Source: Miscanthus floridulus
Lineage: Eukaryota > Streptophyta > Magnoliopsida > Poales > Poaceae
Assembly: GCF_019320115.1 (NCBI RefSeq)
Contig: NC_089587.1
Span: 83,325,603-83,389,602 of the forward strand
Length of the DNA stretch: 64,000 bases
Reading direction: 5' to 3'
Under the pieces are notes generated by a model. That model was not told the DNA's origin. It was given only the letters and a program-made list of their open reading frames with translations, and did no database searches. Positions 1 through 64,000 of the stretch are shown here, piece by piece. The translations under genes and the position numbers were made by a program. Each line of letters starts with the position of its first letter. The stretch's first letter is position 1.

Positions 1-740
1 TGAGCGAAACCCTAACCCTAACCAAACCCTAATCTCCAAATTGGATAAATCTGAGAAGAACGAAGCAAGATCCAAGCGGAGAAGAAGGGGAAAGGGGGAA
101 GAGGCCTACCTCATCGTGCGCCGTGCTGCCACCTCACCGGCATGTGAGAAGAAGGCTGAGCGAGGCAGCTACTCGTTGATCTTGCATGGGCTCTGGCCAA
201 GGGCACCGTGGCTAGGCCCCTCGACGGCGGTGCGCTCATCCGTTGGGGAGTACGCACGCCGACGAGGGGGGCGACGATGGCGCCATGCTGCACTGCGCTC
301 TCGCTCTCGGTCGCTATGGGCTGAGAAAGAGAGAAGGGGAGAAGAGAAATGGTGCTAGGGTTTTGGGGGAGGCTGCCGCGCGCCGGTTTTGTTCCCGCGA
401 GAAGCACGCTTAGCCGTCGGATTAGAACGGACGACGCAGATCGATCGGGCCAACAATCGGCCCAGGCAGGCCCGCATGGCCATGTGTCTTTGCCGGCCCA
501 GGCCTAGGTTGCGGCCTGGGTGCGGGCAGCGCATGTGCAAGGAGCTAGGCTGGGCGGCTTTTGTCGTTTTGGTCCGAGAACCAGTCAGGATTGAGTGCAG
601 TTTTTTTGTTTTCCAGTAAATGTTTATTTCTAGAAAATGAAAAATGGCTTAAAGAAAATAGTAGAAATGTGAATTTTCCTATGGGTACAATTCATGAAAT
701 TGAGTTCATTTTTCCACTGCAATGTAATAGTTTATTATCT
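1..740. other. No gene recognised; GC-rich then AT-rich leader
   Basis: The first ~600 bases are GC-rich and hold short open frames without recognisable domains, and the rest turns AT-rich. They may belong to the LTR or leader of the copia element that follows, but I found no matching second LTR downstream. The CCCTAACCCTAACC at positions 9-23 is too short to be telomeric. Confidence 0.4.
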
Positions 741-997
741 TATAATTAAATTCAAACCAACGGGAGAATTTAATTTGAAGAGTAGTCCTTTTTAGTCAAT
801 AAATTATAATATTATTATTTTTTTAACCAACGTTGATAATAACAATATTATAATATTTATTCATAAGTTTTCCATGCATTAATTCTATTTTTGCCCAACG
901 GTGATGTAGAATTAGTGTATAAAAATATTATATGTTTTAATTTTGATCAACGTTAAATTAAAGCATGCAATTATAATGATATATTTTCTCACTATCT
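741..997. other. AT-rich untranslated leader before the copia gag
   Basis: This very AT-rich stretch carries several loosely repeated CCAACG-type words (for example near 818-834 and 893-900). It leads straight into the gag-like frame near 998 and is probably the 5' leader of the decayed copia element. No gene is seen. Confidence 0.35.
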
Positions 998-3900
998 TTG
1001 ATTCAGGACTCAACCCAAGAAGGGGGCAATTACAGAGTATGGCGAGAGAAGTATGAGCTCGTACTTGTGCTGTCCGAGAATGACTTAGCGCTTACTTCCC
1101 TGTGTTCTACTGAGCCAGTGGACCCGGTGAGGACAGAAAACGAGACTAAAGCTGATTTCACTGCTCGGCAGCGAGAACATGCGGAAATTAGAATGAAATA
1201 CGATCTTGATCGGAAGAAGTGGGACATCTCGAACCGCAAGTGCTTGATCGTGGCTAAGTCCACAATTTTAGATGCTATAAGGGGGTCTATCCTAGACTGT
1301 GATACCACCACGGAGTACCTTAAGAAGGTGGAGAGTCAGTTCACTGGCTCTTCAAAGGCTTATGCTAGTACATTGATCAAGAAATTGTTCAATGGCGATA
1401 TCAGAGAGCACATTTTAAAGATGAGCAACACGGCTTCGAAGCTGAAGCCAATGGATTTTGGCCTCAAGGATGAGTTCCTGATTCATTTGGTTTTTGCTTC
1501 CTTGCCAAACAAATATAAAACCTTTGCTGTTAACTACAACATGCAGCCCAACAAGTGGGACATAGAGAAGCTCATCGCAATGTGTGTTCAAGAAAAGAAA
1601 TGGCTAAAGTCCTTATAGGGTGACTCTGCTAACCTTGTGAAGAACAAGAAAAGAACTTCAATAAGAATGCCAAACCTCAAGGGAAAGCCCCTTAGACTGA
1701 GTACCATCAGAAGACCAACAATGCTCAAGTTGAAAAGGATCAGTGCAAATGGTGCAAAAAGTATGTACACTACCAGAGGGACTGTTCAGACTTCCTGAAA
1801 AACCTTCTAAAGAGAGGTGAGAATTTCATTACATTTATAGATGAAACCCTGTATTTAAGTTATGCAAAATCTACTTGGTGGATTGATTTAGGTGCAACTA
1901 TTCATGTTGCAAATTCATTACAGGGATTTCATACGAGTAGGACCCTACAAAGAGGAGAAAGAAAAATTGAAGTAGCAAATAGAGTTGAAGTTCAAATTGA
2001 AGCCATTGGAGATCTTTCTTTAGAATTAGTTGATGGTTTTCTACTTAAGCTTTCAGATGTTATATTTGTACCCTCTTTGCGAAGAAACTTAATAAGTGTT
2101 TTGTGTTTAGATGAAGATGGATATGATTGCTATTTTGATAACGATAAATGTCAGATTGTTTATAATAATAAATGTGTTGGTCTTGCCTTCCGACAAGACA
2201 AGCTTTATTTATTATCACTTTCTGAGAATATGAATGATATAAGTACTGAGAATGAGAATGCTTCCTCATCTATGAATGCAACAAATAAGTGGAAGAGAGT
2301 GCATGATGTATCTTCAAAATTATGGCACTATCGTTTATGCCATATTTCAAGAGAGAAAATAGAGCGATTGATTAAGAAATCAATTCTTTTGCCTTTAGAA
2401 TTTTTAGATTTAGAACAATACATAGATTGCCTAAAAAGATATGTTAAGAAAATAAAGAAAGATGTCAAATGAAGCGCATGAATTTTAGAAATAATCCACA
2501 CAGACATCTGTGGTCCTTTTCCTATGAAGAGTTTGGATGGTTATGATTCATTTATAATATTCACAGATGACTATTCTTGTTTTGGCTATATTTATCCAAT
2601 TAAAGAAAGATCAGAAGCATTGGATAAATTTAAAATATTCAAGGATGAAGTAGAGAATCAGCACAACTTAAAGATTAAGGTAGTAAGGTCCGACCGTGGG
2701 GGAGAGTACTATGGTCGACACACCCCATATGGCCAAGTTCCTAGACCCTTTGCAAGATACTTACAGGAAAATAGCATAGTAGCCTATTATTCTACACCGG
2801 ATGAGCCTTAGCAGAATGGAGTAGCCAAGTAAGTCGGTGCCCAAGACACCGTATGAGTTGTAGATAGGAAAGGAACCCTCACTAAACTATTTATGTGTGT
2901 GCGGTTGTCCAGCTGACGCAAAAGTATTTAACACAAACATAGAGAAGTTGGACTCCAAGACAGTCAGCTGCCATTTCATTGGCTATCTAAAAAAGTCAAA
3001 AGGTTATCGCTTCTATTGTCCTGATAGACAAACGAAGTTTGTAGAAATAAGACATGCTGTCTTCTTGGAGGATGATATGATCAAGGGGAGCATGGTATCA
3101 TGAGAAATAAGTTTTGAAGAGAAGCGGGTATATGTGCCCACTCCTATGGTTCAGGAGCCATTCTTCTCGCTACCTGTTGTTGCTGTACCAACAGTGCAAG
3201 ATACTATAGTAACAGCACATGTTAGTTCTCCTGTGGCAACAATGAATGAACATGAGGAACCTATCCTTTAGGATCCCCAAGAACCTATTGTCACACATGA
3301 GGGAGAATAACAATAGCCTCAAGTAGAACAAGCATCATCTAACGAGGCCCTAGAAGGTCTCAAAGAGTTAGGAGATCAGCCATTCTTGATGATTATAAAG
3401 TTTATGAAAGTGAGGAATTTCAAATGGAGGGTGATCCCACCTCATTTGAGGAAGCCATGAGAAGCGCTCACTCATCCAAGTGGCTTGAAGCCATGGAAGA
3501 TGAAATGAAATCAATGAAAACCAACGGAGTTTGGAAATTAGAAATAATTCCTAAAGGAGCCAAGACAGTAGGCTATACATGGGTCTACAAAACTAAACAT
3601 GACTCTAAAGGGAATATAGAAAAGGTTTAAAGCGCGACTTGTAGCGAAAGGTTTCACGCAAATAGAAGACATAGATTACAATGAGATAGTTTCTTCAGTC
3701 TTATGTAAGAATTCTTTTTGAATCATAATGGCGCTTGTAGCAGATTACGACTTAGAATTACATCAGATGGATGTAAAGACGGCGTTCCTAAATGGGGATT
3801 TGGAGGAAAACGTTTACATGGCACAACCGAAAGGTTTTGTTATGGAAGAAAAAGAACGCATGGGATGCCGTCTGAAGAAATCCATTTATGGATTAAAGCA

Positions 3901-4922
3901 AGCTTCAAGACAGTGGTATTTGAAGTTTGATAGTACAATAAGAAAGTTTGGGTTTCAATAAAATACAGAGGACAATTGCGTTTATGTAAAGTTTAAGAAT
4001 GGAAAATACATTTTCCTAGTCTTGTATGTGGATGACATCTTGCTCGCTAGCAGTGATGTCAATCTACTACTAGAAACAAAGAAGTTCTTGTCCTCAAAGT
4101 TTAATACGAAGGATCTCGGTGAAAGTTCGTTCGTCCTAGGAATAGAGATTCACCGAGATAGAGAAAAGGGGGTTTTAGGATTATCACAAAAGGCATACTT
4201 AGAGAAAGTTCTAAAGAAATACAATATGCAAAATTGTAAGTCATCACCTAGTCCCATAGTCAAGGGCGACAGATATGGGGAATTTCAATGTCTCAGGAAC
4301 CAATATGAGATTAATCAAATAAAAGCGGTTCCATATAGTTTAGCTGTCAGAAGTTTATAGTATGCTCAAGTGTGTACTCGCCTGACTTAGCATTTGTTAT
4401 CAGGTTGCTTGGTAGATATCAGAGTAATCCAGGAATAGAACACTAAAAATTAGTAAAGAAAGTTTTGCGTTACCTGCAAGGTACGAAGGGTCTTATGCTA
4501 ACGTACAGAAGATCTGATTCCTTGCACATAGAGGGGTATACAGATTCTGATTATGCGAGAGATGAAAGACAGTCCACGTCAGGATACATATTCACTCTCG
4601 CAGGAGGAGCTATATCGTGGAAAAGCTCAAAGCAAATTATCACTACATCGTCCACATTGTATGCCGAGTTTGTAGCATGTTATGAGACCATTGACTAAAG
4701 AAATGCATGCCCGGGTTGAATGTGGTAGACGACATACATAAACCACTTAAGTTATACTATGATAATAATCCAGCAGTATGTTATGCTCACAACAATAAGT
4801 CAAGTGGTGCTGCCAAACACATTGATATAAAATATTATGTTGTGAAAGACAAAGTCCGGGATCATATAATTAGTCTTGAGCATATAAGGACAAAATGCAG
4901 TGGTAGAGTGATTATGTTGTGA
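998..4922 (+). pseudogene. Decayed Ty1/copia gag-pol polyprotein
   Basis: Remains of a copia-order polyprotein (gag, protease, integrase, RT, RNase H). An opening gag domain of UBN2 type (998-1618) leads to a CCHC knuckle, C-x2-C-x4-H-x4-C, at 1744-1785. The protease motif WWIDLGATIHVANS (about 1877-1918) has lost the usual D-S/T-G. Integrase core pieces follow at 2524-2811, with SDRGGEY and a stop just before QNGV. The RT region (3424-4360) includes QMDVKTAFLNGDLEE and the YVDD active site at 4025-4036. RNase H remnants lie at 4465-4922 (YTDSDYARDERQSTSGY). At least ten stops and several frame changes make it non-functional. Integrase before RT is diagnostic of copia rather than gypsy order. 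I could not find its LTRs. Confidence 0.9.
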
Positions 4923-5620
4923 AACATTATATATAGGTGTGTACATGAGTTAAGAGGCACCATAGAATCAGGATGCAGAGGTAGAGTGATTTAATGTAGT
5001 TGCTCCAATAGATATTTAGCTAGCAGCATGAATAAAGAGAGTACGAAATATGAGCACTAGGATAAATTAAAAACGAACAAGGCACAACGTGTCATCTAGT
5101 TAGCCTAAGATATTGTAGACTTTTAACTACCACCGGAAAAGAACAAAACATTATATATATAGGAGTACACAATACTGAAGTTTTTCTATTGATGTGGCGA
5201 TACGTGGATGTTGTCCAAAAAATGAGAAACTAAAACCATCGACTATCAATTTTGTAACAAATCTAAAAAAACATGAATATAAAACCATAGACCAAAAGGG
5301 TGTGGGACTCGTGGAGCATAACAGAGCACATCATATTTCAGCTAAGAGGAAAATATTTTTTTCCAACGAGCCTGGACTATCAATTTTACCCCAAAATTTA
5401 AAGAACATGCATATAAGACCATAGACCAAAAGGGCATGAGACTCGTAGATCATACCAGAGCATCATATTTGAGCTAAGAGAAAAATAATTTCTTCCAACT
5501 ACATAGGACCTGCACAGAAAGTAGTAAATAAGCATCACATGTTGGGCATATGAATGAATCTATGAAATCTTTCAACATGCATGGTAAAATTGCAGAGAAA
5601 CTCCTCATACCTAAATATGG
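4923..5620. other. Non-coding stretch with a 134-bp tandem duplication
   Basis: AT-rich sequence without a recognisable gene. It contains a diverged direct duplication of about 134 bp, listed separately. It may be the 3' part of the copia element or host intergenic DNA, and it forms the left flank of the element A insertion. Confidence 0.5.
5241..5508. repeat. Diverged ~134-bp tandem duplication, two units
   Basis: Units begin GACTATCAATTTT at 5241 and 5375. Both run through an ACCATAGACCAAAAGGG block and a CATCATATTT block in the same order, then end in TTCCAAC. No coding potential is evident. Confidence 0.7.
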
Positions 5621-6005
5621 TGTCGATGTTTCACCACCGATAGCCTACCACAGGGGTACCCGGGGCAGTTTGTTTGGGCTTTAGCGTATGCAGAACTCGA
5701 TGGTAAACACAAGAGGCTATCGATTTATCCTGGTTCAGGCCCTCGATCGTGATCGAGTAATAGCCCTACGTTCAGTCGGCGTTAGCCTTTGCATTGGATT
5801 GATTGTCAAGTGTTGCGTTATCTCCGACTCCAGGAACTCCGCCCTCCTTTATATAGTCAGGAGGCTAGAGTCTTAGTCGGTTTATAATGTAGAGTCCTAG
5901 TAGGATTACAGGGTAGTATTACTACTAGGATTACATAAGAGGAATCCTAATCAAACTAGATCTCCTCTCTTCCTTGCGGTGTATCCCATGGGTCCTGCAT
6001 TGACA
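5621..6005 (-). repeat. 3' LTR of element A
   Basis: 385-bp copy with intact TGTCGA...TTGACA termini, close to the inverted TGTCGA/TCGACA ends expected. The base run just inside it (6006-6015, minus strand TCAGGGGCT) is a plausible polypurine tract, making this the 3' LTR. Confidence 0.9.
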
Positions 6006-6116
6006 AGCCCCTGAGCACTTCATGGTTGAGCTCTAGAAGCCTCATCTTGTTCCTTTAGGTCTCGCCGAGCAGGAACAAGCGTCGTCCGAGTGCTTTCCTG
6101 AGTGAAACCGTGTAGC

Positions 6117-6600
6117 GCTTCTTGGGATCTTCGAGTGGTGTGTGCTTTTTTGAAGAAAAAGTATATCCATCTGGGTGTAGCCCCCGAGCCTCTTACTATT
6201 TGGAACAAGGAGCTAAAGGGTATTGTCTTGAAATTGTTCTGATTCTTCGTCGAAGGGCTCCTGAGCATATACCCGTGTTATTTATCAAAAAGAACTCGGA
6301 TATAGTTCGGTCCGGGTTCTTTTTGTCGTGAGGCCTTGAAGTGGTCTGTCTTGAAGAAGTCTTCTTGGTGACGTGCGCTTTTTTGAAGAAAAATGTGCAC
6401 TCACTGAGTGTAGCCCCCCGAGCCTCTTGCTATTTGGAACAAAAAGTTGGAGGGTCTTGAATCTTATGTTGTTTGAAAACTGTTGTCTTGAAGAAATCTT
6501 CTGAGTGATGTGTGCTTTTTTTTGAAAAAAGTGCACTCACTGAGTGTAGCCCCCGAGCCTCTTGCTATTTGGAACAAAGAGTTGGAGGGTCTTGAATCTG
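6117..6600. repeat. Three imperfect repeats carrying purine-tract-like blocks, inside the 3' LTR of element A
   Basis: Three diverged units share CTTTTTTGAAGAAAAA, a GTGTAGCCCCCGAGCCTCTT block (6176, 6409 and 6545) and a CTATTTGGAACAA block. Read on the element's sense strand the central block is AAGAGGCTCGGGGGCTAC, which resembles the polypurine tract next to Tat-type LTRs. No gene is present. Confidence 0.75.
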
Positions 6601-6921
6601 AGTTGTTCATTCTTTTTTCTGCTTATGTCCTGGTTGTTTATGAGATTCCCGAGTTCTTTCTATAAGAACTGAGTTCTTGTGTTCCTTGTGAGGTAATCCT
6701 TCATTGCTTCATGGTTGATGAGTTCTTTTTGTAGCAATATGATAACTCTGCCATGGTGCTGGATGGATAAGTCTAAAATCTGGCCGTTGAACTGTACCCT
6801 TGTGTAGAAGTGTGTCATTTGTCATTTCAGTTGTGTCAGTTGTGTTGGGAAATGGACCATTGCATTCTCATGCCGTGTTTAAACAGGCCTAGTGGGTCAC
6901 GTTTTTATTGCTGTAAAAATC

Positions 6922-6933
6922 TATTTAAAGGGC
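6922..6933 (+). promoter_or_regulatory. TATA-like box of the antisense accessory gene in element A
   Basis: CTATTTAAAGGG sits about 150 bp upstream of the accessory ATG at 7076. It is followed by a pyrimidine-rich, plant-like leader containing AAACCCTAG. It reads on +, opposite to the retrotransposon's own genes. Assigned by position and sequence only. Confidence 0.5.
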
Positions 6934-7075
6934 TTCTTTCTTCTTTTTCTTTGCTGCCCTGCTTTTGCCTTGAAACCCTAGTCTTCAAAACTCTGCTGTC
7001 GCCATTATCGCCATCATCTGAGCGCCGTTGTCTGAGCATCATCATTTCTTAGTGCTTTATTGCTTTCGCTAGTAT

Positions 7076-10000
7076 ATGGGTAGGAAGAAATCAGCTAGCA
7101 AGTCCTAGGCAACCTTTGTAGATGAGGAGGCATCACTTTCTGTGATTGAAAATCAAGAATTCATGGCCATGAGGGCTGCTTAGAAGATCTAGCCAGCTCC
7201 GACTATGACTGAGGATCAGTTGCGCGAGCTTGTCAGTGATTGCCTAATTCAGGGCAAGGAGATTTCTGAATGGAAAGCTCCAGGCCAGCATCGCGTCCCA
7301 ACTTTAGGCCCTAGTGAGATTGTTCTTTTTGTCTCCTTTATCTATGCCGGACTCTATCTTCCAGCTTCTGCTTTTCTTTATTGATTTCTCAGTTATTTTG
7401 GGATTAGCTTGAACCATCTTACTTCCAATGGTGTCCTTCATCTTTCTGTTTTTGTTCATCTTTATGAAACTTTTCTTGGAATTCCTCCTTCTCTTTCTCT
7501 CTTTTGTTACTTCTTCCATCTGAAGCCCCAACCCCACAGCGATAACACCTATGTTCTTGGTGGCTGTGGGATTCAGTTTTGTTAGGGTTGTAAGAGTAAA
7601 TTCTTTGATTATGACTTGGTTGATTTTGTGAGGGATTGGCGTGTCGACTGGTTTTATGCCGCCAATATGATTCCTCTTCTTACTGTTCATTCTAGTTCTA
7701 GTCCTGTGGTTAACGGCCGATGGGATAAAAACCTCCTTACGATGGATGAGCTCCAGGCGATCAAGCCATTTCTTGAGAGGATATGTACTCTGAAACAGCA
7801 AGGCTTGACCAGCTTTGGGATCATTTCCAGTTTTCTTTGCCGCCATGTTCAATCTTTGAAGGAGCAAGAGAATTATGGTTTAGAGTACTCTGAGGCGGAG
7901 GACCCTTCTCGTATGGTCTCTGCCCTTGAGTTGACTGATGAGGAGGTGCTCGAGCACCTTTAGAAGATGTTGAAAGGAGTAAGCGTTGTCCCGTATGCTG
8001 TCTCTGAGTATTGTGCTAACAACCCGCCTCCTGCTATGAGTTGTTTTTTCTTATGCAGGTATTTTATGTATTTCCTTTGCTGTCTCTGCTTTTTGCTTAA
8101 TCTTTCTCGTCTGGTTGTTTTACTCTTTTATAGGAATTGGGGCGTAACTTCGTCGATCTGATCCCCCTTGATGATTGTCCTGCCATGGTGGAGACTAGGG
8201 AGAATCTTGCTGGGGCATCTTTAACCAGTAAGTTTCCAACCACCATGATGTTTCCTGGTGTTTCTTCTGCAATTCTTGACGCATATGTAGAGTATGTTCC
8301 TCGTCTAGTTCCTCAAGCTCCTTGTAGTGTTGGAAAAAGGGGGCGAGCGGATTGTTTTTCTTCTAGTTTGTCTGCTACCAAGAAGTCTCGCCAGTCGAGT
8401 ACTTGTCTAGGTACTCAAGTTATAGGTAGCGTGCTCCTAGGTGAGCATATTAATACATTTTGTTTTTTGTTGTTTGTTTGTGCCTTTAACCGAGTACTTT
8501 TCTCCTTTTTCAGATGGCGCTGTGGTTGGCTTGTTTGAGAGTGAGGTAGATGAGGATGAAGATGCGGCCCTTGTCATGCGTCGGTGAGTTGTTTTCTTGT
8601 TTTTCTGTTGTTGGACACCTCTTTTTGTTCTAACTCTGGCGTTGTTCTCTTGTAGTAAGCGGTCGTCGAGCTCGAGTTCTTCTAGGGCTCCAGTACTGAC
8701 CACGCCACTCATGTCGTAGAGTGGTGGTGATATTTTTGCTGCTATAGTTCCCCCTCTAAGGTCTTCTGTTGGTCTTAGGGGTTTTATGAAGAAGAAGATA
8801 GCTAAGTCAGTAAATCCTGGTTATGTTTCTTTGCTTCTTTTTCCCTCTTTTCTGATTCATATTCTTATCGTCGAGTTTCCTTATCATCTTGCAGACCCTC
8901 GCCTTCCCTTAACCCTTAGTTGACTTCTTGTCAGTCCTCTGGTGCGCCCCTATGTGCTGAGTCTCAGGACTCGGAATGTGCGGTCGGCGAGGTGGCTGTG
9001 AGGGAGATAGGGTTCCCTAGAGATCACGCTGCTGCGGATTTGCTTACTCTAGGGGTGACCCTGGCCGTGGCGGTGGCTCCATCAGAGGGAGTAGCCGAGG
9101 CTTCCCAGGATACAGCCCTGGCCTTGCCTTCTTTGCATCGGCCGGCTTCTCCCTCTGCTCCTCTTGCTACTGGCGTTCAGCGTTTAGATGATGATGTGGT
9201 GCAACAATTCAATGCCACTAATCGTTTGTCAAAGCTGACCGCTGCCTAGGGGGAGCTTTACGACTTCTTTTGGGGAAAAACTCCAGGTAAGTTTTTCTAA
9301 AGTTCTTTCTTTAGATGTTCATCTTTCTTCTGTTCTTATGTCTTATTTTTCTCTCTCTCTCTTTGTTCAGTCTTTTTCTCAGGATCATACCGGCTTCTTT
9401 TTCTTGTCTAAAACCGAGAAAAAGTTGTCTTCTGAGGTTAGTGACCTAAAAATAGAGCTTGACCTCTATCGGGCCGAGATGGAGACCGAGCGTCAAACGC
9501 ACCAAAGGGAGGAACAGGCTCTTCGTGCCTGGGTGGTTGAGGTAGAAAAGCAGAGGGATGCTGCTATCCAAGAGGCCTTGAAGAATGTGGAGGCTATGAA
9601 GAATGAGTGCAATGGTATTACGAGTTCTTTTTGTTTTCTTTTGTATTCAAATTTCCCTTTCTGCTGACTTGTTTTTTGGTGCCAGGTCTAGCTCTCCGAG
9701 TTGAAAAGCAGAAGCTCTCGGAGGGTATTGAGGAAATGAAGATACTTGTTCGCAATAGTCACAACAGGGCTGAGGAGGTAATTACTCGTGCTGAAGAAGA
9801 ACTTGTGCTTGCCAAGTTGATTAGGCGTGGAGCTGACAGGGATCTTGTGTAGGTCCAAAAAAACTATTGAAGTCTTGACTGGCAAGTTGGCGATGGCTAC
9901 TGAGAACTAGAATGCTTTGTGGAAATCATTTTGATCAGTAGCCGATCTTCTCCGGACTCCAATAGATGATGGTCCATCTTGGGCTCAATTTATTCCCTAA

Positions 10001-10237
10001 GTTCAGACCCATTTCTAGGAGTTCATGAAGAGGTGCGCCCAACTATGTATCATAAATGTTCTTGCCTAGGTCCGAGTTCTTGCTCCGGAGGTGCCTTTGT
10101 CCAAGATTGCAGAGGAAGCCGAGAGTCAAGAATATCTAGATGCCGTTGAAAAGGTGGAGCCTGAGGTCGAAGATTTAGCCAGGAGGATTGTGGATAATCT
10201 TAATATTGATATTCCTTCTCCTGATGACGATGCTTGA
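7076..10237 (+). pseudogene. Antisense accessory gene of element A (Transposase_28-like domain plus coiled coil)
   Basis: A multi-exon gene-like unit running opposite to gag-pol. After the ATG at 7076 come in-frame stops, so this copy is decayed. The first block (about 7200-7570) contains a GISLNHLTSNGVLHLSVF-like segment followed by a FLGIP motif. It matches the domain Pfam calls Transposase_28 or 'putative gypsy type transposon', which is typical of Tat elements. A second block (7616-7963) continues it. Later exons (9390-9620, 9686-9852) have heptad-rich coiled-coil sequence. The last coding piece ends DDDA and a stop at 10235-10237. Splice-like sites are visible, including donors near 8226 and 9287 and acceptors near 8133, 8513, 8894 and 9686. 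Function of the family is not known to me. Confidence 0.7.
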
Positions 10238-10477
10238 TGTAATTGACATTTGTACGCTAGCCTCTGTAATAGGATATTATACTCCTTTTTGAATGAAGAT
10301 TCTTTATTTTTCGTTGATGTCTTCTTTGCATGGATGTCTTCGCCTTGTTTATTCTTCAAATGAGTTGTCCAAGTGATCAGAATTTTTTCTGAGTAGGTTT
10401 AGAGTGGTCGTGTTCTTTCATCCGTTGTAGGATAATTCCTTGATTGGTCGAGCGTTTGTATGGCTTTTATCTGAGCC

Positions 10478-10728
10478 TTGACTTGTCGAGTGCTTATTTG
10501 GCTTTTATCTATGCCGTGTAAACAACTTGGGGTATGTAGATCGTTATCTTGTCAGAGTCCCTTGATTTGTCGAGTGTTTGTCTGGCTTTCATCTACACCA
10601 TGTAAACAACTCGGGGTATGTAGATCGTTGGCTTGACAAAGTTTCTTGATTTGTTGAGTGCTTGTCTAGCTTTCATCTACGCCATGTAAACAACTTGGGG
10701 TGTGGCCAGCATCTGGCTCTTTCCCTGG
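10478..10728. repeat. 84-bp tandem repeat, three units
   Basis: Units start TTGA(C/T)TTGT(C/T)GAGTG at 10478, 10562 and 10646, each with GTAAACAACT(T/C)GGGGT(A/G)TG. The array lies just 3' of the accessory gene. Confidence 0.85.
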
Positions 10729-10740
10729 TTGTGAAAATAA

Positions 10741-11490
10741 CTCATGATCAGTTTGGTTGTTAGCTTATCTGCTACCCTCATTAGCGGGCTCAAGCATCTT
10801 TTCAACTCTTTTGCTCTTGGCCGGTATGCTTAGGCATAATTTCAGCCATTTTGCTTTTTGGTTCGGGTGTTAGCTTATTAGCTACCCTCATCGGCGGGCT
10901 CAAGCATCTTTTCAACTCTTTTGCTCTCGGCCGGTATGCTCAGGCATAATTTTAGCCATTTTGCTTTTTGGTTCAGGTGTTAGCTTATTAGCTAACCTCA
11001 TCGGTGGGCTCAAGCATATTTTCAGCTCTTTTGCTCCCGGCCGGTATGCTCAGGCATAATTTTAGCCATTTTGCTTTTTGGTTTGGGTGTTAGCTTATTA
11101 GCTACCCTCATCAGCGGGCTCAAGCATCTTTTCAACTCTTTTGCTCTCGGTCGGTATGCTCAGACATAATTTCAGCCATTTTACTTTTTTGGTTCGGGTG
11201 TTAGCTTATTAGCTACTCTCATCGGTGGGCTCAAGCATATTTTCAGCTCTTTTGGTCTCGACCGGTATGCTCAGGCATAATTTCAGTCATTTTGCTTTTT
11301 AGTTCGGGTGTTAGCTTATTAGCTACCCTCATCAGCGGGCTCAAGCATATTTTTAGCTCTTTTGCTCTTGGCCGGTATGCTTAGGCATAATTTCAGCCAT
11401 TTTGCTTTTTGGTTCGGGTGTTAGCTTATTAGCTACCCTCATTGGCGGGCTCAAGCATCTTTTTAGCTCTTTTGCTCTCGGCCGGTGTGT
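10741..11490. repeat. 110-bp tandem repeat, about seven units
   Basis: The word TAGCTTAT(C/T)(T/A)GCTA recurs at 10761, 10871, 10981, 11091, 11202, 11312 and 11422, giving a strict 110-111-bp period. Each unit also holds GGGCTCAAGCAT, TTTTGCTC and GGCCGGTATGCT-like blocks. It has no open frame and fills the gap between two convergent transcription units. Confidence 0.95.
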
Positions 11491-11660
11491 TTAGTGAAAA
11501 CAACTCGGGAAAAGTCATAATAAGACATATGTTGTCGAGGAACACCATCTTTATTGATCATGAATGTTTACATGCTTAGTGAAAACAACTGGGGGAAAGC
11601 CATAATAAGACATATGTTGTCGAGGAACACCATCTTTATTGATCATGAACGTTGATCTCT
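11491..11660. repeat. 85-bp tandem duplication, two units
   Basis: TTAGTGAAAACAACT starts at 11491 and 11576. The units share CATAATAAGACATATGTTGT and a CATCTTTATTGATCATGAA block almost perfectly. Confidence 0.9.
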
Positions 11661-11881
11661 TGTGGCTTGTATATATATTCTTCCTTGTGTTGTTTTCATG
11701 CGTAGAATCTTCTTAGTTCGCTAATGTGCCATGTATTATTAACTTCTTTTCCATCTTCAGTTATCAACTTGTACCTACCTGGCCCGGTGACTTTTGTGAC
11801 AATAAAAGGACCTTCCCATGGACTGAGTAGTTTATGGCGTCCGTTAGTTTTTTGTATCCTTCTTAGTACTAGGTCTCCGAT

Positions 11882-12865
11882 TTAGAGTGATCGAGGCTGG
11901 GTATTCTTGTTGTAGTGGCGTCTTAAACCTTGGAGGTATCTGGTTGATTGAAGGGTAGCGTTTACTCTGACTTCTTCTGTACTATTGAGTTCTAATTTTC
12001 GGGTGTGTTCTGCTTCTCCTTCATCATATTGTTCTATCCTTGGTAATGTCCAGATCAAGTCGGCAGGTAGTACGGCTTTTGATCCATAAACTAGGAAGAA
12101 AGGTGAATATCCGGTGGCTCTGCTTATTTGAGTTTGTAGCCTCCATACTACTTTGGGTAATTCTTCAATCCATTTGGATCCATAGTCCACTAGTTCTTCA
12201 TACAATCTTGGTTTTAATCCGGCTAGTATGACTCCATTAGCCCTTTCTACCTGTCCATTGGCTTCTGGATGTGCGACTGATGCGTAATCTATGCTGAAGC
12301 CGTAATCCTGTGCCCAACTTTAGAATTTCATAGCTGTAAAGGGAGAACTCAAATCTGTGGTGATTTGATTGGGCATGCCAAAATGGTGCATAATGTCTTG
12401 AATGAACTCGACTATTTTGGCTGCGCTGTATTTTGCAAGTGGTTTGTATTCAATCCACTTGGTGAACTTGTTAATTGCTACAAAGATATACTCAAAACCG
12501 CCCTTTGCTTTCTTGAGAGGTCCTACTTGATCTAGCCCCCAGCAGGAGAAAGGCCAAGCGGGTGGGATGCAGATGAGATTGTGAGCTGGTACATGAGCTT
12601 GTCTTGCGAACATTTGACAACCTTTGCATTTTCTGATGAGTTCTTTTGTGTCTTTTAAAGCGGTTGGCCAGTAGAATCCGGTGCAGAATGCTTTGCCGAC
12701 TAGTGTTCTTGAAGCGGCATGATTTCTATAGCAACCTGAGTGTATTTCGTCTAAGATCTCTTTGCCTTTTTCAAACGAGACACATTTTAGGAGTACTCCC
12801 GATGATGCGGCTCTTCTATACAGCTTGTCCCCTACTAGGACATAGTTCTTGCTTCTGCGAACAAC
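11882..12865 (-). pseudogene. Integrase of element A (decayed)
   Basis: Minus-strand integrase remains. The core piece at 12613-12320 contains WGLDQVGPLKKAKGGFEYIF and ITTDLSSPF, carrying the first two catalytic aspartates; the usual DNG-type context after the second is altered. The third-acidic region and GYSPFFLVYG lie at about 12300-11882. An in-frame stop follows the MKF at 12320. In the family this enzyme joins element DNA to the host genome. Confidence 0.85.
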
Positions 12866-14670
12866 TCAGGTAGCCTCCGCTTTATCTGTCGGCAACTTAT
12901 TCTCTTTGATGTAATCGATAAAAACCTGGGTCCATGAGGTGGTGATTACCAAAATATGGGTGCTATTAGCTGGGAGTTCAGGGGTTATCTCATCGGGTTG
13001 TTTGATAGAGGGAGCTGATAACTCCTCTATGAATACACCGGGTGGGACCTTCTCCCTGTCCAATCTGAACTTGGCGAGGATGTCTGCTGCAATATTAGAA
13101 TCGCGCAGGACATGTAGAATTTCTAATCCTAGAAAATGTTTTTTGAGTTTTCGTATTTTAGCACAGTAAGCGCCCATGTTTTCTTTGGTGCAGTTCCAAT
13201 CTTTGTTTACTTGGTTGACGACTACTGCCAAATCACCATATACAAGTAATCGCTTGATTCCAAGGGTAATTGCCACTCGAAGCCCGTGGATGAGGGCTTC
13301 GTATTCTGCTTCATTATTTGTAGCTTGCCATAATATCTGAAGGACATACTTGAGTTGTTTTCCATCTAGAGAGATGAAGAGAACGCCTGCACCGGCTCCA
13401 CCTAGCTTAAGTGATCCATCAAAGTACATCTTCCAATGATCAAGGATGGTATTTGACATAGGTTGTTGAATTTCTGTCCACTCGGCAACAAAATTGGCAA
13501 GGGCTTGAGATTTAATTGCCTTCCGTGGGGTGAAATCGATATTGAGAGCACCAAGTTTAACTGCCCACTTAGATATACGCCCTGTTGCATCTCTATTGTG
13601 TAGGATGTCTCCGAGTGGGAAATCTATCACCACGATAATCTTGTGGCTTTCAAAATAGTGGCGAAGCTTGCGTGAAGTGATCAGGAGGGCGTAGAGTAGT
13701 TTTTGCACATGTGGGTACCAGATTTTTTATTCTGATAGTACTTCGTTGATGTAGTATATGGGGCGTTGTACTTTATATACGCGCCCTTCTTCTTCTCTTT
13801 CTACGACTATAGTTGTGCTGATCACAGTAGAAGTTGCCACAATGTACAGCATCATGTCTTCGTATTTCTTTGGAGGTGTGAGAACGGGCGAGGAGGTGAG
13901 GTATGCCTTAAGTCTTTTGAAAGCTTCGTTGGCTTCTTCTGTCCACTCGAACTTGTTTGTCTTCTTTAGTAGTTTAAAGAAAGGTAACCCTTTTTTGCCA
14001 AGTCTTGATATGAAACGATTGAGTGCCGCCATGCATCCTGTTAGTTTCTACACATCTTTGACACTTTGAGGAGGGCCCATCTCTATTATGGCTCGAATTT
14101 GCTTAGCGCTGGCTTTGATTCAACGATGACTGACCAAGAATCTGAGTAGTTGTCCTGAAGGAACTCCGAATACACACTTGTTTGGGTTCAATTTCCACCT
14201 CCACCTTTTTAGGTTTTTGAAGGTTTGCTTTAAGTCTTCAATTAGTGTGTCCGAGTTCTTTGTTTTTACTACTACATCATCTACGTATGCCTCTATGTTT
14301 TCTCTGATCTAATCACCAAGGCATGTCTAGATAGCTCTTTGGTATGTGGCATCAGCATTCTTGAGTCCAAACGACATGGTCTTGTAGCAGTAGGCACCGA
14401 ACGGAGTGATGAAAGATGTCTTGCTCTGGTCTTGTTCCTTTAATGCGATTTGGTGATATCCTGAATAACAATCAAGAAAGGATAATAGGGTAGATCCTAC
14501 TGTTGAATCAACTATCTGATCAATGCATGGTAGCCCGAATGGATCTTTCGGGTAGTGTTTGTTGAGATCTGTGTAGTCGACGTACATACGACACTCGTCC
14601 GTATTCTTTTTTTTTGTACTAGAACTAGGTTTGCTAGCCAATCTGGATGAAGGATTTTTCTGATGAATCC
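12866..14670 (-). pseudogene. Reverse transcriptase and two RNase H domains of element A (decayed)
   Basis: RT fingers and palm lie at 14641-14327 (CRMYVDYTDLNKHYPKD, SFLDCYSGYHQI), with YVDD encoded near 14272-14289. The thumb and first RNase H are at 14032-13708 (FKRLKAYLTSSPVLTPPK). The long frame 13708-12866 continues the connection and then a second RNase H: YFDGSLKLGGAGAGV, NNEAEYEALIHGL, and GDLAVVV where GDS is usual. The dual RNase H identifies the Tat lineage. The substituted serine and several stops between blocks show it is inactive. Confidence 0.9.
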
Positions 14671-14874
14671 GGCTGCCATTAGCTTTGTGATTTCTTTTTT
14701 AATTGTTGCCTTCTTGTCGGGTGAGAATCGTCATAGCCGTTGCTTCACAGGCTTGGAGCCTTCATTGATATTGATTCTGTGCTCAGCCAACTCTCTTGGG
14801 ACACCTGGCATGTCGGCCGGCTTCCAAGCGAAGATATCTTTGTTGTCTCGAAGAAAGTTGGTGAGTGCGAGTTT

Positions 14875-15678
14875 CTATTTTGCCGAGAGGTGGGCGCTGA
14901 TGGTTGCCATCTTGGAGGGATCATCGGTGCCTAGGTCGATTTGCTTGACGTCGGCTTCTTTTGGTGGTGCGAGGATGCTGGGCTTTTTAGCCGGTATCTC
15001 TAGTTCTTCTTGGCTCATTTCTGCGGCAATAGTGGCTATTTTTTTTCTACCATTGGCGGTTTGTGCTTTGGCTGCAATTTGAATTGCCTGAACGTCGCAG
15101 TCAAAAGCACGCTTCAAATCACTTCAAAGCAAAAGGACACCGTTAGGCCCTGGCATCTTAAGCAATAGGTACGGGCAATGCGGTATCGCCATGAATTTTG
15201 CAAGTGCTAGGCGCCCGAGGATTGCGTGATATGATGAATTAAAGTCTGCAACTTCAAACTTGATGAACTCTGTTCGGTAGTTTGAGGGAGTTCCAAAAGT
15301 AACCGGTAGAGTGATTTGTCCAAGTGGTATGGCTGCCTTGCCGGGTACTATCCCATAAAAAGGGGTGCTCGTTGGTGTAATTATCCCGGCGAGTTGTAGT
15401 CCCATCTTCCTTAGCATTTATGAAAAAATGATGTTGAGTCCGGCTCCCCCATCAATTAGTACTTTTGTGATAGTCATACCGACGATAGTTGGATCTAGAA
15501 CCTGTGGGTAATGGCCTGTGTTTTCTACGTTAGTCCATTGGTCTTCTCTTGAAAACTGGATTGGATGCTGTGACCAATTGAGATATCTTGGAGTAGCCGG
15601 TTCTGCTGCCATGATGGTTCGTAGAGCTAGCTTTTCTTGATGTTTACTTCTAGAATCTAGGGCCCCAACGAAGATCAC
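14875..15678 (-). pseudogene. Aspartic protease region of element A (decayed)
   Basis: Minus-strand frame with the protease motif LIDGGAGLNIIFS, where the active-site D-S/T-G has become D-G-G. An in-frame stop follows at 15418-15420 and the frame continues as LGRLALAKF, the usual second protease motif region. A linker rich in K and E follows and reaches 14875. In the family the enzyme cuts the Gag-Pol polyprotein. Confidence 0.75.
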
Positions 15679-16008
15679 TGCTACTGTCCCCTTGGATTTT
15701 TGGAATCCCTTGTCTTCGTGGTTGTCTTTATCTTTTTTCTAATTGTCTTCTTTAGTGTTTACCTTATTATCTTTTCTTGTGTATCGATCGTTGAAGGTGT
15801 AGCAATTTCTGATGGTGTGATTTCCTTTAGGGTGCCAGATGCAATGCATGTTTTCAATGTCGTCATACCTTCTGGGTTTGGAAAACTTCCTTGATTTGTC
15901 AGCCACCACTACGGTGTTGTCTGGTCCACATTTTCTTTCCTGATGTCTGATGTTTCGAGGATTTCGCTTATCTAGGTTGTCTTGGTTGTTTCTATCTGGG
16001 AACCTTTC

Positions 16009-17899
16009 TCATGTCTTCTCCTCTGCAGTAATCATCTTTTCTATTGTATGTCTGAATTCTTCATTGTTTCTCGGGTTTTCTTTGCAGAAGATTCGAAATT
16101 GCCACCTAGCCATAATTCCGTGAGAGAAAGCTTCGATTACTTCTCGTTCGGTGATGTCATGTACTTGAGCACGTAGTTCGTCAAATCGTCGATAGTAATT
16201 TCTAAGACTTTTGCCTCCTTTCTGCTTGAGTCCTTTTAATTCTGCGTGGGTGATGGGGTGCGTAATGATACCTGCGAAATTTTCACAGAAAACTCTTTGC
16301 AAGTCCTCCCAATTTCTGATTGACCCTGTATTTAATTTGTCAAACCATTGGAGGGGCATGGTTTCTAGGGCCATGGAAAAAAAATAAGGCCTTGATATTG
16401 TCGTCTCCTCCAGCTAGTTCAATCGACTGCGAGTAAATCCTGAGCCACTATCTTGGTTCGGTCTTGCCATCATATTTAGAGTGGTTGGATGGCTTGAACT
16501 TGTGAGGTAGTTGTATTGAAGCAAGTCTGTTTGCAAAACAGGGGAATCTATCGTGCGTTCTGGCTTCTGTGTATTCTGATTTGGCACCTCCTTCTAGCTA
16601 ACTGTTGTCTTGGTGAGAGTAGTTCTGCGGGGCTGTCTAAATAGGTACTTTGCTTCTGGTCTTTCTTGGTTGTTCGACTCGATAGTTTTAACTATGGTCC
16701 CTTCTACTTTCTCTGTTGTGACTTCCACTTGGTCCGAGTCTCTCAAAAGCAGACTTCCTTTGATTTTGATCTTCCTGCCCATGAGATGTTGACCTGGCAG
16801 GTAGTCTTGAGCGGGTCCCTCCGTCGTGTGCCCTTAGGGCTATTGACCGAAGAAGGTCCTAGAGCTATTCCTGTTTTTCATTAGGAAGTGATGTCGCTCC
16901 GAGTTCTTCTAGTGCTTCTCGGATCCTATTGTAGGGTGTATTCGCCAGGTGTCTTTCTTCAACTTCTTGTTCTGATTTTCTTCTATTGTACTTGGCCAGA
17001 TCTGACTCATATTTGACCTAAGCTTCCTTGCGCTGCCTAGCACGGCGTTGGCGTCCTTGTTTCAATTTGTTTCTTCTTTCTCTAGCTTGCTTTTGATTCT
17101 CGGTTTCACCATCGTGCCCCTAGATAAAGGGTGATATGTTGGACTCAGATTCATCCGATGACTTGATGTCAGGAGCTTCTAGGGGGACCAATGGTGATCG
17201 AGGATGGTGAACCATGAATACTTCTCGTGCGTGAATTGTTCTGTTATCGGCGTTGGTTTCCATACTGTCGGAGTTGTTGATAACTTTAGTAGAGGCTTCA
17301 AGGTCGCAGATCGAGTCTCCTTCTTGGTAGGGTAGAATTGCTGTTGTCATTGTGCCAACTAGTCGGGTACCGCTATCCTTAGGAACAGAACCTGGCCAGT
17401 GGACGATGCAGTCTTGAGATGTTATAGTTAATACGAGACCTTCCTGAGCTCCTTTCAGTGGCATTCTAAGCACCGGATCGAGGGATCCTTCGGGCCATGC
17501 CTGATAAGGTTTTGCCATGTTGTGGAGTCCGAACGGAAAAGGACCCGACTTCTTGAAAGGACTCTGAGTGTATTCTAAGCAGAATTCTTGATAGACCGAG
17601 GTCGCGTTCTGGAACCCTACCGGAAAAGAACTTGGTTTCTCGAAAGAACTCGGGTAAGACTCCATCTCGGATGCAGAGCCTGAGTTTGAGTCGGATGCGC
17701 AATGCCGCAAAATCTGAGTTGGATCAGACATCACTAGCTGCGCGAATCTTCCGGCAAGTTGATCAGTCATAGTCGCCGAAATAGAAAGGTCTTCATGGTG
17801 ATCCAAATCTTCGAGGAGACGGCTTTGGAGCTTGCCATTGTCGCCTACCTCGAAGATCCATGAACCGAAGATGAAGGTTGATCCCATCGAGAAGATCAT
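16009..17899 (-). pseudogene. Gag of element A (decayed)
   Basis: Reading starts near 17899, within 70 bp of the 5' LTR. A 259-residue N-terminal frame (17899-17120) is Ser- and Glu-rich with no domain I recognise. The Retrotrans_gag capsid domain lies at 16374-16009, with MPLQWFDKLNTGSIRNWEDL and LKGLKQKGGKSLRNYYRRFD. Stops and frame breaks between 17120 and 16375 separate the two. Gag builds the particle that packages element RNA. Confidence 0.8.
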
Positions 17900-17944
17900 G
17901 TTGTCGAGGTCCGTCGAGCTCTCGGATGCAAATTCACCAAAAGC

Positions 17945-17963
17945 CCCTACCTGGCGCGCTAGC
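17945..17963 (-). other. Primer-binding-like site of element A
   Basis: On the minus strand, just inside the 5' LTR, the sequence reads GGCGCGCCAGGTAGGGG after a few spacer bases. Element B has a very similar TTGGCACGCCAGATAGGGG in the same place, supporting a shared tRNA primer type. I did not assign the tRNA. Confidence 0.6.
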
Positions 17964-18347
17964 TATCGATGTTTCACCACCGATAGCCTGCCACAGGGGT
18001 ACCCGAGGTAGTTTGTTCGGGCTTCAGCGTATGCAGAACTCGACGGTAAACGCAAGAGGCTGTCGATTTATCCTGGATCGGCCCTCGATCGTGATCGAGT
18101 AATAGCCCTACGTCCAGTCGGCGTTAGCCTTTGCGTTGGATTGATTATCAAGTGTTGCGTTATCTCCGACTCCAGGAACTCCACTCTCCTTTATATAGTC
18201 AGGAGGCAAGAGTTCTAGTCGGTTTACAATGTAGAGTCCTAATAGGATTATTGGGTAGTATTACTACTAGGATTACATGAGAGGAATCCTAATCAAACTA
18301 GATCTCCTCTCTTCCTTGCGGTGTATCCCGTGGGTCCCGCATCGACA
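17964..18347 (-). repeat. 5' LTR of element A
   Basis: 384-bp LTR. It ends in TCGACA on + and begins TATCGA, an eroded form of TGTCGA seen in the partner. A TATATAAAG box on the minus strand (TTTATATAG on + near 18189-18197) fits a promoter firing into the minus-strand gag. The adjoining primer-binding-like sequence identifies it as the 5' copy. Confidence 0.9.
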
Positions 18348-19269
18348 AATGGGTAAACCTAGAACGAACTCTTCATACGAGCTGGGCCAAAATCCTAACC
18401 CTAGAACAGACAACAGTGAGGGCAAAGAATCCGATGAAGACAAAACAACTCTGAAAGAACACGTGAGTGTGGGGGAGGGAGCGGCGGAGGCACCGACGCG
18501 TCGCCTCAGGGCCGGCCGCATGCAGCGCGGGGAGCCGGCCGCGTCGCCCGCTGCCGCATCGGGAGGGAAGAGGAGAGAGAGGAAGGGGAGGGAGAAACGG
18601 AGGGAGAGGCGGGCGAGGGAGGGTGGGAGGAGGAGGAGGGCGAGCGCCGCTGCCGCGCCCCGCACGCGCCTGGCGCCGTCGCCGCTGTCCGCGTCGGGAG
18701 GAAGCGCGAGAGTGAGTGAAGAAAGAGAGAGAGGAGGGGACGAGAAGAAGAATCGGGAAGCAGAAGTGGGAGCTATTGTATATATTTGATTCTTTAGATT
18801 ATGAGGATAAGCGGAGGAGAAGCCAGAGAAGCTAACCAGAAGCCGGAGAAGCAGCTGCCGGCGAGAATCCGCTCTAGGACATCTGGGCCGTCCAACGGCA
18901 CATCAGACAATCAGGAGAATTCGGAGCGACGTGGACGTGGTGGTTGGCGGCCAAACCAAACTGCTTTGATATATAGAGATTTGTGTGGCTGGCCATTCCG
19001 CTGGGATATACAGATCCCTTCTAGACTCGTGATAACACACACATAGATTCATGGCTAGCCATGTGCTCCTCTCGCAAGGTTGCTCCTCTAGCTCCATGTT
19101 CATCTGCCTCCTCTGAATCTTCTCGCCAAGGCTGTGCCAGACAGACCCGTCGCCCTACAAATAAACTGATGCACATCATCAGAAGCTCAGACACCCAGTC
19201 TCGCACAAAGCATTGAGTACGTGGTTGCAACATTGCCAAGCGCGTATCCATCAACACAGCTTGCGTGCA
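18348..19269. other. Right flank of element A; GC-rich, no gene recognised
   Basis: The sequence after the LTR is host flank. It includes a very GC- and purine-rich block (18460-18730) with long open frames on both strands that lack domains. GATATATAGAG near 18968 is a possible TATA box for the relic at 19270. No transcript structure is evident. Confidence 0.4.
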
Positions 19270-20388
19270 ATGGGCGCCGCTCCTCGCGCTCGCCGTCGTT
19301 CTGCTCCTTGCCGCCGCCATGACCGTCGGCGGCCACGAGCACGCGCTCACGCACCTGGCTGATGATGATCCCACTGCTGATCGAGCGACCGCACAAAAGC
19401 GTTGGTGAGTAATAACCTGACCTCCTTCAGTTCTCTACCACCTGATGAGCTATCACATCCATCTGTTTGTCTCGCCGTGGGCTGCTAACATGTACGCGCG
19501 TGCCATGGCAGTTACCCCTAGGACACAGCAGCAGCTGAAGAAGTTCTTCAAGAACCACGCGTCGGACATGGCCGATCTCCTCCCTAGCCAGGGGCAGCAG
19601 GGCGGCGGCAGCTACGATGACGATCAGAGCGAGCCGGGCAGTGGCCGGCAGGGCAGCAAACTGGGCGACGGGAGGAACGGCGGTGGGCAGAGTCGGCATG
19701 CCCCGGCCACCCACTCCAGCACGTACCTGTACTGCTACCAAGTGGGCACGCCCCCACAGAGCGTGACCGGCGTCCTGGACATCTCCAGCGACCTCGTGTG
19801 GACGCAGTGCGACTTGTGCGCCACCTGCGGCGGCGTCACACCGGCCACGCCCTTCTACGACTCGACGCTGTCGACCACGATGGCGGTGGTGCAGTGCACG
19901 AGCGACACGTGCCAGAAGTTCGCCTCGCAGAACTGCAGCGCGGACGTCTCCCGGTGCGGCTACAACATCTACATGTACAGCAGAGGCGGCACCAGCGAGG
20001 CCAACAGGCCCAACACCACCGGGTACCTCGCCACCGAGTCCTTCACGTTCGGCGCGACCCGCGTGGACGACGTCGTCTTCGGGTGCGGCCACGACAGCGT
20101 GGGCGACTTGGGCGGCGCGTCCGGCGTGATCGGCCTCGTCAGGGGCCCCCTCTCACTGGTGTCGCATCTCGGGCGCTTCTCCTACTACCTCCACCCCAAC
20201 GACAACAGCTCCGGCGGTGACACCCCGAGCTACTTCGTCCACTTTGGCGACGACGCCACGCCGCAGACCAAGCGCGCCTTGACCACCCCGCTACTGGCCA
20301 GCGATGACTACCCCAACTCCTACTTCGTCGGGCTGAATGGCATACAGGTCGACGGCAAGGACCTCATCATCGCCCTACAGTACAAATG
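19270..20388 (+). pseudogene. Truncated A1 aspartic protease (nepenthesin-like) relic with signal-peptide exon
   Basis: Exon 1 (19270-19404) matches the signal-peptide exon of the next gene. Its ATG is out of frame with the hydrophobic run APLLALAVVLLLAAA, and a further 7-bp change near the exon end shifts the frame again. The intron is 19405-19511 (GTGAGT...CCATGGCAG). Exon 2 (19512-20388) encodes TPPQSVTGVLDISSDLVWTQ, where the catalytic DTGS of family A1 reads DISS, followed by the cysteine-rich nepenthesin insert, FGCGH and GVIGLVRGPLSLVS. It stops right after YFVGLNGIQVDGKDL, before the second catalytic aspartate, so about half the enzyme is missing. Family members are secreted or vacuolar proteases. 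This copy is inactive. Confidence 0.88.
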
Positions 20389-20472
20389 AACACAGCACGT
20401 CATCGTCAGAAACAACTCCACGCCAGTCGCACAAGCATCGCGTATGTACGTGGTTGCAATTGCAACATGCTA

Positions 20473-20567
20473 TGTTCGCTTCGCTGAAAAGACAGGCTGA
20501 AAAGCACTGTTCGTTGATTTATTACGAGAGAAAAACATCGTTCCTTCGCTGAGAAAGTACGGCTCAC
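20473..20567. mobile_element. Small MITE remnant upstream of the secreted-protein gene
   Basis: The segment starts TGTTCGCTT and contains GCTGAAAAGCACTGTTCG, GAGAGAAAAACA and AAGTACGGCT, features of a short non-coding element common in grasses. It is absent from the matching position of the upstream duplicate (around 19240), which supports insertion after the duplication. Its 3' terminal repeat is eroded. Confidence 0.6.
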
Positions 20568-20628
20568 GAGTCACGAGACAAGCTACCAAGCGCATCGTAT
20601 CCGCTAATAACAGCTTGCGTTGCGCGCA

Positions 20629-21012
20629 ATGGGCGCCTGCAGGATGCTGCTCCTCATGCTCACCGTCGTTGTTTTGATTCTCGCCACCGCCGGCGCCAAG
20701 CTCCCCGTGACTGCCGTCGGCGGCCACGAGCACGCGCTCGCTGATCCCACTGCTGAGCGGCACAAAAGCGTTGGTGAGTAATAACCTGACCTTCCTTCAG
20801 TTCTCTGCCACCTGATGATCGAGCTATCACATCGATCTGTTTGTCTCGTCGTGGGCTGCGCTAACACGTACGCGCGTGCCATGGCAGCTTCCGGAGCCGG
20901 AGCCTCCGCCGCCGGCGCCGTGGAAGACGACAAGGCGTACATCGTCGGGCGGCCTCTGTTCAAGGTTCCACCGAGCAGCCCGTGCCGTCGTGCCAAGTCC
21001 GCGCGCTGCTGA
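20629..21012 (+). CDS. Candidate 89-aa secreted protein, two exons
   Basis: Exon 1 (20629-20773) and exon 2 (20888-21012) join across GTGAGT...CCATGGCAG in phase 1 to give 270 nt. Residues 1-22 are a clear signal peptide (MLLLMLTVVVLILATAGA) with likely cleavage near residue 22. The mature part contains VGGHEHAL, a small Gly/Ala/Ser run, DDKAYIVGRPLFKVPPSSPC and a basic tail ending C with two cysteines overall. Exon 1 and the intron are a near copy of those of the protease relic 1.3 kb upstream, but exon 2 is unrelated to it. I recognise no family. It may be a small secreted peptide or a chance fusion left by the duplication. The gene runs tail-to-tail with the ATL gene. Confidence 0.5.
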
Positions 21013-21216
21013 AAGGATTTGGATCGACCTCCTGTCTGTCACTCAGCATATTTGCCTGGACTGCACGCCGGCCGATGAGAATTCATTAGTTCTCTCAAAT
21101 TAATAGTATATATACAAATCCACTTGCTCTAAATTTGCCGCCGCGCAGCGCCTAAAAGAGAATTCCTAACTTTTTACTGGGACCAGGATAGTGTACAGTG
21201 AGCTTAAAATGCCACG

Positions 21217-22377
21217 TCAAACATGGGCGCCAAGAGAGCAAGCTCCGCCGTCGCACTGCTCCACGGCCTTGCCGTCGTCGCCGGCGAACTTGGCACCCTT
21301 GGCTGGCGCGTCGGCATCACCGCGCCGTGCGGAGCCCCACACTGGCAGCCTCGCGGAGAAGGTGCGCGCCAGGAGGGACATATTGGGCCACTGGCCGGAG
21401 TTGCCGAGCCGGACGCTCCTTCCAGCGCGGCGCGTGGTCGTCCCGTCACCATCACCACCCGTCTGGACGCTCGCAGACCGCCGAAGGTTGCCCGCCGCGA
21501 CGGCTTCCCGGAGAAGGTGGTCGGGCAGCCTCAGCGTGTAGCGCTCCGAGTCCGAGGTGGAACTGGAAGAAGGCGAGTGCGACGGCGCGACGAGCGAGTG
21601 CCCCGTGGTGTGCGAGCGCGGGAACTGCGAGGGGCGCCGGCCCGACTTGCTTCGCAGCGCGCGCTTCACGCTGCCAATCCGCATCAGCTCGGCGGTCTCC
21701 TCCCTCCTGACCCTCTGGTCCTCTGTCTCTGTCTCCCCGGAAGCGGCAGCGGCAGCGGCGTCGGCTTGGTCCGGCGGCGCTACAGGGACGACAGGCGGGA
21801 TGACTTCCGTGGCCGGAACAGCAGCCAACGCGGCGGGGTCGAGGACGGCGCGGCAGACGGGGCACGTGACGTGCGACGCGAGCCAGGCGTCGATGCAGTC
21901 GGTGTGGAACGCGTGGGCGCACCTGGGCAGGAGCCGGAGCGTGTCGTCGTCGTCGAACTCGGTGAGGCAGACGGCGCACTCGAGCGCAGCGCCATTGCCT
22001 GCCTCCTTATGCGCCCTGACGTCGGCGTAGGCCATGGTCGGGAAGGAGTCGAGCACGGCCCGGTCGAGGCCGCGCATCCTCCTGGACGCGTAGGCGATCC
22101 CGGTCCCGACCCGCCCCAGCCCCACAGGGTACTCGTCGTCGTCGTCGGGCCCGCCAAGCGGGGGGCCCGCGCATCGGCGGAGGTAGATGGAGAAGAAGCC
22201 GAGCAGGAAGAAGGTGGTGACGAGCACGACCATGACGATCGCCATGGACGGGTTGAAGTTCTTGGGGTTAAAGTAGTCCGGCCCTTTGCCCGGCTGCGCC
22301 GTCACGGAGTCCACGGCGGCGCCGGCGAGAGCCACCGCGGCGAGAAGGAGGAGACGGCGGTCATTGATCGGGCCCAT
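21217..22377 (-). CDS. ATL-family RING-H2 E3 ubiquitin ligase, 386 aa
   Basis: Single-exon gene, typical of ATL ligases. Residues 1-27 form a signal peptide ending TAQ, and residues 44-66 a membrane segment ([20 protein letters not shown]). The GLD motif is at 103-105. The RING-H2 finger has C134, C137, C153, H155, H158, C161, C172 and C175 with canonical spacing and the diagnostic W before the last cysteines. The C terminus keeps [10 protein letters not shown] and [12 protein letters not shown], seen in ATL6/ATL31-type members, and the length fits them. The family transfers ubiquitin from E2 enzymes to targets at membranes, often in defence or carbon/nitrogen responses. The start is chosen at 22377 because the signal peptide begins there. 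The frame stays open 166 codons upstream but without any domain. Confidence 0.93.
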
Positions 22378-22561
22378 GTAGCTAGCTATCTTTCTGGGGG
22401 CCTGAGCGGAGGTTGTGGGGGTGAGCAGTGGCCTCTGTCCTCTCGTCTCCTTTTTCCGGTGGGAGGGAGTATTAATGGAGAGTGGAGTGGAGAGCGACCG
22501 CGGGACTGCGACGACGGAAGGGAAACGGATAAAGGCCCCAGGGCGAAACACGATTTTGTAT

Positions 22562-22575
22562 TTGTATATATATTT
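22562..22575 (-). promoter_or_regulatory. Probable TATA box of the ATL gene
   Basis: An alternating TATATATA stretch (minus-strand AAATATATATACAAA) lies about 190 bp upstream of the ATL start. It implies a leader of roughly 150 bases. Assigned by position only. Confidence 0.5.
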
Positions 22576-22589
22576 ATTTAAGGAAATGG

Positions 22590-23953
22590 AAATCCGCGCG
22601 ACGAGAAAAAAAGGAAGACGACGTTTCTGCACGTACGCCCGCGTGCGGGCTTTCGCTCGTAAATTTCTAACTAGAACAGTAGATCGTTTCAACCCAGCCG
22701 AACAGGCTGCTCGGTGGAGACGGCGGGGCGCTCGGGTCGGCATCCACCTTCCAGACTGCCGTGCCTCGGGGGTTGGTGTGGGTCGATTGAGCCCAGCGCA
22801 TGCAAGCCCGTTCTGCTTCTGAGCTTTCGCCTCTGCGTGGGCAGCAAACGCAGCGTTGTAGTATTGGTGTTGCATCCCACTCAGTGCCAGGGTCGGTCAA
22901 ACCCGACAGCTCGGACGACCGGAGGAGGGGGGCGTTTTTTCCTCTCCTCCGCCGGGAACGGGACCGGAAGAGGTCAGTGAGACAGCGACTGACACAGAGA
23001 GGTCAATCAATTATACGAGATGGCCCCGACGCCGTTCGTTGGGTTGGGTGTGTGAAATTAAAAGTGGATAACGGCCGAAAAGTCGTCCTTGCATGCAGTT
23101 GCAGGAGCAGGAAAACCTGCCGTTGCACGTACGTACGTGGCGGGCACCGTGATGGCAACGGTGACTAGCTAGTACGAGCGTGAGTGGAGTGAATGAACGC
23201 GCGGTGGATGCCATCACCATCACGTACGAACGTAAAGACAAGTGGACACCTACCACTTGCATTATATGTATTGCTGTGTACAACACTCCTAAATAGAATC
23301 ATCTCGGCTCTGCGACTAAAAGTGCAGGCAGGCAGGAAATTAGATTGCCGTATCCGCACGTAACAACTAAGCCAAATTAAAGGCAGGCAGGAAATGCATT
23401 GGAGCGTGGATATAAGATAAAACAGAAGAGGGTTAATATCGATTGCGATTGCGGTGGAATCTCTCTCGTTGCCACGGTCTCTGTCCACGCTTTACTGTCA
23501 GGAGTACATTTTATTAGATAGATATATAAGCGGGAGGGAGGGATAATATCGGAGTTCACGGTCAATGGACCTCGTCCTTTTTTTCTTTCACCAAAGCAAA
23601 GGCTGCGTTCCCTTGATTTTTTTTCTGAGGGTCAAATCAAATCAAATGTTCTGCACCAAGAATACAGAAAAGAAAACTTAGGAAACCAATAAATTGCATG
23701 AGCCTTTTTCTCTCTGATAAACCAATAAATAAATTACTCAAATTTGGCGAGGCGCTCTATCAGGCTATCTTGCTTTTTATGTAGGCATAATCACAGACTA
23801 TCTATCACCTGCAGGCATGTTTCTCCTATATCATGTCACTACGGACAAAATTAAAGGTGCATGAGGCATCCTACCACAAGCACCATGTAATCTGGGCTAG
23901 CTTGCGAGTGATGAACTACTACTACTACTACCTGCAACGGAAACAAAAGGATC
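22590..23953. other. Intergenic region, no gene recognised
   Basis: Distal upstream sequence of the ATL gene. It is GC-rich to about 23,000, then mixed. Short open frames have no domains. A TATA-like GATATATAAGC near 23521 on + has no gene downstream, because the LINE begins 440 bp further on. Confidence 0.5.
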
Positions 23954-23961
23954 ATGTCAGA
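23954..23961. repeat. Candidate LINE target-site duplication, left copy
   Basis: ATGTCAGA, repeated after the A-tail at 55517-55524. Eight bases plus one more match after a mismatch. Short, so chance agreement is possible, but both copies fall where independent evidence places the LINE ends. Confidence 0.55.
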
Positions 23962-24097
23962 ACGGTGACCATGAGTGAGAGAAGGCGACAGAGACCGCCT
24001 CCATGGCGGCCACACGCCCCAGCGGATCTTCGCCGGCGAGCGGCTGAAAAGGTAAGTGATACAACGGTAAGTCCTCCTGGTGGTGTGGGTGAAGAAG

Positions 24098-27000
24098 ATG
24101 GGGGCGGAGGCTGAGGACGACGGATGGAATTTCGTCGGTGACCGTAGTCGTCGGCCGGTACCCGACCCTACGGCGGACCTCCGTCCCATAGGAGCACAAT
24201 CTAAATTCTGGGCTTTGGCGGATGACGATGACTCCGATGAGGAGATCGCGTCCCAGTCACCTTATACGCCGGATTTGGTGCGCCATGCATCTGTCCATGA
24301 ATTCTCCAAGGAACAGCTGTATGAGGCGGAGACGGCGTTGGAGGATTCGTCAGTTCGCCGGCGAGTAGATGAACCTGTGACTCCGGGTTCAAAAGATACA
24401 AAGGTTGTTTTGGTCCGAAGAATCATGAAGGCGTTAACAGATGTTTGGCGGACGGCGATGACGCCATGGTCGGGAAAGCTACCGCGACCAAGGGTATTGC
24501 CGGTGATGACTCTTGGTGATTGTTCAGCAAGGGCTAGGCGCGGCCGACGGCAAGTCAAGGTGGGCACTCTCAGAGAGGCCATACAGCAATTAGCTTCATC
24601 GTCACCGGCGATGAGGAAGACACCAGTGGCCGCCGGCAGTAGTGACGTTGCTTTGCAAATTCAAAACCTACGTGATCTGCGTGATCCGTTTTCAGTGGCC
24701 GCCGGCAGTAGTGACGCTGCTTTTCAATTTCAAAACCTACGTGATCTGCGTGATCCGATTTCAGCGCCCGGCAATCTCTGACTCCGTCTCAGTCTGGATT
24801 GCTAGCAGGGTTAGATGGGCCTCGCGTGGAGGACCAAAGTGGGACGTGCATGCAGTTCGGGCTGAGACGCAGGAGACGCCGTTGTGGCAAATTGGCAGCG
24901 CGATTCTTATTTGGCAATTACGACCTCGACACCACTAACAAAAAAAACCCTAGCCGCCACTCCTTTCTCTGTCTTTCCATCGTACGTTCTGGTGCTGCGT
25001 GCAGGCATGGCGGCAGCGGGCGCAGGTGGTGTGGGGAACGCTGGTTTCGGCAGTGATGGTAGCGGTGCTGGAGGAAGGGGTTACGGAGCCGGCAGTGGTG
25101 GAGGTCGCACAGGTGGAGGTGCTGGTGCGCGTGGTGGTCGACAGGCCTAGGGCGGTGGTTACGGCTACAACCACCACAACGACAATGGTGCGCTCTTCAA
25201 CGGACCTCGCTTTAATCCCAACCTCGGGGCTCATCCGCCCAACTACGGCCCGGGCTGGGATTATGAGCGGGGGCGAGGTGGTCATTACGGCGGCAATGGC
25301 GGTCGTGGATGGAACGGTGGCTATCGGCAGGGCCGAAATTACCAACAACAACACCCGAGGTTTCAGCGGGCGCCACCACAGGGTCCAATGCAACATCAAG
25401 CACCGGTACCTCCGCTTGTACCGAACCAAGCCAGTGAACCAGCAGCAGCAGCCATCTCAACATTCGCCGGTGGTTTCAGGGACAGTACCTCAGCTCCAGC
25501 AGGTGCAACCGGGGATGGGGCAGCAACTGAGTGACAAGGGAGAGCAACGCATAGGAAGGGAACGTTTTCAGTACACTGAGAAAGGGTCTGTGCATCTCAG
25601 GTTTTGTAGGGTTCCTCATCGGCTTCTGGGGCAGCGGATGTGCGGGCTGAGAATTTAGAGATTGTGAAGGCCAATGTTGGTGCCGTTGATACGCAAAGGA
25701 CAGCCACCACCAAAATATGCAGGCAATGTGGAACCAAAGGTCATTTGATGTTTGAATGCACAGCAGTTGTCTTCTGTGAGATTTGTAAGAATACTGACCA
25801 TGCTATGAGTCGGTGCCCGGTCCTCAAGCAGCTCAAACCAGTAGCACAATTGGTTGGTCAGGATGCCGATGCTCTTGCAAGTTTCCATATTCCACATGCA
25901 CCCTTCTAGCCTTCGAAGTAAGATTCTATAATGGCTTTGGTCTCTACTATAGGTAAGAATCTGACAGAGGAGGAAGTCGCTGCATGTTTGCGGGTATTGG
26001 TCTCTGATACTTTTGCATGGGATGTAAAACGGCATAATGCTTTTGAATTCAAGGCCATATTCCCTACGAAGGCTGATCTTACAAAGATGACAAGGTTCAA
26101 TGTGGAAATGAAGGAAGGGGTGACTTTCAAATTTAAAGAATTTAAGGAGGATGAGGAGTATTTTGGGCATGCTTTGCCAGTGGTTTGGATGCGGGTAACA
26201 AGCCTACCAACGATTCTAAGGGAGTATGTCATTTTGTGGGCGCTAGGAACTCTTTTTGGTGTCACCCGGGAAGTGGACATGGTCACCACAAGAGCTAGTA
26301 ATTTTGGGCGGTTTGCAGTGGCAGTGCTGGAACCTGATGCCATTCCGACAAAGCTAGATGTCATCATTGGTAATAGATATTTTCAGCTGATTTTTGAGGT
26401 TGAGCCATACTTACCAAATATTGGGCTGCGGAGCAAATGGACCACACAAAATGAAGAGAATGGAGATCGTGGCAATGGTGCAGCAAGGGATATCGAGATG
26501 AAGGAGGCAGAAAATAACGGGAACACAAATATAACAGATGCAAGTGTTGGGAACACAAAAATTAATCACAAGACCGGAAGCGAAGCTCCTGAGGCACAGA
26601 TGGACATGGATTTCTTGAACGACGATTTACTAGGAGAGGAAAGTGAGTTATGTGATGCAGCATATAATTTTTTAGGAGTTCAAAAAGAAAATTCTGTGAA
26701 TGTGAGGAATGCAGCAACGCTTACAGCTTTAGCACCGGCTCGTTTCTCCTCACAACATACTAGGTCGGGTGGGAAGCCAGTGAGTTCAGTGTTGGCGGCT
26801 CATACTTTTACGCAGGGCACTAGTGTGAAGAATTCAGAGACCTCGGCAGGGGCTGGCGCCATGGGACTGACCCAGCAAGCTGCAGAGATAGCGTCGGGGT
26901 CTGATATTGCTGCTAAGGGGCTGGAAGTGGAAGCACAGGCAGCAGCGGTAAATCCAAAGAAAATTCATGATTTGGGGAAGCCGACTATGCCGGCTAGTGT

Positions 27001-27644
27001 GGCTGCAGCTCGGGACATGCAGAAACATACACCTCTGAGGAAGCTGTCTAGTTTCATTGATGAGGAACATATGGAGGTCTTAGTTGGACAGTTTGATGGG
27101 GCAATAGAAGGAGTGGCCGTGGACGGTGCACAACACCTTGGGGACCTTCTTTGATGCCATGTTGGAAGCTGGAGTGGTAGCAGATGGTGAGTCAAAAAAG
27201 AATTGGGGAGTGCCATGAAGATGGTGGTGTTGTCTGATGGAGAGCTAACTCCAGTGAGGCGTTGCAAGCGGAATGTGGATATGGTTGATGTAGATTCTCT
27301 CGAGAGGGCAGAAAGGAGAGTTGCTAGCTGTAAAGAACCTCGAGGAACCCCAAGGTAATTTAGATGTGCATTCAATTTGTTCTTTTTCTAACGTTTGTAT
27401 TGAGGAAAACCTAGAGTTTGTTTCCTTGATTAAAGATATTGAAAGAGAAAGATTAAAGGCACCTAAGTATTTTAACAAAATTGAGAATGAAAATGAGTTT
27501 GAGGAGGATGAGATCGATCCCGACACCTCCATTATTAGTCGACTTTGTGGCGACTTAACGGAGGAGGTGATGGACGATAGTAGTGCGGACCTTGATGGGG
27601 TACTGGTAAATGTACCCATCAAGGTGGCAATAAAAAGAAATTGA
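24098..27644 (+). pseudogene. LINE ORF1 (nucleic-acid-binding protein, decayed)
   Basis: The N-terminal part (24098-24780) reads MGAEAEDDGWNFVGDRSRR followed by KFWALADDDDSDEE, an opening I know from grass LINE proteins. A glycine-rich RNA-binding-like stretch follows (25007-25330). Two CCHC knuckles, CRQCGTKGHLMFEC and CEICKNTDHAMSRC, lie near 25718-25830. A DUF4283-like domain (25931-26420) includes LPVVWMRVTSLPTILREY and NFGRFAVAVLEPD. The acidic C terminus (27321-27644) ends 54 bp before the ORF2 start. Stops near 24780, 25148 and 25531 and a frame change after 27154 break it. The family coats LINE RNA during retrotransposition. Confidence 0.85.
24625..24762 (+). repeat. 69-bp in-frame duplication in LINE ORF1
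   Basis: AGTGGCCGCCGGCAGTAGTG occurs at 24625 and 24694. The two 69-bp units encode 23-residue repeats, each containing VAAGSSD and QNLRDLRDP. The length is a multiple of three, so the frame is kept. Confidence 0.85.
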
Positions 27645-27697
27645 AACTCCTCAACAAGAAAGCAGCCACGAAGAAGAAAAAACAAAATCTTTTTTTA

Positions 27698-27708
27698 ATG
27701 AAAGGTGT
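27698..27708 (+). pseudogene. First codons of LINE ORF2, cut off by element B
   Basis: ATGAAAGGTGT, 54 bp after the end of ORF1, is the ORF2 start. The last bases GGTGT form the left copy of the element B target duplication. The frame resumes at 51714 with FWNCRGLR, the expected start of the endonuclease. Confidence 0.8.
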
Positions 27709-27828
27709 TGTCGGGGACCAATACTAGGGTATCCGAAGAGGTGGAGCTAATGACCATCAATATTGATTCATCCAAGCAGTCAAGAGCGCGACTACAGCTC
27801 TAATCGACCCTCTGGGGCGGACTCTGCC

Positions 27829-28460
27829 TCGCCCGACCCTGAGGCCACGGGCTCCACCTCGCCCGACACTTGGGTTTGGGCTCCGCCTCGACCGACCGCA
27901 AGGCCGCGGACTCCGCCTCGCCCGACCCTTGGGTTTGCGCTCCGCCTTGCCTAACCCTAGGGCCATGGGCTCGGCCTCACCCGACCCTGAGGCCACAGAC
28001 TCCGCCTCACCCGACTCTGAGGCCACAGACTCCGCCTCACCCGACCCTTGGGATTCCGCTCCGCCTTGCCCGACCCTGAGGCCACGGGCTCTGCCTCGCC
28101 CGACCCTTGGGTTTGGGCTCTACCTCGACCGACCATAAGGCCACGGGCTCTGCCTCATCCAATCCTTAGGTTCGTGTTGTGCCTCGGCCGGCCTCTGGGG
28201 GAGGGCTCCGCCTCGCCCGACCCCAGGGCTGCGGGCTTCACCTCACCCGACCTCAAAGCCGCGGACTCTGCCTCGCTCGACCCTTGGGTTTGCGCTTCGC
28301 CTCGCCCGACCCCAAGGCCATCGGCTCCGCCTCGCCCGACCTATGGAGGCAGGCTCCGCCTCGCCCGACACCGAGGCCGCATGCTCCACCTCGCCCAGAC
28401 TCTGGGGGTGAGCTCTGCCTCGCCTGACCCCGAGGTCATGGGTTCTGTCTCGCCCGACGG
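27829..28460. repeat. GC-rich minisatellite in the 5' LTR of element B
   Basis: About twenty imperfect units of roughly 30-40 bp built on CTCCGCCTCGCCCGACCC plus variable GAGGCCACGGG-like spacers. Several frames stay open on both strands simply because the unit lacks stop codons. This is not a protein-coding gene. Confidence 0.9.
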
Positions 28461-28887
28461 AGACCCATACCGCCGCCAACCACTCTAGGTCCAAGTGTAT
28501 GGGCCTGGATCAAAACTCTGATGCCAGGGAAGAGACCGGCACGCCCCGTTATAACTCGTGGCCATGATGGGCCATACCTGGGGATTCACATCAGGAACAG
28601 CGTGGGGCATACCGGTGCTGTTCTGCCTAACCCTTGTATGAACACTGACAGGCGCGTCAGTTCACCACGACGTTCGTCGGGACAGAGTGGACTGCCATGA
28701 CAGGCAGACGACGCCTGTGTATGGCGCCAGTGACCGGACAGGACCACGACGTGGAGCTATCCTATTGACATCTACAAGGTCAGCGGGACCCGCATGAAGG
28801 AGAAGAAGGACCCAGCGATCCTGAAGGCTTTCGTCTCTCTCTTGTCCTTCTCTTTCCCTCCGTTGTAACCCATGCTTTCCCTTGGCC

Positions 28888-28895
28888 TATAAAAG
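28888..28895 (+). promoter_or_regulatory. TATA box of the 5' LTR of element B
   Basis: TATAAAAG in the context CTTGGCCTATAAAAGGG, about 350 bp before the LTR end. The position and context fit an LTR promoter driving the gag remnant. Confidence 0.7.
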
Positions 28896-29243
28896 GGAAA
28901 GCAGAGCGTCCATTAGGGGCATCGACTCATCGGACCAACGATCCATCGATTCAAGCTAGATCCGAACAACCCCATCGAACCCCCAAGCACACGGCTGAGC
29001 AGCAACCCAGCTCTCGGCACCCATTCGTTCTTTCCACCAGAGACTTCGGATCTGTCCCTCTCTCACCCATTTGTAACCCATACTATGAACTTTTAGTGCT
29101 AGTAACATGAGCAACAGCGATGAACTAGACGTAGGGACATTCTGCTCGAACCAGTATAAACCTCATGTCCTCTAAGCACACCATCCGAGCTAAATGTACA
29201 ATATTAGAAATTTACTCATTGGTGGTTACTCGAAACACCGATA

Positions 29244-29262
29244 GTTGGCACGCCAGATAGGG
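29244..29262 (+). other. Primer-binding-like site of element B
   Basis: GTTGGCACGCCAGATAGGGG follows the 5' LTR directly. It resembles the site of element A, placing both in the same broad lineage. The tRNA was not assigned. Confidence 0.65.
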
Positions 29263-29299
29263 GTCTTTTGCACGTCTCAACATCCACACTAGGCTTCAG

Positions 29300-30326
29300 A
29301 TGGCTAGTCACAATATTAGCTGGCTCCCAGGCGTGCACGTGCGCTTTGGGGATCTAGACTTCACCATCATGATAGAGGGATAGTTGGTGTAGGCTCCCTC
29401 CACCATCCAACCTCTCCACTCCACCGGCATCGACGCGATCGCCGAGGCACCTAAGGAGCTGTAGCTGCACGCACCAGAGGCTCGTGCCCCTAGGAGCGAC
29501 CAACTTCTTGGCTCTAACTATGGGAGGATAGAGCGCCAGCTCGACGCCTTCCTAGGACCCCGACCGTCCTAGGAGGACCTGCGCCACCTCACCTTCTCGT
29601 TCACCAATGTCATGACGCAGCATGCTGGGGGAGAGCCGCTCTCCCTAGAATACCTCGTCCAGAGCACCCCGATAGTGCTCCCGTGCAGGCCGCGCACCGC
29701 GGTTCTGATGCATGAGCATCTTGGCCTCCAATGCAACGCATGCAACACCCTCAATGCCCGTAGGCATAACACGCCCTCAGAGCAACTTGATGAGGACATG
29801 TCGGTCCACCTGGCGTAGCAAGGCAGTAGGACGCGCACCATAGTTCCGATGCATGAGCGTCTTGGCCTCCACCGCGACGCATGTGACACCCTCGACGCCC
29901 ACAGGCGTATCCGTGATGATGCGAGGGAGGGGGCTAGCTGCAGCCACCACCCACGTCATGGCAGACGTGACGACAGTGGCGAGGACCGAAGCCCGAGCCC
30001 AGATTTGCTGAGACCTTAGGCCTTTGGCTAACACATCCTCAAGGGCAAGGCAAAGCGGCACGAGGACGTTGGTGAGGGCGCCTCCAGCCATCCCAACAAA
30101 AAGAAGAACAAGTGGCGACACGAGGGCTCGCTCATGACCACCGCCGACTGAAAGGAGGACCGAAAGCCCACCGAGGGTACCCCAAACCACTTTGAGAAGC
30201 TACTCGAAGGGCCATGCCTAAACCATGCTTTCCCCATCGAGCACCTATACAAGGACTACGACCTCTTGAGGCAGTTCTTGTCTGGAGGCTCCGACAAGGG
30301 GGAGCATACGAAGGAGCCCCGCTAGA
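29300..30326 (+). pseudogene. Gag remnant of element B
   Basis: The frame opens MASHNISWLPGVHVRFGDLD at 29300 and is read, with several stops, to 30326. Internal direct repeats include two CATGAGC(A/G)TCTTGGCCTCCA segments. The end, NHFEKLLEGPCLNHAFPIEH then LYKDYDLL, is a segment I know from Tat-type gag proteins. The capsid domain and zinc knuckle expected downstream are missing because the sequence jumps straight into integrase. Confidence 0.75.
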
Positions 30327-30605
30327 TGAAGCACGCGACGTCGCCCTCCTTTGCTCAGCCAAGTACCAGCAAGTGTTGCGTCAGTGCCACAACCATCGAG
30401 TGTGGGGTTGGGCCTTCAATGTCGGGGACCTGGTGCTTCGCCTCATCTAGAGCAACAAGAACCACCACAAGCTTTCTCCACCATGGGAGGGACCGTACGT
30501 CGTCGTGGAGGTGCTCCGACCAGGTAGCTACAAGTTCAAGACCATCGATGGTGAAATCTTCACCAACGCCTAGAACATCGAGCAGCTATGTTGTTTTTAC
30601 CCTTA
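30319..30605 (+). pseudogene. Integrase C-terminal remnant of element B
   Basis: LDEARDVALLCSAKYQQVLR leads into FNVGDLVLRL, KLSPPWEGPYVVVEVLRPGS and NIEQLCCFYP with a stop at 30603-30605. This is the C-terminal DNA-binding end of a gypsy integrase. It overlaps the end of the gag frame, marking the deletion junction near 30320. Confidence 0.85.
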
Positions 30606-33300
30606 ATATACACACACTTTCTCTTATCAGTTTCGCTATCAACTCCCCAATCTTTAGTGACACCCAACCCTAGCATCGGTAGGGGGTCGGGCCTCACTCG
30701 GGCATATCTATCTGATAGACATTCTCTACGCCCGATCCTTTCTCACGTTAAGACCTAGAAGCTAGGGTTGCAAAAATAAACTCTGAGTAAAACTAGTCGG
30801 ACTACGAGAAACCTACGCCCCGACGGCTACGGTGCCTTTGCTCACCAGCATGATCAGAGTTTGTTCACCTACACCCTGGGCTTTTTAGCCTTAACTATGG
30901 AAAGAGTCGGTATGTGTCTAAGAGTATATCCACCTGGCCAACATTCTCTATGCCCGACCCTCTCTCATGTTGAGATCTAGTGGCTAGGGTTGCGAAAACA
31001 AACTCTGAGTAAAACTGGTCGTACTGCGAGAAACCTACGCCTCGGTGGCTACGGCGTCTTTGCTCACCAGTGTGATCAGAGTTTGTTCACTCGCACCTCG
31101 AGCTTTACGGCCTCAATGATGAAAAGGGTCAGAACATACTAACCTTTTTATACAAAAAGGGGAGAAGGGCTAAAAATCTATTTAGTCATAATGAAATCTA
31201 AGAGCTTGTTCACTCACTACGAGTTTGCCAGGCTTATCTACCCAACTAATTTCTTGGGGGTGATCTCATCCTCTATCTCCATAGGTAAGTCCTATAACAA
31301 CAGGTCACACAAGTTGATGGGATGGCTTGGCCGTTGCCGAGAGATGGGTAAGGAGCAATAGAATGCCCCATGCGGGTTATTCCGACTCCGTCACGAACGA
31401 TGGATCCGGATTCCACTCGAACATATCTGGTCAGAGCTCCCTGAACCCGTCACTCATGCCATCAAGGTAAGTCCTATGCCAGTAGGTCATCTAGGTTGAT
31501 CGGATGGTTCGAGCCGCTGTCAAGAGATGGGTCGCCCTTAATTTACACATGTTTTCTCTTATTAATTTTGGTATCGAGTTCCCGACCCCAGCAACGGCAA
31601 GGGGTCGGGCCTCACATGGGGGCTAGCAGGAGTGTCTATTCACTAGACATTCTCCATGCCCTACCCTTTTTCTCATGTTAAAACCTAAAGGCAAGGTGTG
31701 CGGAAACAAACGCTGAGTAAAACTAGTCGGACTGTAAGAAACCTATGCCCCAGCGGCTACAGCATTTTTTGCTCACCAGCGTGATCAGAGTTTGCTGCCC
31801 GCACCCCAACCTTTAGCCTCCGCCTCCCTAGGAAGAGTTTGGAGAGGCCCACCTATGGAATCTCCATCGAGGAGAGGCCGACAGGTCGCCCAAAGTCGAT
31901 CGGATGGCTTAGGCCATGGCTGAGAGATGGATAAGGAGTAGTGGGATGCCCCATGCAGGTTACGCCAGCTCCATCACTAACGATGGACCCGGCCTACACA
32001 TGGACATATCCGGTAAGAGCTCCCTGAACCCAACACTCGAGCCATCGAGGTAACTTTACCAACCCACTTTTCTTTTCCAGTGCATGAGCATTCATACATC
32101 CATTCTCATGCATGCATTCATACATTCATTCATACATTCATCCCATACATCCAAGCATTGCATATGCAAATTGTTGCATCACAATGCTTCATGTCACGTC
32201 ACGAAGCGATAGTCGTCTCATTCGATATGAGCGGCGACTGGCCGAGGTTCGAAGGCCGGCCCACGAAGGGCTCGAGGCCGCCTCACGTCGGACGGAGCTA
32301 GGGGAGAAAATGCAGATGAGCCCCAGCGGCCTTCGCCCAACCCTCTTAGAAGTGGACAAGGTCATCTCAACCTTCTTGTTCGATCCTAGCCTCGAGCTAA
32401 ACCCATAGAATCTCCATCGAGGAGAGGCCAGCGGCCCACCTTAGTCGCTCTCTAGAGCGACACGAGCATCTATCGGGAGACGGGTTAAGGAGCAGTGGAA
32501 TGCCACATGAGGGCTATGCCGACCCCATCATGAATGATGGACCTAGATTCCACTTGAACATGCCCATTAAGAGAGCTCACCGAGTGCGTCACTCGAGCCA
32601 TCGATGCAAGTGACGTTAGCTCAACCCCACCAGTTGTAGAAACTGCAGACGAGGCGACAATCACAAAGATGAGTCGGCCCTCGAACGGACCCTCGCTACA
32701 TGCGGGGGCTCGAGGAAAGTTGGACTCACAAGGAGACCGAATGCATGGTCGTAGAATAATGGCCCAGATCCTATGGAGGGGGTACATACGAAAACAAGAG
32801 ATGCTTTCTCCTACTAGTTTCGCTATCCTCTCCTCAATCTTTAGTGACATCCAATCCCAACAACGGCAAGGGGTCGGGTCTCACTCAGGGGCTAATAAGA
32901 GTATATATACACCCTTTCTGAAATAGTCACCATGCCCAACCCCTTCCTCATGTTAAAAAACCTAGTGGCAAGGTCCACGAAAACGAACGACTGAGTAAGG
33001 CTGGTCGGACTGGAAGAAACCTACGCCCTAGCGGCTATGGCACTCTTGCTTTCAGCCTTATTAGAGTTTCCCTCCTACACCTCAAATTCTATGGTCTTAA
33101 CAAACGGAAGGGTCAGAACGCATTAACCCCATTTTCACACACAAAAAGGACAAAAGAACAGATTTGATCAAACAAAATGACAAGTTTGTTTAAACGATAT
33201 ACAGGGGTCGAAACTTGTCCGATTATGACAAAAATGATCATCCGACCTATTAAACTAACTAGCCCCTCTAGGTGAGAACTACGTCTTCTATCCTATCCGC
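30606..33300. repeat. Dispersed internal repeats of element B
   Basis: A block of about 95 bp (CTGAGTAAAACTAGTCGGAC, GAGAAACCTA, GCTCACCAGCGTGATCAGAG) occurs near 30780, 31010, 31708 and 32988. A second block (GGTAAGGAGCA...ATGCCCCATGCGGGTTA) occurs near 31347, 31928 and 32486. They separate the + pol remnant from the 3' end of the minus-strand accessory gene. A CATTCATACAT-type microsatellite lies at 32085-32150. No gene. Confidence 0.8.
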
Positions 33301-33306
33301 CAAGTC

Positions 33307-35422
33307 CTATGAAAGGGGAGCCACTACCGCTTCCATCTCCTCCAGCTCATGGACTTCATAGCCGGGTATGTAGCCATGGCTCATCGTCTCTAGATTGATG
33401 CTACCCCTATAATGAGAATGAGCAATCACGAAGGATTGATTGACCCTAGCACAAAGGGCGTTCCTCTCGAGCTGGCGCATCCGAGCCGTGATCTTGATGG
33501 CATGGGCCGTGAGCGAGCTAGTCCCCTCCGACCGTACCACCTCAAGGTCATCGCAGACCACTCTAAGGGCGGTGCTCAGGATACCGAGCTCATCGCTCTC
33601 AGCCTCAAGATTCCTCCTCGCCTCGGTGAGGTCCACGGCCAGCCTAGCAGAAATGCTCTTGGCCTCTAGCTTCTAGGTCATCATGTTTTTGAGCTCGGCC
33701 TGGAGGGAGTCGACCTTCTGTTGCACGTTGTTGCGCTCTTGGCAGGCCTGGTCATGCTCTAGGAAGGCTTGGTTGTGCTCCTCGTGAGCCACACCATGTT
33801 TCGAGCGGAGCCTCTCCATGGTTTGGAGCAGCACATCCCGCTCCTTGTGCAGCCAAGCGACCGTCGCGACATCTAGGCTAGCCCTCTTCTCTAGGGCCGT
33901 GAGCTTCTCCTTGGCCCCCATCTTCAGTTCCCTCTCCTTCTCAACCTTAGCCAAAAGGTCAAGGATCCACTGGAAGGTCTTGACATCCTTCTAGAGCAGC
34001 TCGTCTCGCCTCTTCCTAACCCTAGCGGCTTCCTCATCGTCCTTCCACAACCTCACCGATAGGGCCTTGAACGCCTTTTTGGCCTCGTCAGCATCCCGAC
34101 GGGCCTCGGCCACCCGTGACTAGAGATTGGCCATGGCAAGGGAGTCAGCTCAGCCACCCTCTATTGGGTAGCAACAAGCTAAGCTATTACCTCCCCATGT
34201 AGCCATGCCTCCTCAATGAGGCAATCCTAGGCCTCCTTCTGTTGACGAAGGAACTAAGATTTCCCCCGGTTGTGAGCTATGAGGGACTGCAGGAAGACGA
34301 TGGTTAGAATACAAAAAAATATATAAAGGAAGATAAAGGCAAGAAGTAGGATGAAGCAATACTCGGTCAAAGGGAATGACAGTGTGATGCAACATGCCCG
34401 TGGCGTGGCTCAGGGCCTTGAGCACTTATGAAGACGATATAGCTTGACTCTAGGCATATCGGAGGATACCCTGGCACTGGGTAGATGAAATTGAGGGGGC
34501 GCCCGCGTCATCCCGCGAAGGCTCCATTGCCTCCTTGATGCATTGTGCGATCTTGGAGTTGGGGAGTGCCCCCTCAGCGAGTGCCGTTCCATCGAACGAT
34601 GCCTCGGGCACCATCGCGTATAGCGGGAGCGCATGCATCATCAATGGCGCCACCCACCTTGCATGGTAGGCCCTGATGATGCATAACCCCTTTAGGACGC
34701 TCTCAATCAGGATATGGATGGTCCCGAATCTTCTTCTTGTCTTTCTCTAGGACGCCCCACTTCCTCCACGACTCCAGGACCTCTTCGATCAGGCACCCAG
34801 TGAACTCTGGCAGAGGAGGCAGCGGCATTGTTCTTGAGGTAGAACCACTATGAGTGTCACCCCTTGTTGGACATTGATAACCGCATGGATGGGTACTCAT
34901 TGGCCTGATTGTTCCGAAGCTAGATGCCGGCGCACCTCATCGGCATATGCAGCTCCTGCCTGCCGCTCTTCTCCCTCTTCTTCTGGAGGGTGACAGCGAA
35001 GAAGTACCTCCACAGATTAAAGTGGGGGCTGATCCCCAGGAACCCCTCACATAGGGCGACGAACGCCGCCATGTGCTGGATCCTGTTGGGATTGAGGTGT
35101 TGTAGCTTAATCTTGTTGTAGTGCAGCAACCCTCGAAGAAATTTGTGGGTGGGGGTCACGAACCCACGCTCGTGGAAGTGGGAAAATGACACCACATAGC
35201 CGTTGGGCAACAACAGAAAGTCCTCCTCACCAGGCAGCAGCCACTCCTCGGTCGAGGTCCACGCGGGGAGAAGACCGTGATGGACGAGGCCCTCCATGCG
35301 CTGGAAGGTGATGTTAGAATGGCACCACGGATCCATTGGAGGTGGGGGCGGATGGATGCAGGCTCAATGGCGGTGGAGATGCGGAGGCAGGAAACCTAAG
35401 CGATTGGCGATAGTGGTCATGG
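33307..35422 (-). pseudogene. Antisense accessory gene of element B (Transposase_28-like plus coiled coil)
   Basis: Runs opposite to the element. It could start at the ATG at 35422, with a better domain frame from 35336. The first domain (35336-34920) includes HERGFVTPTHKFLRGLLHY, LNPNRIQHMAAFV and CEGFLGISPHFNLW, matching the 'putative gypsy type transposon' domain of Tat elements and the accessory gene of element A. The C-terminal part (33954-33307) is a long coiled coil (ALEKRASLDVATVAWLHKER, NNVQQKVDSLQAELKNM) with one internal stop and ends at 33307. Frames between 34900 and 34000 are broken. Its role in the element is unknown to me. Confidence 0.75.
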
Positions 35423-35473
35423 CTGCGGAGGCAAGGATGCAAGGTATGAAATCTGGGGGGCTAACCCTTTGGT

Positions 35474-35483
35474 TTTATAGGGG
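35474..35483 (-). promoter_or_regulatory. TATA-like box of the accessory gene in element B
   Basis: Minus-strand CCTATAAAACC lies about 55 bp upstream of the ATG at 35422. It is independent of the LTR and on the opposite strand from gag. Confidence 0.55.
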
Positions 35484-35499
35484 TGACGGGTGCGAGGAA

Positions 35500-36326
35500 A
35501 CCAACCGCCCTCCTAGATCTCTGCGCCTACCATGATCTGCCACCATATCTCACTACGGGACATGCGCATGCAACCTGTGTCCATTCCCTCAGAAAACTCG
35601 CTGGACATTTTGCCTCTCTAGACGGGCCATGACCCGTCATAGGTAAGAGGAACATAGAGCTAAAAACACAACTACGGCCCATCTAGGCCCAGGATTCTGA
35701 AGGTTTGCCCACTAACGGGTTCAACAACCGCTCTAGGTGCCTTTTAGAGTCAGGGATGGAAAGGGATGAGCTCGCTAGCAGCAAGTACCTGGACACATGA
35801 GCGCCGCGGGCATCTTGGCCCACATTCGAGTCTTGACCAGGTACGATCCATGGATTTTTCCTCAAAAGTGGCACAGAGCCCTCGAGACCGGTCGAACGAA
35901 CCCGAGAACTATATAGATTGACCGCTGAGAATCTGCAGTTGGTCACCAAGCTAACCCAAGCTAGATCCCCGCAAACGGGATGCCGAGGGCCCACTTAGAC
36001 TAGCCCATTTAATAGCTCATCGAGCACCATGATTTGTCCATAGAGGAAAATCATGGCATGTCTCGACCCCACCGTTTTATCGAAAAAACGCTTGAGGGAA
36101 GACAATCATAAAGACGAGTCAATCCTCAACTAGACCCCTGCTATGGGTGGGGGCTCAAGGGAAGTTGGACTCACACAAAGGCTGAATGCACGGTCATAGA
36201 ATGACAGACCCCCATAGGGGAAAAATCAGGAAAGATCTTTTCTGACCCACCAAATCTCATGGCTATACCATCGAGGGTTCAATCTCGATGAAAGGGAATC
36301 ACCATCCCTAGGTCACGCCATGGGCG
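35500..36326. other. 3' non-coding part of element B
   Basis: No gene seen. The sequence continues across the Tekay insertion at 50098-50179 up to the 3' LTR. Confidence 0.5.
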
Positions 36327-36331
36327 ATAAG
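36327..36331. repeat. Target-site duplication of the Tekay element, left copy
   Basis: ATAAG, identical to 50093-50097. Confidence 0.9.
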
Positions 36332-39300
36332 TGTAACAGAACTGACCAATTATACAAAATTAAGTAAGAAAATCATCCACCAGAGCAGACGATTTAGCAA
36401 ACTTAAGCCCGTATAACCCGGTAGTCCGTGAAATCATGAAGGATTTCAAACCAACTTCCATTCCAGCCAAGATCGTAATAAGTTTAGCGGTCACCATCAC
36501 ATATTACATAAAAGTTTGCATCTCAGATACATTAGAGTTTAAACATAGTTATTACAAAACAAGTTCGAATAAAAGTAGCAGAAGCCATTTGTTCAAACCA
36601 CACACACTCACACGGAGTTCAAATATAGTGCCAGCGAATGATCATCTCCAACAAAAGCATCAGACGAGACATAAGGAATGACCATGCCCATGGTCCTAAG
36701 CATCACCCATCGCAGGATAATGGCAGTTGATATAGTAGCCGTAATACATCTGCCCATCTACAACAAGTGGGAATAAAACCCTGAGTACGAGAAGGTACTC
36801 AGCTAGACTTACCCGACATAACCGAAAATAAGTGACACCAAGGATTATGAAGGCTTTATAGTAGGGTAGCTGACTCATTTGCAAAGAAAGCATTTTTAGC
36901 ATTCCAAGAACCTTTCTAAAAACATTATTGCCAAGTTAATTAATTATAACTTGTCGACTAGATTTGCACCTATACTAGAGCAAACATGTGATTAAGCAGA
37001 TAATGATAACCAATGATCATTAAACAACTTTCATAATGTCATATTCATTATAACTATCCAAGTGTTCCATTAACATTACTACGATGAAGTCACTCAAGTC
37101 AAGTGCTCACTATCTAGGAGCGATGGCGATTCGAATCGATTCCTAACCAGCTGGTGATTTATTCCTTACACAAACCTCACTCACCCGCTAAAGTGAGATA
37201 TTGATCACCGAGTCAACTATCCAGGAATCTCGAGTTTGCTAGGAACCACATGTACCCGGGGGCCGACCGACTGCACTTTGGTCTTATCATCTCGCCCCCA
37301 TGTCCTACCACACCTGCTCCGGCACAGTGCGCTGTGGGCAATCTACTTGGCCCGAATAATCTCCCAACTTCCCGAATAATGTAAGGCATGCGTTCAACAT
37401 GACTCGAGGCCCAACAACGGTTGGTCCTTAATCGACACAGATGGAAAGCACTACAGTCCAAAACTCTGTAAGTCTCTGTCCGGTCTCAACTTCATTTAAC
37501 ACTTAGTTATACCATGACTTCATAGTCATCCAAGCAGATCTAGGTAACCACCTATAGCTCGCAGGTGACAGGAAATCATCTGACTTCTACCGGTCTGAGC
37601 CAGCTAAGCATTGACTCGACTACGGATACCAGGGTAACAAGGATATAGTATAACAAAGGTAGACAAGGTATAATGCAGCAACGGTTGCAAACAACTTCTG
37701 AACATAATGCATCAATTAAAGTAAAGTATTTAATTAAAAATTGCAAACTGGGAGAAAATGCTCCGGGGCTTGCCTCTCTCGAAGGAGCTCGGGCGGTGAT
37801 CGGGGCACTCTGGAAGTTCCTCAACGTCCTCCTCATCGGCTTCGGGCACTTCCTGCAGCTGCACCTCGAACTGCTCCTCGGGCTCCTCGGGTATGACGAC
37901 TGGGTTCTCGGTTTGCGATCCTGTATGATGCAATGTGCGTAAGCGCCTATGCAATCGGTGCATCGAATGAGACGAATACAATGGATATGTTTGAATGCAA
38001 GGTAGTCAACATCATCCAAGAACATATACTACAAGCACATGTCATCTATTGCATTCTCTTCTACTACTAATATGCTAAATCAACACATCTTATTAAATGC
38101 TTCAAAGATACACCAAAGCTTTACTAATTTCTTAATCACACATTCAGCAACACTTGATTAAACCCTAATTAATAATAGGTTTGAATAGTAACATCTATTT
38201 TTATTGCTTAGAAAAATCTTAGAAAATTACCATAGCACAGTACTACCCTAAGTAGTCTACCATCAGATTTTCATGGTATTTGAATGGGGGGATTAGCCTA
38301 CACAAAAATAACAAGCTATGGCATGATTATGAACATGAAAATACTTTGTACTGTGAAAAGTGTCAAACAATAGAGTTAGCATTTTTCCTATGACCTTCAT
38401 AGCATACAATCACTGTACAAAAATTATCACATGCATGTTTTATACAAAGTTTACTCTCTAGCTAAAATAACAAAAATCAGCCATTAAAGGCACTTGAACT
38501 ACACCTCAAAATTTTTCTTTAGTACATGCATGACACATATTTTTCCTAGGAAGTACATTACATAAGAAGATCAATAAACTTGGAATCATATTTTTCTGAA
38601 GCCTATAGGTTTTTCTATATATTTTTCAAGTTATCAGCAATATCCATGATTAAATAAAGTTCTACAGAAAAGTATCTAAAAATGACATGCAATAATTTTC
38701 CCAAGTAGATCTGGTGATAAGGAACCTAGCAAAAATTTATTTCAATAGATTTGGAGCAAATTTGAGTATCCAAACATTTTCTAAATCATTTCTCTTTTCA
38801 AATAATAAAGAAAAAATGAAAATAAACATCCTATTGCTACTGGGCCGGCCCGTGGGAATCAGCCGGCCCATGGCCACACTTGGCCTACGCGGCCCGAGTG
38901 AAGGGAAAGAGCGGCAGCCTAGCAGGGGCTTCGGCCCATGGCCTCTTGGCCCAGCTCGGCCGAGGCGAAAGCCATGCCGGCGCCGAGACGTCGTGGCAGC
39001 ACGGCTCGGCCAACGGGGCCGGCGGCCATTACCGACCATGCCAAGGCAAACGAGCAAGCACATGCGGTTCGTGAGGAGCTGGCGAATGCGGGCAGGTTGC
39101 TAGGCAGGGTGGAGAAGGGGAGGAAGGGAGAGTTCCACGGTGGCCGAGCACGGCGGCGCCATGGCCGACGTCGGCGAGTCACGAGAACACACTACCTGGG
39201 CTCAAAAGATGGCACAATAGCGAGCACCAAGTGCCGGAGAGTGAGGCAGAGCTGCTAGTGCTCGATTGCTGGCCGTGGTGGAGGAGGGGCGGTGGATTTG

Positions 39301-40199
39301 CCCGGTGGGTGCGGTGGCGCTCGGTGGCGAGCTCGCTGCGCGCGGGAGGAGAAGCGAGCATGTGAGAGCGAGAGAGCGGGCGGGATGGAGTGGAGAGGGG
39401 CGCAGCGTGGTCGGCAGGTGTAGGCAGGCGCATGGGAGCGGACACAGGCCGGCTGCAACGCGCGGCGGCGTCGACGGCGCATGGCCGCCACACGGCGGGC
39501 GTGCTCTGCCGTGGTCGAGACACGGCACGGTGTGTCAGCAAGCGGGCGAGCGCGGAGGCAGGCCAGGCGCGGTGCTGGGCTAGGCTGGGCCAAGGTGAGG
39601 CGCGTAGTGTGGTGGGAGGCTTGCTGGGCCGACTTCGGTCGTGGGCCGGGAAGCGGAGCGGCGGCCTGTTAAGCGAAAATGAAGAATTTTTCTTTTTATT
39701 TCTCAAATATACAGAATTAAATTCCTATTTTTGAGCCATTTAAAAGCATTTTCACAAATTGGTGTAAAAATGAAATTTGTTCCATTTTTCAATATCTACA
39801 ACTTTGATTTTATGACCAAAGCCAAATTCTTGATAGATTTTGAATTATAAAATTAAAGTAAATTTTAACTCAAAACCCTAATTTTGGAGAATTATTTTTA
39901 AAAGCAAAATTTGGCAATAATTTAAATACAAACCTTGCTCCAAAAATTTTGCTAAACAATTCTAGATGATTCACAATCATAACCAAACAAGTTCTACTAA
40001 CCTAGCACGCATAATCAGGGCAAAACCACTCTAAACAAGTGTATGCAACATTTATGTTTCACGAACATGTTTCGTATGTTTCGAAGCAGTGTTTCAGTTG
40101 TTATTAACATGATTAGGCATGTATGATTAGGATGCTTGATGATGCATGATATGCATGATTTGTAGTGCCTAAATGCTGGCATAACACCAGGGTGTTACA
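36332..40199 (-). repeat. 3' LTR of the Tekay element
   Basis: 3868 bp, full-length form. It contains an AT-rich segment (38014-38655) missing from the partner, and a GC-rich block (38840-39670) with many open but domainless frames. Confidence 0.93.
37730..37981 (-). other. Acidic open frame inside the Tekay 3' LTR
   Basis: An 83-codon frame containing VVIPEEPEEQFEVQ and EADEEDVEELPECP. The 5' LTR has the matching segment (48290-48490) with two stops. It may be a leader peptide or chance. Duplicate LTR copies come from one template, so agreement is not evidence of selection. Confidence 0.3.
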
Positions 40200-40209
40200 G
40201 CCCTTCCCC
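40200..40209 (-). other. Polypurine tract of the Tekay element
   Basis: Minus strand GGGGAAGGGC directly before the 3' LTR. It primes plus-strand DNA synthesis in this family. Confidence 0.8.
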
Positions 40210-40234
40210 TTATAAAAATCTCATCCCAAGATTT

Positions 40235-41579
40235 GGGTTACGAACCATTTGTTATAAAAATCTTCATAAGCTTTTTGTAGATATTCTCCCGTTTCCCAAG
40301 TTGCATCTCCCTCATCATGATGATCCCACTATATCTTGTATATTTTCACCACACTATTCTGAGTAGCACGTTCTTTAGTGTCTAACACACAGACTGGTTG
40401 TTCACGGTACACCAAATCTGATTTGAGTTGGATACCTCGAGGTTCTATTCTTTTCTCCGGAACACGCAAACATTTCTTGAGATGTGATACATGGAAAACT
40501 AGGAAAACGGTACTCATTGTCTTAGGTAACTCTAACTTGTAGGCTACCGGACCTCTTTGTTCCAGGATCTTGTATGGTCCTACGAATCTCGCGGCAAGCT
40601 TTCTTCAGACTCCGAACCTTTTCTTCTTCATTAGCGTGACCTTTAGATAAACATAGTCACCAACTTCAAACACAAGGGGTCTCCTTCTTCTGTCTACATA
40701 ACTTTTTTATCGTGATTGGGCCGCCTTCATATTCTGCTGAATAATATGAACTTTCTTCTCGGCTTCTTCTACAAAGTCAATGCTATAATACCTTCTATCT
40801 CTAGGCTCGACCCAATTCAATGGTGTTCTACATTTTCTGCCATATAAAGCTTCGAAGGGAGCCATCTTGATGCTTTCTTGATAACTATTATTATAAGAAC
40901 ACTTAGCTAATGGTAACCATGACTTCCATGATCCCTTAGAAGACAATACGCAGGCTCTTAACATATCCTCCAAAACAGCATTCACTTGTTCAGTCTAACC
41001 ATCTGTCTGAGGATGATAAGCGGTACTGCGAATCAAACTAGTTCCTAAGCCTTTGTGTAAATGTTCCCAAAAGTGAGCCATGAACTGGGGCCCTCTATCA
41101 GATACTATGGTCTTTGGTATACCATGCAACCTCACAATTTCTGCGATATACTTCTCGGCATATTGAGGTGGTCGATAAGTTGTCTTGACAGGTAGGAAAT
41201 GAGCGGTCTTAGTAAGACGATCCACAATTACCCAAATCAAATCATGTCCTTTTTTAGTAGTGGGCAAACCCGAGATAAAATCCATACTGATATCGTCCCA
41301 CTTCCAACTAGGGACTGACAAGGGTTGCAACATGCCGGCAGGTTTCATATGAATAGCTTTCACTCTACAACATGTGTCACATCTGGCAACATATGCTGTA
41401 ATTTCTTTCTTCATTTTGGTCCACCGATAATGAGACCTTAGTTCTTGATACATCTTACTACTTTTGGGATGGATAGATAGCTTAGAAAGGTGAGCTTCAT
41501 CCATGAGTTTATTCCTAAGCTCTCGATCCTTGAGAACCACAAGACGGTTGTCAAACCACAACACGCCCTGTTCATCCAC
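40235..41579 (-). pseudogene. Integrase with C-terminal chromodomain of the Tekay element (decayed)
   Basis: The HHCC zinc finger (HLSKLSIH then CDTC) starts near 41500. The catalytic core has DISMDFISGLP, VSDRGPQFM and a Glu in TEQVNAVLEDML, with a stop just before the last. The GPY-like C-terminal domain includes FHVSHLKKC near 40490. It ends in a chromodomain near 40345-40235: KIYKI, a stop, then WDHHDEGDATWETGEYLQKA with the conserved aromatic and acidic positions. In chromoviruses this module directs integration, in some cases by reading methylated H3. The target choice here is inferred, not shown. Confidence 0.88.
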
Positions 41580-41645
41580 TTTAAAGTGCTGAGACGACTT
41601 TTCTTTTATTTTCTCTTTGAAGTGGAATATTCCCTTGTCGGTTTT

Positions 41646-43098
41646 CTAGCCTTCTATTATCTTACTCTCCAAAGAGCAACTAATCTGAATACTATGTAAC
41701 ACAACAGGATGCATCAGATCGAACCCATCTTCAAGTAATGGCCGCACATTCAAGTAATATGACTTTCTGCTCAAAGCATCTACCACTACATTAGCTTTTC
41801 CAGGATGATATTGCACATTCAAGATGTAATCCTTGATCAATTCCAATCATCTACGTTGTCTCATGTTCAGCTCTGGTTGGGTAAAGATGTACTTAAGACT
41901 CTTGTGATCTGTGAAAATGTAGCACACATTACCAAGTAGATAATGTCTCCAAATTTTTAGGGCATGCACAACTGCAGCAAGTTCAAGATCATGTGTTGGA
42001 TAGTTGACCTCGTGCTTCCTCAATTTACGTGAGGCATAGGCAATGACTCTCCTTTCTTGCATAAGAACATAGCCCAATCTAGTCTTCGATGCGTCGCAAA
42101 ACACATCAAATGGTTTCTTGATATCTGGTTGTGCTAGAATAGGAGCAGTGGTCAACAATTTCCGCAAAGTGTGGAAAGCTACTTCACACTCCTCTGTCCA
42201 CACAAACTTATGATCCTTCTGTAGCAGACTTGTCATCGGTTTGGCAATCTTCGAGAAGTCTGGTATAAAGTGACGGTAATAACTGGCTAGTCCTAAGAAA
42301 CTTCTAATCTCAGGAACTGTGGTCGGTGCTTTCCAATTCATAACCTCTTGCACCGTACTTGGATCGACTGAAACTCCATTTTCTGACAGAATGTGATCAA
42401 GGAAAGGAACTTTCTTCAACTAGAATTTGCATTTGCTAAACTTAGCATACAGTTGATGATCCCTAAGTCTGGTCAAGACAATTCTCAGATGCTCTTCATG
42501 ATCCTTCTTGTTCTCGGAGTACACCAGAATGTCATCGATGAACACCACCATAAACTTATCCAATTCTGGCATGAAAACTGTATTCATCAAAAACATAAAG
42601 TATGCAGGAGCATTTGTCAAGCCAAAGGACATGACAAGATACTCATACAACCCGTATCTGGTGGAAAATGCAGTTTTTGGAATATCCTGTGGCCTAATCT
42701 TGATCTGATGATAACCGGATCTCAAATCTATTTTTGAGAACACCTTGGCCTTGGCTAACTGGTCAAACAGAACATCAATATGGGGCAAGGGATATTTATT
42801 CTTGATGGTTATAGCGTTGAGTGGCCTGTAATCTACGCACATTCTCAACGTGCCCTCTTTCTTCTTCTTCACAAACAAGGTGGGACATCCCCATTCAGAT
42901 TTGCTTGACCGAATAAACCCCTTTTTTTGATAAATCTTCTAATTGCTTCTTCAGCTCAGCTAGTTCATCTAGAGGCATCCGATAGGGTCTCCTTGAAATT
43001 GGAGCTGTTCCGAGGATTAACTCAATTCCAAACTCAATCTCCCTATCCGGTGGAAGACCAGGTAGCTCATCCGAGAATACATCCGGAAACTCACACAC
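41646..43098 (-). pseudogene. Reverse transcriptase and RNase H of the Tekay element (decayed)
   Basis: The linker [19 protein letters not shown] opens at 43098. A frameshift near 42900 precedes RT proper, which has [34 protein letters not shown] and [14 protein letters not shown]. The active site FIDD is encoded at 42531-42542. RNase H follows from 42419 to 41646, with [36 protein letters not shown] and [10 protein letters not shown]. Single stops fall near 42420 and 41847. Apart from these the domains keep all catalytic motifs I can see. Confidence 0.92.
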
Positions 43099-43161
43099 TA
43101 CCAGAATCTGATGAATAGGAATGACTGTCGTAGCACATGTAACACTTATAAGGTCTGTTCT

Positions 43162-44718
43162 TCAAGGAAATGGTACTTGAAAAGTACCCTCACCCAGGGG
43201 ATCCTTAAGGGTAAGTACTCGACTTCTAGTATCTATGACTGCTCCCCAATCCTTCATCCAATTCATCCCTATAATGACATCCAAAACTAGTCTAGGCATA
43301 ACTATCAAGTTCACTCGGAACTTCCTGCTACCTAATTCAAGGGTTGCCCCTCGAACCATCCGGTTGGTCAAAACATCAGCCCCTGCTGAACTTATACGGT
43401 AACCATAACCCAATTCTGTGCAAAGTTGTTCATGTTTCTGTGCAAATGCTTGACTCATAAAAGAATGTGATGATCCAGAATCAAATAGAACAACTGTAGG
43501 GTTTTTGTTGACAGGAAACTTACCAGCAGTGACGGGCTCTCCCTCAGGAATTTTATCCATAGTCGTACTATGCACCCTAGCATTATAAGTCTGCTGCTTC
43601 TTCTTGGGCGGATACGGACAAAACCTCGAGAAGTGGCCGGGTTGATCACAGTTATAGCAGGGTCCCCTCACTGTCCCAGCAGATCCCATAGCTCCCTTGG
43701 AACTGCATTGTACCGTAGTTGCGGCTACCTTATTGGGTTGTACTGCCATCTTGTAAGGCTTCTGGGGTCCACGGAAATTCTGACTTCTCTGCCGAGGTGA
43801 CCTGAACCTCGCGCCAGGTGCTAATGGGCGATATGGAGGATGACCTCCCGTAGGTGCTCTAGCTTGGGACAGACCACCTTCAAGGGCTCTCTTGCGTGTC
43901 TTGGCTGCGGTGCTGGCGTTGTTATTCTTCTCCAGCTTCAGACAGTCGCTGATGAAGTCATTAAATCTAACACGGTTGTTGGTACCAATATGCTTCATCA
44001 TTTTTGGATTGAGTCCCCTCTTGAAACTGGCTATTCTCTTAGCATCTGTGTCAACCATGTCGGGAGCATAACGACACAAGTTGTTGAAGGCATGCAGATA
44101 TTGCGTCACAGTCTTGGTGCCCTAATTTAACGCCAAGAACTCTCCCAACTTCATCTCGGTTAGCCCGGGTGGAATATAAACTCCACAGAAGGCCTCAGCA
44201 AACTCTCTCCACAAAATCTAAGCATTTGGAGGGAAGGTGGTGCGATGGTGCTTCCACCACATTCCCGCTGGTCCTTGCAACTAAAGTGCAGCATACTCCA
44301 TTTTCAACACCTCAGTCATCCTCAACACACGGAATTTATCTTCCATAGTATTGATCCATTCCTCAGCATCGAGTGGCTCTATTGCTTCCTTGAATACTGG
44401 TGGCCTGGTGTCCATAAAATCTTTGAAGCTGCTATATTGGTTCACCCCAAGGCCACCACCCTGATTATTACCATGTTGAACGTTGTTGGCGATGGTACGC
44501 AGAAAATCCTCCATGTTCTTCTGGGATTGTTCTGCGTTGCGCTGACTCCCAAGCAACTATGCGAGGAACATCTCGGGGGTAAACAGGGGAGGAGGTGGCA
44601 AATGCGGTTCATGGGGAGGTTCATTGTTGTTGCCGTGGTTTCCACCACCACCACCGGTCCCCGCACCGTTAGCACCGGTCTCAGCGGCCTCATATGTGGT
44701 TCGGCGAGTATTTGTCAT
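43162..44718 (-). pseudogene. Gag and protease of the Tekay element (decayed)
   Basis: Starts MTNTRRTTYEAAETGANGAG at 44718. The capsid domain spans about 44500-44000 (EPLDAEEWINTMEDKFRVL, QYLHAFNNLCRYAPDM). The zinc knuckle CYNCDQPGHFSRFC is near 43610-43655. The protease motif VLFDSGSSHSFMS keeps the catalytic D-S-G near 43450-43490, followed by LDVIIGMNWM, the second protease motif. At least four in-frame stops lie in the first 600 bp, while the protease half is open. The frame continues to a stop at 43162 and on into the RT linker. Confidence 0.9.
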
Positions 44719-45082
44719 CTGCATATTTTAGCAACAAGTAATGATTGAGTGAAGCTGTAATAATTGCGAGTGAAGGAAAAATTATGTCGTACTGAATTTA
44801 CTAGAGAGGATAAATTCATACAATAAAACAGAGGCACAACAATCGCATCCCAATTAAAACAACATCACTTAATCAAATTACTTCAACAGCAAACATCGCG
44901 TCCATACAACCAAATTGCCAGCATACATACACTGGACTTTTATACGTTCAGATATCGCATTCCTAATCAAGTTCCAACCACATGCCAAGTCTCATAAGTT
45001 CGAAGCAAAACACATTAGGTTACATGCCAACAAAAGAAAGGTCATCGCGACAGGACCTAGATACTAGCGCAAGGCAACTAGC
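44719..45082. other. Spacer between orf0 and gag of the Tekay element
   Basis: AT-rich, about 360 bp, no open frame of note. GCAG directly precedes the gag ATG on the minus strand, so a splice acceptor there is possible. Confidence 0.4.
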
Positions 45083-46075
45083 CTACTCCTTGGGGCCATC
45101 GTCGGGATTGGAGACGTCACCATTGCCCCTAGGTGAAACTACAGGCTCATCCTCGTTGTCGTCGTTGTCGATGTCCATGCCAGCGGCGTCTAGTGGAGCA
45201 TATGGGCCAACCCCATTGTAGAGCACGTGAAACTCCTCATGCAGGTTGCTGTTGTATTCCTCTAGCTCATCGACCCTCTGTAGTAGAAGGTCCCTCTCGT
45301 CCTAGGCTTCATTCCTTTCCTGAACCAACTGTCCAATCATGCGGTCTGCATTGTTGTTGGCTTGAGTCAATGTATGCACCCACTGCATAGCTCTATCACC
45401 TCTCTCCACTGCCTGGTCTCACTGTAAGTTCATATCAGCCAACTGCTCCTACAAACTAGCTATAGCATGTGCCTGTCTCTTCTTCTGCTTTCTCCCCTTG
45501 AGCTTATCCTGACCACGCAAGCCAGTCAAAGTCTAGTAGGTACTCTCGAGACCCTCATACGCTCTGATGGCGGCGAACATAGCACTCATAGAATGGTTGT
45601 CGCTAGCCTGTCCCTCAGCTGGACCTCTAACCAAGGCGCTTCACTAAGGCTAAACCCAAATGGCATCACGAGGATCATCCCTAGGAAAAGTGCCAGCTAG
45701 AGCTGCTGCAAGCTCACTGGGAAATCTGCTTATAATATCCCTAATGACATGGAAGGCTGCTCCCTCTACACCCTCAGCGGGAGTGCGACCCTCAAACTCC
45801 AAGTGCTAACCATCCTAATCTGGAGCATCACCGAGAGCAGGGACCATGATCTCTACCACTGCAAGTCCATCCTCTGCTAACTGGCTCTCATTCCAAGAGT
45901 ACACCGGTTCTTGACCCTCTAGGTACCCCACATCATGGACCACTCTCCAAAGCAAGGTCGGCATGCCAAACTCGTTCAAGAAGGTGTCCATGGTGCGGTG
46001 CTCCCTCAAGGCCAATGGACGTCGAGGTGCTCTTCCTTCGGTGGACTTATGGGCGGTCTGCTTCATGCAGGCCAT
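45083..46075 (-). pseudogene. orf0 of the Tekay element with a histone H3-tail-like N terminus
   Basis: A 331-codon frame without any length change, between the primer-binding site and gag. It is interrupted by nine stops (codons 87, 90, 142, 144, 145, 181, 209, 219, 258), seven of them TAG. After MACM it reads KQTAHKSTEGRAPRRPLA. Aligned to the H3 tail, 15 of 22 residues including Met are identical, with K4, K9, S10, T11 and A15-P16-R17 kept and K14 and K18 as arginine. Residues 193-200 (KGRKQKKR) resemble a nuclear localisation signal. About 205-290 is coiled-coil-like, and 301-310 is acidic (DIDNDDNEDE). TTTTGCTACAG directly precedes the ATG and could be a splice acceptor. An additional frame before gag has been reported in some rice gypsy elements. 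The role is unknown. Confidence 0.8.
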
Positions 46076-46847
46076 CTGTAGCAAAAGTTCTTTTATTACC
46101 CTAGGGAAACATATTTTAGGTGATACAACTTTTATCAAAATGAGATAATCAATTTATAAGGGGAGGAATGCATGACATGAATGAAATGCACAAGTAATAT
46201 GATGTATGTACGTGCCGTACGTTCTCACAAACTTATGAAATGAATAATTTCTAACGACGAATTCGGTGGCATACAAACGATCTCTCAAATACGTAGCTAA
46301 TACGTTTTACATGATAGCATTGTTATGTACCTGTAGAAGATTCATTTTAGCCCAATTCCCAATGAATGCATACAAGCAGTAAATTTTATCTACACGCTCT
46401 ACACGAATCCCCAGATACGTGTACAACGGTAGTAACTACCCGAACCATCGTCCTATTGACGGCATCGCCTCAATAGACGGAATACCCACACATGAGATAC
46501 CTTTGTAAAACATGCGTAGAACATGTAATTACTCCAGCATCATATAAGCATTCACCCTAGATCGGCGGTGTATCCGATCATGCTCTCACAACTCACACTT
46601 ACCGAGGCGTAGAAGCAATTGATCCATACATTACCACTCAAACAAGTGGCACTCATACAATAGCACGCCATATGAGCGATGAAAGAGAAATATGATGCAA
46701 GAACCCCAAGTCAGTACTTAATTAAGCCACCTGAAGTCCTTAACTGGGCATAAAGGATACGATCACTGGCACACTTTATAGTTTGAAAATCATGTTTTCC
46801 AAATGCCTTTTTGTTTTAAATACACTTGTGAACAGTAACGCGCTAAA
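46076..46847. other. Leader between primer-binding site and orf0
   Basis: AT-rich, no coding potential seen. It probably holds the 5' leader and perhaps an intron ending at 46076. No donor was identified with confidence. Confidence 0.4.
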
Positions 46848-46863
46848 CCATGCTCTGATACCA
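46848..46863 (-). other. Primer-binding site for initiator tRNA-Met
   Basis: Minus strand TGGTATCAGAGCATGG, two bases inside the 5' LTR. TGGTATCAGAGC is the standard plant retrotransposon site complementary to the 3' end of initiator tRNA-Met. Confidence 0.9.
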
Positions 46864-46865
46864 GC

Positions 46866-49800
46866 TGTAACAGAACCAACCAATTATACGAAATTAAGTA
46901 AGAAAATCATCCGCCAGAGCAGACGATTTAGCAAACTTAGGCCCGTATAACCCGGTAGTCCGTGAAATCATGAAGGATTTCAAACCAACTTCCATTTTAG
47001 CCAAGATCATAATAAGTTTAGCGGTCACCATCACATATTACATAAAAGTTTGCATCTCAGATACATCAGAGTTTAAACATAGTTATTACAAAACAAGTTC
47101 GAATAAAAGTAGTGGAAGCCATTTGTTCAAACCACACACACTCATACGGAGTTCAAATATAGTGCCAGCGAATGATCATCTCCAACAAAAGCATCAGACG
47201 AGACGTAAGGAATGACCATGCCCATGGTCCTAAGCATCACCCATCGTAGGATAAAGGTAGTTGATACAGTAGCCGTAATACATCTGCTCATCTGCAACAA
47301 GTGGGAATAAAACCCTGAGTACAAGAAGGTACTTAGCTAGACTTACCCGACATAACTGAAAATAAGTGACACCAAGGATTATGAAGGCTTTATAGTAGGG
47401 TAGCTGACTCATTTGCAAAAAAAAGCATTTTTAGCATTCCAAGAACCTTTCTAAAAACATTATTGCCAAGTTAATTAATTATAACTTGTCGACTAGATTT
47501 GCACCTATACTAGAGCAAACATGTGATTAAGCAGATAATGATAACCAATGATCATTAAACAACTTTCATAATGTCATATTCATTATAACTATCCAAGTGT
47601 TCCATTAACATTACTACGATGAAGTCACTCAAGTCAAGTGCTCACTATCTAGGAGCGATGGCGATTCGAATCGATTCCTAACCAGCTGGTGATTTATTCC
47701 TTACACAAACCTCACTCACCCGCTAAAGTGAGATATTGATCACTGAGTCAACTATCCAGGAATCTCAAGTTTGCTAGGAACCACATGTACCCGGGGGCTG
47801 ACCGACTGCACTTTAGTCTTATCATCTCGCCCCCATGTCCTACCACACCTGCTCCGGCACAGTGCGCTGTGGGCAATCTACTCGGCCCGAATAATCTCCC
47901 AGCTTCCCGAATAATGTAAGGCATGCATTCAACATGACTCGAGGCCCAACAACGGTCGGTCCTTAATCGACACAGATGGAAAGCACTACAGTTCAAAACT
48001 CTATAAGTCTCCGTCCGGTCTCAACTTCATTTAACACTTAGTTATACCATGACTTCATAGTCATCCAAGCAGATCCAGGTAACCACCTATAGCTCGCAGG
48101 TGACAGGAAATCACCCGACTTCTACCGGTCTAAGCCAGCTAAGCATTGACTCGACTACGGATACCAGGGTAACAAGGATATAGTATAACAAAGGTAGACA
48201 AGGTATAATGCAGCAACGGTTGCAAACAACTCCTAAACATAATGCATCAATTAAAGTAAAGTATTTAATTAAAAATTGCAAACCGGGAGAAAATGCTTCG
48301 AGGCTTGCCTCTCTCGAAGGAGCTCGGGCGATGATCGGGGCACTCTAGAAGTTCCTCAATGTCCTCCTCGTCAGCTTCGGGCACTTCCTGCGGCTGCACC
48401 TCAAACTGCTCCTCGGGCTCCTCGGGTATGACGACTGGGTTCTCGGTTTACGATCCTGTATGATGCAATGTGCGTAAGTGCCTATGCAATCGGTGCATCG
48501 AATGAGACGAATACAATGGATATGTTTGAATGCAAGGTAGTCAACATCAAGTTCTACAGAAAAGTATCTCAAAAATGACATGCAATAATTTTCCCAAGTA
48601 GATCTAGTGATAAGGAACCTAGCAAAAAAATATTTCAATAGATTTGGAGCAAATTTGAGTATCCAAACATTTTCCAAATCATTTCTCTTTTCAAATAATA
48701 AAGAAAAACTAGAAATAAACATCCTATTGCTACTGGGCCGGCCCGTGGGAATTAGCCGGCCCACGGCCACACTTGGCCTGCGCAGCCCAAGCGAAGGGAA
48801 AGAGCGGCGGCCTAGCAGGGGCTTCGGCCCATGGCCTCTTGGCCCAGCTCGGCCGAGGTGAAAGCCATGCTGGCGCCGAGACGTCGCGGCGGCGCGGCTC
48901 GGCCAACGGGGCCGGCGGCCATTACCGGTCGTGCTAGGGCAAACGAGCGAGCGCATGCGGTTCGTGAGGAGCTGGTGAATGTGGGCAGGTAGCTAGGCAG
49001 GGTGGAGAAAGGGAGGAAGGGAGAGTTCCACGATGGCCGAGCATGGCGGCGCCATGGCCGACGTCGGTGAGTCACGAGAATGCGCTACCTGGGCTCAAAA
49101 GATGGCACAATCACGAGCACCAAGTGTCGGAGAGCAAGGTGGAGCTGCTGGCGCTCGATTGCTGGCCATGGTGGAGGAGGGGCGGTGGATTTGCCCGGTG
49201 GGTGCGGTGGCGCTCGGTGGCGAGCTTGCTGCGCGCGGGAGGAGAAGCGAGCACGGGAGAGTGAGAGAGCGGGCGGGATGGAGTGGAGAGGGGCGCAGCG
49301 CTGTCGGTAGGTGTAGGCAGGCGCGTGGGAGCGGACACAGGCCGGCTATGATGCACGGCGGCATCGACGACGCATGGCTGCCACGTGGCGGGCGTGCTCT
49401 ACCGTGGTCGGGACGCGGCGTGGCGCGTCAGCGAGCGAGCGAGCGCGGAGGCAGGCCAGGCATGGCACTGGGCTAGGCTGGGCCAAGGGGAGGCGCGCGG
49501 CGCGGCGGGAGGCTTGCTGGGCCGGCTTTGGCCGTGGGCCGGGAAGCGGAGCGGCGGCCTGTTAAGCGAAAATGAAGAATTTTTCTTTTTATTTCTCAAA
49601 TATACAGAATTAAATTCCCATTTTTGAGCCATTTAAAAGCATTTTCACAAATTGGTGTAAAAATGAAATTTGTTCCATTTTTCAATATCTACAACTTTGA
49701 TTTTATGACTAAAGCCAAATTCTTGATAGATTTTGAATTATAAAATTAAAGTAAATTTTAACTCAAAACCCTAATTTTGGAGAATTATTTTTAAAAGCAA

Positions 49801-50092
49801 AATTTGGCAATAATTTAAATACAAACCTTGCTCCAAAAATTTTGCTAAACAATTCTAGATGATTCACAATCATAACCAAACAAGTTCTACTAACCTAGCA
49901 AGCATAATCAGGGCAAAACCACTTTAAACAAGTGTATGCAATATTTACGTTTCACGAACATGTTTCATATGTTTTAAAGCAGTGTTTCAGTTGTTATTTA
50001 CATGATTAGGCATGTATGATTAGGATGCTTGATGATGCATGATATGCATGATTTACAGTGCCTAAATGCTGGCATAACACCGGGGTGTTACA
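46866..50092 (-). repeat. 5' LTR of the Tekay element
   Basis: 3227 bp. It lacks about 641 bp present in the other LTR; the join is in GTAGTCAACATCAAGTTCTA near 48548. The rest aligns throughout. Confidence 0.93.
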
Positions 50093-50097
50093 ATAAG
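50093..50097. repeat. Target-site duplication of the Tekay element, right copy
   Basis: ATAAG, identical to 36327-36331, inside element B. Confidence 0.9.
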
Positions 50098-50179
50098 AGA
50101 AGGCCAAGGCCCTCAGAGTCCTTCCATTTAGAAAAGCCTCCGAAGGAGTATTCTACTCCTTTGTAGGCTCAGGGGCTAT
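50098..50179 (+). other. Remaining 3' end of element B with polypurine tract
   Basis: A short segment separated from 36331 by the Tekay element. It ends in GGCTCAGGGGCTAT, the purine tract next to the 3' LTR. Confidence 0.65.
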
Positions 50180-50279
50180 TGTCAGTGACAAATACTAGGG
50201 TACCCAAAGAGGAAGAGCTAATGACCATCAATATTGATTCATCCGAGCAGTCAAGAGTGTGACTATAGCTCCAACCGAC

Positions 50280-50930
50280 CCTCTAGGGGTGGACTCCGCC
50301 TCGCCCAACCTCCGGGGGTGGACTCTGCCTTGCTCGACCCTGAGGCCACGGGCTTCGCCTCACTTGACCCCGAGGCCACAGACTCTGCCTTGCCTAACCC
50401 TTGGGTTGCGCTCCGCCTCGCCTGACCACGAGGCCATGAGCTCTGCCTCGCCTGACCCTTGGGTTTGGGCTCCGCCTCGACCGACCGCAAGGCTGTGGGC
50501 TCCGCCTCACCCCACCCTTGGGTTTGTGCTCCACCTTGCCCAACCCTAGAGCCATAGGCTCCACCTCACCTGATCCTGAGACCGCAGGCTTTGCCTCGCC
50601 TGACCCTTGGGTTTGCGCTCTACCTCACCTGAAATTTGGGGGAAGCCTCCACCTCGCCCAACCCTAGGGCCACGGGCTCCACCTCGCTTGACCCTGAGGC
50701 CATGGCCTCCGCCTCGACCGACCCCAAGGCCACAGACTCTACCTCGCCCGACCCTTGGGTTTACACTCCACCTCACCCGACCCCAAGGTCATGGGCTCCA
50801 CCTCGCCTGACCTATGGGGGCGGGCTCCACCTCAACCAACAGTGAGGCCATAGGCTCCGCCCCACCCGACCTTTAGGGGCAGGCCCTGCCTCGCCTGACC
50901 TTGAGGTCATGGGTTCTGTCTCGCCCGATG
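50280..50930. repeat. GC-rich minisatellite in the 3' LTR of element B
   Basis: Counterpart of the array in the other LTR, with the same core but many more C-to-T type changes (GCCTTGCTCGACCC, CACTTGACCC). Unit order is broadly kept, as expected from one parental copy. Confidence 0.88.
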
Positions 50931-51354
50931 GAGACCCATACCGCCGCCAACCACTCTAGGTCCAAGCGTATGGGCCTAGGTCAAAACTTTGATGTCAGGG
51001 AAGAGACCGGCACGCCCTAATATAACATGCGCCCAAGATGGGCCATACCTAGGGATTCACATCAGGAACATCATTGGGCATATCGATGTTGTTCTGCCTA
51101 CCCCCCGTACGAACACTGACAAGCGTGTCAGTTTACCACGACGTCCGCTGGGATGGAGTGGAGCGCCATGGCCGGCAAATGATGCCAACGCATGGTGCTA
51201 ATGATGGACAGGACCACGACATGGAGCTATCCTATTGACATCTACAGGGTCGGTGGGACCCGCATGAAGGAGAAGGACCCGACAATCTAGAAGGCTTTTG
51301 ACTCTCTCTCGTCCTTCTCTTTCCCTCTGCTGTAACCCGTGCTTTCCCTTGGCC

Positions 51355-51362
51355 TATAAAAG
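51355..51362 (+). promoter_or_regulatory. TATA box of the 3' LTR of element B
   Basis: TATAAAAG in the same context as in the other LTR. It points into the LINE ORF2 remnant and could drive readthrough transcripts there. Confidence 0.65.
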
Positions 51363-51708
51363 GGAAAGTACGGCATCCCATTAGGGGCATCGACTCATCT
51401 GACCAATGATCCATCGATTCAAGCCAGATCCAAACAAACCCATCGAACCCCCATGCACATGGCTGAGCAGCAACTGAGCTCTCAGAACCCATTTGTTCTT
51501 TCCACTAGAGACTTAGGACATGTCCCTCTCTCGCCTGTTTGTAACCCCTACTATAAACTTTCAGTGCTAGTAACACGAGCAGCGACGAACTGGATGTAGG
51601 GATATTCTGCCCGAACCAGTATAAACCTCGTATCCTCTAAGCACACCATCCGAGCCAGACGCGTAATATTAGAAATTTACTCGTTGGTGGTTACTTGAAA
51701 CACCGACA

Positions 51709-54700
51709 TGTGTGTTTTGGAATTGTAGAGGTCTACGTGACCTAGCTAAACATACTTTCTTACATGATGTGGCTACAGATAAAAAACTTGATTTCATAGC
51801 TTTATCAGAAACCAACAAAAATAGTTTCTCGACTCAGTGTCTGGAAAATTTTTGTGTGGGGGGCTGATTTTGTTTGGCATTGGCGATGCCCTCGATCTAT
51901 GTCTAGGGGAATGCTAATGGGGATACATCAAGAATGTTTTGAAGTAGAGAATATAGAGGACTGTGATTTTCATATCAAGTTTGTCTTAAAAATAGAGTAG
52001 ATGGTTTTAGATGGGCCCTCTTGTCTGTTTATGGTGTAGCTCAAGAGGAATACAAAGAGCAGTTCCTAGCAGAGTTAGTATGTGCATGTTCTAACTATGG
52101 GAATCTACCTTTCTTAGTAGGGGGAGGTTTCAATATCATCCAAAACCCATTAGAGAAAAATAATTCATGATATAATGATAGGTGGCCACTCTTGTTTAAT
52201 GCTATTATTGAATCCTTGAATTTAAGAGAACTGGATTTGACGGGCAGGAAATACACGTGGGCTAATTACGCAGGGGTTCCAACATATGAAAAGTTGGATC
52301 GTATCTTGGTAACAACGGATTGGGAGCAAATGTTCCCACTGGCTTCTGTCTAGGCACTTACTCGTGAGATCTTAGATCACACACCTCTGCCACTAGATGG
52401 TGGGGAGCCATCTCACCATGGCAACGCTAGGAATTTTAAGTTCGAGCTAGGGTGGCTGACAAGGGATGGATTTTTTGATCTTTGGAAATCTGAAAGCAGG
52501 GGTTGGTCACCCTAGAATAGTGGCAAAATAAAATTAGAAGGTTGCGACGTTTCCTTAGAGGATGGGCCAGGAATTTAGTTTCACAAAATAAGACAAAAAA
52601 ATCTAATATGTTGAACATGATAGATGTCTTGGACAAAAAGGCAGAGACATCTTTGTTGTCATCTCAAGAGATGGAGCTTAGATATCATCTAAAAGGGCAA
52701 TTAACTAAGTTGCTGAGAGAGAAGGAGATTTACTGGCTCCAACGATCAAAAGCAACAAGGTTACTACAAGGGGATGATAATACTAAGTATTTCCATCTGG
52801 TGGTAAATGGCAGACATAGGAAAACAAAAATTGTACAACTAGAATAGGAAGAAGGAACTATTGTTGGAGATGAGAACTTAAAAAATTATATAACTGAATA
52901 CTACAAAGGACTGTTTGGACCACATATACACAATTCTTTCTCAATGGACGAGACTTTGAGGTATGCCATACCTCAAGTGTCGAAGGACGAGAATGAGGTA
53001 TTGACGGCTCCATTCAGTGAGGAGGAAATTAAAACGACAGTTTTCGACATGGAACATATCAAGGCTTCTGGTCCGGATGGTTTCCCCGCTGAATTTTACC
53101 AATTCTTTTGGGAGGTACTAAAGCCGGATTTAATGAGTCTTTTTCATGAATTCCATGCTACTGCCTATTCATAGTCTTAATTTTGGAGTAATCACTTTAC
53201 TACCAAAGATTGCTGATGCGGCTCGGATACAACAATATAGGTCTATATGTTTATTAAATGTGAGCTTGAAAATTTTCACGAAGGTACTAAACAACAGAAT
53301 TTTGAAAGTGGCAGATAAAATCATAGGACCGTCGCAGACAACCTTTATTCCAAGCCGCTGTATCATGGAAGGAGTTATGATCTTGCTTGAAACAATTCAT
53401 GAGTTGCATAGAAAAAAATAAGATGGACTGATCTTAAAACTAGACTTCGAGAAAGCCTACGTTAATTTAAAGTGGCCTTTTGTGCAACAGGTTCTCAGAA
53501 TGAAAGGATTCTCAACGACTTGGTGCGAATGGATCTCAAAAGTCATGTCTAGAGGGAGTGTTGCAGTAAAGGTCAATGATAATATAGGATATTTTTTTCA
53601 AACTTGGAAAGGAGTGCGGCGGGGAGATCTGTTATCTCCAATTCTGTTTAATATAGTAGTTAATATGCTGGTTGTCTTTATTTCACGGGCTAAAGAGGCT
53701 AAACAAGTCCAAGGGGTTGTTTCATATTTGGTAAATGAGGGACTTTCAGTCCTTCAGTATGCAGATGACACTATCATCTTTATGGATAATGATCTAGAGA
53801 GGGAAAAAACATGAAGCTTTTACTTTGTGCTTTTGAGTAGTTGTCAGGACTTAAGATCAATTTTCACAAAAGCGAAATATTTTGTTACGGAGCAGCCAAA
53901 GTCAGACAAAACGAGTATGCACACATTTTTGGGTGTGATATGGGTTCATTTCCTTTTAGATATTTAGGAATTTCTATGCATCATAGAAAACTCATAAATA
54001 AGGATTGAAAACGTGTTGATCAAAGATTTCAAAAAAGGTAGAACCGTTGGAGAAGTAAGATGTTGTCGATAGAGGGGAGGCTTGTGTTCATCAACTTTGT
54101 CTTGAGTAGCCTCCCCATGTTTATGTTTTCCTTTTTTGAGGTACCTAGAGGGGTCTTGAAGAAGTTAGATTACTTTAGGTCACGATTTTTCTAGCAGAGT
54201 GATGACCACAAGAAGAAATATAGATTGACTAAGTGGGAGGTAGTATATACACTGAAAGACAAGGGAGGGTTGGGGGTCTTAAATCTAGATGTCCACAATA
54301 GGTGTCTCCTAAGTAAGTGGCTGTTTAAGTTGATAAATGAAGACGGGGTTTGGCAACAGTTGCTTAGGAGTAAATATCTAAGGGACAAGACTTTGACACA
54401 GGTTCAATAAATGCCCGGAGACTCTAAGATTTGGGCTGGCCTCATGAAGGTCAAGGCAGAGTTTCTCTCGTTGGGTAAGTTTGATCTAGGTGACGGGTCG
54501 CAAGTGCAATTTTGGGAGGACTCGTGGATAAGACCGTGTCCGCTAAAATCGCTCTTTCCTGCACTATATAATATTGTTAGGAAAAAAGTGCATATGTAAG
54601 AACGGTGCTATCTATGGCACCTTTAAATGTAGCTTTCAGGAGATCTCTTGTAGGTGTTAATTTACAAGCATGGCACGATGTAGTTGCGATGGTTGCGAAT

Positions 54701-55285
54701 GTACAATTAACAAACCAAAGGGATCGTTTTGTGTGGAGGCTACATCAGAATAGATTGTTTTCAGTTAAATCCATGTACAGAGCCTTATTGATAGCAGAAG
54801 CTGTACCTTGTAATACTCTAATCTAGAAGCTGAAACTACCTCTCAAAATCAAAGTCTTTATGTGGTATCTATACAAGGGAGTAGTTTTAACAAAGGATAA
54901 TTTAGAACGGCGGCAGTGGCAAGGAGATAAGAAGTGTTGTTTCTGTTCTTCTGATGAGTCTATACAACATTTACTCTTTGACTGTCATTTTGCTAAATTT
55001 ATGTGAAGAATTGTCCATATTTCATTTAATTCAATACATCTAACTAGCATACATAATTTGTTTACAGGTTGGTTGGAAGGGTTAAATAGGAAACTGAAAT
55101 CTCAGGTCCTTGTGGGAGCTAGTGCAATTTGTTGGGCGCTATGGCTAACTAGGAATAATATAGTGTTTGACAAGGTCCTAGCACCATCTTTTCTTGCAGG
55201 TTATCTTCAGGGGGACTTACTGGATCAGGTTTTGGTCCCTATTGCAGAAGGAGGAGAATTGTCAGATAACGAAGATGGGATGTAG
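51709..55285 (+). pseudogene. LINE ORF2: endonuclease, reverse transcriptase and zf-RVT (decayed)
   Basis: The endonuclease begins FWNCRGLR at about 51715, followed by FIALSET (catalytic Glu region), LVGGGFNII and LDRILVTTDW. RT follows from about 52944: IKASGPDGFPAEFYQFFW, LPKIADAARIQQYRSICLLN, RRGDLLSPILFNIV, and the YADD active site at 53758-53769. A C-terminal zf-RVT-like region is near 54830-55000, with CCFCSSDES and HLLFDCHFA. Stops and frame changes occur about every 300-500 bp, so it is dead. In the family it nicks the target and primes reverse transcription from the nick. Confidence 0.9.
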
Positions 55286-55517
55286 GAATATTAAAACAAT
55301 TGTGATGGAGGTGTTTTTAAGACATGGATGGTGATTCAGCAATAGAATTGGGTTATAGACGTGGCTTTTACAAACGCTTTTGTTGTTTTCTCTGTCTCAA
55401 AACTTCGTTTTTGAGATTCCTTGACCCCAGCTCTCTTGTGTGTAATAAGAAACAGCTATATGCATTGGTCGATGCAGAGGCTAGAATATGTTTAATACAT
55501 TCTCTTTTCTAAAAAAA
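55286..55517 (+). other. 3' untranslated region and short A-tail of the LINE
   Basis: Pyrimidine-rich 3' end, with TTTTGTTGTTTTCTCTG and a final CTCTTTTCT then seven A. No gene. Confidence 0.6.
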
Positions 55518-55524
55518 TGTCAGA
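55517..55524. repeat. Candidate LINE target-site duplication, right copy
   Basis: ATGTCAGA directly at the end of the LINE A-run, matching 23954-23961. Confidence 0.55.
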
Positions 55525-57252
55525 GCAGAGGCACCTGAGACATATGTACTGAATTAAATCGAAAAGGAGGCACTTGCTGCAACATCAAGCAACACAAACA
55601 TCATCAATAATACTACTGATAGCATATCCTTATTTTTCTAAAATATAATGATACCACCACATTAAGTTACCTAAAGGCCTCCTTGGCAGAGTTAGTTCCA
55701 CTCCTAGATTCTTTAGCTCTACTTCTTGATTCTCTAGTGAAGTGATTCTACTTGATTATGATGGGGAACAGGGTGGAGACTGGAGAGCAGGCGAATAAGA
55801 GCACAAATGTGAACTAATCATATTTCAAATTTGCAAGGTGCAAAATTGCATTATGTGCCTCTGGTTTTTGCGTTGTTCTTTTTTTTTATCAATCTTTACC
55901 TTATTATTAGGTTCACTCATTCATAAATTGACCAACCAAATTAAGTAATTAACAAACAAGGACACAAATTAAACAAACAACAATTAGAAACAACAACTAC
56001 GACTCGGTGATTGTAATTGCCACCGGTTGGCCCATACCTTTATTTTGACGCGTCTGATGCTTAATCCATGGGTTGATCGGACAATGTTGTCAACCAGCTA
56101 CTTGGCACGCACCGTGATCAACTCATGGGCATTGAGACATCTCACACTTGTAGTGCCTCGGCATGCGGAGGTGCAGACGCTGCAAATTAAACGGCAGTGT
56201 TGCCTGGCCTCACCTTTTGCGTTGCCAACTTGCCACTTCCGGCGCGCCGGCGTCAACTTTCGAATCCTACCCGCCGGCGTCTAGGGCAACCTCTGCTTGA
56301 ATTGCTATGCTACACTTGCCCAAAGAACTAAAAGCATCGGGTTCTCAGCCCTCGAGGAGATAGCCAGTCGAATAGGCAACAGGGGAGGCCCACACAAAAC
56401 CTATGCTCCCGAATTGCCAGCCCAAAATATTGGTTCGTTGTTGTGTTTCTTCTCACGTCGGTGTTCAGACCTTGGATGCTTAGCTTCCGTCCTCATCAAG
56501 GGCTGCCATAACTTAGCCGGCGTGGGATCTAACTCCACCCGAGCCCAAGACAAACTAAGCTGCCACCGGATCCAAGGTGGCGCAGTGGATGCTCCACCTC
56601 GACCTAAGAAGAAGGGATTCAAGAAAGGGTTGCGCCACCTCGACCTGAGAAGAAGAAAAGCTTCTTTTTTTCTCATCGTCGTCTACCAAAGTCGTCGCAG
56701 CAGCTTGGTTTAGTGCATGATCGGTGGAGTGAACTCTCTCAAGCTATGTATGGTATGGAGTCCTAATTCCTTTATCTTCTTTACAATGGTTATTATTGCT
56801 GCCATCGATTCATGTCAATAATTTTGTGTCTCGAAAACGTGAAACTCATGCTCCATCATATCCCTCTTTTTTCATACCTTTCGATGAATTGATGGCTGTG
56901 ATCCAGGGCAGGGATGGGGACAAAGACAGGAATAATAATTTGTCCCCGCGAGCGAGGGGATGGAGAAGGAGAGTGGGGAATTTTCGTGGCAGCCGGGTGC
57001 AAGACGTTACCCGTCGCCATCCTAGAGAGGCAGAAAGGCAGCAGGCTGCCGCTGCGTGGGCTCAGGATTGTTGCAGCAGCCCAGCCTTCTTCGTCGCAAG
57101 CCCAGAGTAGCCCCAAGCGCTATGTCTGGGCTCAAATTCCCAGGCCCATGGCGTGTCCGGACGTGCTCCCCACAGTTGGACGGCCCATGTTGTTGTGTAT
57201 GTGACCGCGCATGGCTTCATTCCGTGCTGACTGTAGACTTCAGATCAGTATA
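55525..57252. other. Intergenic, no gene recognised
   Basis: Host sequence to the right of the LINE. Open frames near 56027-56713 carry no known domain. An internal CCACCTCGACCTAAGAAGAAG-type duplication is visible near 56600 and 56636. Confidence 0.45.
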
Positions 57253-57490
57253 GCCTGTGTTTAGTTCCCAAAAAGTTTTCTAAAAAATGCTACAGTAGTT
57301 ATCACATCAAATCTTGCGATACGTGCATGGAGTATTAAATGTAGACGAAAAAAAACTAATTGCACAGTTTTGTTGGAAATCCGAGACGAACGTTTTGAGC
57401 CTAATTAATCAATGATTGAACATTAATTGTCAAATAAAAATGAAAGTGTTACAGTAGCCAAATTTCTAAATTTCGCGAACTAAACACGCA
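57253..57490. mobile_element. MITE, about 238 bp, common grass type
   Basis: Starts GCCTGTGTTTAGTTCCCAAA and ends with GAACTAAACACG, giving GTGTTTAGTTC/GAACTAAACAC inverted ends. Internal CTTGCGATACGTGCATGGAG, AACTAATTGCACAGTTT and TTTTGAGCCTAATTA are hallmarks of an abundant non-coding grass element. I think it is PIF/Harbinger-derived but am unsure of the superfamily. It is well preserved. Confidence 0.85.
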
Positions 57491-58782
57491 CATATTCCGT
57501 GATGTCTGGACTGTTTGCTTGTTGTTGGGTACATAGGAGTAGCTAGCTGATTACTCACGAGACGGTCCAATATTATTTACAACTTAAAAATTTATCGTTG
57601 GCAGGAAAGCCAGCCGTTTCGCCTGCTGCTTCTGTCAAGTGAAGACACAAAAATGCTCTACCTACACTGATTTCTAGCAGCTGCAGCGCTGATGCTAAGC
57701 CTGTTTGGCTGTAGGCGTGCTGCTAAGCTAAGCTTCTTGACTGACTGAGAGTGTATGCCTGATGGCCTTGACTCCTTGAGACTTGGTTAGTGGATTTTTC
57801 TTTTAAGGAAAATAAATTTGGTTACTATTATAATTCTCCCAGGTAACCGACAAGGCCCCGTGCGTGGCTATGGAACGCGTTCTTATTTTTATTTTATTAT
57901 TGTTTGCTTCTTCTTCTCGCAGAAAAGACGTGCTTCTTTGTACTAAGATAAGATAGACGCTGGATGAAATACACGAACCGCTCAAATAGAACGTCTAATC
58001 AAGCCACGCAACCTGTTACCTGTGCTTGGTGCCACTTACAAATACGACCATTGCTAAGTCCCCTTTGGAACACGCCAACACGGGGATTTTTTATATGTTT
58101 TACATCTTTTTCTGTAAAAATAAATTGATTCTCGTGAATTACTCCATTTCAAATGTAGATTTTTTTCCTATTTTATATATTTGTTTAAAGAAATGAGTCA
58201 ATTTCTGTGAAATTTATCCATTCTTGACAGGCCCTTAAGCAAGGGGCCTAAATAAGCTGCCTAAATGCTTGGCGCCTGCTATCAGAGCTGCACCTCAATC
58301 TTTGACTCTGGCCATCACCTGCGTGCTGCAGGGAGGAGCGAGTCTCGTTCCAGAACACGTTTCCATTTTTCTCTTTTGATTGAATCCTACGTTTTCACCT
58401 GAAATGGAACTACTATTGCACACTACTAAATTATTCCCTGAAATTTCTACGTTTCAAATTAAGAGCGACCTGGTCGATCAGTTTAAGCATTGCTGAACAT
58501 CTTGCGTCATCTACCCGTCACAGTTTCCGCTGAACAAGAGTTCCTCAAATGTACTGCAAATCAACAAAACATATGCTCGCAGTCGCAGGGAAGAACCCAT
58601 ATGAAAATTACTCAAAGACATCACTGAACACTTCGTACTTACAATTTCAAAAGCGCGACCGAAGCACCAAAATTTAAAAATTAAAAACCTAACGAAACGC
58701 AGCCGACGACCACCGCCGACGCCCGCTATACCTGCTGCACAAGTGCAGCCGCCGCCACGTCAGCCGGCTGACCATCACGCAC
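57491..58782. other. Intergenic and 3' region of the MGC gene
   Basis: No gene. A degenerate second MITE-like segment may lie at about 58055-58235, with CCCCTTTGGAACACGCC at one end and GACAGGCCCTTAAG at the other and AT-rich sequence between. 58500-58782 is probably the 3' untranslated region of the next gene. Confidence 0.4.
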
Positions 58783-59748
58783 TCAGCCGACCGCCGCCGC
58801 CGCGCCATCCTTCTCCACGGCCTCCAGCTCCAGCGCCTCGAGGATCTCGTCGAGGACGCGGCCCTCGTCCTCCGATAGCTGCTCCATGGCGCGCTCGAAC
58901 TGCGCGACCAGCTCCGGGTCGAACAGCGCCTGCTGCTGCTCGCCGGCGGCTCCTCCTCCGCGCTCAGCCGGCGTTGGCGACGTCCCGAACCTGGGCGTGA
59001 CGTATGAGCCCGGCGAGAAGATCTGCCCGCCCTGGCGCAACCAGTCCCGCAGGCTCCCGGACTTGGAGATGGAGAAGTCGAAAGCCGCCGCCGGCACACT
59101 CAGCTCGCCCAGCTGCCGCGCCCTCGCCCGCCTCTTGGCTCCAGCGGCGGCCTTCGACCCGGACCCGCCTGATAGCTCTGCCTCCGCGGTCGAGGCCGCC
59201 GCCGCCGTGGCTGTAGCAAGCTCCTCCTCATGCTCGGTTGCCAGCGCGGTCGCTCGTCCCGACGACGAGCCGCTCTCGCTCTGCGTCTGCTCCTGCTGCG
59301 TCAGTACCATCGCGTCGAACTCCTCCACCGTGCGGAAGCTCCTCGCCCTCCCGGCCGCGCCGCCGTCCGAGACCGACGCGGGCCACGGAGCCGGTGACCC
59401 GTCGCGACTGCTCTGCCGCCGTTCCCGCGCTTGCTCCGCCGTGCAGCAGCCCTCTTCCTCCAGGCCGGCGAGCAGCTCTGACACGTCGATCGTCTCTATC
59501 TTGGCCGGCGGCTCGGCCGGCGCCGGCGCCGTCGCGGGGCTATGCACCTCGGCGAGCTCCTTGGCTTTCCTGGCCGACGAGGTGGAGCTGCGGAGGAGGG
59601 CCAGGAACTGGTCGCCGTTGCTCTTAGAGGTGGACAGGATGATCTCCTCGATCGCGCTGCTCCTCTGGAAGCTGTGGCCCAGGCTGCAGCTCACCTTCTC
59701 CTGAAAGCTCCCTGATTTCGCCAGGATCTTGGACGACACACACCCCAT
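58783..59748 (-). CDS. 321-aa plant protein with myristoylation-type N terminus, family not named
   Basis: Intact frame starting MGCVSSKILAKSGSFQEK. Gly2 with Ser6 fits N-myristoylation and Cys3 could be palmitoylated, so the protein is probably at the plasma membrane. An ATG nine codons upstream exists, but the MGC start gives the lipid signal and follows the splice site. Notable segments are IETIDVSELLAGLEEEGCC (about 84-102), RSFRTVEEFDAM (about 130-140), low-complexity Ala/Ser/Glu runs, and a conserved-looking FDFSISKSGSLRDWLRQGGQ followed by FSPGSYVTPRFG near 230-262. The C-terminal end is a Glu-rich helix. I recall similar plant proteins of unknown function but cannot name the family. 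Confidence 0.85.
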   Translation of the reverse strand: MGCVSSKILAKSGSFQEKVSCSLGHSFQRSSAIEEIILSTSKSNGDQFLALLRSSTSSARKAKELAEVHSPATAPAPAEPPAKIETIDVSELLAGLEEEGCCTAEQARERRQSSRDGSPAPWPASVSDGGAAGRARSFRTVEEFDAMVLTQQEQTQSESGSSSGRATALATEHEEELATATAAAASTAEAELSGGSGSKAAAGAKRRARARQLGELSVPAAAFDFSISKSGSLRDWLRQGGQIFSPGSYVTPRFGTSPTPAERGGGAAGEQQQALFDPELVAQFERAMEQLSEDEGRVLDEILEALELEAVEKDGAAAAVG

Positions 59749-59765
59749 CTCTGATTCTCTGTAAT

Positions 59766-59887
59766 CTGAAAACACAAAGAAGCTTCTTTTTGTTCAGTTT
59801 ATCCTACTCTTCTTCTTCTCCACAACCATGATCACAAACTGAAACCATCTGAATTGGACTCAAAGAACAAAAGGTTCAGAAGCTTAC
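59766..59887 (-). other. Intron in the 5' untranslated region of the MGC gene
   Basis: Minus strand CAG|GTAAGC at 59887 and TGTTTTCAG at 59766 bound a 122-bp intron, 17 bp before the MGC start. The pyrimidine-rich 3' end (CTTCTTTGTGTTTTCAG) supports it. The upstream exon extends to about 60,030. Confidence 0.65.
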
Positions 59888-60205
59888 CTGATGAGCTAGA
59901 AGGGCTGAGGATCACGGTGGCTTGCTCCCTCCCTCCTCGGTTCTTGAGTTGACACTGACAGACACCGGGAAGTGTGCAATTAGCAGCAGGATTAGCAGAG
60001 CAACACATGCAGAGATGCAATCATGGGCGATCAATGGTTAGAAAACTCGAGGTGGCAGGCAACTGGGATAGAGAGTTCTAAACAGAGGAATTGGGTTTTG
60101 AGTCAACAACTGATATTTTAATTTTATTTTTATGGATCAAGAACTGTGACCTTATTTCTTAACCTTACCTTACCAGGTGCACGCCACCAACCCCTTTGGT
60201 TTGAA

Positions 60206-60223
60206 CACTACTAGTAGAAAACA
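60206..60223 (+). mobile_element. Possible CACTA transposon end
   Basis: CACTACTAGTAGAAAAC resembles CACTA (En/Spm) terminal repeats. No partner end or transposase is visible nearby, so this may be an isolated fragment. Confidence 0.3.
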
Positions 60224-60431
60224 TTGTTTAGTGAGCGCTGGAAGTAGCCACGGTCTTCGACGGTTATTGCATCACTGCCATGCAAATGTATTGTTCTGCT
60301 TGATAGTTAGCCGTGATTGTGATTGCGTTCAGGTTTGGAATAATCAGGATGACCTGCAGAGCTCAAAGTCCATTTGTAAGAAATCTGTTATAAGAGATGG
60401 AACAGTCAATGGTCGTCGTTCTAGACTCTGA

Positions 60432-62160
60432 GCCGCCGCCTCTGTTTTTTTGTTCTAAAAAAAATCAGGAGCCCATGTCTTGTTAAACTGACTCGGGTAT
60501 TCTCGACCCTAAAAGCATCTACCAGTTCTCATAGCCACACACCACATCAGCAATAAACTATTCTGTGGCACACAGGGTCTAAAAGGATCCAACCAATCTC
60601 TAGGGTCTCGTTCTCTCCCCTGTCTTCACTCCTTTCTCCATTTCCGTTTCTTTTCATCGAGAGCAACGACAAATCCATGGCACTGGGTTCTCTTGTTGGC
60701 GAGTGGCGCACTTCTCTTTCTCTCTCTCCCTATGGAATTTTCTTCTCCTAGCAACCAACAGCAATATGCAAGGATGCAAAAGGGACGTGTTCAATAGAAA
60801 AGAAGGGATGTGTTGTGTAGCCGTGCTGGCAACCTCCATACTCCAACGCAAAATATGTTGATTCTTCGTGCGTTGGAGTCTGCATCAAATCGATTTCTCA
60901 CTTGAGATTAAAACAATTTCTATGATATTTCATCTCTCCCTTTTAATTCCGCTTTCACGTCAGTGAAAAAAAATACTTGTACTTGAGGTTTTTTATTGCT
61001 ATAATATGGGCTTAAGTACATCGATACACGCCGTGTTTGACCGGGAGATATCGCCCTCTGCAGCATCAGCATCGAACTGATCAGTGACGAGAGAGCATTC
61101 CTAAGGTTTTATGCCCGAAGCGTGGTTGGTGTGCACCATCGAAAACCGCATTTGCCATTGCCATTGCCATTGCCATTGCCATGCCACCAAGGGTAGAGGC
61201 TATACCGTCTGCCGAGCCAACAGTGGGCTCCGCCTCCACTTGGCCCGCAAGAACCCCGATACGACGAAAGCATGACGACCGCGTGGCGGGAGGCGCACTA
61301 GGCCCTGTCCACTCGAGCGGGCCGCGGTGTCCATCCGCCGTCCGTGCCCGATCCAACGACCCAAGATGCCCCGAGGTTGTTGGAGGTCGCGCACGGCCTC
61401 CGACGTGGAAACTTTCCAGACTTTTTTGACAGGCCGACAAAAGTTTGAACCTTTCAGGCTTTTCGTTAAGGCAAGCATCACGATGATTAACCACGTCACG
61501 AGTCAATTTGTGTGTGCATATAAAAATTAAAACACCATAGATCGGAACAGTGGCGGATCCAAGATTTTGATAAAGGAGCCACACCAAAAATTTCATGTGC
61601 AATTTGCTAAAACATATTTAGCAATTCGGTAAATCATTTCAAAATTTGTCTCATAATTTAATACATATACAAGTAGAAATAACATAATAGTTCAAAAAAA
61701 TAATACTATTTGTATGGTTTTCTAGAGGACACAAAAAGTATCATACACCAAATTATCAAATGGTTATTGTAGCAAAAAACAAAAGAAAAGAAAGAGGAGA
61801 GGGAATGAAGGATCCTCACAAAGGAGGTACGGTGAGGCGGGAGATCATAAATGGTGGGAAGCCTTTGTCTTTGAATAATTCGAAGCCTTTGTCTGTGAGA
61901 AATTCCAAATCGAGTATATTTGATTTACAGTTATAAACGAGTCAGTACCTGAGCTTTATTATCTCTCTATCAGACTAGTTTGATCATAGACCCTCCTGAT
62001 CGGAACGGAACAACTCTACTGCAAGGGACTTGCTAGTGTCCCGCCCCTGTGGCGCAGAGTGAGCAAACGAGCGCATAACGCGTCGTGCTCGTGAGAGAGC
62101 GCATCAGCAGTGGGCCCGCGCCACCCTGGACGTTGTCCATGCCGCCCTAAACATCGTCTG
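60432..62160. other. Intergenic, no gene recognised
   Basis: Open frames here have no domains. A hexamer microsatellite lies inside and is listed separately. Confidence 0.45.
61152..61183. repeat. (TTGCCA)n microsatellite, about five units
   Basis: TTGCCATTGCCATTGCCATT continuing to 61183. Hexamer period, no coding context. Confidence 0.9.
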
Positions 62161-62189
62161 CGTCGTCGGCCACTTCCCACGCGCATCAT

Positions 62190-62620
62190 ATGTGCAACAT
62201 CAGATCTACTTTTGAAACATCCACATGCAATAACTGCAACATACAAAAGAAGACAAATGAAACACTTAAACAAGCGTCTCAAATACTTGTGAAAACGTCT
62301 GAAAAACATTTGAAAACCATTGCAAACATATGCAACATCGGGATAAAGCACTCGCAAACATACGTATGAAACACCTAAAAACACTTGAAACATATGCTTG
62401 CAACATGCATGTATATGCAACATCCAGATAAAACGCTTTCACCATTCATCTAAAACAGATGAAACATTTAGAACACACACTAGAAATTTACGTGTATAGC
62501 CATTACAACATGTGCAACATCCTGATCTACTTTTGCAACATCGCTATACAACACTTGCAACATACCAATAAAACATCTAAAATACTTGAAACATACTATT
62601 GCAACATGCACTTTCAGCGT
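62190..62620. repeat. Degenerate CAACAT/GAAACA repeat
   Basis: Irregular repeats of GCAACAT, GAAACACTT and CATC(A/G/C)GATCTACTTTTG blocks with no open frame. I recognise this as a dispersed grass repeat, class uncertain. Confidence 0.6.
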
Positions 62621-62829
62621 AGCATCTACTTGCTTCTTGGACGAATGGAGGCTCGTCGACGCGTAGCTCAATGCCGCGGAGTGGCTCGGAGGTCGCCGGT
62701 GTGGAGCTCGTCGGCGATACGGACCTCGACAGGGGCAGGGGCAGGTGGATGGAGTGCGGTGTGATGGGAGGCGTGAGTCCGTGTGGGGGCACGCAGCATG
62801 GGTGGGCGGTGGGGATGCAGGTGGGGCCG

Positions 62830-64000
62830 TGTGAAAGGTCCTAATGGCTAGAGGGGGGTGAATAGCCTAATAAAAATTCTACAACAACACTTAACAAAAT
62901 GGTTAGATAATTATGAGGTGAAGCAAGTGTTGCGCTAGCCTACTCAAAATGCAAGCCACCTATCACAATTTTAGTTTAGATAGTATCTATTCACACAATA
63001 GCTATGACACTACCCTATGTAAGTGTGCTCTCAAAGGCAAACTAAAGAGCCACACCAACCAAGCAAGTAAGCTCTCACAACTAGCTACACTAAAGAGCTT
63101 GACAACTAGTTTGCGGTAATGTAAAGAGAGTGATCAAGAAGGTTATATCATTGTGTAGATGAAGGAACTAATCAATCACAAGGATGAATAACAATAAAAC
63201 CAATCACCTCGAAATCAATGATGAACACAATGAATGTTTACCGAGGTTCACTTGCTTGCCGGCAAGCTACTCCTCGTTGTGGCAATTCACTCACTTAGAG
63301 GTTCACGTGCTAATTGGCTTCACACGCCAGGCCCTCAATAGGGTGCCGCACAACCAACACAAGATGAGGATCACACAAGCCATGAGCAATCCACTAGAGT
63401 ACCTTTTGGGTCTCCGCCGAGGAAAGGTCAAGAACCCCTCACAACCACCATGATCGGAGCCAGAGACAAACACCACCCTCCGCTCGACGATCCTCGTTGC
63501 TCCAAGCCGTCTAGGTGGCGACCAGCACCAAGAGTAGCAAGCGAATCCCACAGCAAAATACGAACACCAAGTGCCTCTAGACGCAATCACTCAAGCAATG
63601 CACTTGGATTCTCTCCCAATCTCACAAAGATGATGAATCAATGATAGAGATGAGTGGGAGGGCTTTGGCTAAGCTCACAAGGTTGCTATGTCAATGAAAA
63701 TGGCCAAAGATGTGAGCTTCAACCGGCCATGGGGCTTAAATAGAAGCCCCCACGAAATAGAGTCATTGTACCCCTTCACTATGCACAGCATGGGGTGATC
63801 GGACGCTCCGATCCGATTGACCGGATGCTAGCCCTCAGCGTCCAGTCACGTGATACACGCCACGTGTCCTCTCTCTTTGAATACTGTTCGCATGATCTCA
63901 ACGATCGTCAGTTGACCGGACACTGCACACAAGCTGACCAGACGCTCAACCTCCAGCGTCCAGTCATTTCCAGTAAGGTTCTAGAAACGATTTTCTTCGA
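62830..64000. mobile_element. LTR-like repeat running off the right edge
   Basis: Begins TGTGAAAGGTCCTAATGGCT, then AGGGGGGTGAATAGCCTA, which I recognise as the start of an abundant grass retrotransposon LTR. Near 63800-63970 it holds repeated (G)ACCGGA and (C)AGCGTCCAGTCA blocks, in pairs facing each other. Orientation and family cannot be set without the other end. Confidence 0.5.

Follow-up and report, generated by a model that had tools for sequence, protein, structure and literature searches.

The stretch of Miscanthus floridulus DNA analysed here (64,000 nucleotides; hereafter the window) contains a complete Ty3/gypsy LTR retrotransposon, flanked by a 5-base duplication, CTTAT, as read from its ends and flanks. 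An additional open reading frame, ORF0, lies between the 5' LTR and gag, and it is the first 22 codons of this frame that concern us. The features of the element, all on the minus strand, are as follows.

36332 to 50092, minus strand: complete Ty3/gypsy LTR retrotransposon, 13.76 kb (LTR pair by self-BLAST)
46866 to 50092, minus strand: 5' LTR, 3.2 kb (self-BLAST)
46852 to 46863, minus strand: primer binding site TGGTATCAGAGC, adjoining the 5' LTR (sequence read)
46076 to 46085, minus strand: splice-acceptor-like sequence TTTGCTACAG, abutting the ORF0 ATG (putative function)
45086 to 46075, minus strand: ORF0 (329 codons long in the three sister copies without interruption)
46010 to 46075, minus strand: ORF0 codons 1-22, resembling the histone H3 tail (translation, PDB search and sister-copy count)
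43162 to 44718, minus strand: gag with zinc knuckle, then aspartic protease (Pfam and reading)
40995 to 42878, minus strand: reverse transcriptase, RNase H and integrase (Pfam matches)
40221 to 40700, minus strand: integrase C-terminal SH3-like domain (Pfam SH3_Tf2-1, E = 7.4e-19), then a chromodomain-like stretch
36332 to 40199, minus strand: 3' LTR (self-BLAST)

The order of the Pfam domains (protease, reverse transcriptase, RNase H, integrase) is that of gypsy elements, and the primer site TGGTATCAGAGC is presumably of the initiator-Met tRNA type. The two LTRs differ by a K80 distance of 0.049 (140 transitions versus 11 transversions over 3225 sites), which corresponds to an age of about 1.9 My at the substitution rate of 1.3e-8 used for dating. 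About 640 bases at 38015-38653 were found by self-BLAST only in the 3' LTR and are likely a later insertion. ORF0 is a separate open reading frame upstream of gag-pol (46075-45086), in a frame different from that of gag-protease, and in the window it is interrupted by several stops. The probable start of gag, identified by eye, is the ATG at 44718. Both this ATG and the ORF0 start at 46075 lie directly after a splice-acceptor-like CAG, so that the two frames may be expressed from differently spliced RNAs; the last seven bases before the ORF0 ATG are GCTACAG in 34 of 40 copies of the family, and the CAG is kept in 35 of the 40. Elsewhere in the window, two stretches rich in GC-rich tandem repeats of approximately 30, 59 and 89 bases (27708-29241 and 50179-51706) are 80% similar, the second of them starting 87 bases upstream of the 5' LTR, and a 552-codon frame with a RING-H2 finger (21217-22875, minus strand) is likely a host gene.

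Codons 1-22 of the window ORF0 (46075-46010, minus strand) translate to MACMKQTAHKSTEGRAPRRPLA, which shares 15 of 22 residues with histone H3 and has arginine at H3 positions 14 and 18 in place of lysine. Re-reading gave the same translation, count and substitutions as the original prediction. The likeness begins exactly at the ORF0 start codon, as in H3, and spans H3 residues 1-21. It had also been proposed that the changes at H3 positions 2, 3, 8 and 12 were C-to-T or G-to-A steps and that the parent had been closer to H3, and the other copies in the genome bear out both points. The window residues at these four positions recur, by the same steps, in 11, 5, 10 and 3 of 39 sister copies, while the H3 residue is present in 27, 34, 27 and 30 of them. 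The extra differences of the window copy from H3 thus look like C>T/G>A decay.

These sister copies were drawn from a 2.68-Gb genome in which at least 40 copies of the ORF0 start region are present; 40 were scored out of 1406 candidates, and the sister copies are this set minus the window copy. The set was chosen for likeness over the tail because the 221-base query included the tail. All 39, anchored on the ATG, start in frame with Met-Ala and an H3-like tail (40 of 40 with the window copy), so the tail is not peculiar to one decayed copy. Matches to H3 number 19 of 22 residues in 12 copies, 18 in 14, 17 in 9, 16 in two, 15 in one and 13 in one copy whose reading frame shifts after about codon 12. 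The 12 best copies are identical to H3 through residue 13; the run identical to H3 at the start codon is MARTKQTARKSTGG. Residues Q5, K9 and S10 are kept in every sister copy and K4 in 38, and each of Q5, T6, A7, S10, T11 and G13 is kept in 38 or 39. The differences from H3 typical of the family are R14 (38/39), R18 (34/39) and P19 (36/39). When the peptide that occurs exactly in 10 of the 39 sister copies was compared with the PDB, histone H3 came first (E = 4.5e-8 over 22 residues), and H3 peptide chains of 20-26 residues filled the top matches (best 60 of 137). ORF0 is a non-histone protein that starts with an H3 tail sequence. ORF0 is open over 329 codons in three of the 39 sister copies, and one such 329-residue protein has no Pfam domain above the cut-off. 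Capture of a whole histone gene is ruled out by the lack of a histone Pfam match in this protein, and to that extent the earlier view that ORF0 is not a captured histone gene stands; capture of the 5' end of an H3 gene alone may nevertheless have occurred. The second half of the protein has weak Pfam matches to coiled-coil families, from which a coiled-coil-like character may be surmised, and its C-terminal stretch is acidic.

Relatives of ORF0 were sought among protein databases. Searches over 5.8 billion proteins gave 13 matches, 12 matches from 26 candidates (the length range of this search did not extend down to canonical H3, which is too short) and the best 120 of 172. Relatives were found in JGI, ENA and other metagenome assemblies, presumably as plant DNA within these assemblies, and none was confirmed in viral contigs or in bacterial or archaeal genomes. 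Most of the 123 database proteins compared start downstream of the tail and hence are uninformative on it. Eight contain the FLxxFG motif that comes after the tail. Of them, P0029, P0089 and P0117 begin at a point past the tail but before the motif, and all five that reach this end (P0014, P0015, P0086, P0114 and P0121) carry the tail. The expectation that many copies would keep an H3-like N terminus is therefore upheld in the sister copies and in the database proteins alike, and neither relatives devoid of H3-like residues nor a match unique to the window was encountered in these two sets. Some relatives are nearer to H3 than is the window's own family: P0086 and P0121 read MARTKQTARKSTGGRAPRRQLA and match H3 at 20 of 22 residues, differing only by K14R and K18R, while P0015 matches at 19 and P0014 and P0114 at 18. 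K14R is common to all five tails, position 18 is arginine in three and histidine in two, and Q19 of H3 is kept in all but P0014, a protein of the same kind as that of the window. After its tail, P0121 continues with PRERRNT, which may echo the TKAARKS of H3, with K23 again arginine, although this comparison was made by eye. The tail of P0015 sits at an internal position, 64 residues into the predicted protein, and the frame of ORF0 does not continue far beyond it, indicating a decayed or mispredicted copy. A fungal (Xylaria) F-box protein of 301 residues, P0017, whose F-box was confirmed by Pfam, was matched at E = 0.39 only; it has an H3-like start, MARTKQTARQSTGGRAPRRP (16 of 22 residues), and is perhaps an independent H3-tail mimic.

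The tail is not a general feature of ORF0 proteins. In a sample of twenty 10-kb stretches (200 kb) from arbitrary mid-chromosome places of the same genome, we found two distant ORF0s, L056 and L066, with 31-40% identity over the longer matches; homology was seen to these two and to the metagenome proteins. Both have the ATGGCC start and the TFLxxFG motif of the window family, and both are followed by the same protease piece (at L056 also by reverse transcriptase and RNase H pieces). Neither has an H3-like stretch at its N terminus, and only 11 residues precede TFLxxFG in L056 and L066 versus 30 in the window family. As the start and the motif are shared without the tail, gain in one lineage is the simplest reading, and the tail was probably added to an existing ORF0 that already started with Met-Ala. 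Alternatively, with two tail-less examples to hand, the tail may have been lost in other ORF0 lineages.

It is less clear if the tail has been maintained by selection. The original prediction anticipated purifying selection on the tail while the rest of ORF0 diverged, and on this point the results are weak and mixed. In 21 pairs formed from seven tail-bearing sequences, which are not independent and whose p values are uncorrected, conservation was higher in the tail than in the residues after it in 16 (p < 0.05 in 7) and not higher in five, e.g., 17/22 versus 97/115 for P0014 and P0114. For P0086 and P0121, the tail is identical (22/22) and the rest matches at 92/116 (p = 0.01). P0015 matches the six others at 18-20 of 22 tail residues and at 10-12 of the next 19 (p = 0.007-0.05); six of the 7 significant pairs involve this protein, which has a broken frame and only 19 later residues that can be compared. 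Among the sister copies, the C>T/G>A variants in the tail comprise 13 amino-acid-changing and 5 silent ones, suggesting that these copies decay freely. Other tail variants are scarce (one amino-acid changing and no silent), but because silent ones are scarce too, this is no clean sign of selection on the protein. The rate of such non-C>T/G>A variants is 0.0004 in codons 1-22, 0.0015 in codons 23-44, 0.0093 in codons 45-110 and 0.0083 just upstream, and the low variation over codons 1-44 may stem from constraint at the nucleic-acid level, from a common history or from chance. The survival of K4 and K9 in decayed copies says little since both are encoded by AAG, whose G>A change is silent, and drift away from H3 does occur, as P19 in the window's family illustrates. 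Over codons 23-180, non-C>T/G>A variants present in at least three copies are 2 amino-acid changing versus 11 silent, a ratio consistent with past selection acting on the ORF0 protein. We consider selection on the tail itself to be weakly supported.

What might an H3 tail do at the start of a retrotransposon protein? We tentatively favour, at somewhat short of an even chance, the reading that it is a genuine N-terminal copy of H3 residues 1-21, gained in one ORF0 lineage and acting as a decoy or hook in silencing. A more specific form, in which the host's H3 tail was acquired to form the free N-terminal end of a coiled-coil protein and works against silencing as a decoy or hook for H3K4 and H3K9 enzymes, with K14 and K18 changed to arginine, is possible, though we lean against it. 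Since alanine is the second residue, the initiator Met would be expected to be removed, and the protein would then present the free A1-R2-T3-K4...K9-S10 end that is gripped by enzymes and readers of the H3 tail. ORF0 could thereby draw H3-tail binders of the silencing machinery to itself, as a decoy or hook that is soluble or oligomeric, and would favour expression or chromatin handling of the element. Candidate partners are LSD1-like demethylases (LDL), K9 methyltransferases (KYP/CMT3) and PHD readers, with LDL-type enzymes and K9 methyltransferases as the first candidates. Contacts of the methyl type would fit better than those of the acetyl type, because K4 and K9 persist whereas K14 and K18, which are acetylation sites, have become arginine (position 18 sometimes histidine). 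Many H3 enzymes and readers bind the 1-21 peptide of H3, whose length is common among H3 complexes in the PDB; the first 21 residues of H3 are used in LSD1 assays (PMC6320820), and Arabidopsis LDL2 takes off H3K4me1 downstream of H3K9me2 (PMC13157976). We infer the direction of change, the Met removal, the partners and the effect of the tail from sequence.

A somewhat unlikely alternative to such a decoy or hook is that the tail is a relic: the 5' end of an H3 gene was captured, perhaps by template switching at the shared ATGGC, and has been carried, without a histone-like job, simply as the new start of the ORF0 protein. The tail-less ORF0s also start with ATGGCC, and H3 starts with Met-Ala. 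GC3 in the two copies measured is 0.77 in codons 2-14 versus 0.38 in codons 15-22, as if the original codon style had been partly kept, and the mixed outcome of the conservation tests is what a relic might give. However, in the seven tail-bearing sequences 17-19 of the 21 residues after Met match H3 despite differences of 18-24% elsewhere in ORF0 in the more distant pairs. That the resemblance arose by chance or by convergence of a basic N terminus is extremely improbable; it is confined to approximately 21 residues, with no histone domain after them, but neither the identical run MARTKQTARKSTGG at the start codon, nor the E value of the PDB search, nor the closer match of some relatives than of the window family would be expected on this basis.

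It is also conceivable, if improbable, that the tail is only a basic disordered signal for nuclear import or for tethering ORF0 to DNA or RNA. H3 tails also act in nuclear import, the tail is strongly basic, and the change of K to R at positions 14 and 18 preserves charge. Charge alone would not keep Q5, T6, A7, S10, T11 and G13 (a weak argument among such close kin), and it does not explain the exact position at the start codon. A partner inside the element is, in our view, very improbable: the tail would be bound by the chromodomain of the element's integrase, and ORF0 could bridge the pre-integration complex and chromatin. Group II chromodomains have no identified partner, as two papers state for the type II domains (PMC6317226; PMC12786077). 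The end of the integrase resembles by eye a group II chromodomain, a domain expected at this place in the Tekay/Del chromovirus clade, but this is a short 35-residue piece with no Pfam chromodomain match, in a region containing a stop. In addition, type II chromodomains are described as lacking parts of the methyl-lysine cage (PMC6317226), and non-grass homologues are described as having the polyprotein without ORF0 (PMC3485330).

By LTR length, upstream frame and domain order, the window element is Retrosat2/RIRE3-like; elements of this type likewise have LTRs of >3 kb and an extra open reading frame upstream of a Ty3/gypsy gag-pol. Gao et al. described in 2012 an ORF0 in Retrosat2, RIRE3, RIRE8 and FRetro3, with homologues in maize, sorghum and Brachypodium; in the main text, it is presented as divergent, grass specific and absent outside grasses, of unknown origin and function, with enzyme functions proposed from models (PMC3485330). 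Unlike for the window family, no H3 tail is reported there, and the words histone, mimic, chromodomain and chromatin have zero occurrences in that main text. Nor did we find a report of an H3 tail in a retrotransposon among the matches listed in a search of titles and abstract starts in the open-licence literature, preprints excluded. A near-verbatim H3 tail at the start of ORF0 gives a concrete, cheaply testable idea of function for this protein of grass elements, namely that a transposon protein passes itself off as histone H3. If this idea is correct, then retrotransposons silenced by the H3K4/H3K9 machinery would join pathogens as users of histone mimicry, and antibodies against modified forms of the H3 tail could detect ORF0 as well in such plants.

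Several known systems offer parallels. SNAG domains are described as hooks for LSD1, and in one proposed way of working ORF0 would likewise catch an H3-tail enzyme by its N terminus. The likeness of SNAG to H3 is loose, whereas the ORF0 tail is near verbatim. The VANC proteins of Arabidopsis VANDAL transposons are described as a case of transposon-encoded anti-silencing, as proposed for ORF0, but they are sequence specific, unlike the proposal for ORF0, and we know of no H3 tail in VANCs. The H3 likeness of influenza NS1 covers about four residues. NS1 and other pathogen histone mimics (PMC12937675) share with ORF0 the presence of H3-tail residues in the protein of a parasite, while the likeness in NS1 is C-terminal and that in ORF0 is N-terminal, extends over approximately 21 residues and is found in a retrotransposon.
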